A DNA stretch of 38,117 nt from an uncultured Eubacteriales bacterium. Its GTDB lineage: Bacteria > Bacillota > Clostridia > Christensenellales > CAG-138. Shown here one piece after another: positions 1 through 38,117 of this stretch. A program made the translations under genes and the position numbers. The stretch covers positions 1-38,117 of the forward strand of contig CACWJZ010000010.1 of NCBI GenBank assembly GCA_902761365.1. Direction: 5' to 3'. Under the pieces are notes generated by a model. The model saw nothing but the letters and a program-made list of their open reading frames with translations, had not been told where the DNA came from and made no database searches. Position 1 is the stretch's first letter. Each line of letters opens with the position of its first letter.

Positions 1-21
1 AAATAAGGAGGAGAAACGACT

Positions 22-414
22 ATGGCAAAAACCGCTTTCATCGCCACCGGGCGTCGTAAGAAGTCCGTTGCCCGCGTCCGTTTGGTCCCCGGCACCGGCA
101 CCATCACCATCAACCGCCGCGACGTGGAGGAGTACTTCGGCCTTGAGACCCTGAAGATGATCGTCCGCGCCCCCATGACCCTCACGAACACCCTCGAAAA
201 GTACGATGTGCTCGTGAACGTCTACGGCGGCGGCACCACCGGCCAGGCCGGCGCCATCCGTCACGGCATCGCCCGCGCCCTGTGCATCGCCCAGCCGGAC
301 CTTCGGCCCGAGCTCAAGAAGGCCGGGTTCCTGACCCGCGACCCCAGGATGAAGGAGCGCAAAAAGTACGGTCTGCATGCAGCCCGCCGCGCCCCCCAGT
401 TCAGCAAGCGTTAA
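22..414 (+). CDS. rpsI: 30S ribosomal protein S9
   Basis: Protein of 130 residues, the usual length for bacterial S9, a small-subunit protein whose C-terminal tail reaches the tRNA in the P site. The sequence shows the family hallmarks: [14 protein letters not shown] near the N-terminus, the [19 protein letters not shown] core at about residues 69-87 and the basic end APQFSKR. The start is set by AAGGAGGAG at positions 5-13. In bacteria rpsI normally follows rplM, which would lie just left of the window. A UUCG-capped terminator follows at 460-487, so this is the last gene of its operon. Nothing unusual seen. Confidence 0.99.
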
Positions 415-459
415 CCGCGCTTGGGCTGCCCCTGCGGGCAGTCGAACGATCGGCATCCC

Positions 460-490
460 AAAAGCACCTGCTTCGGCGGGTGCTTTTTTG
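460..490 (+). terminator. Rho-independent terminator after rpsI
   Basis: The arms AAAAGCACC (460-468) and GGTGCTTTT (479-487) enclose a C(TTCG)G tetraloop, and a T-run follows. This ends the ribosomal protein operon. Confidence 0.92.
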
Positions 491-540
491 TGTGCTGCTA
501 TCGGCGAAGGGAAGGGCTCTGCCGGGGGATGCGTGTGGGC

Positions 541-575
541 AAGAAAAGGCCTCCGAGCCGAAGCGGTTCGGAGGC
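541..575 (-). terminator. Terminator of the DUF308-ubiB operon
   Basis: Inverted repeat GCCTCCGA (549-556) and TCGGAGGC (568-575), with an inner CCG/CGG pairing. On the minus strand it is followed by CCTTTTCTT, so it ends transcription coming from the UbiB-like gene at 598. Confidence 0.85.
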
Positions 576-597
576 ACTATTTGTTCTGTGGCGTGCG

Positions 598-2304
598 CTA
601 TTTCAGCTTCCGGATGGAGAATATGGCGAGGGCGATGGAGAAAACCAGGCCGGCCACGGCCAGCAGGGGCACGCCGTTGGGTAGGAGGGGCTTGAAATCG
701 GTGGTGCAGAGGATGCAAGCGCCGATGAACAGCACGCAGGCCACCAGCGTCAGCACCGTGTACCGGAGGAAGTGGCCGATCCGGTCCATGGGCTCCTCAT
801 AGCCGGTGAGCTCGATGCTCACCTTCGTCTTGCCCTTCAGCATGGCGTCCAGGACCTCCGAGGCGAGGACGGGAATCTTGGCCGCCTTCTTGCCGGCGGC
901 GAACAGCTCCTTGCCCTTTTCCAGAAGCTCCCGCTGCAGGTTCGTGTTCTGCCGCGCCCGCTCCTTGATCTTGGCGTAGAGCATGCTGTAGATGTTGAGA
1001 TCGGGGCAAAGCTGCTCCACGACGCCCTCCATGGTTGTGACGGAGCGGCCCAACATGGTGAACCGGCCCGGCATGGAGACGTGGTTCCTGGCGGCCAGGG
1101 CCATGACCTCGTCGAAGACCTCGGTCATGTTGATGTCGCTGACGCTCTTGACGGTCATGTACTTTTCGATGAACCCCTCTGCGTCCCGGGTGAGCTTGGT
1201 CCGGTCGGTTTTCTCCGAGGCGGCGCCCATGCCCATGACCGCGTTCACCAGGGCGTCCGCGTCCTGCAGGAGCAGGGCTTTGACCGCGGCCTGGATGAGG
1301 TCGATGTCCTTGTCCGTCACATGGCCGATCATCCCGAAGTCGATCCAATAGGGCTTGCCGTGGCTGACCAGGATGTTGCCCTGGTGGGGGTCGGCGTGGA
1401 AGGTGCCCACGTCCAGCACCTGGTGCAGGTAGTTGTCCACGATCACCCGTCCAAGCTCCTCCAAATCGACGCCTTCCGCCGCCAGCTTGTCCGTGTTGGC
1501 GATGGAGCAGCCGTCGATGTAGGTCATGGTGAAAATGCGCTCGGTGGTCAGCTCGTCGATGACGGCGGGGCAGGAGATCCGCGATTCGTCGTCCAGGCAC
1601 TTCTCCTTGAACAGGCGGGTGTTCGCCGCCTCCACGCGGAAATCCAGCTCGTCCTTGGTGACCTTCTCCAGCTCCGAGATCACCGACTTGAAGTCGATGA
1701 CCTGGCCTTCGGAATCCTCCTCCACGATGTTCACCAGGTCCGCCAACTTGTTGAGGAGCAGGAAATCCTTGCGCATCATGTCGGCGATCAGGGGCCGCTG
1801 CACCTTGGTGACCACCCGGGTGCCGTCCTTGAGTACGCCGTAGTGGGCCTGGCCGATGGACGCGGATCCTAAGGGTTCGTCCCTAAATTCGGCGTAGATC
1901 TCATCGATCTTCCTGCCGGCCTCCTGCTCGATGACGGCTTTTGCCACGGCCGGGTCCAGGGGCTTCACGTTTTCGCGCAGCTTCTCCAGCTCCCGGCAGT
2001 AGCTTTGGGGCAGCAGGTCCACCCGGCTGGACATGATCTGGCCGATCTTCACATAGGTGGGCCCCAGGTCCTCCAGGGTGGTCCGCAGCTCCCGGGGGGT
2101 GAAGCCGTTGGCGTAGAAATTGTGCTTGGCGAAGATGGCGACCATCTCGGCGGCGCGGTGCTTGTCCCGCTGCCGGAAGGCTTCGATCTCGTTTTCCAGC
2201 AGCTTCTTCAGCTCCGCGCTCATCTCCTCCGTGCTGCGCTTGAGCTGCGCCTTCTCACTTGCCAGCTGGTCCATCAGCTTTTGCGTTTTATCGTTCAGCG
2301 GCAT
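598..2304 (-). CDS. ABC1/UbiB family atypical protein kinase
   Basis: Protein of 568 residues of the AarF/UbiB/ADCK family: ATP-binding, kinase-like proteins linked to isoprenoid lipid or quinone metabolism in other organisms. The diagnostic KxGQ stretch appears as YVKIGQIMSSR, followed by the alanine-rich loop replacement GSASIGQAHYG, the lysine in VVTKVQRP, the catalytic-loop-like FHADPHQGNILV and the metal-binding IDFGMIGH. Two hydrophobic segments at the C-terminus would anchor it in the membrane. A GTG lies nine bases upstream, but the ATG at 2304 is correctly spaced from AAGGAGG and is preferred. It overlaps the end of the DUF308 gene by 17 bases and is probably translated with it. Its substrate in this organism is unknown, and ubiquinone synthesis should not be assumed. 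Confidence 0.93.
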   Translation of the reverse strand: MPLNDKTQKLMDQLASEKAQLKRSTEEMSAELKKLLENEIEAFRQRDKHRAAEMVAIFAKHNFYANGFTPRELRTTLEDLGPTYVKIGQIMSSRVDLLPQSYCRELEKLRENVKPLDPAVAKAVIEQEAGRKIDEIYAEFRDEPLGSASIGQAHYGVLKDGTRVVTKVQRPLIADMMRKDFLLLNKLADLVNIVEEDSEGQVIDFKSVISELEKVTKDELDFRVEAANTRLFKEKCLDDESRISCPAVIDELTTERIFTMTYIDGCSIANTDKLAAEGVDLEELGRVIVDNYLHQVLDVGTFHADPHQGNILVSHGKPYWIDFGMIGHVTDKDIDLIQAAVKALLLQDADALVNAVMGMGAASEKTDRTKLTRDAEGFIEKYMTVKSVSDINMTEVFDEVMALAARNHVSMPGRFTMLGRSVTTMEGVVEQLCPDLNIYSMLYAKIKERARQNTNLQRELLEKGKELFAAGKKAAKIPVLASEVLDAMLKGKTKVSIELTGYEEPMDRIGHFLRYTVLTLVACVLFIGACILCTTDFKPLLPNGVPLLAVAGLVFSIALAIFSIRKLK

Positions 2305-2866
2305 CTTCCGCACCCTCCTTCTCGTTTTTGAATGGCCACACCCAGATGAGCCTGAGGACGCTCACCAGGGCGGAGAACAGGAGCGCGCCGCCGATGACCT
2401 TCATCAGCAGGCTCGGCGAATCCCACCAGGGATTCAGGAAGATCAGCACGCCCAGCACCAGGAGCACCACGGCCAGGATCACCAGCATCCACCAGCCCTT
2501 CCGGTTGGAGCGGCGGGCGAAGAGCAGGGCGTTCAGGAGCGTGAAGAGGCCGTCCTGCACCAGCACGAATCCGAACAGCCAGCCCAGGGCCTTCAGCAGG
2601 TCCTGGTTGTAGATGAGGATGAAGACGCCCAGGATGGCGATGATCAGGGCGCCGGTGAAGAGGATATAATGGATCAGGGCCTTCCTGCTGGCAACGAATT
2701 CCAGCATCTCCACAAGGGCGAAGACGATCATCCCGTAGCCCACGGTGACGACCAGGGTGTTCACATAGCTCTCGGGACAGATCAGCATGACTACGCCGAG
2801 GGCCATCATCAGGATAGCGGCCAGGATCGACTGGCGCTTGAGTTTGTCCAGGGTCTGAAACAGCAT
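2288..2866 (-). CDS. DUF308 (HdeD-like) membrane protein
   Basis: Protein of 192 residues made of about six hydrophobic segments with short loops, in the pattern of the HdeD/DUF308 family. Recognisable pieces are ILAAILMMALGVVMLICP near the N-terminus and GVLIFLNPWWD late in the protein. HdeD is linked to acid resistance in Escherichia coli; the role in Clostridia is not established. The start has the strong site AGGAGGGG seven bases upstream, and a near-consensus promoter lies at 2896-2924. The 3' end overlaps the start of the UbiB-like gene, so the two form one operon. Confidence 0.88.
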   Translation of the reverse strand: MLFQTLDKLKRQSILAAILMMALGVVMLICPESYVNTLVVTVGYGMIVFALVEMLEFVASRKALIHYILFTGALIIAILGVFILIYNQDLLKALGWLFGFVLVQDGLFTLLNALLFARRSNRKGWWMLVILAVVLLVLGVLIFLNPWWDSPSLLMKVIGGALLFSALVSVLRLIWVWPFKNEKEGAEDAAER

Positions 2867-2895
2867 ACAGCACCCCTCCTTCTTCGATCGGAGCC

Positions 2896-2924
2896 ATTAT
2901 ACTCTCGAAGGGGTCGGTTTTCAA
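2896..2924 (-). promoter_or_regulatory. Sigma-A-type promoter of the DUF308-ubiB operon
   Basis: On the minus strand TTGAAA (2919-2924) is followed after 17 bases by TATAAT (2896-2901), about 30 bases upstream of the DUF308 start codon. Confidence 0.8.
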
Positions 2925-3001
2925 GCCTCCTTCTGCCCCGGGCGGGGATGGGCGCTGCCTTTCAGATGCGATCAAGCTTGCCGCGACAGGGTATAGTCAC
3001 G

Positions 3002-3019
3002 GTACGGTCAGGACCGTAC
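3002..3019. repeat. Short inverted repeat
   Basis: GTACGGT (3002-3008) and ACCGTAC (3013-3019) with a CAGG loop, just upstream of the dehydrogenase remnant. It may be an old operator or leader hairpin; no function can be assigned. Confidence 0.4.
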
Positions 3020-3271
3020 GAGACAGGAGAGGCCCCACATAGACAAGACCGTGGGCATTTTGGGCGCGGGCCTCGACGGCATGGAGCGGGACCCCCTGCA
3101 GCCTGACGATGAGCTGTCCACCAACGACAACATCATCGTACCCCCCGCGTGGGCGGCGGCATCGCCGACATCGGCGAGGCCATCATGCCCATGCTGGTGG
3201 AGGACATCTGCCTGCTGCTCGCTGGCGACCAGCCCCGGTTCGTGGCGAACCGCCAGCATCTCGCCCAATAG
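3018..3271 (+). pseudogene. 2-hydroxyacid dehydrogenase remnant (D-isomer-specific family)
   Basis: A plus-strand reading frame gives DKTVGILGAG, the NAD-binding glycine loop of D-2-hydroxyacid dehydrogenases. It jumps directly to a C-terminal part (DPLQPDDELSTNDNIIV) that normally lies about 100 residues later. The frame then shifts by one base within the C6 tract at 3141-3146. In the new frame it continues VGGGIADIGEAIMPMLVEDI to a stop at 3269-3271. The piece therefore carries both an internal deletion and a frameshift and cannot make a working enzyme. The left edge is approximate. It lies isolated between the DUF308 promoter region and a repeated hairpin. Confidence 0.7.
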
Positions 3272-3302
3272 ATAGCTTTCCTTCCAAAAGCCAGGGGAAA
3301 CA

Positions 3303-3343
3303 GAACAGGACCCGTCGATACAGGGCGTCGGCAGGTCCTGTTC
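3303..3343. repeat. Repeated intergenic hairpin, copy A
   Basis: The arms GAACAGGACC (3303-3312) and GGTCCTGTTC (3334-3343) flank a core that is almost the same as the sequence at 30546-30590. Similarity starts at GGGGAAA upstream of the hairpin. It sits right after the dehydrogenase remnant. A T-run is lacking, so it is not a clear terminator. Confidence 0.75.
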
Positions 3344-3402
3344 TACAGACCGATCTTCACTAAAGAACAGGTCAACGCACAACGCCTTATTGACAGCGGA
3401 AT

Positions 3403-3444
3403 AAAAAGAAAAGGGGCCGGAATTGCATGTTTCACAATTCCGAC
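3403..3444 (-). terminator. Terminator of the phosphorylase-mutase-regulator operon
   Basis: The ten-base arms at 3416-3425 and 3435-3444 pair with one G-T. On the minus strand they are followed by CCCCTTTTCTTTTT. The site lies 33 bases beyond the stop of the response regulator gene. Confidence 0.85.
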
Positions 3445-3476
3445 TCCGATTAATCCATCACACCATTGATGCGGTT

Positions 3477-4214
3477 TTATGAATGGCTGTTCCGGTATTC
3501 GTTGGCGCTCATGCCGACGATCTTTTTGAACACCCGGGCGAAGTGGGCCGTGTCGGCATAGCCGACCATCTCGCCGATCTCGCCGATCTTCAGGCTGGGG
3601 TCGCGCAAAAGCCGCTTTGCGGCGTTGATGCGCACCGCGTTGAGCACGTCATAGAAATTGCCGTTGGTGTGCTTGTTCAAAAGCTTCGAGAGGTGCCATT
3701 GGGAAACATAGCAGGCGTCCGCCACATCCTGCAGCGTCAGCTTTTCGGCGTAATGGCTCTCGATATACGCCGTCGCCTGACGGACCAGGAAGCTGCCGCT
3801 GTGCTCGCGCAGTTCGTCCGTCTCCTCCTCGGGCGCGGCCTTGTCCAGCCGCTCCGTCACCGCGGCGAGGGCCTCGTTGATCTCGCTCATCTTGGAGGGC
3901 TTGAGCAGAAAGCGGGCCACGCCCAGGCGGATCGCCTCCTGAGCGTACTGAAAGTCGCGGTAGCCGGTCAGCACGATGACCTGCAGGTTGGGGTATTCGC
4001 TGCGCAGTCCGGCGAGCATGGTCAAGCCGTCGTCGCCGGGCATGCGGATGTCGGTGAAGAGGATATGGGGCTGGAATTGCCGGATGATCTTGGCGCCGTT
4101 CACCGCGTCCGAAGCCGTGGCCACGACCTCGCAGCGGTAATCCTCCCACTTCACGACTTTCCGAAGACCCTCTACGATCAACTTTTCATCGTCGATCAGC
4201 ACGACCCGATACAT
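3477..4214 (-). CDS. AraC-type response regulator (YesN-like)
   Basis: Protein of 245 residues: a receiver domain (about 1-120) with the acidic pocket IDDE and the phosphoacceptor Asp55 in LFTDIRMPG, then a double helix-turn-helix of the AraC family (about 145-243, with LQDVADACYVSQWHLSKLL and IGEMVGYADTAHFARVFKK). It lacks the long middle region of many YesN proteins, so it is a compact form. It lies 14 bases after the phosphomutase stop as the last gene of the phosphorylase operon. No kinase gene adjoins it. The YesM-like kinase at 15170-16840 is the only obvious partner here, since the other kinase has its own regulator. Pairing is inferred. Confidence 0.93.
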   Translation of the reverse strand: MYRVVLIDDEKLIVEGLRKVVKWEDYRCEVVATASDAVNGAKIIRQFQPHILFTDIRMPGDDGLTMLAGLRSEYPNLQVIVLTGYRDFQYAQEAIRLGVARFLLKPSKMSEINEALAAVTERLDKAAPEEETDELREHSGSFLVRQATAYIESHYAEKLTLQDVADACYVSQWHLSKLLNKHTNGNFYDVLNAVRINAAKRLLRDPSLKIGEIGEMVGYADTAHFARVFKKIVGMSANEYRNSHS

Positions 4215-4228
4215 GCTTTCTCACCTCG

Positions 4229-5638
4229 CTACAGAGATAATAGCTCTCTCCATTTTTCGATCAGGCTCTCCGCTTTTTCGCCCGTCTCCGCCTCTGCGGC
4301 CATGCGCAGCAGGGGCTCGGTGCCGGAGAAGCGGCAGATGACCCAGCTGCCGTCGCCGAAATAGCACTTGACGCCGTCCTCGCGGTTGACGCGCTGGACG
4401 CCCTCGAAGGCGGGCAGCAGTTCCTCTTCAAACAGAAGCTGCTGGAGCCTGGTCTTGCGCTCCGGCGTCATGCGGAAATCCGCCTCCCGGTAGAAGGGCT
4501 CGCCGTACTGCTCGGTGATCTCCCGGTAGAGCGCGCTGATGGATTTGCCGGTGACGGCCAGCATCTCCGTGAGCAGCGCCGCGGCATAGATGCCGTCCTT
4601 GCCGGAGATGTGCCCGCGCACGGCCATGCCGCCCGAGCTCTCCCCGCCGATGATGGCATCGGTTTCGGTCATCTTCGCGGAGATGTATTTGAAGCCCACG
4701 GGCACCTCATAGCTGCGCTGCCCCAGCCCCTCGGCCACCCGATCCAGCAGATGGGTGGTGGAGTTGTTGCGCACGCAGGGCCCCTGCCAGCCGCGGTACT
4801 TCACCAGATAGTAGTACAGCAGCACCAGGAGCTTGTTGGGGTGGATGAAGCCGCCCTGTTCGTCGATCACGCCGAGACGGTCGGCGTCGCCGTCGGTGGC
4901 CACCCCCAGATCGCAATGGCTGTCGAGGACGAAATTCGACAGCGGGATCAGTGTGGCGGCGTTGGGCGCCGGCAGTTTGCCGCCGAAGAGCGTGTCATGG
5001 CGATCGTGGATGACCTCCACGTCGCAGCGGCAGGTCATCAGGATCGTGCGCAGACAGGTCTGGCTGACGCCGTACATGGGGTCCAGCGCGATACGCAGCC
5101 GCGCCTTCTTGATCGCTTCCTCGTCGATGAGGGCCAGGATGCTGTCGATGTAATCGTTGGCCGGATTGTCCTCGCGAATGAGGCCCTGCTCCAGCGCCGC
5201 CTCGTAGGGGATGCTCAAAATCTGCGCGGGGTCGAGGGCGGCGATCTCCGCCTCGATCTTTGCCGTGACCGTGAGATCGGCATCCCGCCCGCCGGCCGTG
5301 AACACCTTCACACCGTTGTAGATGGCGGGGTTGTGGCTGGCCGTGACCATCATGCCGTAGGACAGGCCTTTCGTCTTGACCACATACATGATCAGCGGCG
5401 TGGGGGAGGAGCGATTGACCATCAGCGTCCGAAAGCCATAGCCCGCCAGCACTTCGGCGACCCAGTGGGCCGATTCTTTGGACAGAAATCGCCGGTCATA
5501 GCCCACGCAGAGTTCCTCCCCTCCGTGGCCCTCCTTTTCCATCAGGCGGCACAGCCCCGCCGTCAGCAGTTGAAGGTTGTCCTTCGTGAAATCCTCCGCG
5601 ATGACAGCACGCCATCCGCCCGTACCGAATTTGATCAT
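4229..5638 (-). CDS. Phosphohexomutase (phosphoglucomutase/phosphomannomutase family)
   Basis: Protein of 469 residues, full length for the alpha-D-phosphohexomutase family, which moves phosphate between C1 and C6 of a hexose. The catalytic serine is Ser101 in VTASHNP, the metal loop is TDGDADRLG at about 244, the sugar-binding loop is GGESSGG, and the phosphate-binding loop is RFSGTEPLLR near the C-terminus. It starts 42 bases after the GH94 phosphorylase stop. The sensible role is to turn the sugar 1-phosphate made by the phosphorylase (glucose or N-acetylglucosamine 1-phosphate) into the 6-phosphate for glycolysis or amino-sugar use. Substrate choice cannot be read from the motifs. Confidence 0.92.
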   Translation of the reverse strand: MIKFGTGGWRAVIAEDFTKDNLQLLTAGLCRLMEKEGHGGEELCVGYDRRFLSKESAHWVAEVLAGYGFRTLMVNRSSPTPLIMYVVKTKGLSYGMMVTASHNPAIYNGVKVFTAGGRDADLTVTAKIEAEIAALDPAQILSIPYEAALEQGLIREDNPANDYIDSILALIDEEAIKKARLRIALDPMYGVSQTCLRTILMTCRCDVEVIHDRHDTLFGGKLPAPNAATLIPLSNFVLDSHCDLGVATDGDADRLGVIDEQGGFIHPNKLLVLLYYYLVKYRGWQGPCVRNNSTTHLLDRVAEGLGQRSYEVPVGFKYISAKMTETDAIIGGESSGGMAVRGHISGKDGIYAAALLTEMLAVTGKSISALYREITEQYGEPFYREADFRMTPERKTRLQQLLFEEELLPAFEGVQRVNREDGVKCYFGDGSWVICRFSGTEPLLRMAAEAETGEKAESLIEKWRELLSL

Positions 5639-5659
5639 GGTTTTTGCCCCTTTTCTTCT

Positions 5660-5665
5660 ATTATA
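5660..5665 (-). promoter_or_regulatory. Possible internal promoter before the phosphomutase
   Basis: A perfect TATAAT on the minus strand lies 22 bases upstream of the mutase start codon, in the gap after the phosphorylase stop. No good -35 element is seen, so this may be chance or a weak internal promoter. Confidence 0.35.
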
Positions 5666-5680
5666 TCACAGTTTTTGCCA

Positions 5681-8062
5681 CTATCCCATCAAAACTTCCG
5701 CACGGCAGACGCTGCCCGCCGGCAGGGGCAAAAGCGCATCCGTCTCCTGCCCGTCCACCCGGATGGAGCGCACGCCCTTCTCCACACCATCGGGGTTGAG
5801 GACGGTAATCTCATAGCGCGCCCCGCGCCAGATGCGCTTGATGGTGAATTCCTTCCAGTCCGCCGGGACGCAGGGGTCGATGCGCAGCATATCGAAGTCC
5901 GGCCGCACGCCGAGAAGATACTGCGTCGCCGCGTAATAGGCCCAGCCCGAGGAACCCGTCATAAAGGGGTGCCGGGCCCGACCGAAGGCCGTGTGGTCGC
6001 GGCCCACCACGAACTGGCAGTAGCTGTAGGGCTCGCTCTCGCGGATCTCGATCTTGTCGTTCTGCAGCGCAGGGCAAAGGGCGTTGTACAGCTCCATGGC
6101 CCTGGACCCCCGGCCCAGTATGGACTCGGCCACCCATGCCCAGGGGTTGGGATGGCTGAAGATGGCGCCGTTTTCCTTCAGCCCGGGATAGACCCGGGTG
6201 ACAAAGCCGATCCCGTCGTCCACCTTCGTATAGCTGGGCGCGTTGAGCATCAGGCCGTAGGGGGTGAAGAGGTATTCATAGACGCTGTCCATGGCGGCGA
6301 GGCCCTGGGCGCGGTCAGCTGCGCCGGAGATGACCGCCCAGGTGTTGGACTCCATGTGCACGCGGCCCTCTTCATCCTGCTGGGTGCCGATCCTGCGGCC
6401 GTCGGCGGTGATGCCGCGGATGAACCACTTGCCGTCCCAAAGCACCCGGCGGCAGGTCTCTCTGACCCTGTCCGCCATCCGGCGATATTTAGCGGCGTCC
6501 TCCTGCCGATCGAGGCGCTCAGCGAGGGCGATGAAGTTGTCCAGCGCCCACAGGTGCAGGAAGCTCACCATGGCGCTCTCGCCGCCGCCCAGGTTCAAAC
6601 AGTCGTTCCAGTCGGCGCGCAGGCCCTTGCAGATGCCGTTTTGCCCGATCTCCCGCGCGGAGAAGTCCAGGATGCGCTTCAGGTGTTCATAGACGGTCCC
6701 GGCGCCGCCGTCGGCATAGGTCACAACTTCGTCCATGAAATCGAAGTCTCCGGTCTCGCGCACGTACTGCACGACAGAGGAGACCAGCCACAGCGCGTCG
6801 TCCGCGCAGGCGTCCTTCAGGCCGTGGACGATCTGGCTCTTGTCGGGGACGGGGACGACGGTGGGGGACTTGAAGCCCTGCTTCTCCTGCACCGGCTCAA
6901 ACCAGCGGGGCTCGAAGAGGTGCAGCCCGTAGCCCGTCGTGGTCAGGGCGCGGAGCAGCTCCACAAGGCGGCTGCGGCACTTTTGGGGATTGGAGTGGGG
7001 CACCATCATGGCGTCCTGGGCCGTGTCCCGGTAGCCCAGGCCTACGCGCCCGCCCACCTCGATGAAGGAGGTGAAGCGGGAGAACATCACGTTGATCTCG
7101 CTCTGATAGAGGTTCCAGATGTTGATCTCGGTATCAAGGCCCGGGTTGGGCGTGGCGACGTGCAGACAGGCGAGCTTGGCGTCCCAGAAGGCTGCGAGGC
7201 GGCGAAAATCCTCGTCCGCCCGGGCCTGGGTATACTTCCTGCGCATGGCTTTCCCGGCCTCGATCCCACCTTCGCCCAGCAGAAAGAGCAGCCGCGCCTC
7301 CTCCCCGGGGGCGAGATGCAGGGTCTTTTTCAAACATCCGCAGTGATTGCCGCCCTTTTCAAAGCTTCTGCGACACTGGCCGCTCTCCACCGTCAAGGGG
7401 TTGCGCTCCGTGCGGTAGGGGCCGATGAAGGTGTCGCGCAGGCAGTCGAAGCCGTCGGCATCGAAATCGGACGTAAAGAACTGATACCCGTACTGCTCGT
7501 AGTATAGGTCGTGCTCGATCACGCCGTCTACGCAGCGACTGCCGGCGGCGTAGAGGCTCATCTGGAAGTTGCGGTTGTCCATGTCCACCTGGTGGAAGCT
7601 GAACTCCAGATAGGAGAAGACGCTGATCGTGCGCGGTCGGTCGCTGTCGTTGCGAAGCCGCACATCCCAGAGCTCCACGGGGTCGTCCATGGCGACGAAC
7701 AGGGTCTGGCTGGCCGCGATGTCGCTGTAATCGCTCTCATACCGCACATAGCTCAAACCGTGGCGACAGCGAAAATGCTCCTTTGGCTTGCCCACGGGCT
7801 GCCAGGAGACGGACCAAAAATCGCCGCTCTCGTCATCGCGAAGATAGACATAGTGGCCCGGTCCGTCCATGGGTACGCCGTTGGGACGGAAACGGGTGAT
7901 GCGATGATACTCGGAGCTCTTGTAGATGAGATAGCCGCCCGCGGTGTGGTTGAACACACCGTACATATCCCCCGTGCCGATATAGTTCGTCCAGGAGACC
8001 GGCAGATCCACCCTGTCGATCACATATTCGCGTTTTTCATTGTCAAAATGGCCGTACTGCAT
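5681..8062 (-). CDS. GH94 glycoside phosphorylase, probably N,N'-diacetylchitobiose phosphorylase-like
   Basis: Protein of 793 residues, full length for GH94 inverting phosphorylases, which split a beta-linked disaccharide with phosphate to give an alpha-sugar 1-phosphate. It opens YGHFDNEKREYVI as in the family. It holds FIEVGGRVGLGYRDTAQD at about 333-350 and the general-acid segment LRADWNDCLNLGGGESAM at 481-498 (Asp484 or Asp487). The late segment FMTGSSGWAYYA corresponds to the part around the sugar-contacting Thr of chitobiose phosphorylase. From memory of the family, GGRVGLGYRDTAQD and LNLGGGESAMVSF match the chitobiose enzyme of Vibrio proteolyticus better than cellobiose phosphorylases, so GlcNAc-GlcNAc is the leading substrate guess. 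There is no signal peptide, so it acts in the cytoplasm. The start is supported by GGAGGAGGG and a promoter at 8099-8126. Confidence 0.9.
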   Translation of the reverse strand: MQYGHFDNEKREYVIDRVDLPVSWTNYIGTGDMYGVFNHTAGGYLIYKSSEYHRITRFRPNGVPMDGPGHYVYLRDDESGDFWSVSWQPVGKPKEHFRCRHGLSYVRYESDYSDIAASQTLFVAMDDPVELWDVRLRNDSDRPRTISVFSYLEFSFHQVDMDNRNFQMSLYAAGSRCVDGVIEHDLYYEQYGYQFFTSDFDADGFDCLRDTFIGPYRTERNPLTVESGQCRRSFEKGGNHCGCLKKTLHLAPGEEARLLFLLGEGGIEAGKAMRRKYTQARADEDFRRLAAFWDAKLACLHVATPNPGLDTEINIWNLYQSEINVMFSRFTSFIEVGGRVGLGYRDTAQDAMMVPHSNPQKCRSRLVELLRALTTTGYGLHLFEPRWFEPVQEKQGFKSPTVVPVPDKSQIVHGLKDACADDALWLVSSVVQYVRETGDFDFMDEVVTYADGGAGTVYEHLKRILDFSAREIGQNGICKGLRADWNDCLNLGGGESAMVSFLHLWALDNFIALAERLDRQEDAAKYRRMADRVRETCRRVLWDGKWFIRGITADGRRIGTQQDEEGRVHMESNTWAVISGAADRAQGLAAMDSVYEYLFTPYGLMLNAPSYTKVDDGIGFVTRVYPGLKENGAIFSHPNPWAWVAESILGRGSRAMELYNALCPALQNDKIEIRESEPYSYCQFVVGRDHTAFGRARHPFMTGSSGWAYYAATQYLLGVRPDFDMLRIDPCVPADWKEFTIKRIWRGARYEITVLNPDGVEKGVRSIRVDGQETDALLPLPAGSVCRAEVLMG

Positions 8063-8098
8063 GGAAGTGCCCTCCTCCAGCCGTATTCATTCAGCTTC

Positions 8099-8126
8099 AT
8101 TATACTGGAAAACGGGGAAATGAAAA
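8099..8126 (-). promoter_or_regulatory. Promoter of the GH94 operon
   Basis: TATAAT on the minus strand (8099-8104) with TTTTCA 16 bases upstream (8121-8126), about 35 bases before the phosphorylase start. It is back to back with the promoter at 8162-8190. Confidence 0.6.
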
Positions 8127-8161
8127 TGCCTGTTGCTGTTTCTTTTTGTCTTTCCTTGCGC

Positions 8162-8190
8162 TTGAAAACTGTACGGGAAAGGCTTATACT
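8162..8190 (+). promoter_or_regulatory. Promoter of the DUF624-acetyltransferase operon
   Basis: TTGAAA (8162-8167), a 17-base spacer and TATACT (8185-8190), followed by AAAGGAGGGG and the DUF624 start at 8227. Confidence 0.75.
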
Positions 8191-8226
8191 GATTGGGAAG
8201 AAAACATGCGGAAAGGAGGGGAAGGG

Positions 8227-8868
8227 ATGAAGCTCTTTTCGCCGGACTCCCGGTTCATGCGCGCCATGAGCATGCTGGGTGATCTTCTGCTGCTGAATCT
8301 GATCTTTCTGATCTGCTGCGTGCCCATCGTCACCATCGGCGCCGCTTCCACGGCCCTGTACACGGTCGCGTTCCGCATGGCGCGGGGCACGGAGGGACAC
8401 GTTCTCGGTCTGTTTTTCCGCGCTTTTCGGCAGAATTTTCGGCGTGCCACGGGGCTGTGGCTGCTTCTGCTGTTGGCAGGAGGCGTGGCCGTGGTGGATA
8501 TTTGGATCTTTGCCGCCTTCTCGGGCGTGCTGCGGCTGATCGAGATCCCCTTCGTGCTGCTGCTGATCGTTGCGCTCTTCACCGCCGGTTATGCCTTCCC
8601 CCTGCTCAGCCAGTTTGAAAACACGGTGAAGGGAACGCTCAAAAACGCGCTGGCCCTTTCGCTGGGGTATCTACCGCGCACCCTCGTGATCACGGCGCTG
8701 AACGTCTTTCCTTTGGTGTTGCTGCTGTATGACCCCTATCTGTTTCTGAACGCCAGCTTTATCTGGGCGTTCCTCTGGTTTTCCGCCGCCGCGTATCTGG
8801 CGACAAAACTGTTGGAAAAGGTGTTTGCTCCCTATCGGGAGGAGAAAAAGGAGGAGGACCCATCGTGA
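8227..8868 (+). CDS. DUF624 (YesL-like) membrane protein
   Basis: Protein of 213 residues with about five membrane segments. The family signature is visible in the first helices: LFSPDSRFMRAMSMLGDLLL, then LIFLICCVPIVTIGAASTAL. YesL-like proteins are often encoded with sugar ABC transporters and YesM/YesN systems, as here, but their function is unknown. The open frame extends upstream, but the ATG at 8227 has AAAGGAGGGG five to fourteen bases before it and is the true start. The stop TGA overlaps the GTG start of the next gene, so the two are translationally coupled. Inference: a helper of the neighbouring transport locus. Confidence 0.88.
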   Translation: MKLFSPDSRFMRAMSMLGDLLLLNLIFLICCVPIVTIGAASTALYTVAFRMARGTEGHVLGLFFRAFRQNFRRATGLWLLLLLAGGVAVVDIWIFAAFSGVLRLIEIPFVLLLIVALFTAGYAFPLLSQFENTVKGTLKNALALSLGYLPRTLVITALNVFPLVLLLYDPYLFLNASFIWAFLWFSAAAYLATKLLEKVFAPYREEKKEEDPS

Positions 8869-10049
8869 TCGTACGCAAACTCGGCATCGCGGATTATCCT
8901 GCCGTCAACGCGCTCTTTGCCGTTGCCTTCGAGACCACGCCGGAGAACGGCCCGGCCAGGGAGGAGGATGAGGGCGTCCGCCACTGGGGCGTTTTTTCCG
9001 AGGACGGCGATCTGATGAGCTCCCTCACCGCCACGCCCTTTTCTATGCGCTTTGACGGCGCGGCCTGCCCCATGGCGGGCATCGGCGCGGTGCAGACCCT
9101 GCCGCCCTACCGCCGCCGGGGCGGCATAGCCGCCTGCTTCGAAAGGGCGCTTCCGGAGCTCTATGAGAGCGGCTTTCTCTTTGCCTATCTCTATCCCTTC
9201 TCCACGGCCTTCTACCGCCGCTTCGGGTTTGAGAGCTGTGTGACCGCCCTTGCCTGCACGGTGGATCTATCCCAGCTCCGCCTGCCGCCGGGCACCGGCA
9301 GCTTCCAGCTCGCCACCAAGGAAAAGCCCCTCTTCGAGGCGATCCGCCAGGTGGATCGGGCTTGGGAAAGGATGTGGAACATGGAGGTCCTGCGCGGCGA
9401 GGGGGACTATGCTTGGCTGGACAAGCTGGACCCGCTGGCGACGCGGGAGTATCTATATGTTTGCTTCGACGCTTCCGGGGCGCCGCGGGGCTATATCGCC
9501 TTCCGCACGGCGGTCGAGGCGGGTGAACGGGCGCTGGTCTGCAGCCGCTTTCGCTTCATGGACAAGGCGGGGTTCTACGCGCTCCTCAGCGTATGCAAGA
9601 GCCTGGCCGCCGATCATCGGCTTGCCAAGTTCACGCTGCCCTCAGATCCTGCGCTGCCCTATCTGATGGGGGAGTGGTCCCTGGGTGCGGCCAGCTTCTC
9701 CCGGAAACCGGCCGGGATGCTCCGCGTGATCCATGTGGCCGAGGTGCTGCGCCGCGCCGCATACCGGGGAGACGGGGCACTGCGCCTCGGTATCCGGGAT
9801 GGGCTGATCCCGGAGAACGACAGCGTGTTCGACCTTGTCTTTGCCCATGGCCGCGCCGTCTCGGTGGAGCGCACGGATGCAAAAGCCGATGCCGTCATGG
9901 ACATCGCCTCCTTTTCGGCCCTGATCGCGGGCGTGTGCGACTTCGACGGCGCCCGAAACTGGATGGACGGCTTGGAGATCATCGATCCCGCGGCTCCGTT
10001 TGAGGGCGTCTTCTACCGCAAAAGCATGATGATCTCAGAGTATTTTTAG
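8865..10049 (+). CDS. GNAT acetyltransferase, Eis-like
   Basis: Protein of 394 residues with the Eis-like layout: an N-terminal GNAT fold with the acetyl-CoA loop VQTLPPYRRRGGIAACF at about 76-92 and the motif LYPFSTAFYRRFGFE, a second GNAT-like region, and a C-terminal part like the sterol-carrier fold. Eis enzymes acetylate amines such as aminoglycosides; many relatives have unknown substrates. It starts with GTG at 8865 inside the stop of DUF624, with GGAGGAGG just upstream. It is followed by a terminator at 10095-10116. In this carbohydrate locus it might act on an amino sugar, but that is only a guess. Confidence 0.9.
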   Translation: MIVRKLGIADYPAVNALFAVAFETTPENGPAREEDEGVRHWGVFSEDGDLMSSLTATPFSMRFDGAACPMAGIGAVQTLPPYRRRGGIAACFERALPELYESGFLFAYLYPFSTAFYRRFGFESCVTALACTVDLSQLRLPPGTGSFQLATKEKPLFEAIRQVDRAWERMWNMEVLRGEGDYAWLDKLDPLATREYLYVCFDASGAPRGYIAFRTAVEAGERALVCSRFRFMDKAGFYALLSVCKSLAADHRLAKFTLPSDPALPYLMGEWSLGAASFSRKPAGMLRVIHVAEVLRRAAYRGDGALRLGIRDGLIPENDSVFDLVFAHGRAVSVERTDAKADAVMDIASFSALIAGVCDFDGARNWMDGLEIIDPAAPFEGVFYRKSMMISEYF

Positions 10050-10085
10050 GAGCAGCGCAGGGACGACAAAGACCGTCTTCATTTC

Positions 10086-10118
10086 GAAAAAACACCCCGC
10101 ATCCTTCGATGCGGGGCG
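10086..10118. terminator. Bidirectional terminator
   Basis: Nine-base arms CCCCGCATC (10095-10103) and GATGCGGGG (10108-10116) with a CTTC loop. An A-run on the left gives a T-run for minus-strand transcripts, and CGTTTCATT lies on the right. It separates the converging acetyltransferase and ABC transporter operons. Confidence 0.85.
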
Positions 10119-10163
10119 TTTCATTGCCTGGGTGTTTCTTGGTTACTCTTTCAACGTGAAAGC

Positions 10164-11696
10164 TTAGCCCGCGTACTTGGCAAGCTGCTCGTTGGCGGCG
10201 GCGACGAACTCGTTGATGCCGGCAGCTTCCAGCTTCTGCAGGAACTCAGCCAGGACCGCAGCCGGATCGGTCGCGCCGGAGCAGAGGCCGAAGGCATACT
10301 CGGCGAAGACGTTGGCGATGGCGGCGCCTTCGGTCTCAACCTCGGAGCTGTCGAAGATGAAGGAGCCGTAGGGCAGCGCTTCGGCGCTGTTGTAGTACTC
10401 GGCGAAGTCCTTCCAGTAGTTCACACCCTCATCCGCGGTGGGCGGCAGGATGCGGACGTTGCCCATGCCGTTGCGCCAGGGGCTATACGTCGCACGGTTC
10501 TCTTCGATCCAGGTGATCGTGCCGTCAGCATTCTTGTTGAAGGTGAATCCCTCGAGGCCGTAGTTCAGCGTGGTCATCACATAGGGATCGGTGTTGAGCA
10601 GGTTCAGGAACTGGAGGGCCTTCTCGGGGTTCTTGGAGACGGTGGAGATGGCCATCATCGCGCCCTGGCCGGAAGTGGAATCCATATAGGGAGCGGAGGC
10701 CGGGACCATGCGCACGTCGATGCCGCGGGCCTTGGAGAAGTCGATCTCGCAGCCATAGGCGTAGGACTGGGTGCTGATGAGGTATTCGCCGCTGTTCTGG
10801 CAGGCGGTGCGGTAGTCGTTGGAGGTGGCCACGTTCTGGATGCTGGGGGAGATGAAGCCCTTCTGCGCCAGCTCATAGGTGCGCGCAGCATACTTCTCGA
10901 ACTCGGGCGTGGAGAACTTGTTCACGATCTTGCTGCCGATGTCTTTGGCGGGGTGCTCCTTGTCATAGTAGTAGGACAGCACGTTGCCGGAACCCAGATC
11001 GCCGGTCACGATGGAGGTGACGTTCACGAGACGCTCAAGCACCATGGGCTCGACGCACAGGGGGTAGAAGTCGTTGACACCCTGGGAAGCCTTGAGATCC
11101 TTGGCCTTCTGGAGCATCTCTTCGAACTCGGGGGAGTAGTAGTCGAGGCCCTTGGCGCAGATAGCGTCCACGTCATACCCGAGCTCGGCGAGCAGGGTGC
11201 CGTTCACATCCCAGCAGTTCTGGGTGGCGGTGTCCTTCAGAGCGGGCACGGCGTAGATGCCCATGCCGTCATAGCCGTTGGTCTTGGCACATTCCCAGAT
11301 GCCCTCGGGGATCGTGGCAAGCAGATCCGCGCCGTACTGGGGCAGCAGATCATCCAGCTTTACCCAATACCCGTCGCGCGCATACTTGTTGTACTCGTCG
11401 GCAGACCAGTTGCAGGTGAAGTACATGTCGACGTTGTCGCCGCCAGCAAGAGCCGTGACGACAGCCGTATCGAAGTCGCCCCAGGTGCCCCAGATGACAT
11501 CGAGCTTGGCGCCGATCTTTTCGTTGAGATAGACGTTCAACTCGTCAAGCACCTTCTTGGAGGCTTCGGGAGAAACATTGCTGCCGTGGAACCAGATCTT
11601 CAGCGTGACGGGCTCTTCAGCGGAGGCGGTGTTGGTGAAGGCGAATACGCCAGCGAACATCACAAGGGCGAGGAGCAGAGAGACGATCTTTTTCAT
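10164..11696 (-). CDS. Secreted extracellular solute-binding protein of a sugar ABC transporter
   Basis: Protein of 510 residues with a signal peptide (MKKIVSLLLALVMFAGVFAF, cleavage probably after NTASA). No lipobox cysteine is seen, so it may be released or held by other means. The mature part has the family 1 binding-protein pattern (VTLKIWFHG, ALAGGDNVDMYFTCNWSADE) of the large LplA-like oligosaccharide binders. It is the last gene of the operon permease-permease-binding protein, with GGAGG before the start, and ends at the terminator 10095-10116. The ligand is unknown; the nearby phosphorylase makes a beta-linked disaccharide or its oligomers reasonable. A second binding protein of different sequence lies at 13867. 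Confidence 0.9.
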   Translation of the reverse strand: MKKIVSLLLALVMFAGVFAFTNTASAEEPVTLKIWFHGSNVSPEASKKVLDELNVYLNEKIGAKLDVIWGTWGDFDTAVVTALAGGDNVDMYFTCNWSADEYNKYARDGYWVKLDDLLPQYGADLLATIPEGIWECAKTNGYDGMGIYAVPALKDTATQNCWDVNGTLLAELGYDVDAICAKGLDYYSPEFEEMLQKAKDLKASQGVNDFYPLCVEPMVLERLVNVTSIVTGDLGSGNVLSYYYDKEHPAKDIGSKIVNKFSTPEFEKYAARTYELAQKGFISPSIQNVATSNDYRTACQNSGEYLISTQSYAYGCEIDFSKARGIDVRMVPASAPYMDSTSGQGAMMAISTVSKNPEKALQFLNLLNTDPYVMTTLNYGLEGFTFNKNADGTITWIEENRATYSPWRNGMGNVRILPPTADEGVNYWKDFAEYYNSAEALPYGSFIFDSSEVETEGAAIANVFAEYAFGLCSGATDPAAVLAEFLQKLEAAGINEFVAAANEQLAKYAG

Positions 11697-11768
11697 GTTG
11701 TTTTTCCTCCGTTTTTTTTTGATGTATCCTAAACAGCTGAGCTGTCCAGTTCGAAAGATGGCTGATGC

Positions 11769-12680
11769 TCAACCCTTGACCGATCCGATCGTCAGGCCGG
11801 AGACGATGTACCGCTGGAAGAAAGGATAGGCGCAGGCGATGGGGATGACGATGAGCACGACCAGCACCATGCGCAGCGTCTGCGTCGGGGCGCGCATGGC
11901 CTCCTGAATGGCGGAACTGCCCAGGGCCGCGCTCATGCGGTTGAGGTACTCCACGTTGTTCTGCAGCTCCATCAGCAGGGCCTGCAGGGGCTGAAGGACC
12001 TTGTTCTGCTTGATGTAGAGGAGGGAGAGATACCAGTCGTTCCAGTAGGCCAGGGCGTTGAGCAGGGCGATGGTGGCGAGGCCGGGCTTCGCGATGGGCA
12101 GCACCACCATGAAGAAGGTGGAATACTCGCCGCTGCCGTCGATGGTCGCGGCCTCGATCAGCTCCAGCGGGACCGAGCTTTTGAAGAAGGTCCGCATGAT
12201 GATGATATTGAATGGGCTCACCAGAAGCGGGACGATCAGCGCGGCGTAGTTTTCCCTCAACCCCAGCACCTGGGTGCAGATGACGTAGGTCGGGACAAGA
12301 CCGCCGCCGAATATCATGGTAAAGAAGCTGAAGAAGGTGAAGAAACCGCGGTATTTGAAGTCCGGGCGGAAGAGCGCATAGGAGTAGAGGGCGCACATCA
12401 GGGTGCTCAGGGCGGTGCCGATCACGGTGATGAGGATGCTGTTGAAGTAGGAGCGCCAGATCTGAGGCAGGCGCTGGATGGCGTAGGTGTAGGTGCCGGT
12501 CGACCATGCACGGGGGATAAAGGAATACCCGATCTCGCGGATGGAGGATTCAGCGGTAAAGGAAATGACGATGACGAAGATAAAGGGGATGATGCAGCAG
12601 ATCGAGAACAGGCCGACGATCACATGGAAGATCGTCTCCGTTCCGACGCTGATTTGGTTCAGGCGATGGTTTTTGCGCAT
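11769..12680 (-). CDS. Sugar ABC transporter permease (LplC/MalG type)
   Basis: Protein of 303 residues with six predicted membrane helices. The cytoplasmic EAA loop that docks to the ATPase is seen as ELIEAATIDGSGEYSTFFMV followed by VLPIAKPGL at about 190-218. It ends VSGLTIGSVKG, typical of LplC-type permeases. It lies 18 bases after the partner permease and 72 bases before the binding protein. No ATPase gene is present in the window, which is common for this class because a shared MsmX-like ATPase serves several importers. Confidence 0.92.
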   Translation of the reverse strand: MRKNHRLNQISVGTETIFHVIVGLFSICCIIPFIFVIVISFTAESSIREIGYSFIPRAWSTGTYTYAIQRLPQIWRSYFNSILITVIGTALSTLMCALYSYALFRPDFKYRGFFTFFSFFTMIFGGGLVPTYVICTQVLGLRENYAALIVPLLVSPFNIIIMRTFFKSSVPLELIEAATIDGSGEYSTFFMVVLPIAKPGLATIALLNALAYWNDWYLSLLYIKQNKVLQPLQALLMELQNNVEYLNRMSAALGSSAIQEAMRAPTQTLRMVLVVLIVIPIACAYPFFQRYIVSGLTIGSVKG

Positions 12681-12698
12681 CTTCTCTTCCTCCTTCCC

Positions 12699-13673
12699 TT
12701 AAAACAGCGTGCTTTCCGGGTCGATACGCTTGACGACCGCGTTGGCGAGCATGATGCACACAAAGCCGATCACGTTCTGCAAGAGGCCGGCGGCGCTGCT
12801 CTGGCTGATGTTGCCGGTGGTGATGAAGACACGGTAGATATACGTGTCGATGACCTGGGTGACGGGGAAGAGGGCGCCGCTCTGCATGGGAACGTTGTAG
12901 AACAGGCCGAAGTCCGCGGCGAAGATCTTGCCCACGTTTAGGATCAGCAGGATGCTGATCATGGTGCGCAGATGGGGCAGCGTGACATAGCGGATCTGCT
13001 GCCACTTGGAGGCGCCGTCGATGGCTGCGGCCTCATACTGACTTGCGTCGATGCCCGTGATGGCCGCGAGGTAGAGCACCGTGGAGTAGCCTACGTTTTT
13101 CCATAGGTTGGCGAATATGATGATGAGCGGCCATGGCTTCGTGGTTGTGTACCAGGAGATGACATCCTTTCCCGCCGCGGCCTGCGCCGCCGGGAGCACG
13201 CCGTACTGGGCGTCGATGAAGGCGTTGAGGAAGTAGCTGACCACGACCCAGGAAAGGAAGTAGGGGAAGAACATCATCGTCTGATAGGCTTTGGCGACGA
13301 ACTTCTTGGTGAACTCGTTCATCATGATCGCGAAGGCGACCGGTATGATCGCGCCGAGGATGATGAACACGATGTTGTACAGGATCGTATTGCGGATCGC
13401 CACGAGCGCCTGGTCGGTCTTGAAGATGAACTCAAAATTCTTGAGGCCGACCCATTTGCTGTGGATGAGGTTGTTCCAGAAGGTCGGGTCGCGGGGGAAG
13501 ATCTTGTAGCTTTTGAACGCGAGGACGATACCGCCGATGGGAAGATAGCGCAGCAGCAGCAGCCATATGGCGGTCGGCGACACCATCGTCAGCAGGGCCA
13601 GGACCTTCTTGTTCCGTTGGAACCAGTTGGGGGCCAGGGAAGCATCACCTTGCCGGGACCGCTTGTTTTTCAT
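12699..13673 (-). CDS. Sugar ABC transporter permease (LplB/MalF type)
   Basis: Protein of 324 residues with six membrane helices and the EAA loop YEAAAIDGASKWQQIRYVTL at about residues 223-242. An in-frame TTG lies six codons upstream, but the ATG at 13673 follows GGGAGGG at a good distance and is preferred. It is the first gene of the permease-permease-binding protein operon, and a candidate promoter lies at 13740-13768. Together with the next gene it forms the membrane channel of an oligosaccharide importer. Confidence 0.92.
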   Translation of the reverse strand: MKNKRSRQGDASLAPNWFQRNKKVLALLTMVSPTAIWLLLLRYLPIGGIVLAFKSYKIFPRDPTFWNNLIHSKWVGLKNFEFIFKTDQALVAIRNTILYNIVFIILGAIIPVAFAIMMNEFTKKFVAKAYQTMMFFPYFLSWVVVSYFLNAFIDAQYGVLPAAQAAAGKDVISWYTTTKPWPLIIIFANLWKNVGYSTVLYLAAITGIDASQYEAAAIDGASKWQQIRYVTLPHLRTMISILLILNVGKIFAADFGLFYNVPMQSGALFPVTQVIDTYIYRVFITTGNISQSSAAGLLQNVIGFVCIMLANAVVKRIDPESTLF

Positions 13674-13739
13674 GTTTTCCCTCCCTGTCAATTTGCAACT
13701 TCATCAAAAACGCAGAGCCTGCAGCATTTTTCTAAACAT

Positions 13740-13768
13740 ATTGTAACAAATGGGCGTTGCCCTGTCTT
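13740..13768 (-). promoter_or_regulatory. Candidate promoter of the permease operon
   Basis: On the minus strand AAGACA (13763-13768), a 17-base spacer and TACAAT (13740-13745), between the upstream terminator and the permease start. Confidence 0.5.
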
Positions 13769-13813
13769 GATGCTCCCTTGCGCTTTCTTGCCTGTGCTTG
13801 TGCAATTCAATAC

Positions 13814-13850
13814 AAAAGCCCGGCTTTCCTCTCGGAAAGTCGGGCTTTTT
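13814..13850 (-). terminator. Terminator after the kinase/lipoprotein operon
   Basis: Sixteen-base arms at 13814-13829 and 13834-13849 with one G-T pair and a TCTC loop. A and T runs on both sides would make it work in either direction. It separates the kinase-lipoprotein operon from the permease operon. Confidence 0.92.
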
Positions 13851-13866
13851 GCTGCTCCAGTATGGA

Positions 13867-15168
13867 TCACGGCTCTTCATTGAGGCGGATCGCCGCCTCC
13901 ACGGCCGCCTCGGCGCTCATCTGCCCCGTGACGCATTTTTGAATATCGGCAAAGAGCTCGCTCTTTGCTTCGCTGGAGATCCCATCCTGCACGGCGCCTA
14001 CGATGCCGGTGATCTGCCCGTTGGTCTCGGCGGCGGACCGTTGGATGGCGTTGAGCCCCTTGGGGCTCGCGCCGTCGATCAACGCCGTGACCTCCGTGGT
14101 GATGAAGGAGCTGAGCACCTCCTCAGAGGTCATGTGAAAGACGAAGGAAACCGCAGCTTCGCGCTTTTGCGGGTCGTTCCACGCCTTGCGGGTGATGAAA
14201 TAGCCCATCGAGATGCCGCCGATCGCCTCCGTGGCTTTCCGCGCCCCCTTGCCCGGCACGAAGCTGACCACGAAGTCGTCCAGATGATCCGGATAGTACT
14301 CCGTGAGATAACCGACCTTCCACGAGCCGTCGATCAGAAAGGCCGCTTTGCCCTGGGCGAAAAGATCCACCGTCTCCGCATCGGTGGCCGTGAGCGTGTT
14401 CTCGGGCAGATACCCCTGCTGATAGAGAGCTTTTATATCCTCGATCCCGGCGATCCAGCTTTCGGCGGCATCGTCGCGGACCAGATGGCCGCCCTCGCAA
14501 TGGGGGATCTTCAAATGGGTATCGAGGGTCCCGTTGTTGAGGACCGCGAATTCAAAGAGGTAATGGGGGATCTCAAAGAGCGAACAGGCCAGCGGCGTAT
14601 AGCCTGCGCGGCGGATCGTCTCACAGTCCCGCAGAAAGCTGTCCCAATTGTAGTCTGGCCCGGAGAGCGACACGCCGCAGGCCTTGAGGACGCGCCGGTT
14701 GACGAAGAGGTTTTCCCAGTAGCCGGTGGAGGGGACGGCATAGTGCTTTCCGTCCGAGGCCACGGCCATCATGGCCTGCTTCATGTTGGTGGCGTAGTCG
14801 GGATACTCCTCCCGGATCTCTTCGATGGAAACGACGCGGCCTGCGTTGATAAAGGGCTCGGCGTCCACGTCCGTGAAATAGAACAGCACGTCCGGCTCCG
14901 AGCCGGTCATGAAGTCAGTCAGCACGTCGTTTTTCCATTCCTCGTTGGAGGTGGACGAGCCGTCGATCACCTTGACGCCCGTTTTCGCTTCGTAGGAGGC
15001 GACGGCGGCTTCGAAGCTCTTGCGGTTGCCGTCGCCGCGGCCGTAGGAGGTGACGACGTTGAGCTCGACCCCCTTGTCGGGGTCTTTCTTCTTCTCCGTT
15101 TTTATACAGCCTGCAAGGGAGAAGAGGACAAGAGCGGCCAATAATAGCTCGGCAATGTGTTTTTTCAT
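13867..15168 (-). CDS. Lipoprotein extracellular solute-binding protein
   Basis: Protein of 433 residues with a lipoprotein signal (FSLAGC, Cys21), so it is anchored outside the membrane. The fold is that of family 1 sugar-binding proteins: NVVTSYGRGDGNRKSFEAAV at the start, LTDFMTGSEPDVLFYF in the first lobe and AAFLIDGSWKVGYL near the hinge. It starts one base after the stop of the histidine kinase gene, and its ribosome site GGAGG lies in the last kinase codons, so the two are tightly coupled. A terminator separates it from the permeases. It may deliver sugar to the transporter or act as a sensing partner for the kinase. Confidence 0.9.
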   Translation of the reverse strand: MKKHIAELLLAALVLFSLAGCIKTEKKKDPDKGVELNVVTSYGRGDGNRKSFEAAVASYEAKTGVKVIDGSSTSNEEWKNDVLTDFMTGSEPDVLFYFTDVDAEPFINAGRVVSIEEIREEYPDYATNMKQAMMAVASDGKHYAVPSTGYWENLFVNRRVLKACGVSLSGPDYNWDSFLRDCETIRRAGYTPLACSLFEIPHYLFEFAVLNNGTLDTHLKIPHCEGGHLVRDDAAESWIAGIEDIKALYQQGYLPENTLTATDAETVDLFAQGKAAFLIDGSWKVGYLTEYYPDHLDDFVVSFVPGKGARKATEAIGGISMGYFITRKAWNDPQKREAAVSFVFHMTSEEVLSSFITTEVTALIDGASPKGLNAIQRSAAETNGQITGIVGAVQDGISSEAKSELFADIQKCVTGQMSAEAAVEAAIRLNEEP

Positions 15169-15169
15169 G

Positions 15170-16840
15170 TTACTCCTCCTTGTCCGGGAAGCTGATGCGT
15201 GCGAGGATCGTGCCGTGATCGGTCTCGTCCATGCTCAGCGCGCCCTCCTTGCCATAGATGAGCTTCAGCCGCTTGCTGACGTTGCGGATGCCGACCGAGC
15301 TGGATATTTCGCCCTCGCCCTCCAGCTGATCGGCGATCCGCTCGCGATCCTTTTCCGTCATGCTGCCGTCATGCTCGACCTCCAGCACCAGACGATGATC
15401 CGCCCGATAGACGCGCAGCCAGAGGTTCCCGCCGCCGTGGCGAGCCAGGTCGTGCTCCACGGCATTCTCCGCAATAGGCTGCAGGATCAGCCGCGGGACC
15501 TGGCGCGAGAGCAGGCTCTCGTCGATCTGCTTGTGCACGCAAAAGCTTTCGCCCAGCCGCTCCCGGATGATGTACAGATACGCATCCATATAGCTCAGCT
15601 CCTCACGGAGCGCGATCTGCGTTCGCCCGTCCCGGTCCAGCGCCGCGTTGAGCATGGTCGAGAGCGCCTCGATCATCGCGCCCACACGGTCGTTTCCGGC
15701 CATGCGCGCCTCCCAGTTGATGATCTCGAGGGTGTTGTTGAGAAAATGCGGGTTGATCTGGGATTGCAGGGCTTTGATCTGGGCCCGCTGCGAGGCCTGC
15801 TGTTCCAGATACGAGCGCTCGAACTGCTCCTTCATCTCCGAGGACATGTCGTTAAAATGCGAAAAGAGCGTTTCGAACTCGGCATTGGGCGCGTGCTCCG
15901 TGATCTCATATCCCCGCTCGCCGGCCTGGACCTTCAGATTGGCTTCGACCAGCGTCTCCACCGGCTTGCCCACATGCCTGCGCCACAGCAGCCACAGCAG
16001 CACCAGCAGCGGCAGCACTAGCAGCGCCGCGCCGGCGGCCGCCCAGCTCAATTCCGGGTGCTCCTTCCATGCGTTATACTTCGCCTCTTCCACGCGCAGG
16101 CGGAAGGGATGCCCGTCGACCGCTTCCTCATACCGGTAGCCGCCGTCCTTTTCCTCTTCCTTTACGATATTCTCCCCGTCATAGCGGAAACAGAGCTCGT
16201 CGATCTGCAGCTGCACGTCCTCCGCCGCGCCGAGCACGGAAAGCTGGGAGAAGAATGCCGAGGGCCTGAGCATCATGACGATGGAGGCGTACGGCTCGAA
16301 ATGGCTGTCGAGCAGGTTGCGCGTCAGGTACAGGTTCCCGTGGATCAGCAGGAAGCAGGTCTGGGTGTCCTCGCTTCGCATGATCTGCAATATGGTTTCC
16401 GTGGCTGTCCGGCAGTCCTGGATCAGCGCCGACCCGCTTTCGCCCGCCCCATAGGCGTAAACGCCGTTGATCTGTTCGTCCCAGAAGGCAAGAAAGACAG
16501 CCCGATAGGTGCCCGAACGGGAGAAATTATCCCGCAAATAGTCATTGAGGCTGTGGTACAGCGCGATCTTGTTCCTGCTCTCGCGATAGCTGCGATAGGC
16601 GCTTCGGATCACGCCGTCGTAGGACACCGACTTGGAATCGTTGATCGCGCTTTCCAGCTCCATTTTGAGCTGCAGCATGGCAAACTGGGCCGTGCCATCC
16701 AACTCCTGCCGGGCGGAGCGCTGATAGGTCTCCTCCAGCAGGATGCCAAATGTCGCCAGCAGCAGGAGGATCGGCACGAGCCAGCACAGGACCATGGTCG
16801 TAGCAAGGCCCGTTCTAAGAGAAATCTTTGGTTTTCGCAC
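15170..16840 (-). CDS. Sensor histidine kinase, YesM-like
   Basis: Protein of 556 residues with a GTG start (16838-16840) preceded by GAGG. A membrane helix at about 12-33, an extracellular sensor region to about 265, a second helix at about 268-287 and a HAMP-like linker are followed by the His_kinase (LytS/YesM) domain. The phosphorylated histidine is in QINPHFLNNTLE and the N box is PIAENAVEHD. The first glycine box is unusual: VEHDGSMTEKD where relatives have a D-N-G-x-G pattern. The second box SSVGIRNVSKRL is normal. It is encoded upstream of a binding protein with a one-base gap. The response regulator at 3477 is its likely partner. Confidence 0.9.
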   Translation of the reverse strand: MRKPKISLRTGLATTMVLCWLVPILLLLATFGILLEETYQRSARQELDGTAQFAMLQLKMELESAINDSKSVSYDGVIRSAYRSYRESRNKIALYHSLNDYLRDNFSRSGTYRAVFLAFWDEQINGVYAYGAGESGSALIQDCRTATETILQIMRSEDTQTCFLLIHGNLYLTRNLLDSHFEPYASIVMMLRPSAFFSQLSVLGAAEDVQLQIDELCFRYDGENIVKEEEKDGGYRYEEAVDGHPFRLRVEEAKYNAWKEHPELSWAAAGAALLVLPLLVLLWLLWRRHVGKPVETLVEANLKVQAGERGYEITEHAPNAEFETLFSHFNDMSSEMKEQFERSYLEQQASQRAQIKALQSQINPHFLNNTLEIINWEARMAGNDRVGAMIEALSTMLNAALDRDGRTQIALREELSYMDAYLYIIRERLGESFCVHKQIDESLLSRQVPRLILQPIAENAVEHDLARHGGGNLWLRVYRADHRLVLEVEHDGSMTEKDRERIADQLEGEGEISSSVGIRNVSKRLKLIYGKEGALSMDETDHGTILARISFPDKEE

Positions 16841-17141
16841 CTTTCCTCACCTCCCCCTCAATCCGCTGAGATCCGGCGAATCATCATCCATGATACCACA
16901 TCTTATCTTTTATCATATCACAGGAAAGCCGCATAGGCAAACAGACAATTTCCACGCTCTATAACGGAAAGGAGCAGGGATCGTGGGGGCAATTTCAGTC
17001 CCGATCCACACCGCAAGGTGGCAGGCGAGGGGGATGCTGTCTTCATCTGTGCTAAAGCTCCCGCGTTTCGTGGGTTTTGATTGCAGAATGCCAGAATATG
17101 ACTATAATAGAACTATACATTTGGATAAGGAGATTTTCTTC
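16841..17141. other. Divergent intergenic region, 301 bases
   Basis: This gap lies between the YesM-like kinase and the flavin reductase. It holds the flavin reductase promoter at 17081-17108. An AT-rich stretch at 16885-16920 probably carries the kinase promoter, but no convincing -35 was found. No gene is seen in it. Confidence 0.6.
17081..17108 (+). promoter_or_regulatory. Promoter of the flavin reductase
   Basis: TTGCAG (17081-17086), 16 bases, and TATAAT (17103-17108), 33 bases upstream of the start codon. Confidence 0.7.
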
Positions 17142-17693
17142 ATGAGCAGAGTCAATTATGGAGCAAAGCCGATCATGCTGCCGCAGCCGGTACTCATCAT
17201 CGCCACCTATGACGAGAACGGCGTGCCAAACGCCATGAACGCCGCGTGGGGCATCACGACGGATTTTTCGGAGATCACCATCAGCCTTGGCAAGCATAAG
17301 ACCACGGACAACCTGATGGCCCGGAAAGCCTTTACGGTCAGCATGGGCACGGAGGACACGGTGGTCCCCTGCGATTATGTGGGGATCGAGTCCGCCGCGA
17401 AGGTCCCCGACAAGTTCGCCAGGGCCGGGTTCCATGCCACCAAAAGAGCGTTCGTGGACGCGCCGCTCATCGACGAGCTTCCCATGGCGTTGGAGTGCAG
17501 GGTGAAGAGCTTTGAAGACGGTATCCTCATCGGCGAGATCGTCAACGTATCGGCGGACGAAAGCGTCGTGACCGACGGAAAAGTCGATCTCAAGAAGCTG
17601 AAGCCCATCGCGTTCGACCCCTGCAACTCTGCCTATGTGGGCCTTGGTGAAAAGGTGGGCAACGCATTTAAGGACGGAGAAAAGCTGAAATAA
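17142..17693 (+). CDS. Flavin reductase family protein (flavoredoxin-like)
   Basis: Protein of 183 residues of the FMN-binding split-barrel flavin reductase family. Recognisable parts are VLIIATYDENGVPNAMNAAW at about 20-39, SLGKHKTTDNL and the C-terminal YVGLGEKVGNAF. Such proteins bind FMN and pass electrons from NAD(P)H or serve as electron carriers. The frame is open upstream, but the ATG at 17142 has AAGGAG eleven bases before it and a promoter at the right distance. It is a single-gene unit. A fragment of a second, diverged gene of the same family lies about 900 bases downstream (18556-18717). Confidence 0.92.
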   Translation: MSRVNYGAKPIMLPQPVLIIATYDENGVPNAMNAAWGITTDFSEITISLGKHKTTDNLMARKAFTVSMGTEDTVVPCDYVGIESAAKVPDKFARAGFHATKRAFVDAPLIDELPMALECRVKSFEDGILIGEIVNVSADESVVTDGKVDLKKLKPIAFDPCNSAYVGLGEKVGNAFKDGEKLK

Positions 17694-17776
17694 CGATCAA
17701 CGGGCATCTTTTTTTCTGCTTTTGTTCAAAACAAGATTTTTTGTGAGATAGCCAACCGGAGATAACAGAAAGCGAT

Positions 17777-18193
17777 ATGATAGATTTGTCACAAAGATTG
17801 ATAGAAGCTAAAAATGTTGCTGAAGACCTAATGCAAAGCAAGACGTTTTCGTTTTGCGGGTTAACCCCCTAAATGCTGGACAGTGTACCGGGCGTGTATG
17901 CGATTTTCGATCACGACAAGGATGGTACCTTGTATGTCGGCAGGACGAAGAACATTCGCCGACGCCTCTACACGAACCATTTGATGGGCCCCAGTACGAA
18001 TGCGCGCTTGAAAAAGTATTTGGCGGAAGATCCGATGCGACCGGATATTCCCGATATGGCGGCTGCAAAGAAGTATCTGCTGGATCGTTGCGAATTCCGA
18101 TATATTCGCGTGGATGATATGACATTGCGGGGACAGGTGGAGGGACTGCTGAGTTATCTTCTGGACGTTGCCTATATCCACGAAGAACACTAA
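17777..18193 (+). pseudogene. GIY-YIG nuclease-like gene with an in-frame stop
   Basis: From the ATG at 17777 the frame runs 31 codons (MIDLSQRLIEAKNVAEDLMQ and on) to a TAA at 17870-17872. It then continues in the same frame for 106 codons with the GIY-YIG signature: GVYAIFD, then LYVGRTKNIRRRLYTNH. The ATG directly after the TAA has no ribosome site, whereas GGAG lies before 17777. The simplest reading is one 138-codon gene broken by a nonsense mutation. The alternative is a short protein starting at 17873. Base composition is lower in GC than in the neighbours. The biological role of this small single-domain group is not known to me. Confidence 0.75.
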
Positions 18194-18239
18194 AATCAGG
18201 AGCCCGGATAGATAGGTCAGAATTCTACGAGGTATCCAT

Positions 18240-18560
18240 ATGCCGTATGAAGAAGAATCCATCGTTGCCGAATGGCTGGATCGGCTCAAAGGTCTGAACG
18301 TCAACGCGAAAAAGATGTTCGGCTGCTATTGCCTGTATTGTGACGGTCAGGCCGTCGGCTGGATACATGACAGCGTTCTTTCCCTGCGCGAGGTTGGACT
18401 CACATTCCTTCCCGAAGAAATCAAAAGACCGACCCCAAAGGATAAGATTCAGGAGTTGGTGATTCCGTTCGACTATGTGGATGCCGAATGGCTGCCGAAG
18501 GCGGTTCAGGACACCGCCGAGTTCCGAAAGAAACAGACAAATCACAGATCAACGAGATGA
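18240..18560 (+). CDS. TfoX N-terminal domain protein
   Basis: Protein of 106 residues matching the TfoX-N domain: VNAKKMFGCYCLYCDGQAVG at about 21-40, then a single beta/alpha unit ending in a charged tail. In competence regulator TfoX this domain is joined to a second one; stand-alone versions are common and of unknown function. GAGG lies seven bases before the start. It sits in the AT-richer patch with the broken GIY-YIG gene and is followed at once by the flavin reductase relic. Confidence 0.8.
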   Translation: MPYEEESIVAEWLDRLKGLNVNAKKMFGCYCLYCDGQAVGWIHDSVLSLREVGLTFLPEEIKRPTPKDKIQELVIPFDYVDAEWLPKAVQDTAEFRKKQTNHRSTR

Positions 18561-18717
18561 GATTTATACTGCGGCGGATGAATCCGTGCTGGGAGAGGAC
18601 GGCAAGATCAACACGGACAAGATCCGCATGATCTTATACGAATCCTTCAGCAACAGCTACTTCAAGCTCGGCGAAAAGGTCGGCAAGGCATGGAGCGAAG
18701 GAAGGGTGTTCATGGAA
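18556..18717 (+). pseudogene. C-terminal remnant of a second flavin reductase
   Basis: The frame reads ADESVLGEDGKINTDKI and later YFKLGEKVGKAWSEG. It lines up with the C-terminus of the intact flavin reductase at 17142 (ADESVVTDGKVDLKKL and YVGLGEKVGNAFKDG). Only about the last 50 codons remain, with no start, no FMN-binding part and no stop: the frame runs on into the GNAT gene. The edges are approximate. Divergence from the intact copy suggests a paralogue rather than a recent duplication. Confidence 0.75.
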
Positions 18718-18747
18718 GCGGATTCCAGTTTGAAGAGGTATAAGCTA

Positions 18748-19266
18748 ATGATCAGGTTGCTCGTGGTTCAGGAAAAAGACAGAGAATTGCTTTGGAACAT
18801 CAATCAAAAGTATTTATATGAAATGACCAATTACTATGATGACCCCATGGATGCGGCAGGGAATTATCATTACGGGTACTTTGACGCGTATTTTTCGGAT
18901 CCGCAAAGAACGGCATATTTCCTGTACGATGATGAAGCTCTTGTGGGGTTCGTCATGCTTCATCCCTATTCCTGCGTGGCGAAGGCACCGGATCACACCA
19001 TGGCGGAGTTCACCATTTTTCCTGCGTATCGCAGAAGGCACCTTGCCTTTGACGCCGCAAACATGATACTGGAAAAGCATCCCGGCCGGTGGGAGATTAA
19101 GTATAACGAAAAGAATATCGCTGCAAAACAGCTTTGGAACAAGGTGGCTGCACCGTACTCACCGGAAGTTTTTCATCTGAACGACACGGAGACGGTGCTG
19201 CTGTTCACAAAAGAATCGCAGCAGCATCTTCCGGCTTGTCACCAGGAGACTTGTTCAGCCCAATAG
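18748..19266 (+). CDS. GNAT family N-acetyltransferase
   Basis: Protein of 172 residues with the GNAT pattern: a substrate half with TAYFLYDDEALVGFVMLHPY, the acetyl-CoA segment FTIFPAYRRRHLAFDAANMI and the motif B region KYNEKNIAAKQLWNK. The ATG at 18748 is preceded by GAGG and is taken as the start. The same frame is open further upstream because a flavin reductase tail is fused to it without a stop. The substrate is unknown. A strong terminator follows at 19336-19380. Confidence 0.85.
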   Translation: MIRLLVVQEKDRELLWNINQKYLYEMTNYYDDPMDAAGNYHYGYFDAYFSDPQRTAYFLYDDEALVGFVMLHPYSCVAKAPDHTMAEFTIFPAYRRRHLAFDAANMILEKHPGRWEIKYNEKNIAAKQLWNKVAAPYSPEVFHLNDTETVLLFTKESQQHLPACHQETCSAQ

Positions 19267-19277
19267 ATTTCTGAAAA

Positions 19278-19303
19278 AAGCGCGTCGGAGGAGACTTCGA
19301 TGC
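19278..19303. repeat. Dispersed 26-base repeat, copy 1
   Basis: It matches 32990-33015 at 23 of 26 positions (AAGCGCGTCG, then GGAGAC, then TCGATGC). Here the two halves pair less well than in copy 2. Confidence 0.65.
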
Positions 19304-19335
19304 ATAGGATTACGTTGATTTTGGATTTCGCCAAC

Positions 19336-19380
19336 AAAAAGGCTCCCGTGGTGCATGCGCCTTCACACGGGAGCCTTTTT
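19336..19380. terminator. Bidirectional terminator
   Basis: Perfect 15-base arms AAAAAGGCTCCCGTG (19336-19350) and CACGGGAGCCTTTTT (19366-19380) between the converging GNAT and SH3 genes. Confidence 0.95.
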
Positions 19381-19424
19381 ATCTTAGCTATACTTTCTTG
19401 AAGGGTTTTTTCTCTACAAATCCT

Positions 19425-20603
19425 TTACTTCTTCACGGGCTCGAACATGACATTGGTCAGGAACTGGATGGCCATCTGGATCTGCTCCTCGGTCAGGTCC
19501 TGGACCGCCGCGTTGGGGTTGGGGGTCATGTTGAACTCCACGAAGTAGCCCTTATAGACGGACAGGATGTCGATGAACTTCTGGCCGTTGCCCACCTCTC
19601 GGACCACCATCAGCTTGGTGCCGAGACCGGTTTGCCGATACTCGATCTCCACCTGGTCCATCTCCTTGAAGGAATCCTCCAGGACTGCCAGCTCCTCGTC
19701 GGAGAGATCGTTCATCCGTTCCACCTCGCCGTAGAGCTCATCATAGGCGATGGATAGGTACATCTGGGGTTTGGTGATGTCCTCGGAGGTCACGGAGGCG
19801 ATGATGTTCTCGCCCCGCACGTCCACCACCTGGAGCTTGTAGTCCTGGGGCAGCTTGCAGGTGATCTCGAACTCGCCATTGACGCTGAGCTTGCCCAGCT
19901 TCTCCGTTCCGGCCGCCTCCTCCGCAACGACCACCTGCTTGTTCAGCTTGGCCGTGTACTTCTTGTAGATGTAGCCGATCTTGCCGGTATCGGGGTCCTT
20001 GGCCCTGAGCCAGGTCTTGGTCTCACCGAGGACGATCAGCTCCTTGTTGGCGGGATAGGACGTGACCTTGGAGGTGATGGTGGAGGGGCCAACGCGGAAG
20101 TTGATCCAGCCGGAGGCTCTGGTGGGATTGACCGTGATGTAGTAGGGCGTAACTTCCTTCTCGCTCTTGAGCTCCTTGTTCAGCTCCTCCTGCTGCTTCT
20201 TCAGCTCCTCGGCTTCCTTCTTGGGGTCCTTGGTGGGCTTGGGCGTCTTGGGGGCCTTGGTGGGCTTCTTGTAGGGGCCGGGGTCCTTGTCCGTCAGATA
20301 CCGGGTCTGGATATAGCCATAGGGATGGCCTGCTACACCGAGCAAGATGCGGGACCAGCCGTCGTTGCCGGCATAGGACCAGTCCACTTCGACCGCATCT
20401 CCGTACCCGACACGGCCGATGTTACTGGACTTTTTGCTGGGCTCGCTGTAGATTTTAATGGATTTGCCGTTGCTGGTCTTCACATACATGATGCTGGACC
20501 CGGACGCATAGGTCTCGGGCACCATGGATGTCAGCAGGGGCACCAGCATCATCAGCATGACGACCCAGACCAATGCTTTTTTCAGAGTGCTTCGTGTAAT
20601 CAT
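19425..20603 (-). CDS. Secreted SH3-domain protein
   Basis: Protein of 392 residues. A signal peptide (about 1-33, ending near PETYASG) leads to a first bacterial SH3 domain (about 36-98, with IKIYSEPSKKSSNIGRVGYG and HPYGYIQTRYL). A proline/lysine-rich spacer with repeated PTK motifs follows, then a short coiled coil rich in E and K, a second SH3 domain (about 158-220, with WINFRVGPSTITSKVTSYPA) and a C-terminal domain of about 150 residues that I do not recognise. No catalytic domain is seen, so it probably binds the cell wall. The start has AAAGGAG upstream. It lies after the two-component genes but behind their terminator, so it has its own promoter. Confidence 0.88.
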   Translation of the reverse strand: MITRSTLKKALVWVVMLMMLVPLLTSMVPETYASGSSIMYVKTSNGKSIKIYSEPSKKSSNIGRVGYGDAVEVDWSYAGNDGWSRILLGVAGHPYGYIQTRYLTDKDPGPYKKPTKAPKTPKPTKDPKKEAEELKKQQEELNKELKSEKEVTPYYITVNPTRASGWINFRVGPSTITSKVTSYPANKELIVLGETKTWLRAKDPDTGKIGYIYKKYTAKLNKQVVVAEEAAGTEKLGKLSVNGEFEITCKLPQDYKLQVVDVRGENIIASVTSEDITKPQMYLSIAYDELYGEVERMNDLSDEELAVLEDSFKEMDQVEIEYRQTGLGTKLMVVREVGNGQKFIDILSVYKGYFVEFNMTPNPNAAVQDLTEEQIQMAIQFLTNVMFEPVKK

Positions 20604-20625
20604 GTTTTTTTTCTCCTTTACTGGT

Positions 20626-20740
20626 TTATTGGATGTACTGGGCTTCCATATAGCCGTACTTGTCCGCCTGATACCTGTAGGCCAGATGCACTGGAACCTT
20701 GAGGATGATCGTTATCCATATATAATAATCAGGCGCGTCC
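20626..20740 (-). pseudogene. Possible C-terminal remnant of another SH3 protein
   Basis: On the minus strand a frame ends VHLAYRYQADKYGYMEAQYI before a TAA at 20626-20628. This resembles the last strand of a bacterial SH3 domain and compares with HPYGYIQTRYL in the intact neighbour. No start codon or earlier domain can be seen. The same stretch must hold the promoter of the intact SH3 gene; TTGGAC with GATTAT 17 bases later is one candidate around 20715-20750. Confidence 0.4.
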
Positions 20741-20759
20741 AAAGGATGTCCAAAGAAAA

Positions 20760-20793
20760 GCCGTCCTTCTCATTGAACCGAAAAGGACGGTCA
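20760..20793 (-). terminator. Terminator of the LytS-like kinase/response regulator operon
   Basis: The arms CCGTCCTT and AAGGACGG pair across about 14 bases within 20760-20793. On the minus strand they are followed by CTTTTCTTT. It lies just after the response regulator stop. Confidence 0.85.
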
Positions 20794-20809
20794 AATTATT
20801 TACAGGGCT

Positions 20810-21613
20810 TCAGCTTCTGTTCGCCGCGTTCCAGAAGAGGATGCCCTCCGTCATGCTGGCCCAGGAATAGGCGCTCATGTACTCCCCCCGGTAGGCGTTG
20901 ATGGCATCGCTGTCGCCGGAATAGAAGAGGTAGGCGTCACAGACGAACGTGTCCGGCTTGACCCTCAATATCCCCTTCTCCATTTCCATGATCTTGGATA
21001 TGCCATATTCCTGCAGCGTTTCCCGGAGGGATCGGATATATACATCCAATTGTTTTTGCTGCTTCCGATCATAGAGGCGATCCTCCCAGATGGCGGCGAA
21101 CAGCTCCGCCCGGGAGACCCCGGCCCCCTGCTTGTCCACGAGATACGCCAGCAGCTCCTTGCTCTTGGCCAGCTTGAAGCTGACGGGCCTCCCGTCCACG
21201 TAGACGTCGAAATTGCTGAAGGTCTTGATCTGGATATGCCCCGGCGCGGACGGTTTGGTTTCTCCGCGCACATAGCGGACCTCCGCTGCCAGCTTCTCCA
21301 GGGGCACCGGCTTTAAAAGATACCCTGCCGGGCGCACGGAGTAGGCGTCGAAGGCGTACTCCCTGTACGCGGTCAGAAACAGGATCGCCGTCTTAGGGTG
21401 CATCTCCTTGATCCGCGCCGCCAGGGTGATGCCATCCAGCTTGGGCATGTTGATGTCCAGCAGCGCCAGGTCCACCGGATGATCGGAAAGCCAATCCAAG
21501 GCTTTCTGTCCGTCGGTAAAGCCGTGGACGTCGTCGATTTCGCTCAGGCGAGCGCATTGGCCCAGGGTATACTCCACGGCTAGCGGCTCGTCGTCCACAC
21601 AGATCGCTTTCAT
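20810..21613 (-). CDS. Response regulator with SARP-like winged-helix output
   Basis: Protein of 267 residues: a receiver domain (about 1-120, acidic pocket VDDE, phosphoacceptor Asp53 in LALLDINMPKLDG, conserved Lys in GYLLKPV) followed by a winged-helix DNA-binding domain of the OmpR/SARP type (about 128-225). The latter shows IKTFSNFDVYVDGRPVSFKL, LLAYLVDKQGAGVSRAEL and KQLDVYIRSLRETL. This output differs from the LytTR domain usually paired with LytS kinases. The start lies five bases after the kinase stop, with AAAGGAG in the overlap of signals, so the pair is co-translated. Confidence 0.9.
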   Translation of the reverse strand: MKAICVDDEPLAVEYTLGQCARLSEIDDVHGFTDGQKALDWLSDHPVDLALLDINMPKLDGITLAARIKEMHPKTAILFLTAYREYAFDAYSVRPAGYLLKPVPLEKLAAEVRYVRGETKPSAPGHIQIKTFSNFDVYVDGRPVSFKLAKSKELLAYLVDKQGAGVSRAELFAAIWEDRLYDRKQQKQLDVYIRSLRETLQEYGISKIMEMEKGILRVKPDTFVCDAYLFYSGDSDAINAYRGEYMSAYSWASMTEGILFWNAANRS

Positions 21614-21618
21614 GTTTC

Positions 21619-22887
21619 TTACTCCTTTTGGCCGCTACGCGCCTGATCCGGAATCAGCAGCGTGACGGCCGTGCCCTTGCCGATTTCGCTTCGTATAAGC
21701 ATCGTCCCGCCGCACATCTGTTCGATGCGATCCCGCACGTTCCTGAGACCGATGTGGGTCCCTTCCGATAGCTCCTTCGCCTCCGGATCGAAGCCCACGC
21801 CGTTATCCTCCACCGTGATCCGATGCATCTCCCCCTCACGCCGAGTGGAAACCGTCACCACGCCGTCCTCCCAGCCACGCACCCCGTGGCGGATGGCGTT
21901 CTCCACCAGGGGCTGGACCGTCAGCGCCGGTACCTCGAACGATTCGTCCTCGATCCGGTATGTCACATGGATATGGGGGAAGCGGAGCGTTTCGATGGCG
22001 GCGTACAGCCGGGTATGCTCCAGCTCCTTGGCGATGGGGATGAGCCCGGTCTGGTTCAGGGACTCCAGGTTCTGCCGCAGGTACGTGCTGAAATCCTCCA
22101 GGGTCCTGTCCGCCAGCGGCGGGTCCTTCGCATACAGGGCCCGGATGGTGTTGAGGGCGTTGAACAGGAAATGGGGCTGGATCTGGGTCATCATAATCTG
22201 GATGCGCTGGGCTGCCATCAGATCCCGCTCGTGCTCCCGGACGAACTGCAGATGCAGCCAGATGTAATAGAACACGCTGCCCACGGTGATGGCGATGGTC
22301 AGAAAGGAGATGGGCAGCTGCCCCTCCTGGGTGGTGTAATCCAACCCCACGGAGGCGACGATCATGCAGAAGATGAAAGCAGGGATCCACAGACTCCACC
22401 TTCCGTTTTTGCGGCGGTTGCGTATGGCCTCCAAAAACAGCACCACCAGCAGGATCATGCTGCTTATGACACAGGTGTGCGCCAGGGGGCCGCCGTGATA
22501 ATTGTTCCCCCCGTCGATCCAGAAGCTGACAGGAGAGAACAGGGCCGATAGATAGACGGCCGCGTTGATCCCCCCCAGGACCCACCAGGGCCAGAGCTTC
22601 TTCTTTTTATCATATACGATATAGAGGAACAGGATCAGGATCACCGGCCGTACGGAGTACCCGTAGATCGTCAGCACCGTTCGCAAGTCCCTTCTCGGCT
22701 GCATGACAGCATATCGGTATTCCAGCATGTTCTGGGCGATCAGGCTGAGGCTCAAAACGACGATGAGCAGCATGATGCAGCGCCGCTCCCGACCGATGTA
22801 GGGGTCCACCCATACGGTGAAGCCCAACCCGATCAGCAGAAGCAGCAGCGGGGCCAGCACGGCCAGCGTTCCCAAATCTGTCGTCAT
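21619..22887 (-). CDS. Membrane sensor histidine kinase, LytS-like
   Basis: Protein of 422 residues from the ATG at 22887, chosen because AGAGGGG precedes it; the longer open frame adds a tail that does not look like protein. About six membrane helices fill residues 5-210, then comes a His_kinase domain with the phosphorylated histidine in TQIQPHFLFNALNTI, the N box PLVENAIRHGVRG, the D box VEDNGVGFD and the G box IGLRNVRDRI. All ATP-binding motifs are intact. There is no extracellular sensor domain, so the signal is probably sensed in or near the membrane. Its partner follows directly at 20810-21613. Confidence 0.92.
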   Translation of the reverse strand: MTTDLGTLAVLAPLLLLLIGLGFTVWVDPYIGRERRCIMLLIVVLSLSLIAQNMLEYRYAVMQPRRDLRTVLTIYGYSVRPVILILFLYIVYDKKKKLWPWWVLGGINAAVYLSALFSPVSFWIDGGNNYHGGPLAHTCVISSMILLVVLFLEAIRNRRKNGRWSLWIPAFIFCMIVASVGLDYTTQEGQLPISFLTIAITVGSVFYYIWLHLQFVREHERDLMAAQRIQIMMTQIQPHFLFNALNTIRALYAKDPPLADRTLEDFSTYLRQNLESLNQTGLIPIAKELEHTRLYAAIETLRFPHIHVTYRIEDESFEVPALTVQPLVENAIRHGVRGWEDGVVTVSTRREGEMHRITVEDNGVGFDPEAKELSEGTHIGLRNVRDRIEQMCGGTMLIRSEIGKGTAVTLLIPDQARSGQKE

Positions 22888-23057
22888 AGGCGCATCCCCT
22901 CTGTACCGTTTTATCTCTTCGCCCTTTGCACGAGGCGGAGGTCCTTCCTGCCGCCCCCCTGTCATCATGATCTGACCATCCCAGTATATCCGAATATCAG
23001 AATATTACAAGAGGGTCATCGAGAAACTGCCTTTTGTGCGAGAAAAGAGAAACAACG

Positions 23058-23159
23058 TGCAGTCAAAATGCAGTCAACGCTCCAGTAATGGCAAAATATC
23101 CATTTCACACATATCTGAGAAAAAAGCCCAAAGCTTGGGCTTTTTGTAATTGCGGGGGA
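23058..23159 (+). mobile_element. Integrase-tail-like junction, left border of the catabolic island
   Basis: The stretch reads GTCAAAATGCAGTCAACGC near 23063, then a palindromic terminator (23121-23145), then TTTTTGTAATTGCGGGGGA (23141-23159). The same three parts in the same order and orientation occur at 33078-33187. One frame gives CSQNAVNAP, similar in style to C-terminal tails of tyrosine integrases of Clostridia; the GGTTGCGGGGG-like end resembles the 3' end of a tRNA read backwards. No integrase domain remains. The mobile-element origin is an inference. Confidence 0.4.
23121..23145. terminator. Bidirectional terminator
   Basis: Perfect palindrome with AAAAAGCCCAA and TTGGGCTTTTT arms and a three-base centre, right after the LysR operon on the minus strand. 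Confidence 0.88.
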
Positions 23160-23179
23160 AGGGGCATTGGCCGCATCGC

Positions 23180-23380
23180 TTAGGGATCCATCAACCCCTT
23201 GTCCCGGAACAGGGCGGCGAAGCTGCGGTCATGGAGGGCTTCGCCTTCGGGGCTGAAGAAGCAGGCAGGGACGCCCTTGGCGCGGTGGTTTTTGACGCAC
23301 TCCACACAGTTGCCGTGGCGGGGGCAGTTCCGGGTGCAGGGGCAGTCCTCGGTGAGGACGGGCAGGGGCTTGCTTTCCAT
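23180..23380 (-). CDS. Small cysteine-rich protein, likely zinc-binding
   Basis: Protein of 66 residues with a dense cysteine and histidine pattern: CPCTRNCPRHGNCVECVKNH, then PACFF. It resembles the small proteins with C-x-C-x3-C-x2-H-x2-C-x2-C patterns common in Clostridia and sometimes annotated as DUF6485; the family name is from memory. The ATG at 23380 follows AGAAGGAAAG, and the gene starts 17 bases after the LysR stop, so it belongs to the LysR transcript. A metal-binding or regulatory helper role is possible, but no function is known to me. Confidence 0.7.
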   Translation of the reverse strand: MESKPLPVLTEDCPCTRNCPRHGNCVECVKNHRAKGVPACFFSPEGEALHDRSFAALFRDKGLMDP

Positions 23381-23397
23381 GGGCTTTCCTTCTATAA

Positions 23398-24354
23398 TTA
23401 CACGATGCGTTCCAGATGGACCTGCTCCACGGCCCGGAGGTACCCGGACAAAAGGTCCTCGAAGTATCGGATGGGGCGAGGGAGATAGCGATCCCGGAGC
23501 CGGATCAGGTTCACCTGCTGGATCAAAGGTTGGCCGTTGTACAGCAGGGGGAAGATGTTGATGTCCTCCGGGATCTCTTGGCGCTGCTCCGCCAGACACA
23601 CGTGGGGGATGAAGGCGGCGGCCAGCCGCTCAAAGCAGATGGAGGCACTAATGTGGGTATAGGTGCTGGTGATATAGGACCGGGGCTTGATTTGGGCTTC
23701 GGCAAAGCACTCGTAGATCTTTTCCCCGATTCGGTTCTCCAGCAGACAGAAGGGGAGTTGAGAGAAGTTGCCCAGATAGGCTCCGTTAGCCGAGCAGGCC
23801 TTAAGGGACTCCGCCTCGTCCCCGTAGTATTCCTGCAGCAGGGAATCCGCCACGCAAAGATACACCTGGTCATCCATCATGCGGTCCTCCGTCAGCCGTG
23901 GGTCCGCTTTTCTGGATACGGTGAGGGCCAGATCCAGTTCCCCGTCCAGCACCAATTCCGTGAGCTCCGAGGAGATGGTGTCCGTGAGCCGTATCTCCAC
24001 CTGGGGAAAGCGCTCTGAAAACTGGGGCAGGATATGGGGCAAGCTGGTGTTCATCCGCAGGGTGCTGGCACCGAAGCGCAGGATGCCCCGCTCCTGCTGT
24101 TCAATGTCCGACAGGATGGCTTTCAGATTGGCTTCTTCATTCAATATGGTCTTGGCGGAGGAGAGCACGTATTCTCCGGCAGGGGTCAGGGACATGGCGG
24201 GCTTGCGATACAGCAGCGGCGTCCCGTAATAGCTTTCCAGGCGCGCGATATGGTTGCTCAGGGTCTGCTGGGAGATGTACAGCCGCTCCGCCGTCCGGGT
24301 CATGTGCAGATCCTTGGCGAGCTCTGAGAAATAGTATAGGCTGACCAGTTCCAT
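23398..24354 (-). CDS. LysR family transcriptional regulator
   Basis: Protein of 318 residues. The N-terminal winged helix (1-60) has YYFSELAKDLHMTRTAERLY and ISQQTLSNHIARLE. The effector-binding domain follows from about 85 (RFGASTLRMNTSLPHILPQF). The ATG at 24354 with GGGAGG upstream is preferred over an earlier in-frame start that would add 13 residues. It diverges from the tct operon, the classic layout for a LysR regulator and its target. A 16-base palindrome in the shared region also occurs before the rraA gene, so this protein probably controls both transcripts and itself. The effector is likely the imported carboxylate or a breakdown product. Confidence 0.93.
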   Translation of the reverse strand: MELVSLYYFSELAKDLHMTRTAERLYISQQTLSNHIARLESYYGTPLLYRKPAMSLTPAGEYVLSSAKTILNEEANLKAILSDIEQQERGILRFGASTLRMNTSLPHILPQFSERFPQVEIRLTDTISSELTELVLDGELDLALTVSRKADPRLTEDRMMDDQVYLCVADSLLQEYYGDEAESLKACSANGAYLGNFSQLPFCLLENRIGEKIYECFAEAQIKPRSYITSTYTHISASICFERLAAAFIPHVCLAEQRQEIPEDINIFPLLYNGQPLIQQVNLIRLRDRYLPRPIRYFEDLLSGYLRAVEQVHLERIV

Positions 24355-24366
24355 ATGTGCCTCCCG

Positions 24367-24382
24367 CACAAAAAAACTTTGT
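24367..24382. promoter_or_regulatory. Predicted LysR operator, tct side
   Basis: CACAAAAAAACTTTGT, with ACAAA and TTTGT as inverted half-sites. The identical 16 bases occur at 32409-32424. Its centre lies about 65 bases upstream of the predicted tct transcript start, the usual place of a LysR recognition site. Confidence 0.7.
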
Positions 24383-24404
24383 TGAAAAGTCAAAATATCG
24401 CTGT

Positions 24405-24433
24405 TTGCTTTGGGACTCCCTTAATAGTAATAT
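24405..24433 (+). promoter_or_regulatory. Promoter of the tct operon
   Basis: TTGCTT (24405-24410), 17 bases and TAATAT (24428-24433), which predicts a start near 24440. The -35 is imperfect, as expected for an activated promoter. Confidence 0.6.
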
Positions 24434-24498
24434 AAAACCGTAGAAAACACAATAGTTTTCGGCTCCCGGCACAAATCATTTTCAAAAGGAGAAAAAAC

Positions 24499-25491
24499 AT
24501 GAAACGCACCATCGCCCTGATCCTCGTCCTCCTGATGGTCTTCACCGTTTTTGCCGCCTGCGGCAGCAAGACCGAAACCAAGACCGAGACCAAGACCGAA
24601 ACCAAGTCCGCTGGCGCTGACTGGCCCAAGCAGCCCGTTAACGTGGTCTGCCCCGCGGCGGCCGGCGGCGGCACCGACAACGCCCTGCGTCTGCAGAACG
24701 AGTACTTCGTGAAGAAGACCGGTCAGTCCTTCGTCATCGACAACATCACCGGCATCGCTGGCTATGAGAAGACCTATCAGGCCAACACCGATGGGTACAA
24801 CTTCATCTGCGGCACCACCACCATCTTCACCTCCGAGCTGGACGGCACCCTGACCTATGACTGGGACGATTACGAGATGGTAGGCTTCGCCTCCACGCCC
24901 TACAACTTCAATTGCGTGGCGGTCCGTGCCGATTCTCCCTACCAGACCATCAACGAGCTGCTGGACGCCGCTAAAGCCAATCCTTCCTCCGTCACCGGCG
25001 GCATCACCATGACCGGCCAGCCCCTGATGATCACCTCCGCCCTCCAGAAGGTTCTTGGCTATGAGCTGTATCTGGCGGATGTGGGTAACGCCGGCGAGCG
25101 CAATGCGGCCCTCCTCGGCGGCCATGTGGATTGGATCATGAACAACACCTCCTCCTGCGATCCCTATGTGAAGTCCGGCGACTTCCGCATCCTGGCGGTT
25201 TGCGGCGACGAGCGGTATCCCATGAATCCCGATGTCCCCACCTTCAAAGAGATGGGCATCGACTTCTCCTTCCCCTCTCAGCCCATGGTGTGGCTGGCCC
25301 CCAAGGGCACGCCCAAGGAAGTCTGCGAAGCCTTCAACAAGATCCTTCGCGAGATCAACGACGATCCCAACTACCAGAACGATGTCAAGACCAAGCTGAA
25401 CTCCATCGTGAACGATATTCCCACCGTGGAAGAGTCCATCAAGAAGGCTGAGGAGTACAAGGCCGCCCTGGCCCCCTATGTAAAGAAATAA
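24499..25491 (+). CDS. tctC: Tripartite tricarboxylate transporter binding protein (TctC/Bug family)
   Basis: Protein of 330 residues: a lipoprotein with lipobox FAAC (Cys21), a threonine/glutamate/lysine linker built from repeated TETK units (encoded by a 12-base tandem repeat near 24572-24606), then the Bug fold. The latter has WPKQPVNVVCPAAAGGGTDN at the start, the family loop for carboxylate binding. It captures an organic acid outside the cell for the TctAB membrane part. AAAGGAG precedes the start. A hairpin after the gene (25505-25543) may let this protein be made in excess of the membrane parts. The exact ligand cannot be read from sequence; Bug proteins bind many di- and tricarboxylates and aromatic acids. 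Confidence 0.93.
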   Translation: MKRTIALILVLLMVFTVFAACGSKTETKTETKTETKSAGADWPKQPVNVVCPAAAGGGTDNALRLQNEYFVKKTGQSFVIDNITGIAGYEKTYQANTDGYNFICGTTTIFTSELDGTLTYDWDDYEMVGFASTPYNFNCVAVRADSPYQTINELLDAAKANPSSVTGGITMTGQPLMITSALQKVLGYELYLADVGNAGERNAALLGGHVDWIMNNTSSCDPYVKSGDFRILAVCGDERYPMNPDVPTFKEMGIDFSFPSQPMVWLAPKGTPKEVCEAFNKILREINDDPNYQNDVKTKLNSIVNDIPTVEESIKKAEEYKAALAPYVKK

Positions 25492-25504
25492 GATCCCGCA
25501 TAAT

Positions 25505-25543
25505 CCTCCCTGCCGCGCTCGCTCAAGGGGCATGGCAGGGAGG
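25505..25543 (+). terminator. Intercistronic hairpin between tctC and tctB
   Basis: Perfect ten-base arms CCTCCCTGCC (25505-25514) and GGCAGGGAGG (25534-25543). The T-run is weak, so it is more likely a partial terminator or an mRNA-stabilising end for tctC. Confidence 0.7.
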
Positions 25544-25582
25544 TTCTCTCTACAACAGGAGTCTTTATAAAAGGAGTCATCT

Positions 25583-26128
25583 ATGAAGAAAATCGATAGC
25601 GTGATCGCCGGCATCATTCGCGGCTTTCACATCTACAATGACACGATCCTGGGTGCGATCCTGTTCATCGGCTCCCTGATCCTGTTCATCCAGTCGTTCT
25701 CCATCTCCATCATGAAGAATCCGGTCTCCTCTCTCGATACGGCCAGGTTCTTTCCCCAGTTGGTTTTCGGCGCTCTGATGCCCATCGGCATCCTCCTCCT
25801 CATCCGCGGCATCATTCGGGCCAAGGACCAGAAATCCAGCGCTCCCGAGGGGGAAAAGCTGGAAACCGGCGTCGTGGCCTTCAAACGCTCTGTCATCGCC
25901 CTGGCGGCCATCGCGATCTTCCTCCTTCTGATGGAGCCTCTTGGCTTCATCCCGGCGGCCATCCTCTACATGCTGTTCAACATGTTCTACATGTGTGAGC
26001 GGGCGGCCTGGAAGCCTTGGCTCTTCGTGATTGTCGCTGTGGTAGTGGCTGTAGGCGCCTACTTCATCTTCCGCCAGTTCATCTACGTCCGTCTGCCTGC
26101 GGGCATTTTGAAGGGGGTGCTTGGCTAA
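25583..26128 (+). CDS. tctB: Tripartite tricarboxylate transporter small membrane subunit
   Basis: Protein of 181 residues with four predicted helices: LGAILFIGSLILFIQSF, LVFGALMPIGILLLI, VIALAAIAIFLLLM and LFVIVAVVVAVGAYFIF. The motif SSLDTARFFPQLV after the first helix is typical of TctB. Its stop codon TAA shares one base with the ATG of tctA, so the two are coupled. It forms the membrane complex with TctA and is needed for carboxylate uptake driven by an ion gradient. Confidence 0.9.
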   Translation: MKKIDSVIAGIIRGFHIYNDTILGAILFIGSLILFIQSFSISIMKNPVSSLDTARFFPQLVFGALMPIGILLLIRGIIRAKDQKSSAPEGEKLETGVVAFKRSVIALAAIAIFLLLMEPLGFIPAAILYMLFNMFYMCERAAWKPWLFVIVAVVVAVGAYFIFRQFIYVRLPAGILKGVLG

Positions 26129-27636
26129 TGTTACTGAACGGTTTTACGTCCCTGCTTTCCCTGGAGATGATCCTGCTGATGTTCGGCGGCGTCATCGTGG
26201 GCATCATCTTCGGCGCCATCCCCGGCCTCTCGGCCACCATGGCCATCGTGCTGTTTTTGCCCATCACCTTCAACATGGGCACCACCCAGGCCTTTGCGTT
26301 GCTGGTGGCCCTGTACATCGGCGGCGTGTCCGGCGGTCTGATCTCCGCCATTCTGATCAACATCCCCGGTTCGGCCATGTCCATCGCCACCTGCTATGAC
26401 GGCCACCCCATGGCCAACTCCGGCCACGCACAGCGGGCCTTGGGCATCGGCGTATTCTTCTCTTTCCTGGGCACCGTGATCTCCCTGGCCATCATGATGG
26501 TGGCGGCGCCGGCCCTGGCCAGCATCGCCGTGAAGATGAGCTCCTTCGAGATCTTTTCCATGACCTTCTGCGCCATCGCCCTGGTCACGGGCGTGGGCTC
26601 CAAGGACGTTTTGAAAGCCCTGGCCGCCGCCTTCTTTGGCATCGCCTTCTGCCTTATCGGCATGGCGCCCGTGGACGGCGCCACCCGGTACATCTTCGGC
26701 AGCAACAAGCTTCTGAGCGGCATTCCTCTGACCAGCGCTGTGGTCGGTATGTTCGCGGTCACCGAGATCCTCAAGACCGTGGGCAAGAAGATCTCCGCCA
26801 ACAAGCTGGAGCAGCGGCACCGTGAAAAGATCAAGGGCTTCGGCTTCTCCTTCAAGGAGTTTGTGGGCCAGATCAAGAACCTGATCGTCTCCGCTGCCGT
26901 GGGTCTCGGCATCGGCTTTTTGCCTGGCATGGGCGGGTCCTTGGCCAACCAAGTCGCCTATATCGCCGTGCAGAAGACCTCCAAGCATCCGGAGAAGTTC
27001 GGCACCGGCATCATGGACGGCATCGTGGCCTCCGAGACCTCCAACAACGCGTCCATCGGCGGCGCCATGATCCCGCTGCTGGCGTTGGGCATCCCCGGTG
27101 ACGGCCCCACCGCCATGCTGCTCTCCGCCTTCACCATCCACGGCATCGTGGCCGGCCCGTTGCTCTTCAAGACCAGCGGTCCCCTGGTGTACACCGTGTT
27201 TGCGGCCATGATCGTCTGCTCCATCATCATGCTCATCGTGGAGTTCTTCGGCATACCCGTGTTCGCCAAGGTCATCGACGTACCCCGGCAGATCCTCTTC
27301 CCGGTGGTGTTGGTCATCTGCGTGGTGGCGGCCTTCTCCAACAACAAGATCATGTTCGACTGCTGGATGCTCCTGTTCTTCGGCATCATGGGCGTGGTCC
27401 TGGGCAAGTTCAACTTCCCGCGGACGCCTATGATCCTGGGCCTGGTCCTGGGACAGAACCTGGAGACCAACCTCCGGCGCGCCCTGCAGCTGTCCCGCGG
27501 CAGCTTCGCCCCCTTCTTCACCCGTCCCGTGAGCTGCATCCTGTTGTGCCTGGGCCTGTTCTTCATTATCAGCGCCATCGTTCGCCAGTTCGTAGATCTG
27601 GCCAAGGGCAAGAAGATCAAGGAAAACGAAGCCTGA
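26128..27636 (+). CDS. tctA: Tripartite tricarboxylate transporter large membrane subunit
   Basis: Protein of 502 residues with about twelve membrane helices. Family signatures include IFGAIPGLSATMAIVLFLPI near the N-terminus, the repeat-like partner GIGFLPGMGGSLANQVAYI in the second half and GGAMIPLLALGIPGDGPTAM. The ATG at 26128 overlaps the tctB stop by one base; an upstream extension of the frame is rejected because it lies inside tctB. It is the transport channel of the uptake system. A perfect hairpin follows the stop at 27644-27670, before the hydrolase gene. Confidence 0.94.
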   Translation: MLLNGFTSLLSLEMILLMFGGVIVGIIFGAIPGLSATMAIVLFLPITFNMGTTQAFALLVALYIGGVSGGLISAILINIPGSAMSIATCYDGHPMANSGHAQRALGIGVFFSFLGTVISLAIMMVAAPALASIAVKMSSFEIFSMTFCAIALVTGVGSKDVLKALAAAFFGIAFCLIGMAPVDGATRYIFGSNKLLSGIPLTSAVVGMFAVTEILKTVGKKISANKLEQRHREKIKGFGFSFKEFVGQIKNLIVSAAVGLGIGFLPGMGGSLANQVAYIAVQKTSKHPEKFGTGIMDGIVASETSNNASIGGAMIPLLALGIPGDGPTAMLLSAFTIHGIVAGPLLFKTSGPLVYTVFAAMIVCSIIMLIVEFFGIPVFAKVIDVPRQILFPVVLVICVVAAFSNNKIMFDCWMLLFFGIMGVVLGKFNFPRTPMILGLVLGQNLETNLRRALQLSRGSFAPFFTRPVSCILLCLGLFFIISAIVRQFVDLAKGKKIKENEA

Positions 27637-27643
27637 TGCACCG

Positions 27644-27670
27644 CCTCTGCCCGTCCTGTGCGGGCAGAGG
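27644..27670 (+). terminator. Intercistronic hairpin after tctA
   Basis: Perfect ten-base arms CCTCTGCCCG (27644-27653) and CGGGCAGAGG (27661-27670), with no T-run. It probably tunes expression between transport and enzyme genes. Confidence 0.65.
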
Positions 27671-27703
27671 ATACCAAGACAGACAATACGCTGGAGGAAT
27701 ACT

Positions 27704-28531
27704 ATGAGCATGAATGCCCTTGAGGAGCGTCTCAACGGCTGGTTCCGGGCTCCCTGGCTCATCTACCACAAGCCCTTCGAGATCGTGGACCACGTCTATT
27801 TCGTGGGCAACACCTGGGTATCCGCCTTCCTGCTGGATACGGACGAAGGCCTGGTCCTCATCGACTGCGCCATCCAGGAGACCTTGTACCAGATGATCGA
27901 CAGCTTCTATCAGCTGGGCTTCGATCCCCACGACCTGAAGAAGATCCTTTTGACCCACGGCCACTTCGACCATTGCGGCGCCGCCGGTTCTTTGCAGAAG
28001 ATGAGCGGCTGCGAGGTCTGGGTGGGCGAAGGGGACGGCAACTTCTTCACCGAACATCGGGAGTGGATCGCCCACGAGGACCGCTGCCCCGAGTTCGAGG
28101 TCACCGGCTACTACGACTATACGAAGCCCATCGACCTGGGCAACTTCCGGCTGGAAGCCGTTCACTGCCCCGGCCACACGGAAGGGACTACGTCCTTCTT
28201 CTTCGAGGCCACCTACCGGGGGGAGCGGGTCAACTGCGCCATCCACGGGGGCCTGGGCGCGGGGGTCCTGACGGACAGCAACCTGGAGGCCATGGGCCTG
28301 CGCAAGTCCCTGCGGGAGGATTATCTGGTCAGCATCGAGAAGGTGCTGGACCGTCCCGTGGACGTGGTACTGCCCTCCCACGCGGGCCATCCCGTGGGCT
28401 ACGACTTCTTCGGCATCGCGGACAGCAAGCCCGGTGCAGGAGATACCTTCGTGGATAAGGGCGCCTGGAAGCGGATGCTGACCGCTAAGCGGGCTGAGAT
28501 CGTGAAGCTGATCGAAAACAGCAAGCTGTGA
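27704..28531 (+). CDS. MBL-fold metallo-hydrolase
   Basis: Protein of 275 residues of the metallo-beta-lactamase fold, with the two-metal motif THGHFDHCGAA (His85, His87, Asp89, His90), a further histidine in HCPGHTEGT and another in PSHAGH. It has no signal peptide. The family hydrolyses esters, lactones, thioesters and similar bonds, so the activity cannot be named. GGAGG precedes the start, and it lies between tctA and an amidohydrolase in a predicted catabolic operon. Inference: ring opening or ester/thioester cleavage of the imported acid or a product. Confidence 0.88.
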   Translation: MSMNALEERLNGWFRAPWLIYHKPFEIVDHVYFVGNTWVSAFLLDTDEGLVLIDCAIQETLYQMIDSFYQLGFDPHDLKKILLTHGHFDHCGAAGSLQKMSGCEVWVGEGDGNFFTEHREWIAHEDRCPEFEVTGYYDYTKPIDLGNFRLEAVHCPGHTEGTTSFFFEATYRGERVNCAIHGGLGAGVLTDSNLEAMGLRKSLREDYLVSIEKVLDRPVDVVLPSHAGHPVGYDFFGIADSKPGAGDTFVDKGAWKRMLTAKRAEIVKLIENSKL

Positions 28532-28544
28532 TTCCCTGTAATTG

Positions 28545-28574
28545 CCCGGTTGGGGCCTGCATCCCCCGGCCGGG
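28545..28574 (+). terminator. Intercistronic hairpin before the amidohydrolase
   Basis: CCCGG/CCGGG and GGGG/CCCC arms within 28545-28574, with a small internal loop. It is the third hairpin placed between genes of this operon. Confidence 0.5.
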
Positions 28575-28608
28575 TATTTCCTATTTGAGAGAGAGGAACT
28601 GGCACGTC

Positions 28609-29760
28609 ATGTATCAGCTTATCATCAAAAACGGACGGGTCCTGGACCCGGCTAACGGCATAGATCGGGTGGCCAGCGTGGCCGTGGAGAACGGCCGCAT
28701 CGTGGGCGTCAACGGTTTCGAGGGGGCGGAGGCGCTGCAGGTGGTGGACGCCACCGGCTGCATCGTGACCCCCGGTCTCATCGACCACCATGCCCATCTG
28801 TACCCGCTGGCGGCCATCGGCCTGCCTGCCGAGGCCGTGTGCTTCGCTTCCGGTGTGACCACCGCCGTGGACGCGGGCAGCACGGGCTGCGACACCTTTG
28901 GGGACTACGAGACCTTCCTGGGTCAAAGCAAGCTTCGCATCCGGGCCTATCTGAACGTATGCTCCATCGGTCTTGCATCTTTGCCCCGCTGCATGGAGGA
29001 TGTGGACCCGGCCCACTTCGACGAGGAGGCGATCCGGGAGACCTTCGATCATTTCGGTGATAGGCTTCTGGGCCTCAAGCTTCGCACCAGCCGGGAGATC
29101 GTGGGCGAGCTGGGCTTTGCGCCCCTGAAGGCCACGGTGGCCCTGGCGGACAAGCTGGGGGTGCCGGTGATGGTCCATTGCACCAACCCGCCGGGCAGCA
29201 TCCCGGAGCTTCTCTCCATCCTGCGGCCCGGGGACGTGATGACCCACATGTACATGAACAAGGGCCAAACCCTGCTGGACGGGGGCAAGACCGTCTGTGA
29301 GGCAGCCTACCGGGCCAGGGAGCGGGGCGTGCTCTTTGAAGCGGCCGACGCCCGGGCCCACTTCTCCTTTGAGGTCAGCGAGCCCGCCATCCGAGAGGGG
29401 TTCTACCCCGACATCATCGCCACGGATCTGACCAAGTTCAGCATGCACTTTCGGCCCACGGCTTTCGACCTCGTCAACCAGGTGGCCAAGTACACGCAGC
29501 TCGGCATCCCCTTTGAGCAGGTCGTGGCCTGCTGCACCAGCCGCCCCGCCGAGGACATGGGCCTTGCGGGGGAGATCGGGTGCCTGAGCCCCGGCGCCTG
29601 CGCCGACATCGCCGTGTTCCGGCAGGAGCCCTGCGCCATCGAGTTCGGCGATCGGCCCTACGGCGACCCGGATTGCGTGACGCGCCCCTGCAGCTGGCGG
29701 CTTCGGACCATGCTCACCGTCCGCAACGGGGAGATGGTCTACCGGGACCAGATGCTGTAA
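28609..29760 (+). CDS. Amidohydrolase family metal-dependent hydrolase
   Basis: Protein of 383 residues of the amidohydrolase superfamily (dihydroorotase/deacetylase branch). The N-terminal strand LIIKNGRVLDPANGIDRVAS is typical. Metal ligands are visible as DHHAHLY, a lysine in LGLKLRTS that may be carboxylated, histidines in VMVHCTN and MTHMY, and the aspartate in IIATDLTKF. The C-terminal strand LTVRNGEMVYRDQML closes the small barrel. The ATG at 28609, with GAGAGG upstream, is preferred over an earlier in-frame start that lacks family sequence. It probably opens a cyclic amide or removes an acyl group in the pathway of the tct operon. The substrate is unknown. Confidence 0.88.
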   Translation: MYQLIIKNGRVLDPANGIDRVASVAVENGRIVGVNGFEGAEALQVVDATGCIVTPGLIDHHAHLYPLAAIGLPAEAVCFASGVTTAVDAGSTGCDTFGDYETFLGQSKLRIRAYLNVCSIGLASLPRCMEDVDPAHFDEEAIRETFDHFGDRLLGLKLRTSREIVGELGFAPLKATVALADKLGVPVMVHCTNPPGSIPELLSILRPGDVMTHMYMNKGQTLLDGGKTVCEAAYRARERGVLFEAADARAHFSFEVSEPAIREGFYPDIIATDLTKFSMHFRPTAFDLVNQVAKYTQLGIPFEQVVACCTSRPAEDMGLAGEIGCLSPGACADIAVFRQEPCAIEFGDRPYGDPDCVTRPCSWRLRTMLTVRNGEMVYRDQML

Positions 29761-29772
29761 AGGAGCAAGCCT

Positions 29773-30477
29773 ATGCCGGTGGGGATCATCACCAACGTGG
29801 CCGCCGTCGTGATCGGCGGCATCCTGGGCTGCCTGCTGGGCGGCCGGGTGACGGAGCGGTGGAAGAAGCTGTTGAACGACCTGCTGGGCGTGTCCGCCAT
29901 GACCATGGGCATCGTGCTCATCCTGAAGGGAAAGAACCTGTCCCCGGTGATCCTGTCCCTCCTGGTGGGAGGGGTCCTGGGCGAAGCGCTGCAGCTCGAG
30001 AAGCGGGTGAACGGCCTGGTGGTCCGCGTTACGGAAAAGGTCCTCAAGGGCGACGCCATGAGCGAAGGGCATCTTATGCAGATCGCCACGGTCATGGTCC
30101 TCTTCTGCTTCAGCGGCACAGGCTGGTATGGGGCCCTCTTCGAGGGCATGACCGGCGACGGCAGCATCCTCATCACCAAGGCCATCTTGGACGGCATCAC
30201 GGCCTGCATCTTCGCGGCTCTGCTGGGCAGGATCGTCCCCTGCCTGGGCCTGCCCCAGCTTCTGCTGATGCTCCTTTTGTTCTTCGTGGCGGAGCCTCTG
30301 TCGCCCGTCATCACCCCGTCCATGACCGCGGATTTCTCGGCCATCGGCGGCGTCGTCACCCTCTGCGCGGGCCTGCGCATGACCCGCATCAAGACGGACA
30401 TCAAGGTTTTGAACCTGCTGCCCGCCCTGCCCTTAGCCTTCCTCTTTTCCGCCCTCTGGACGGCTTTCATCGGATAA
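29773..30477 (+). CDS. DUF554 membrane protein (YqgA-like)
   Basis: Protein of 234 residues with seven predicted helices. It starts MPVGIITNVAAVVIGGILG and carries SAMTMGIVLILKGKN and GTGWYGALFEGMTGD, the pattern of DUF554 proteins such as YdfK/YqgA. Function is unknown; a role as a transporter or exporter is sometimes proposed. AAGGAG precedes the start, 12 bases after the amidohydrolase stop, so it is the last gene of the tct operon. Two hairpins follow (30552-30588 and 30622-30649). Confidence 0.88.
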   Translation: MPVGIITNVAAVVIGGILGCLLGGRVTERWKKLLNDLLGVSAMTMGIVLILKGKNLSPVILSLLVGGVLGEALQLEKRVNGLVVRVTEKVLKGDAMSEGHLMQIATVMVLFCFSGTGWYGALFEGMTGDGSILITKAILDGITACIFAALLGRIVPCLGLPQLLLMLLLFFVAEPLSPVITPSMTADFSAIGGVVTLCAGLRMTRIKTDIKVLNLLPALPLAFLFSALWTAFIG

Positions 30478-30545
30478 ACGCACTTTCCCTCTTTCTCTGG
30501 CTCTCCTTCTTTGCTCAACAATCTCTCCAAAAAGCAGCCGGGGAA

Positions 30546-30590
30546 AACCGGACAGGACCCGTCGATTCAGGGCGTCGACGGGTCCTGTTC
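30546..30590. repeat. Repeated intergenic hairpin, copy B
   Basis: Fourteen-base perfect arms ACAGGACCCGTCGA (30552-30565) and TCGACGGGTCCTGT (30575-30588) around a nine-base loop. It is nearly the same as copy A near 3303-3343. It lies between the converging tct and dehydrogenase genes and may help end transcription, though it lacks a T-run. Confidence 0.8.
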
Positions 30591-30621
30591 CGTTGTGCTC
30601 ATCTTTGAAAGAACAGAACAA

Positions 30622-30649
30622 GGCCCGCCGTTCATCCCTGCGGCGGGCC
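30622..30649. terminator. Terminator-like hairpin between converging operons
   Basis: Nine-base arms GGCCCGCCG (30622-30630) and CGGCGGGCC (30641-30649). It could end either operon; T-runs are short. Confidence 0.6.
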
Positions 30650-30690
30650 CTGCTCATTTCAGGAGAGATCTATATGAAGTAAGTTAGGTG

Positions 30691-31572
30691 TCAGTCGTTG
30701 GTGGGGCGAATGGCTTCGATGATCTCCGCATAGCCCCTGGGCTTCTCGGTCACGTACTTCTCCGCGAACTTGTAGGGGGCCAGAGCCTCGTGGACGTGCT
30801 TGGCGGCAGCGGACATCTCGGGGGCCAGGTGGCTTTCCTCCTGCATGGCGATGGAGCCCTTCAGCTCCGCGGCCCGGCGGGTGCAGTGAATGGCAGTGCC
30901 GGTGACGAGCCTGTCAAGGTGCTTGGTGAAGGGGATGCCGTCCAGGGACTTAGAGAGGGAGGCCACGATCTGGTCGGACACGTCGTAGGCGTCGGCGGCC
31001 TGCATGGTCTCGATCATCAGGGACGCGATGCCCTTCATGAAGATGGACCGGACCAGCTTGATGGCGGAGGCGGAACCGGCCTTGTCGCCGGCCAGGGTGA
31101 TCCGCATGCCCAGGGGCTCCATGACCTCCTTGAACTTCTCGGCGCCGTTGCCGGAAGCGGTGATGGGCACCCGGTGCTTGTCCTGGGGCAGGGAGCCCAG
31201 CATGGCCGCGTCAGCGAACAGCACGCCGGTGTCCTTGATCTTGTCCCAGATGGCGATCTTGGTGGCGGGGGTGGAGGCGCTCACGTCCGCGTAGATCTGG
31301 CCGGGGCGCAGCTCGTCCTTCACGGTGTTGCACACGTCCATGGTGAAGGAGGAGGGCACCGCCGCGAACAGCACGTCCGCCCAGCGGGCCACTTCCTTGG
31401 GGTCCTCCACCAGCTCCACCTGGGCCTCAGCGGCCCGGGCGTGGACCTGCTGGCCCATGACGGGGTGGTTCATCATGGCGTCGTTGGCACGGATGCCGGT
31501 GGTGCCGTTCTGGGAGAAACCCAGGGCGATGCAGTACGCCGCTTCGCCGAAACCGATAAAACCGATGTTCAT
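30691..31572 (-). CDS. NAD(P)-dependent 3-hydroxyacid dehydrogenase-like oxidoreductase
   Basis: Protein of 293 residues of the 6-phosphogluconate/3-hydroxyisobutyrate dehydrogenase superfamily. The Rossmann loop is GFIGFGEAAYCIALG (residues 4-18). Asp97 in YADVSASTP takes the place of the substrate loop, and Lys172 in SAIKLVRSIFMKG is the likely catalytic lysine. The C-terminal helical part matches the DUF1932 type. It starts 13 bases after the stop of the rraA-like gene with GGGAGG, so the two are one transcript. Likely reaction: reversible oxidation of a beta-hydroxyacid to the oxoacid, before or after the aldolase step. The substrate is not determined by sequence. Confidence 0.88.
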   Translation of the reverse strand: MNIGFIGFGEAAYCIALGFSQNGTTGIRANDAMMNHPVMGQQVHARAAEAQVELVEDPKEVARWADVLFAAVPSSFTMDVCNTVKDELRPGQIYADVSASTPATKIAIWDKIKDTGVLFADAAMLGSLPQDKHRVPITASGNGAEKFKEVMEPLGMRITLAGDKAGSASAIKLVRSIFMKGIASLMIETMQAADAYDVSDQIVASLSKSLDGIPFTKHLDRLVTGTAIHCTRRAAELKGSIAMQEESHLAPEMSAAAKHVHEALAPYKFAEKYVTEKPRGYAEIIEAIRPTND

Positions 31573-31585
31573 GTATGTACCTCCC

Positions 31586-32287
31586 TTACGGCTCGTAGAC
31601 GCCGTCGATGATCTCGAAGCCCTTCTCGTTCAAGGACTTCTCGACCCAGGCCCTATTGGCGGTGCCGTTGCGGGCCGCGATCAGCTTCTTCTCATCCGCC
31701 TCCTGGAACTTGCGGGCCTCCACCAGGATGGAAGCGGCGTCCTTGCGGGGGATGCAGATGATGCCGTCGGGGTCGGCCAGGATGATGTCGCCGGGGTTCA
31801 CACTGATGCCGCCGCAGGAGATGGGCACGTTGATCTCACCGGGGCCTTCCTTGTAGGGGCCGCCGGGGGTGGTGCCGGTGCAGTACACGGGGAAATCCCA
31901 CTTGCCGATCTCATCGATGTCGCGGATGGGACCATCCAGGATGATGCCGGCCACCTTCTTGGTGAGATACAGGTAGGCCATCATGACCTCGCCCATGAGG
32001 GCGCGGGTGTCGTCCTCTTCGTTGGAGACCACCAGCACGTCGCCCTCGTTGCAGAAGTTGAGGGCCGCATGGAGGGTCAGGTTATCGCCGGCGCGGCACT
32101 TCACCGTGTAGGCGGGACCAGCCATCATCTGGGCCTTGGGGCTGCTGACGAGGCGGATGCGGGGGTTCATGGCGCAGCTCCTTCCCATGACGTCCGCGGT
32201 GTTGGACGCAGGGATCTGCTTGAAGGCCTCCACGAGCTCGGGATCAGGCATGTTCCGCTTGAGATAGATTCGCTTTCCGACTGACAT
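31586..32287 (-). CDS. RraA-like aldolase (4-hydroxy-4-methyl-2-oxoglutarate aldolase family)
   Basis: Protein of 233 residues. The family includes the RNase E inhibitor RraA and class II pyruvate aldolases. The catalytic pair is present as Arg122-Asp123 in IILDGPIRDIDEI, with the metal and pyruvate site in LADPDGIICIPR and the earlier loop CRAGDNLTLHAAL. The intact Arg-Asp pair and the link with a dehydrogenase and carboxylate transporter favour an aldolase that splits a 4-hydroxy-2-oxo acid into pyruvate and a second oxo acid, rather than RNase E control. It is the first gene of a two-gene operon with the promoter at 32359-32388 and the palindrome at 32409. Confidence 0.88.
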   Translation of the reverse strand: MSVGKRIYLKRNMPDPELVEAFKQIPASNTADVMGRSCAMNPRIRLVSSPKAQMMAGPAYTVKCRAGDNLTLHAALNFCNEGDVLVVSNEEDDTRALMGEVMMAYLYLTKKVAGIILDGPIRDIDEIGKWDFPVYCTGTTPGGPYKEGPGEINVPISCGGISVNPGDIILADPDGIICIPRKDAASILVEARKFQEADEKKLIAARNGTANRAWVEKSLNEKGFEIIDGVYEP

Positions 32288-32358
32288 GAGATTTCCTCCC
32301 TTTCAAAAATGTGATGGTGAGATACAGGTGATCGAGGTCCATTCCTCTTTACAATGGG

Positions 32359-32388
32359 ATTGTACAGGATTTCCACCAATAAATCCAA
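32359..32388 (-). promoter_or_regulatory. Promoter of the rraA-dehydrogenase operon
   Basis: On the minus strand TTGGAT (32383-32388), 18 bases and TACAAT (32359-32364). The predicted start is near 32352, 65 bases before the start codon. Confidence 0.6.
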
Positions 32389-32408
32389 CAGAGATAATTC
32401 CACTTTTC

Positions 32409-32424
32409 CACAAAAAAACTTTGT
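32409..32424. promoter_or_regulatory. Predicted LysR operator, rraA side
   Basis: CACAAAAAAACTTTGT, identical to 24367-24382; the next base extends the palindrome to CACAAA-N5-TTTGTG. It is centred about 65 bases upstream of the predicted rraA transcript start. Confidence 0.7.
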
Positions 32425-32549
32425 GAAGCGGCCAGGACGGCCGGTTGTCATTGCTTTTGCAAAAGCCCCTGACGATCCAAATACGCCTGAATGTAATTTT
32501 GCCATAAAGTACAGAGAATTATGTGAATTGTGTCAATACAACTTTGCAC

Positions 32550-32915
32550 AAAAAAGGCAATGAAATACTGTTGCAATGCGCTGCAAGCTCTGCTGCGCAT
32601 TATGAGAGGGTTTATCAATAAGCCGTTTGTTATCTCCCGGAAGAACTTCCTGTTCGCGAACACACCGTCGGGCGCCCGGAGCAGTGCTGTATTGTTCAGC
32701 CTGATCGAAACGGCGAAAGAGAACGGGCTCGACCCATACCTGTACCTGGTCTGGCTGCTGAAGGAGGCGCCTGCCCGGTTCGCCACCGACAGAGACTGGG
32801 CAGAATCCCTCCTGCCCCAATACGCGCCGGACTTCTGCAGAACTTAACAACCTATCTCCCGAGCAACGGCAGGGCCGCTTTTCGCGGCCTCGTGCAATTT
32901 TTGTTTGACGCTTAC
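32550..32915 (+). mobile_element. IS66 family right-end remnant
   Basis: A frame ending at 32847 reads NKPFVISRKNFLF, then ANTPSGARSSAVLFSLIETA and ENGLDPYLYLVWLL. This is the well-known C-terminal part of IS66 transposases. The catalytic domain is absent and the left part of the fragment (from about 32550) aligns poorly, so it is a dead remnant. At 32902-32915 TGTTTGACGCTTAC ends in the complement of GTAAGCG, the usual start of IS66 terminal repeats, which marks the right end of the element. No left end is seen. Confidence 0.8.
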
Positions 32916-32989
32916 TTTTCAATACTGGTTCATCACTGTGATTATCGCGCATCAAATTGATTCATAAAGTCCGTAAAATTCATTGAAAT

Positions 32990-33024
32990 AAGCGCGTCGA
33001 GGGAGACCTCGATGCGCAGTTTTT
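32990..33024 (+). terminator. Dispersed repeat, copy 2, with terminator shape
   Basis: GCGC and TCGAGG pair with CCTCGA and GCGC around a GAGA loop (32992-33017), followed by five T at 33020-33024. The first 26 bases match 19278-19303 at 23 positions. No gene reads into it, so it is probably left over from lost DNA. Confidence 0.6.
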
Positions 33025-33059
33025 CGTTCATTTTGACAAAAATCGGAGGGAGGTTATAA

Positions 33060-33187
33060 GGCTTTTCGCATCAATTCTGTCGTCAAAGTGTCGTCAAAAT
33101 GTCGTCAAAACGCCTTTTTATGCATTTTTGGATAAACGAAAAAATGAAAAAGTCCCTAATTTAGGGACTTTTTGTGGTTGCGGGGGA
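33060..33187 (+). mobile_element. Integrase-tail-like junction, right border of the catabolic island
   Basis: Three tandem 11-base units TGTCGTCAAAR (33078-33110) are read as CRQSVVKMSSKR in one frame, then come a palindromic terminator with AAAAAGTCCC arms (33147-33173) and TTTTTGTGGTTGCGGGGGA (33169-33187). The final 19 bases match 23141-23159 at 17 positions. I read this as the tail of a lost tyrosine integrase next to a tRNA-like attachment end; that is an inference, since no catalytic domain survives. Confidence 0.45.
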
Positions 33188-33425
33188 GATTTTCATTGAG
33201 TACGCAAATGAAGCATTCCCGTTCCTGCTGGGCAGAAAGGGCACTTTTGACAGAGAAGGCGTATATTTATCGGTGATTTGAAGATGGCCTCGTTCTCTGG
33301 CGAACAACCTGGGTTTTCTCGTGTAAATGCGCATCTGCTGGATACATGACGCGGGGGTCATTGAATCACGCAGAAATACGATAAAACAGCACGGAAAGCC
33401 CGTGCTGTTTGATTATGAGGTGTCG
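33188..33425. other. Intergenic stretch with a short decayed frame
   Basis: The plus strand from about 33186 reads IFIEYANEAFPFLLGRKGTF and on to a stop near 33282, with no start codon. It looks like a protein fragment but I cannot name its family. The rest up to the terminator at 33384 holds nothing I recognise. Confidence 0.35.
33384..33410. terminator. Terminator of the NifX-SlyD fusion gene
   Basis: Eleven-base arms AAACAGCACGG (33384-33394) and CCGTGCTGTTT (33400-33410); on the minus strand the T-run is TTTT. It lies 15 bases after the stop codon. Confidence 0.88.
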
Positions 33426-34283
33426 TTATTTCGATACTTCGATCAATTCGATCGTAAAGTTCAGTTCCTTGCCCGCCATTTCGTGATTGGCGTCGAACGT
33501 GATCGTGGTTTCGTCCTTTGCGACGACCTTGACCGGCACCGGTTGACCGTACGCGTTTCGCAGATACACCCGTTGTCCGACCGAAACGCTCTCTGCGCCA
33601 GGCATGCGCGCGATCTCGACGGAGAAGATCGCGTTGGGATCGGACTCGCCGTACGCTTCGGCGGGGGAGAGATGCACTTCTTTGATCTCGCCGACTTCCA
33701 TATCCGCAACTGCGGCGTCAAAGCCTTTGATCATCTGACCGATGCCGCAGATAAACTCCAACGGTTCGCCGCGATCATACGAGGAATCGAACTGCGTCCC
33801 GTCGTTGAACGTGCCGCGATAGTGCGTGCGGACCTTTTTGCCGACGTTTATACCCGTAAGCTCCGGCTCCGTGTGACAACCGGCGCATCCGGCGCATCCG
33901 CCTTCGCCGCACGAGGCATGTCCATCGTCGTGACAGGAATGGCCTTCTTCATGGTGATGGTCACAGTTCGCTCCGGTATTTTTCAATTCTCCCCGAAGAA
34001 ACGCTTCCACCGCTTCATCGGCGCTGCCTTTTGCACCGGCGCAAAGCTCGACGCCGTTTTCCTCCAAAGCAGCCTGTGCGCCGCCGCCGATGCCGCCGCA
34101 GATCAGAACGTTGATCTTTCGCTCCTTGAGAAGTCCGGCAAGCGCTTCATGACCGCTGCCGTCAGAACCGATCAGCTCGGAAGAAACGATCCTGCCGTCC
34201 TTTACTTCATAAACCTTGAACGTCTCCGTATGTCCGAAGTGCTGAAACACATCGCCGTTTTCATACGTCACAGCAATTCTCAT
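33426..34283 (-). CDS. NifX-like cofactor-binding domain fused to a SlyD-type peptidyl-prolyl isomerase
   Basis: Protein of 285 residues with three parts. Residues 1-105 match the dinitrogenase iron-molybdenum cofactor family (MRIAVTYENGDVFQHFGHTE, then NVLICGGIGGGAQAALEENG). Residues 107-137 are very rich in His and Cys (six Cys, seven His) and look like a metal site. Residues 145-285 are a SlyD-like FKBP with the core VRTHYRGTFNDGTQFDSSYD, the insert-in-flap region, and NHEMAGKELNF at the end. SlyD proteins pair isomerase and metal-chaperone work, normally with the His-rich part at the C-terminus; here it is in the middle. It diverges from a sulfur-relay operon. Inference: a metallocluster or nickel/iron chaperone. 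No nitrogenase genes are present. Confidence 0.9.
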   Translation of the reverse strand: MRIAVTYENGDVFQHFGHTETFKVYEVKDGRIVSSELIGSDGSGHEALAGLLKERKINVLICGGIGGGAQAALEENGVELCAGAKGSADEAVEAFLRGELKNTGANCDHHHEEGHSCHDDGHASCGEGGCAGCAGCHTEPELTGINVGKKVRTHYRGTFNDGTQFDSSYDRGEPLEFICGIGQMIKGFDAAVADMEVGEIKEVHLSPAEAYGESDPNAIFSVEIARMPGAESVSVGQRVYLRNAYGQPVPVKVVAKDETTITFDANHEMAGKELNFTIELIEVSK

Positions 34284-34372
34284 TCAATACTCTCCTTATT
34301 TCCGATATTGCGTCCATTATAACAAGACTTGCTTAAACGTGCAATCTACAGCTAAAAATATAAAAAGCGATT

Positions 34373-34387
34373 TGTAACAATGTTACA
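34373..34387. promoter_or_regulatory. Perfect palindrome, predicted Crp/Fnr-type operator
   Basis: TGTAAC-AAT-GTTACA, in the region shared by the fusion gene and the trx operon, directly upstream of the trx -35 element. The Crp/Fnr-type gene at 37204 in the same operon is the natural candidate to bind it. Confidence 0.65.
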
Positions 34388-34396
34388 GAAGACGGT

Positions 34397-34425
34397 TTAC
34401 TTGTATGGTACACTTCGGGTATACT
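34397..34425 (+). promoter_or_regulatory. Promoter of the trx-CoADR-crp operon
   Basis: TTACTT (34397-34402), 17 bases and TATACT (34420-34425), followed by AGGAGG at 34431 and the thioredoxin start at 34445. The leader is very short. Confidence 0.65.
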
Positions 34426-34444
34426 GAAACAGGAGGATCAGAAA

Positions 34445-34747
34445 ATGCTGACGATCACGAAGGATAATTTCAATGCGCAGGTCCTGCAGTCGGACAAACC
34501 TGTACTGCTGGATTTCTGGGCGACCTGGTGCGGACCTTGCCGCATGTTCGCGCCGATCCTGGCGCAGTTTGCCGAGAAGCACCCGGAGATCAAGGTCGGC
34601 AAGGTGGATGTGGACGAAGAGCCGGAGCTGGCGATGGAACACAGGATCGTGAGCATCCCCTCCTTGGTTTTGTTCCGCGATGGGAAGCTCGAAAAGACAG
34701 CGGTCGGCGCTATGCCGCTCGCTGCGCTGGAAAACTGGATACGATAA
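34445..34747 (+). CDS. trxA: Thioredoxin
   Basis: Protein of 100 residues, a compact thioredoxin. The active site is WATWCGPCRMFAPIL with Cys29 and Cys32, and the cis-proline loop is VSIPSLVLF. It reduces disulfides and persulfides in the cytoplasm. AGGAGG precedes the start, and the next gene starts 13 bases after its stop. As first gene of an operon with a multi-domain CoA-disulfide reductase and sulfurtransferase, it may be the reductant for that sulfur relay rather than the housekeeping thioredoxin. Confidence 0.95.
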   Translation: MLTITKDNFNAQVLQSDKPVLLDFWATWCGPCRMFAPILAQFAEKHPEIKVGKVDVDEEPELAMEHRIVSIPSLVLFRDGKLEKTAVGAMPLAALENWIR

Positions 34748-34760
34748 TCAGGAGGTGTCC

Positions 34761-37223
34761 ATGAGCGAACAGAGAAAAACCGTCATCATCGGCGGCGTTG
34801 CCGGCGGCGCAAGCTGCGCAGCCCGATTGAGAAGACTGGACGCGGACCGCGAGATCGTGATCCTGGAACGCGGCGCGTATATTTCTTATGCAAACTGCGG
34901 CCTGCCGTACCATGTGGGCGACGTGATCAAAAACCGGAGTGTGCTCCTCCTGATGACGCCTGAACGCATGTGGGAACGGTTCCGCATCGACGTGCGCGTG
35001 CAGAACGAAGTAACGAAGATCGACCGCGTGAAGAAGACGGTCACCGTCCGAAAAACCGAGACCGGTGAAACGTACGAGCAGCCCTACGACGATCTGGTGA
35101 TCGCAACCGGTTCGTCGCCGCTGCGTCCGCGCATCCCCGGCATCGATACCCCGAGGATCAAAACACTGTGGACCGTGCCCGACATGGACGAGATCCGCGC
35201 CATGGTGCAGAGCGGTACGCTGAGGACCGCGGCGGTGATCGGCGGCGGGTTCATCGGCCTCGAGATGGCGGAGAACCTGCATCACGCGGGCCTTCAGGTG
35301 TCGCTTATCGAAGCTCTCGATCAGGTCATGGCGCCGGTTGACTTTGAGATGGCGCAGATGCTCCACGAGAACATCCGCAGCCACGGCGTGAAGCTGCACC
35401 TTTCCGACGGCGTGGACAGCTTCAAAGAGCAGGGCGAGCAGGTGGTAGTCACCCTGAAAAGCGGCACGGAAGTCACGGCGGATCTGGTGATCCTGTCCAT
35501 CGGCGTGCGGCCGAACAGCGCGCTTGCAAGGGACGCAGGGCTTAAGCTCAATGAACGCGGAGGGATCGTCGTGGACGAACACATGCGCACCAATGATCCG
35601 TCTGTCTACGCCGTGGGCGACGTGATCGAGGTGGAGGACTTTGTGTTCAAAGGCCGCACCATGGTACCGCTGGCGGGTCCTGCCAACAAGCAGGGCAGGA
35701 TCGTGGCGGACGTGCTGGCGGGCAGGGATTCCACGTACAAGGGCACGCAGGGCTCCTCAGTCGCCAAGGTCTTCGACCTTACCGTCGCGTCCACCGGCGC
35801 TAACGAGAAGACGCTCAAAAAGCGCGGTATGGAGAAGGGCGCCGACTACGAAAGCCTGATCATCACCCAGAATTCCCATGCGGGTTACTATCCCGGCGCC
35901 GCGCCCATGACGCTGAAGCTCCTGTTCGCTCCCGATTCCGGACGCATATTCGGCGCACAGATCGTGGGCCGCGAAGGCGTGGACAAGCGCATCGACACCA
36001 TCGGCGTCACCATGCGGCTGGGCGGCACGGTCTCGGACCTCAAGGATCTGGAGCTTGCCTATGCGCCGCCGTACTCCTCAGCGAAGGATCCGGTCAACAT
36101 GGCGGGGTACGTGGCGGAGAACATCCGCACGGGGCTCGTCAGGATCGCCCCCTACGACGCGCCGATGACCGATCCGGAGGCAACGCTTCTGGATGTGCGC
36201 GAGGAGGCGGAGGTCATGGCGTACGCCGTGCCAAACGCGATCAACATCCCGCTCGGCAAGCTTCGCGTAAGAATGAACGAGCTCGATCCTGAAAAGCGCA
36301 TCATCGTGTTCTGCGGGATCGGCGTCCGCGCCTATACGGCTGCACGCATCCTGGATCAGAACGGATTCAAAAATACAGAAGTCTACCCGGGCGGCGTTCG
36401 CCTGTATCAGGCCAACTATCCCGACCCAGAAGAAGGACCGATCGCGGACGTAAAGAAGGAGGTCTCCGTGGAACAGGCAACCATTACGAACAAGATCCGC
36501 CTGGACTGCTGCGGCATGCAGTGCCCTGGCCCGATCATGGAGGTATTCAGATCCGTCAAAGAGATGAAGGACGGCGAGCTTCTGGAGGTCTCCGCGTCCG
36601 ATCCGGGCTTTGCGAAGGACATCGCTTCCTGGTGCAAGCGCACCGGCAACACGCTGGTTTCCAACGAGGAGCGCGACGGTGCATACGTCGCCACTATCCG
36701 CCGCGGAACGAACGCGCCCGCCGTGCAGAAGGCAGCGCAGGCCGACGCTGCGCCGAAGGGCAAGACCATCATCGTGTTCGACGGCGATATGGATAAAGTG
36801 CTGGCGAGCTTCGTCATAGCAAACGGCGCTTTGGCCATGGGCCGGCCGGTGACCATGTTCTTCACCTTCTGGGGATTGACTGCCCTTCGCAAGACGGAAA
36901 AGGTGCCGGTAAAGAAGTCTTTGATCGAGAAGATGTTCGGGTTCATGCTGCCTCGGGGTGCAGGGAAGCTCAAGCTGTCCAAGATGAACATGGGCGGCAT
37001 GGGCACCGCCATGATGCAGGGTATCATGAAGGACAAGAACATCGACTCGCTGGAGACCATGATGAAGAAGGCAATGGAAAACGGCGTCAAGATCATCGCC
37101 TGCTCCATGAGCATGGACGTTATGGGTATCCATCCCGAGGAACTGATCGACGGCGTGGAGATCGGCGGCGTCGGCACGTATTTGGGCGACGCGGAGGAAT
37201 CCGATGTCAACCTCTTCATCTGA
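34761..37223 (+). CDS. CoA-disulfide reductase-rhodanese-TusA-DsrE fusion protein
   Basis: Protein of 820 residues. Residues 1-450 form a CoA-disulfide reductase: FAD loop IIGGVAGGASCAARL, redox Cys46 in SYANCGLPY, NAD loop IGGGFIGLEMAE (160-171) and the dimer part with YAPPYSSAKDPVN. Residues 465-555 are a rhodanese with Cys518 in IVFCGIGVRAY. Residues 577-650 are a TusA domain with Cys588 in CCGMQCPGPIM. Residues 668-820 are a DsrE-type domain with a conserved-looking cysteine in IIACSMSMDVMG. All four sulfur-carrying positions are present. The protein can pass persulfide sulfur along and reduce CoA disulfide or persulfide with NAD(P)H. AGGAGG fixes the start at 34761. It overlaps the regulator gene by 20 bases. 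Confidence 0.94.
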   Translation: MSEQRKTVIIGGVAGGASCAARLRRLDADREIVILERGAYISYANCGLPYHVGDVIKNRSVLLLMTPERMWERFRIDVRVQNEVTKIDRVKKTVTVRKTETGETYEQPYDDLVIATGSSPLRPRIPGIDTPRIKTLWTVPDMDEIRAMVQSGTLRTAAVIGGGFIGLEMAENLHHAGLQVSLIEALDQVMAPVDFEMAQMLHENIRSHGVKLHLSDGVDSFKEQGEQVVVTLKSGTEVTADLVILSIGVRPNSALARDAGLKLNERGGIVVDEHMRTNDPSVYAVGDVIEVEDFVFKGRTMVPLAGPANKQGRIVADVLAGRDSTYKGTQGSSVAKVFDLTVASTGANEKTLKKRGMEKGADYESLIITQNSHAGYYPGAAPMTLKLLFAPDSGRIFGAQIVGREGVDKRIDTIGVTMRLGGTVSDLKDLELAYAPPYSSAKDPVNMAGYVAENIRTGLVRIAPYDAPMTDPEATLLDVREEAEVMAYAVPNAINIPLGKLRVRMNELDPEKRIIVFCGIGVRAYTAARILDQNGFKNTEVYPGGVRLYQANYPDPEEGPIADVKKEVSVEQATITNKIRLDCCGMQCPGPIMEVFRSVKEMKDGELLEVSASDPGFAKDIASWCKRTGNTLVSNEERDGAYVATIRRGTNAPAVQKAAQADAAPKGKTIIVFDGDMDKVLASFVIANGALAMGRPVTMFFTFWGLTALRKTEKVPVKKSLIEKMFGFMLPRGAGKLKLSKMNMGGMGTAMMQGIMKDKNIDSLETMMKKAMENGVKIIACSMSMDVMGIHPEELIDGVEIGGVGTYLGDAEESDVNLFI

Positions 37224-37884
37224 AATCAGAAAGCAGCTTTCGGCGCTCCCTTTCTGGGGAGCGCTGACGGCGCGCGAACAGGAAACCATGCAGTCCTGCG
37301 CTCAGATCAGAAGCTATGCAAGGGACGAGCTGATCTACTCCAAGGAGCAGGAATGTCTCGGGCTCATCCGTGTGCTGTCCGGCTCGGTCCACACGGTCAT
37401 GCTGTCCGCCGAAGGCAGGGAGGTGCGGCTCTATCGCGTCGACGAAAAAGACACGGACGTGTTGTCTGCATCATGCGTGATGAATCAGATCACATTTGAA
37501 ACGCAGATGGTCGCGGATTCCGACTGTACGCTGTTGATCGTGCCGGCGGTCTGTCTGTCTAATTTCAAGGAGAATAACCTGCATGTACGCAGTTTCCTGT
37601 TTGAAAAGCTAGGCGAACGGTTTTCCGACGTAATGCTGAAGATGCAGGCAATCCTGTTTACGCGGCTGGACCAACGGATCGCACAAGCGCTCCTTTCACG
37701 CGGCAGCACGACCGTACGTATCACCCACGAACAGCTGGCCGGCGAGATCAATTCGACGCGCGAAGCCGTCTCCCGCATTTTGAAAGACATGGAGCGTCAA
37801 TCTCTGATCCGTCTCGGCAGAGGACAGATCACGCTTTCCGATCCCGATGCGCTGCGCATGCTCGCTGGCGAAGAGAACCCGTAA
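37204..37884 (+). CDS. Crp/Fnr family transcriptional regulator
   Basis: Protein of 226 residues: a cyclic-nucleotide-binding-like beta-barrel (about 15-125), a long dimer helix (about 130-155) and a Crp-type helix-turn-helix (THEQLAGEINSTREAVSRIL). It has several cysteines (about residues 32, 51, 91, 108, 117) but no Fnr-type N-terminal cluster motif, so a thiol or persulfide sensor is possible. The start ATG lies inside the preceding gene with GGAGG before it, so production is coupled to the sulfur-relay protein. It probably binds the palindrome at 34373 and controls its own operon, and perhaps the divergent fusion gene. Confidence 0.92.
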   Translation: MSTSSSEIRKQLSALPFWGALTAREQETMQSCAQIRSYARDELIYSKEQECLGLIRVLSGSVHTVMLSAEGREVRLYRVDEKDTDVLSASCVMNQITFETQMVADSDCTLLIVPAVCLSNFKENNLHVRSFLFEKLGERFSDVMLKMQAILFTRLDQRIAQALLSRGSTTVRITHEQLAGEINSTREAVSRILKDMERQSLIRLGRGQITLSDPDALRMLAGEENP

Positions 37885-37921
37885 TCTCAGTTGACTTTGT
37901 TGCAATGGGAGAAAACAATTT

Positions 37922-37948
37922 GCGGCACACCGAAACCCGGTGTGCCGC
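37922..37948 (+). terminator. Hairpin after the crp-type gene
   Basis: Eleven-base arms GCGGCACACCG (37922-37932) and CGGTGTGCCGC (37938-37948). No T-run follows directly; five T occur about 20 bases later. It probably ends the operon. Confidence 0.65.
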
Positions 37949-38117
37949 TCGCAACCAAACCGCACTGTTTTTATGTTCATATTATCCATTGTGTGGCAAT
38001 AGATCCATACAGTGCCGATTTGGTTGTGGAGGAAGGATCCTTATCCTCGATACAGACTTGCCTGCCGATACTGTTCGCATATGAGCAGCATGGCATATAG
38101 AAGAGATGAAAAAACAG
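37949..38117. other. Right edge of the window, no gene recognised
   Basis: The last 169 bases hold no frame with a convincing start site or family sequence. A gene beyond the window may begin near the end. Confidence 0.4.

Follow-up and report, generated by a model that had tools for sequence, protein, structure and literature searches.

Two distant promoters at this locus share an identical 16-base string, which raises the question of whether both are controlled by the LysR-type regulator encoded beside one of them. The best explanation, to which we assign a probability of about 0.9, is that both strings are primary operators of the regulator encoded at 23398-24354. This protein appears to switch on two facing clusters of one organic-acid pathway in a relative of rumen clostridia, and the same pattern of matching control sites is present in related bacteria.

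The two facing gene clusters

The window (the whole stretch of DNA analysed, 38,117 nucleotides) carries the lysR gene on the minus strand at 23398-24354. Its 318 aa product contains an N-terminal HTH_1 domain (Pfam, 1.8e-16; 60.2 bits, cut-off 26.6) and a C-terminal LysR substrate domain (2.1e-21; 76.7 bits, cut-off 28). A LysR match at 30% was noted in G155.

On the plus strand follow the genes of a tripartite tricarboxylate transporter, tctC for the solute-binding protein (24499-25491, PF03401, 1.6e-29), tctB (25583-26128, PF07331, 4.2e-17) and tctA (26128-27636, PF01970, 3.5e-135), and then an MBL-fold hydrolase gene (27704-28531, PF00753, 5.2e-19), an amidohydrolase gene (28609-29760) and, by family match, a gene for a DUF554 membrane protein (29773-30477). 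For the last of these, the stretches read in relatives G005 and G011 gave no match. None of the 25 NCBIfam matches listed for the MBL-fold hydrolase (of 43) reached its curated cut-off, and assignment of this protein as a subclass B3 beta-lactamase was rejected (NF033105, 147.9 bits, cut-off 240); the models closest to the amidohydrolase, PRK12394, PRK09237 and EF_0837, were likewise all under cut-off. On the minus strand lie an rraA-like aldolase/decarboxylase gene (31586-32287; PF03737, 5.5e-44; NF004850, 234.4 bits, cut-off 231) and the second gene of its operon, an NAD-binding/DUF1932 dehydrogenase identified by family match (30691-31572). Family models (Pfam, NCBIfam) and structure matches yielded no substrate name for the pathway; the transporter families and the RraA fold suggest a carboxylate. 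The intergenic region had no plasmid match.

A composite element at both promoters

An exact search of the whole window found CACAAAAAAACTTTGT in exactly two places, 24367-24382 and 32409-32424, as the first-pass annotation had reported, with no third exact match. Allowing up to three mismatches added one place, 17730-17745, which has three; among 100 dinucleotide shuffles of the window, none contained three matches (mean 0.06). The additional match was set aside on account of its three mismatches, its dyad-only score of 15 bits and its position outside the best eight profile matches with the second element described below, the nearest of which lies at 17805 (3.6 bits). In the assembly (116 contigs, approximately 69% complete), the 15-mer core ACAAAGTTTTTTTGT occurred exactly at the same two places only. 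With up to two mismatches it had 6 places versus 8 for a backwards control, and the loose dyad alone is therefore unspecific.

The string is the core of a larger common element, longer than the 16 bases first noticed, which consists of a dyad, ACAAA-N5-TTTGT, followed by TATCnCTGTT, a weak -35 and a -10. Dyad 1 lies at 24368-24382 and dyad 2 at 32410-32424, neither being assigned to a strand. When the two sites were aligned in promoter orientation, 32 of the first 44 bases were identical, 22 of these outside the 15-base dyad. CACAAAAAAACTTTGT reads on the plus strand at both places and the promoters are opposed, so that one copy is inverted relative to its promoter; the string match persists nonetheless because the element is a dyad. 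The sequence match claimed earlier thus holds for the string itself, but the five central bases are unequal once both sites are read towards their promoters. All 35 sites have a C-N11-G dyad and none a centred T-N11-A, which occurs off-centre only (positions 15/27 in 31 sites, 13/25 in 23); for lack of the centred form, the operator is not classed as a canonical T-N11-A LTTR box.

The second element, TATCGCTGTT, a candidate activation site, occupies 24396-24405 on the plus strand and runs into the -35. It aligns at equal offset with TATCTCTGTT of the rraA promoter (32387-32396, minus strand), which was identified by alignment with the tctC site. The predicted tctC promoter (TTTGCT, 18 bases, TAATAT; 24404-24433, plus strand) is found at equal offset in relatives, and the predicted rraA promoter (TTGGAT, 18 bases, TACAAT; 32359-32388, minus strand) lies at the same offset as that of tctC. 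With the first base of the dyad as position 1, the -10 hexamer occupies 61-66 in both (24428-24433 and 32364-32359). The expected tctC and rraA starts thus follow their dyad centres (24375 and 32417) by some 65 bases. The geometry proposed in the first-pass annotation is probably right in this respect, although the -35/-10 pairs on which it was based are weak. A consensus sigma-70 scan listed neither of them, nor the predicted lysR promoter read from the sequence (TTGTGT, 17 bases, TACTAT; 24424-24452, minus strand), and it is conservation at equal offset that argues for the tctC and rraA pairs. Dyad, second element, -35 and -10 have identical offsets at the tctC and rraA sites, and the offset to the predicted -10 is mostly conserved elsewhere.

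The first site had been placed between lysR and tctC. It is indeed upstream of tctC, but its position relative to lysR depends on the start codon of the latter, either ATG at 24354 or TTG at 24393; the TTG start would put dyad 1 inside the gene. The ATG is preferred, because it has a ribosome site and ortholog matches start at that residue. With this start, dyad 1 falls within the leader of lysR and abuts the 5' side of GGGAGG, a position that suggests autorepression. Such a location beside a ribosome site could also be expected of an element that works in the RNA, as a leader hairpin or a terminator, and not as a DNA operator. We regard this as highly improbable, and it is unlikely for dyad 2 in particular, which is at an offset typical of an activator and, being upstream of the predicted rraA promoter, would lie outside the rraA transcript.

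Conservation with the LysR gene

Within the genus, lysR is 85-90% identical in 4 of the 11 other genomes. Inspection of orthologous loci, which the first-pass annotation had proposed as a check, revealed the element at both promoters in both relatives that have both operons (G005 and G011). In each of these two genomes the five central dyad bases differ between the sites, and their identity in the window is therefore partly coincidence. In G009, where the 28 kb read gave no match to tct genes, the rraA promoter retains dyad and second element (29.7 bits); on the lysR side the dyad is retained and the second element is absent (2.6 bits). Across the 12 genus genomes the composite pattern had 10 matches versus 0 for backwards controls: 4 at lysR, 4 at rraA and one each in G004 (approximately 90% complete) and G006 (approximately 70%), neither of which has a lysR match at E 1e-40. 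Both of these last sites have the look of relics next to genes that are missing. G007, which has a partial relative of rraA (residues 126-233), had neither a lysR match nor the composite. The dyad pattern ACAAAGNNNCTTTGT alone occurred exactly at 4 places in the same 12 genomes, all at lysR, rraA or the G006 remnant; with one mismatch it was not enriched (26 forward places, 31 in the control), and specificity hence rests on the composite.

Outside the genus, a site profile of 45 columns was trained on 19 promoters of LysR orthologs; in these sites the stretch with the second element (columns 25-46) is mostly conserved, column 33 excepted. Applied to the window, the profile ranked the two sites first (60.6 and 45.8 bits), the next match being one of 8.3 bits at 32547, which was set aside as weak. 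Without the dyad columns the two sites scored 36.0 and 19.7 bits (next, 15.8). At a threshold of at least 18 bits, 37 matches were found in 33 sequences (534 kb), versus 0 for the reversed profile and 0 for each of 20 column-permuted profiles. Of these, 19 had served to train the profile and one overlaps another match by a shift of one base, leaving 17 independent matches; six of the 17 precede separate tct, dehydrogenase, MBL/amidohydrolase or permease genes (five loci). These data also bear on whether the repeat might be due to chance or to a low-complexity A-tract of no regulatory role. The intergenic stretch is AT-rich and contains an A7 tract, loosened dyad patterns occur as often as their backwards controls, and the central-base identity is in part coincidental, as noted above; the shuffles, the permuted profiles and the conservation in distant orthologs and at separated genes contradict this explanation, which we reject as having next to no probability.

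A perfect ACAAA-N5-TTTGT lies within 170 bases upstream of lysR in 17 of the 21 outside orthologs and a dyad with one mismatch in three (L049, L050 and L066); that of L068 has two mismatches when scored ungapped and, by eye, a 1-base deletion. The three sites of L066 score only 22-37 bits and lack a good -10 at its usual position, the second site of L049 has TAAGGT there, and in L057 the second element is displaced by one base. L058, the cultured Flintibacter muris, has the divergent lysR-rraA pair and an operon behind a second site at L058:7930. As the outside orthologs carry the same element and 14 of the 21 are directly divergent from rraA, rraA is tied to this LysR. Together with the conservation of both promoters in the two relatives, this supports the earlier proposal of one LysR for both operons. 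The LysR tree (computed without the broken or partial L048, L068 and L069) is weakly resolved, with 5 of 22 inner branches starred, and cannot order the events, i.e., whether rraA moved away or tct moved in.

The sites might instead be operators of a different, broader regulator. The absence of a centred T-N11-A, the two genus genomes with a composite site and no lysR match, and a second LysR-family gene about 2.2 kb or less from the extra sites of L055 and L058 are all compatible with this. However, all 21 footprinted outside lysR orthologs have a site of at least 18 bits upstream (19 of them trained the profile), and both lysR-less sites adjoin missing genes. Moreover, a search of 396 genomes of the order gave, outside the genus, 7 composite matches (2-3 mismatches, 6 genomes) versus 6 in the backwards control; the search for lysR itself covered 201 relatives and not every one of the 396. 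We therefore consider another regulator improbable. The observations themselves comprise the sequence and spacing of the sites, their conservation, the specificity of the composite and its occurrence together with this LysR.

Proposed regulation and comparison with known systems

From this evidence we infer binding by the LysR protein, the direction of regulation, an inducer and a common pathway. One dimer of a LysR tetramer would occupy the dyad ACAAA-N5-TTTGT at -65, and the other would contact AAnTATCnCTGTT, the conserved stretch that precedes the weak -35 and extends into it. Upon inducer binding, LysR would recruit RNA polymerase to tctC-tctB-tctA-MBL-amidohydrolase and to rraA-dehydrogenase. 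LysR on dyad 1 may also limit lysR expression, since this dyad adjoins the ribosome site and the predicted lysR and tctC -10 boxes overlap (by 2 bases). On a broader scale, we lean towards an undescribed LysR subfamily, its records titled as several clostridial families, that controls an RraA-centred organic-acid pathway through an operator grammar of its own (the C-N11-G dyad plus the conserved -35-proximal element), the operator moving with, or re-forming in front of, any transporter (TTT, citrate-type, TRAP-type) or hydrolase genes that are added to the pathway. This sequence-based regulon prediction could be confirmed by a single footprint. In gut and rumen clostridia, one signal would link an RraA-like enzyme, a dehydrogenase and two hydrolases with exchangeable carboxylate transporters, and with the motif supplied, further pathway genes may be found and the inducer guessed.

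Searches of the open-licence literature found nothing joining LysR, RraA and tripartite tricarboxylate transport, nothing joining the aldolase name with TctC, nothing on "RraA family protein" or DUF6282, and nothing that brings together at least four of LysR, operator, gut, oxaloacetate decarboxylase and RraA-like; for Firmicutes LysR-type regulons with a tricarboxylate transporter, nothing was found beyond a Cupriavidus genome paper. The predicted regulon is well supported and would be a new one of a known kind.

The RraA-like protein matches the structure 3noj, a 4-carboxy-4-hydroxy-2-oxoadipate aldolase/oxaloacetate decarboxylase (E 1.1e-27). The two belong to one fold family and may have aldol-cleavage or decarboxylation chemistry in common, but the models for this enzyme score under cut-off (NF006731, 134.2 bits versus 179; LigK, 116.4 versus 304.5). 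Among solved LysR structures the best match of the regulator is CcpC (5z72/7dmw, E 2.5e-17, residues 1-167), for which passages of PMC8514465 name citrate as the inducer and place a dyad symmetry element at -68 to -28 of citB. LysR architecture and a dyad symmetry element are common to both; however, the match covers the N-terminal half only, the target genes are others, and equivalence with CcpC was rejected (NF058504, 88.4 bits, cut-off 400).

A close parallel is with divergent LysR-type regulons, in which, according to passages of PMC4834489, the primary site is found near -65 and another one near -35. As in those systems, lysR is divergent from its predicted target with a palindrome between them (tctC in the window, G005 and G011), about 65 bases before the predicted start, and a second stretch at -35, a candidate contact site, accompanies a weak target promoter. 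Unlike in those systems, the dyad here has no centred T-N11-A and, instead of covering the promoter of lysR, lies in its leader by the ribosome site; the second element shows sequence conservation, whereas the source speaks of non-conserved sequences, and a second full copy would serve an operon 8 kb away.

The operator pair in the window

A 16-base string, in which we recognize the dyad ACAAA-N5-TTTGT, had been reported in the first-pass annotation at 24367-24382, between lysR and tctC, and at 32409-32424, before the rraA-like aldolase/decarboxylase gene (rraA); it was recovered at both positions, and an exact-match search of the window gave no third place. The assembly (2.32 Mb, 116 contigs, ca. 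69% complete) contains the 15-base core of this string exactly twice. At one of the two promoters the string stands in reverse orientation, which makes no difference to a dyad but leads the string alone to understate the match between the sites. Read in promoter orientation, both sites run from ACAAA-N5-TTTGT through nGAAAAGTnnAAnTATCnCTGTTnGnTTT to a -10 at positions 61-66, and they agree in 32 of the first 44 bases, 22 of these outside the dyad. The dyad and the second element, a TATCnCTGTT-like stretch running into the -35, are together termed the composite.

The lysR gene (23398-24354, minus strand) is divergent from tctC-tctB-tctA, which are followed by an MBL-fold gene, an amidohydrolase gene and a DUF554 gene (24499-30477, plus strand); rraA and a DUF1932 dehydrogenase gene (32287-30691, minus strand) face this group. 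The DUF554 gene (29773-30477) lies between the amidohydrolase and dehydrogenase genes. Upstream of the rraA promoter, 32530-32847 encodes part of the C-terminus of an IS66 transposase (PF13817, E 2.4e-10), a fragment that may mark how the rraA operon came to its place.

Conservation within the genus

The composite was searched, allowing up to 3 mismatches, in 12 genomes of the genus, five of which carry lysR; 10 matches were found in 7 genomes, as opposed to 0 for the backwards control pattern. Matches lie at lysR in genomes G000, G002, G005 and G011, and at rraA in G000, G005, G009 and G011. The first-pass annotation had predicted a single LysR regulon, for which conservation at both promoters of orthologous loci would speak; G005 and G011 indeed have the composite at both genes, in the window's layout except that DUF554 was unmatched in the stretches that were read. 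On the opposite side, the genus genomes were not enriched in the dyad pattern when one mismatch was allowed (26 places vs 31 in the control), a core match with one mismatch in G007 sits in a stretch without window gene matches, and no composite was found at the partial rraA relative of that genome.

In G009, lysR and rraA are ~16 kb apart, and the surrounding 28 kb that were read gave no match to the tct, MBL, amidohydrolase or dehydrogenase genes. The dyad before lysR is kept there and the second element lost, a pattern to be expected if autoregulation needs no more than the dyad after loss of the divergent operon. The composite also occurs in G004 and G006, where lysR and rraA were unmatched (E 1e-40). 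The G004 site has a degraded -10, and pathway genes were not found in the 3 kb read. By eye, the G006 site (contig C205, locus L037, ~1501) has an intact-looking operator-promoter followed by a terminator resembling the one after the window dehydrogenase gene; apparently it is the scar of a deletion that removed rraA and its partner. The G002 lysR (contig C70, locus L016, 14738-15748) has an internal stop and lies at the contig end, and its operator, by eye, lacks a promoter -10 and leads into a DUF6282-like reading frame, reflecting either decay or the assembly edge.

Orthologous loci outside the genus

A non-exhaustive LysR protein scan with short peptide patterns, one genome per species, returned 29 loci, 4 from genus relatives and 25 others; the closest named relatives are the MAGs RUG14416, RUG13181, RUG14713 and RUG11425, presumably rumen genomes. 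Twenty-one of the 25 (L049-L069) were used for footprinting, omitting L070 (C-terminal part only), L071 (51 residues), and L072 and L073 (28-29% identity). A perfect ACAAA-N5-TTTGT was present upstream of lysR in 17 of the 21, with one mismatch in three and two in L068. In 14 loci, lysR is directly divergent, within ~220 bases, from an rraA ortholog with 79-88% identity over the matched part. That position is held by a 46% relative in L050 and the amidohydrolase in L049; a dehydrogenase comes first and rraA second in L061, L066 and L069, rraA is ~1.2 kb away in L067, and only lysR matched a window gene in L057. In L054, rraA-tctC-tctB-tctA-MBL-amidohydrolase form one run behind the single operator found in the locus; this is the set split in two by the window, except for the dehydrogenase and DUF554.

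A 45-column profile was built from 19 of these sites (L066 and L068 dropped), with leave-one-out scores of 30.1 to 66.0 bits. It placed the two window sites at the top of the ranking, far ahead of the next match. Across 33 sequences (534 kb, two G009 stretches overlapping), 37 matches reached at least 18 bits: the 19 training sites, one overlapping duplicate and 17 others; the reversed profile and each of 20 permuted profiles gave none. Additional copies precede a dehydrogenase in L049, TTT (tripartite tricarboxylate transporter) genes in L064, L055 and L058 (in the latter two behind another gene, which we read as HD-type), and both an MBL/amidohydrolase pair and a citrate-type permease in L066. 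This goat abomasum MAG locus has three profile matches before different pathway genes, and in it the permease stands in place of a TTT system. Of the omitted loci, L071 was later found to have a site scoring 60.5 bits; the other three (L070, L072, L073) had none. In 396 genomes of the order, the composite gave 7 matches outside the genus, spread over 6 genomes and each with 2-3 mismatches; the backwards control gave a comparable 6.

Putative pathway and comparison with LysR-type regulators

The combination of an RraA-like enzyme, a dehydrogenase, an MBL hydrolase, an amidohydrolase and an organic-acid transporter suggests carboxylate uptake and cleavage. Transporters in the relatives are of the TTT type, the citrate type (PF03600) or, in L067 only, the TRAP type (PF06808); a Pfam search with the transporter-like protein of L062, the one such protein tested, gave no match. 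Near rraA are also D-2-hydroxyacid dehydrogenase genes (L053, L065) and DUF6282 genes (L052, L064).

The conserved operator pair is real and the prediction of a LysR regulon well supported, its members being new and its kind ordinary. A dyad at -65, a second element at -35, poor -35 hexamers and overlapping divergent promoters would make up the anatomy of a LysR activator, which the predicted sites probably match. According to PMC4834489, the typical LysR-type regulator binds two sites, a palindrome close to -65 and another site at -35, and activates its target while repressing itself. The same paper gives T-N11-A as conserved for such sites, whereas here it is missing from the dyad centre, which has C-N11-G in all 35 sites tested.
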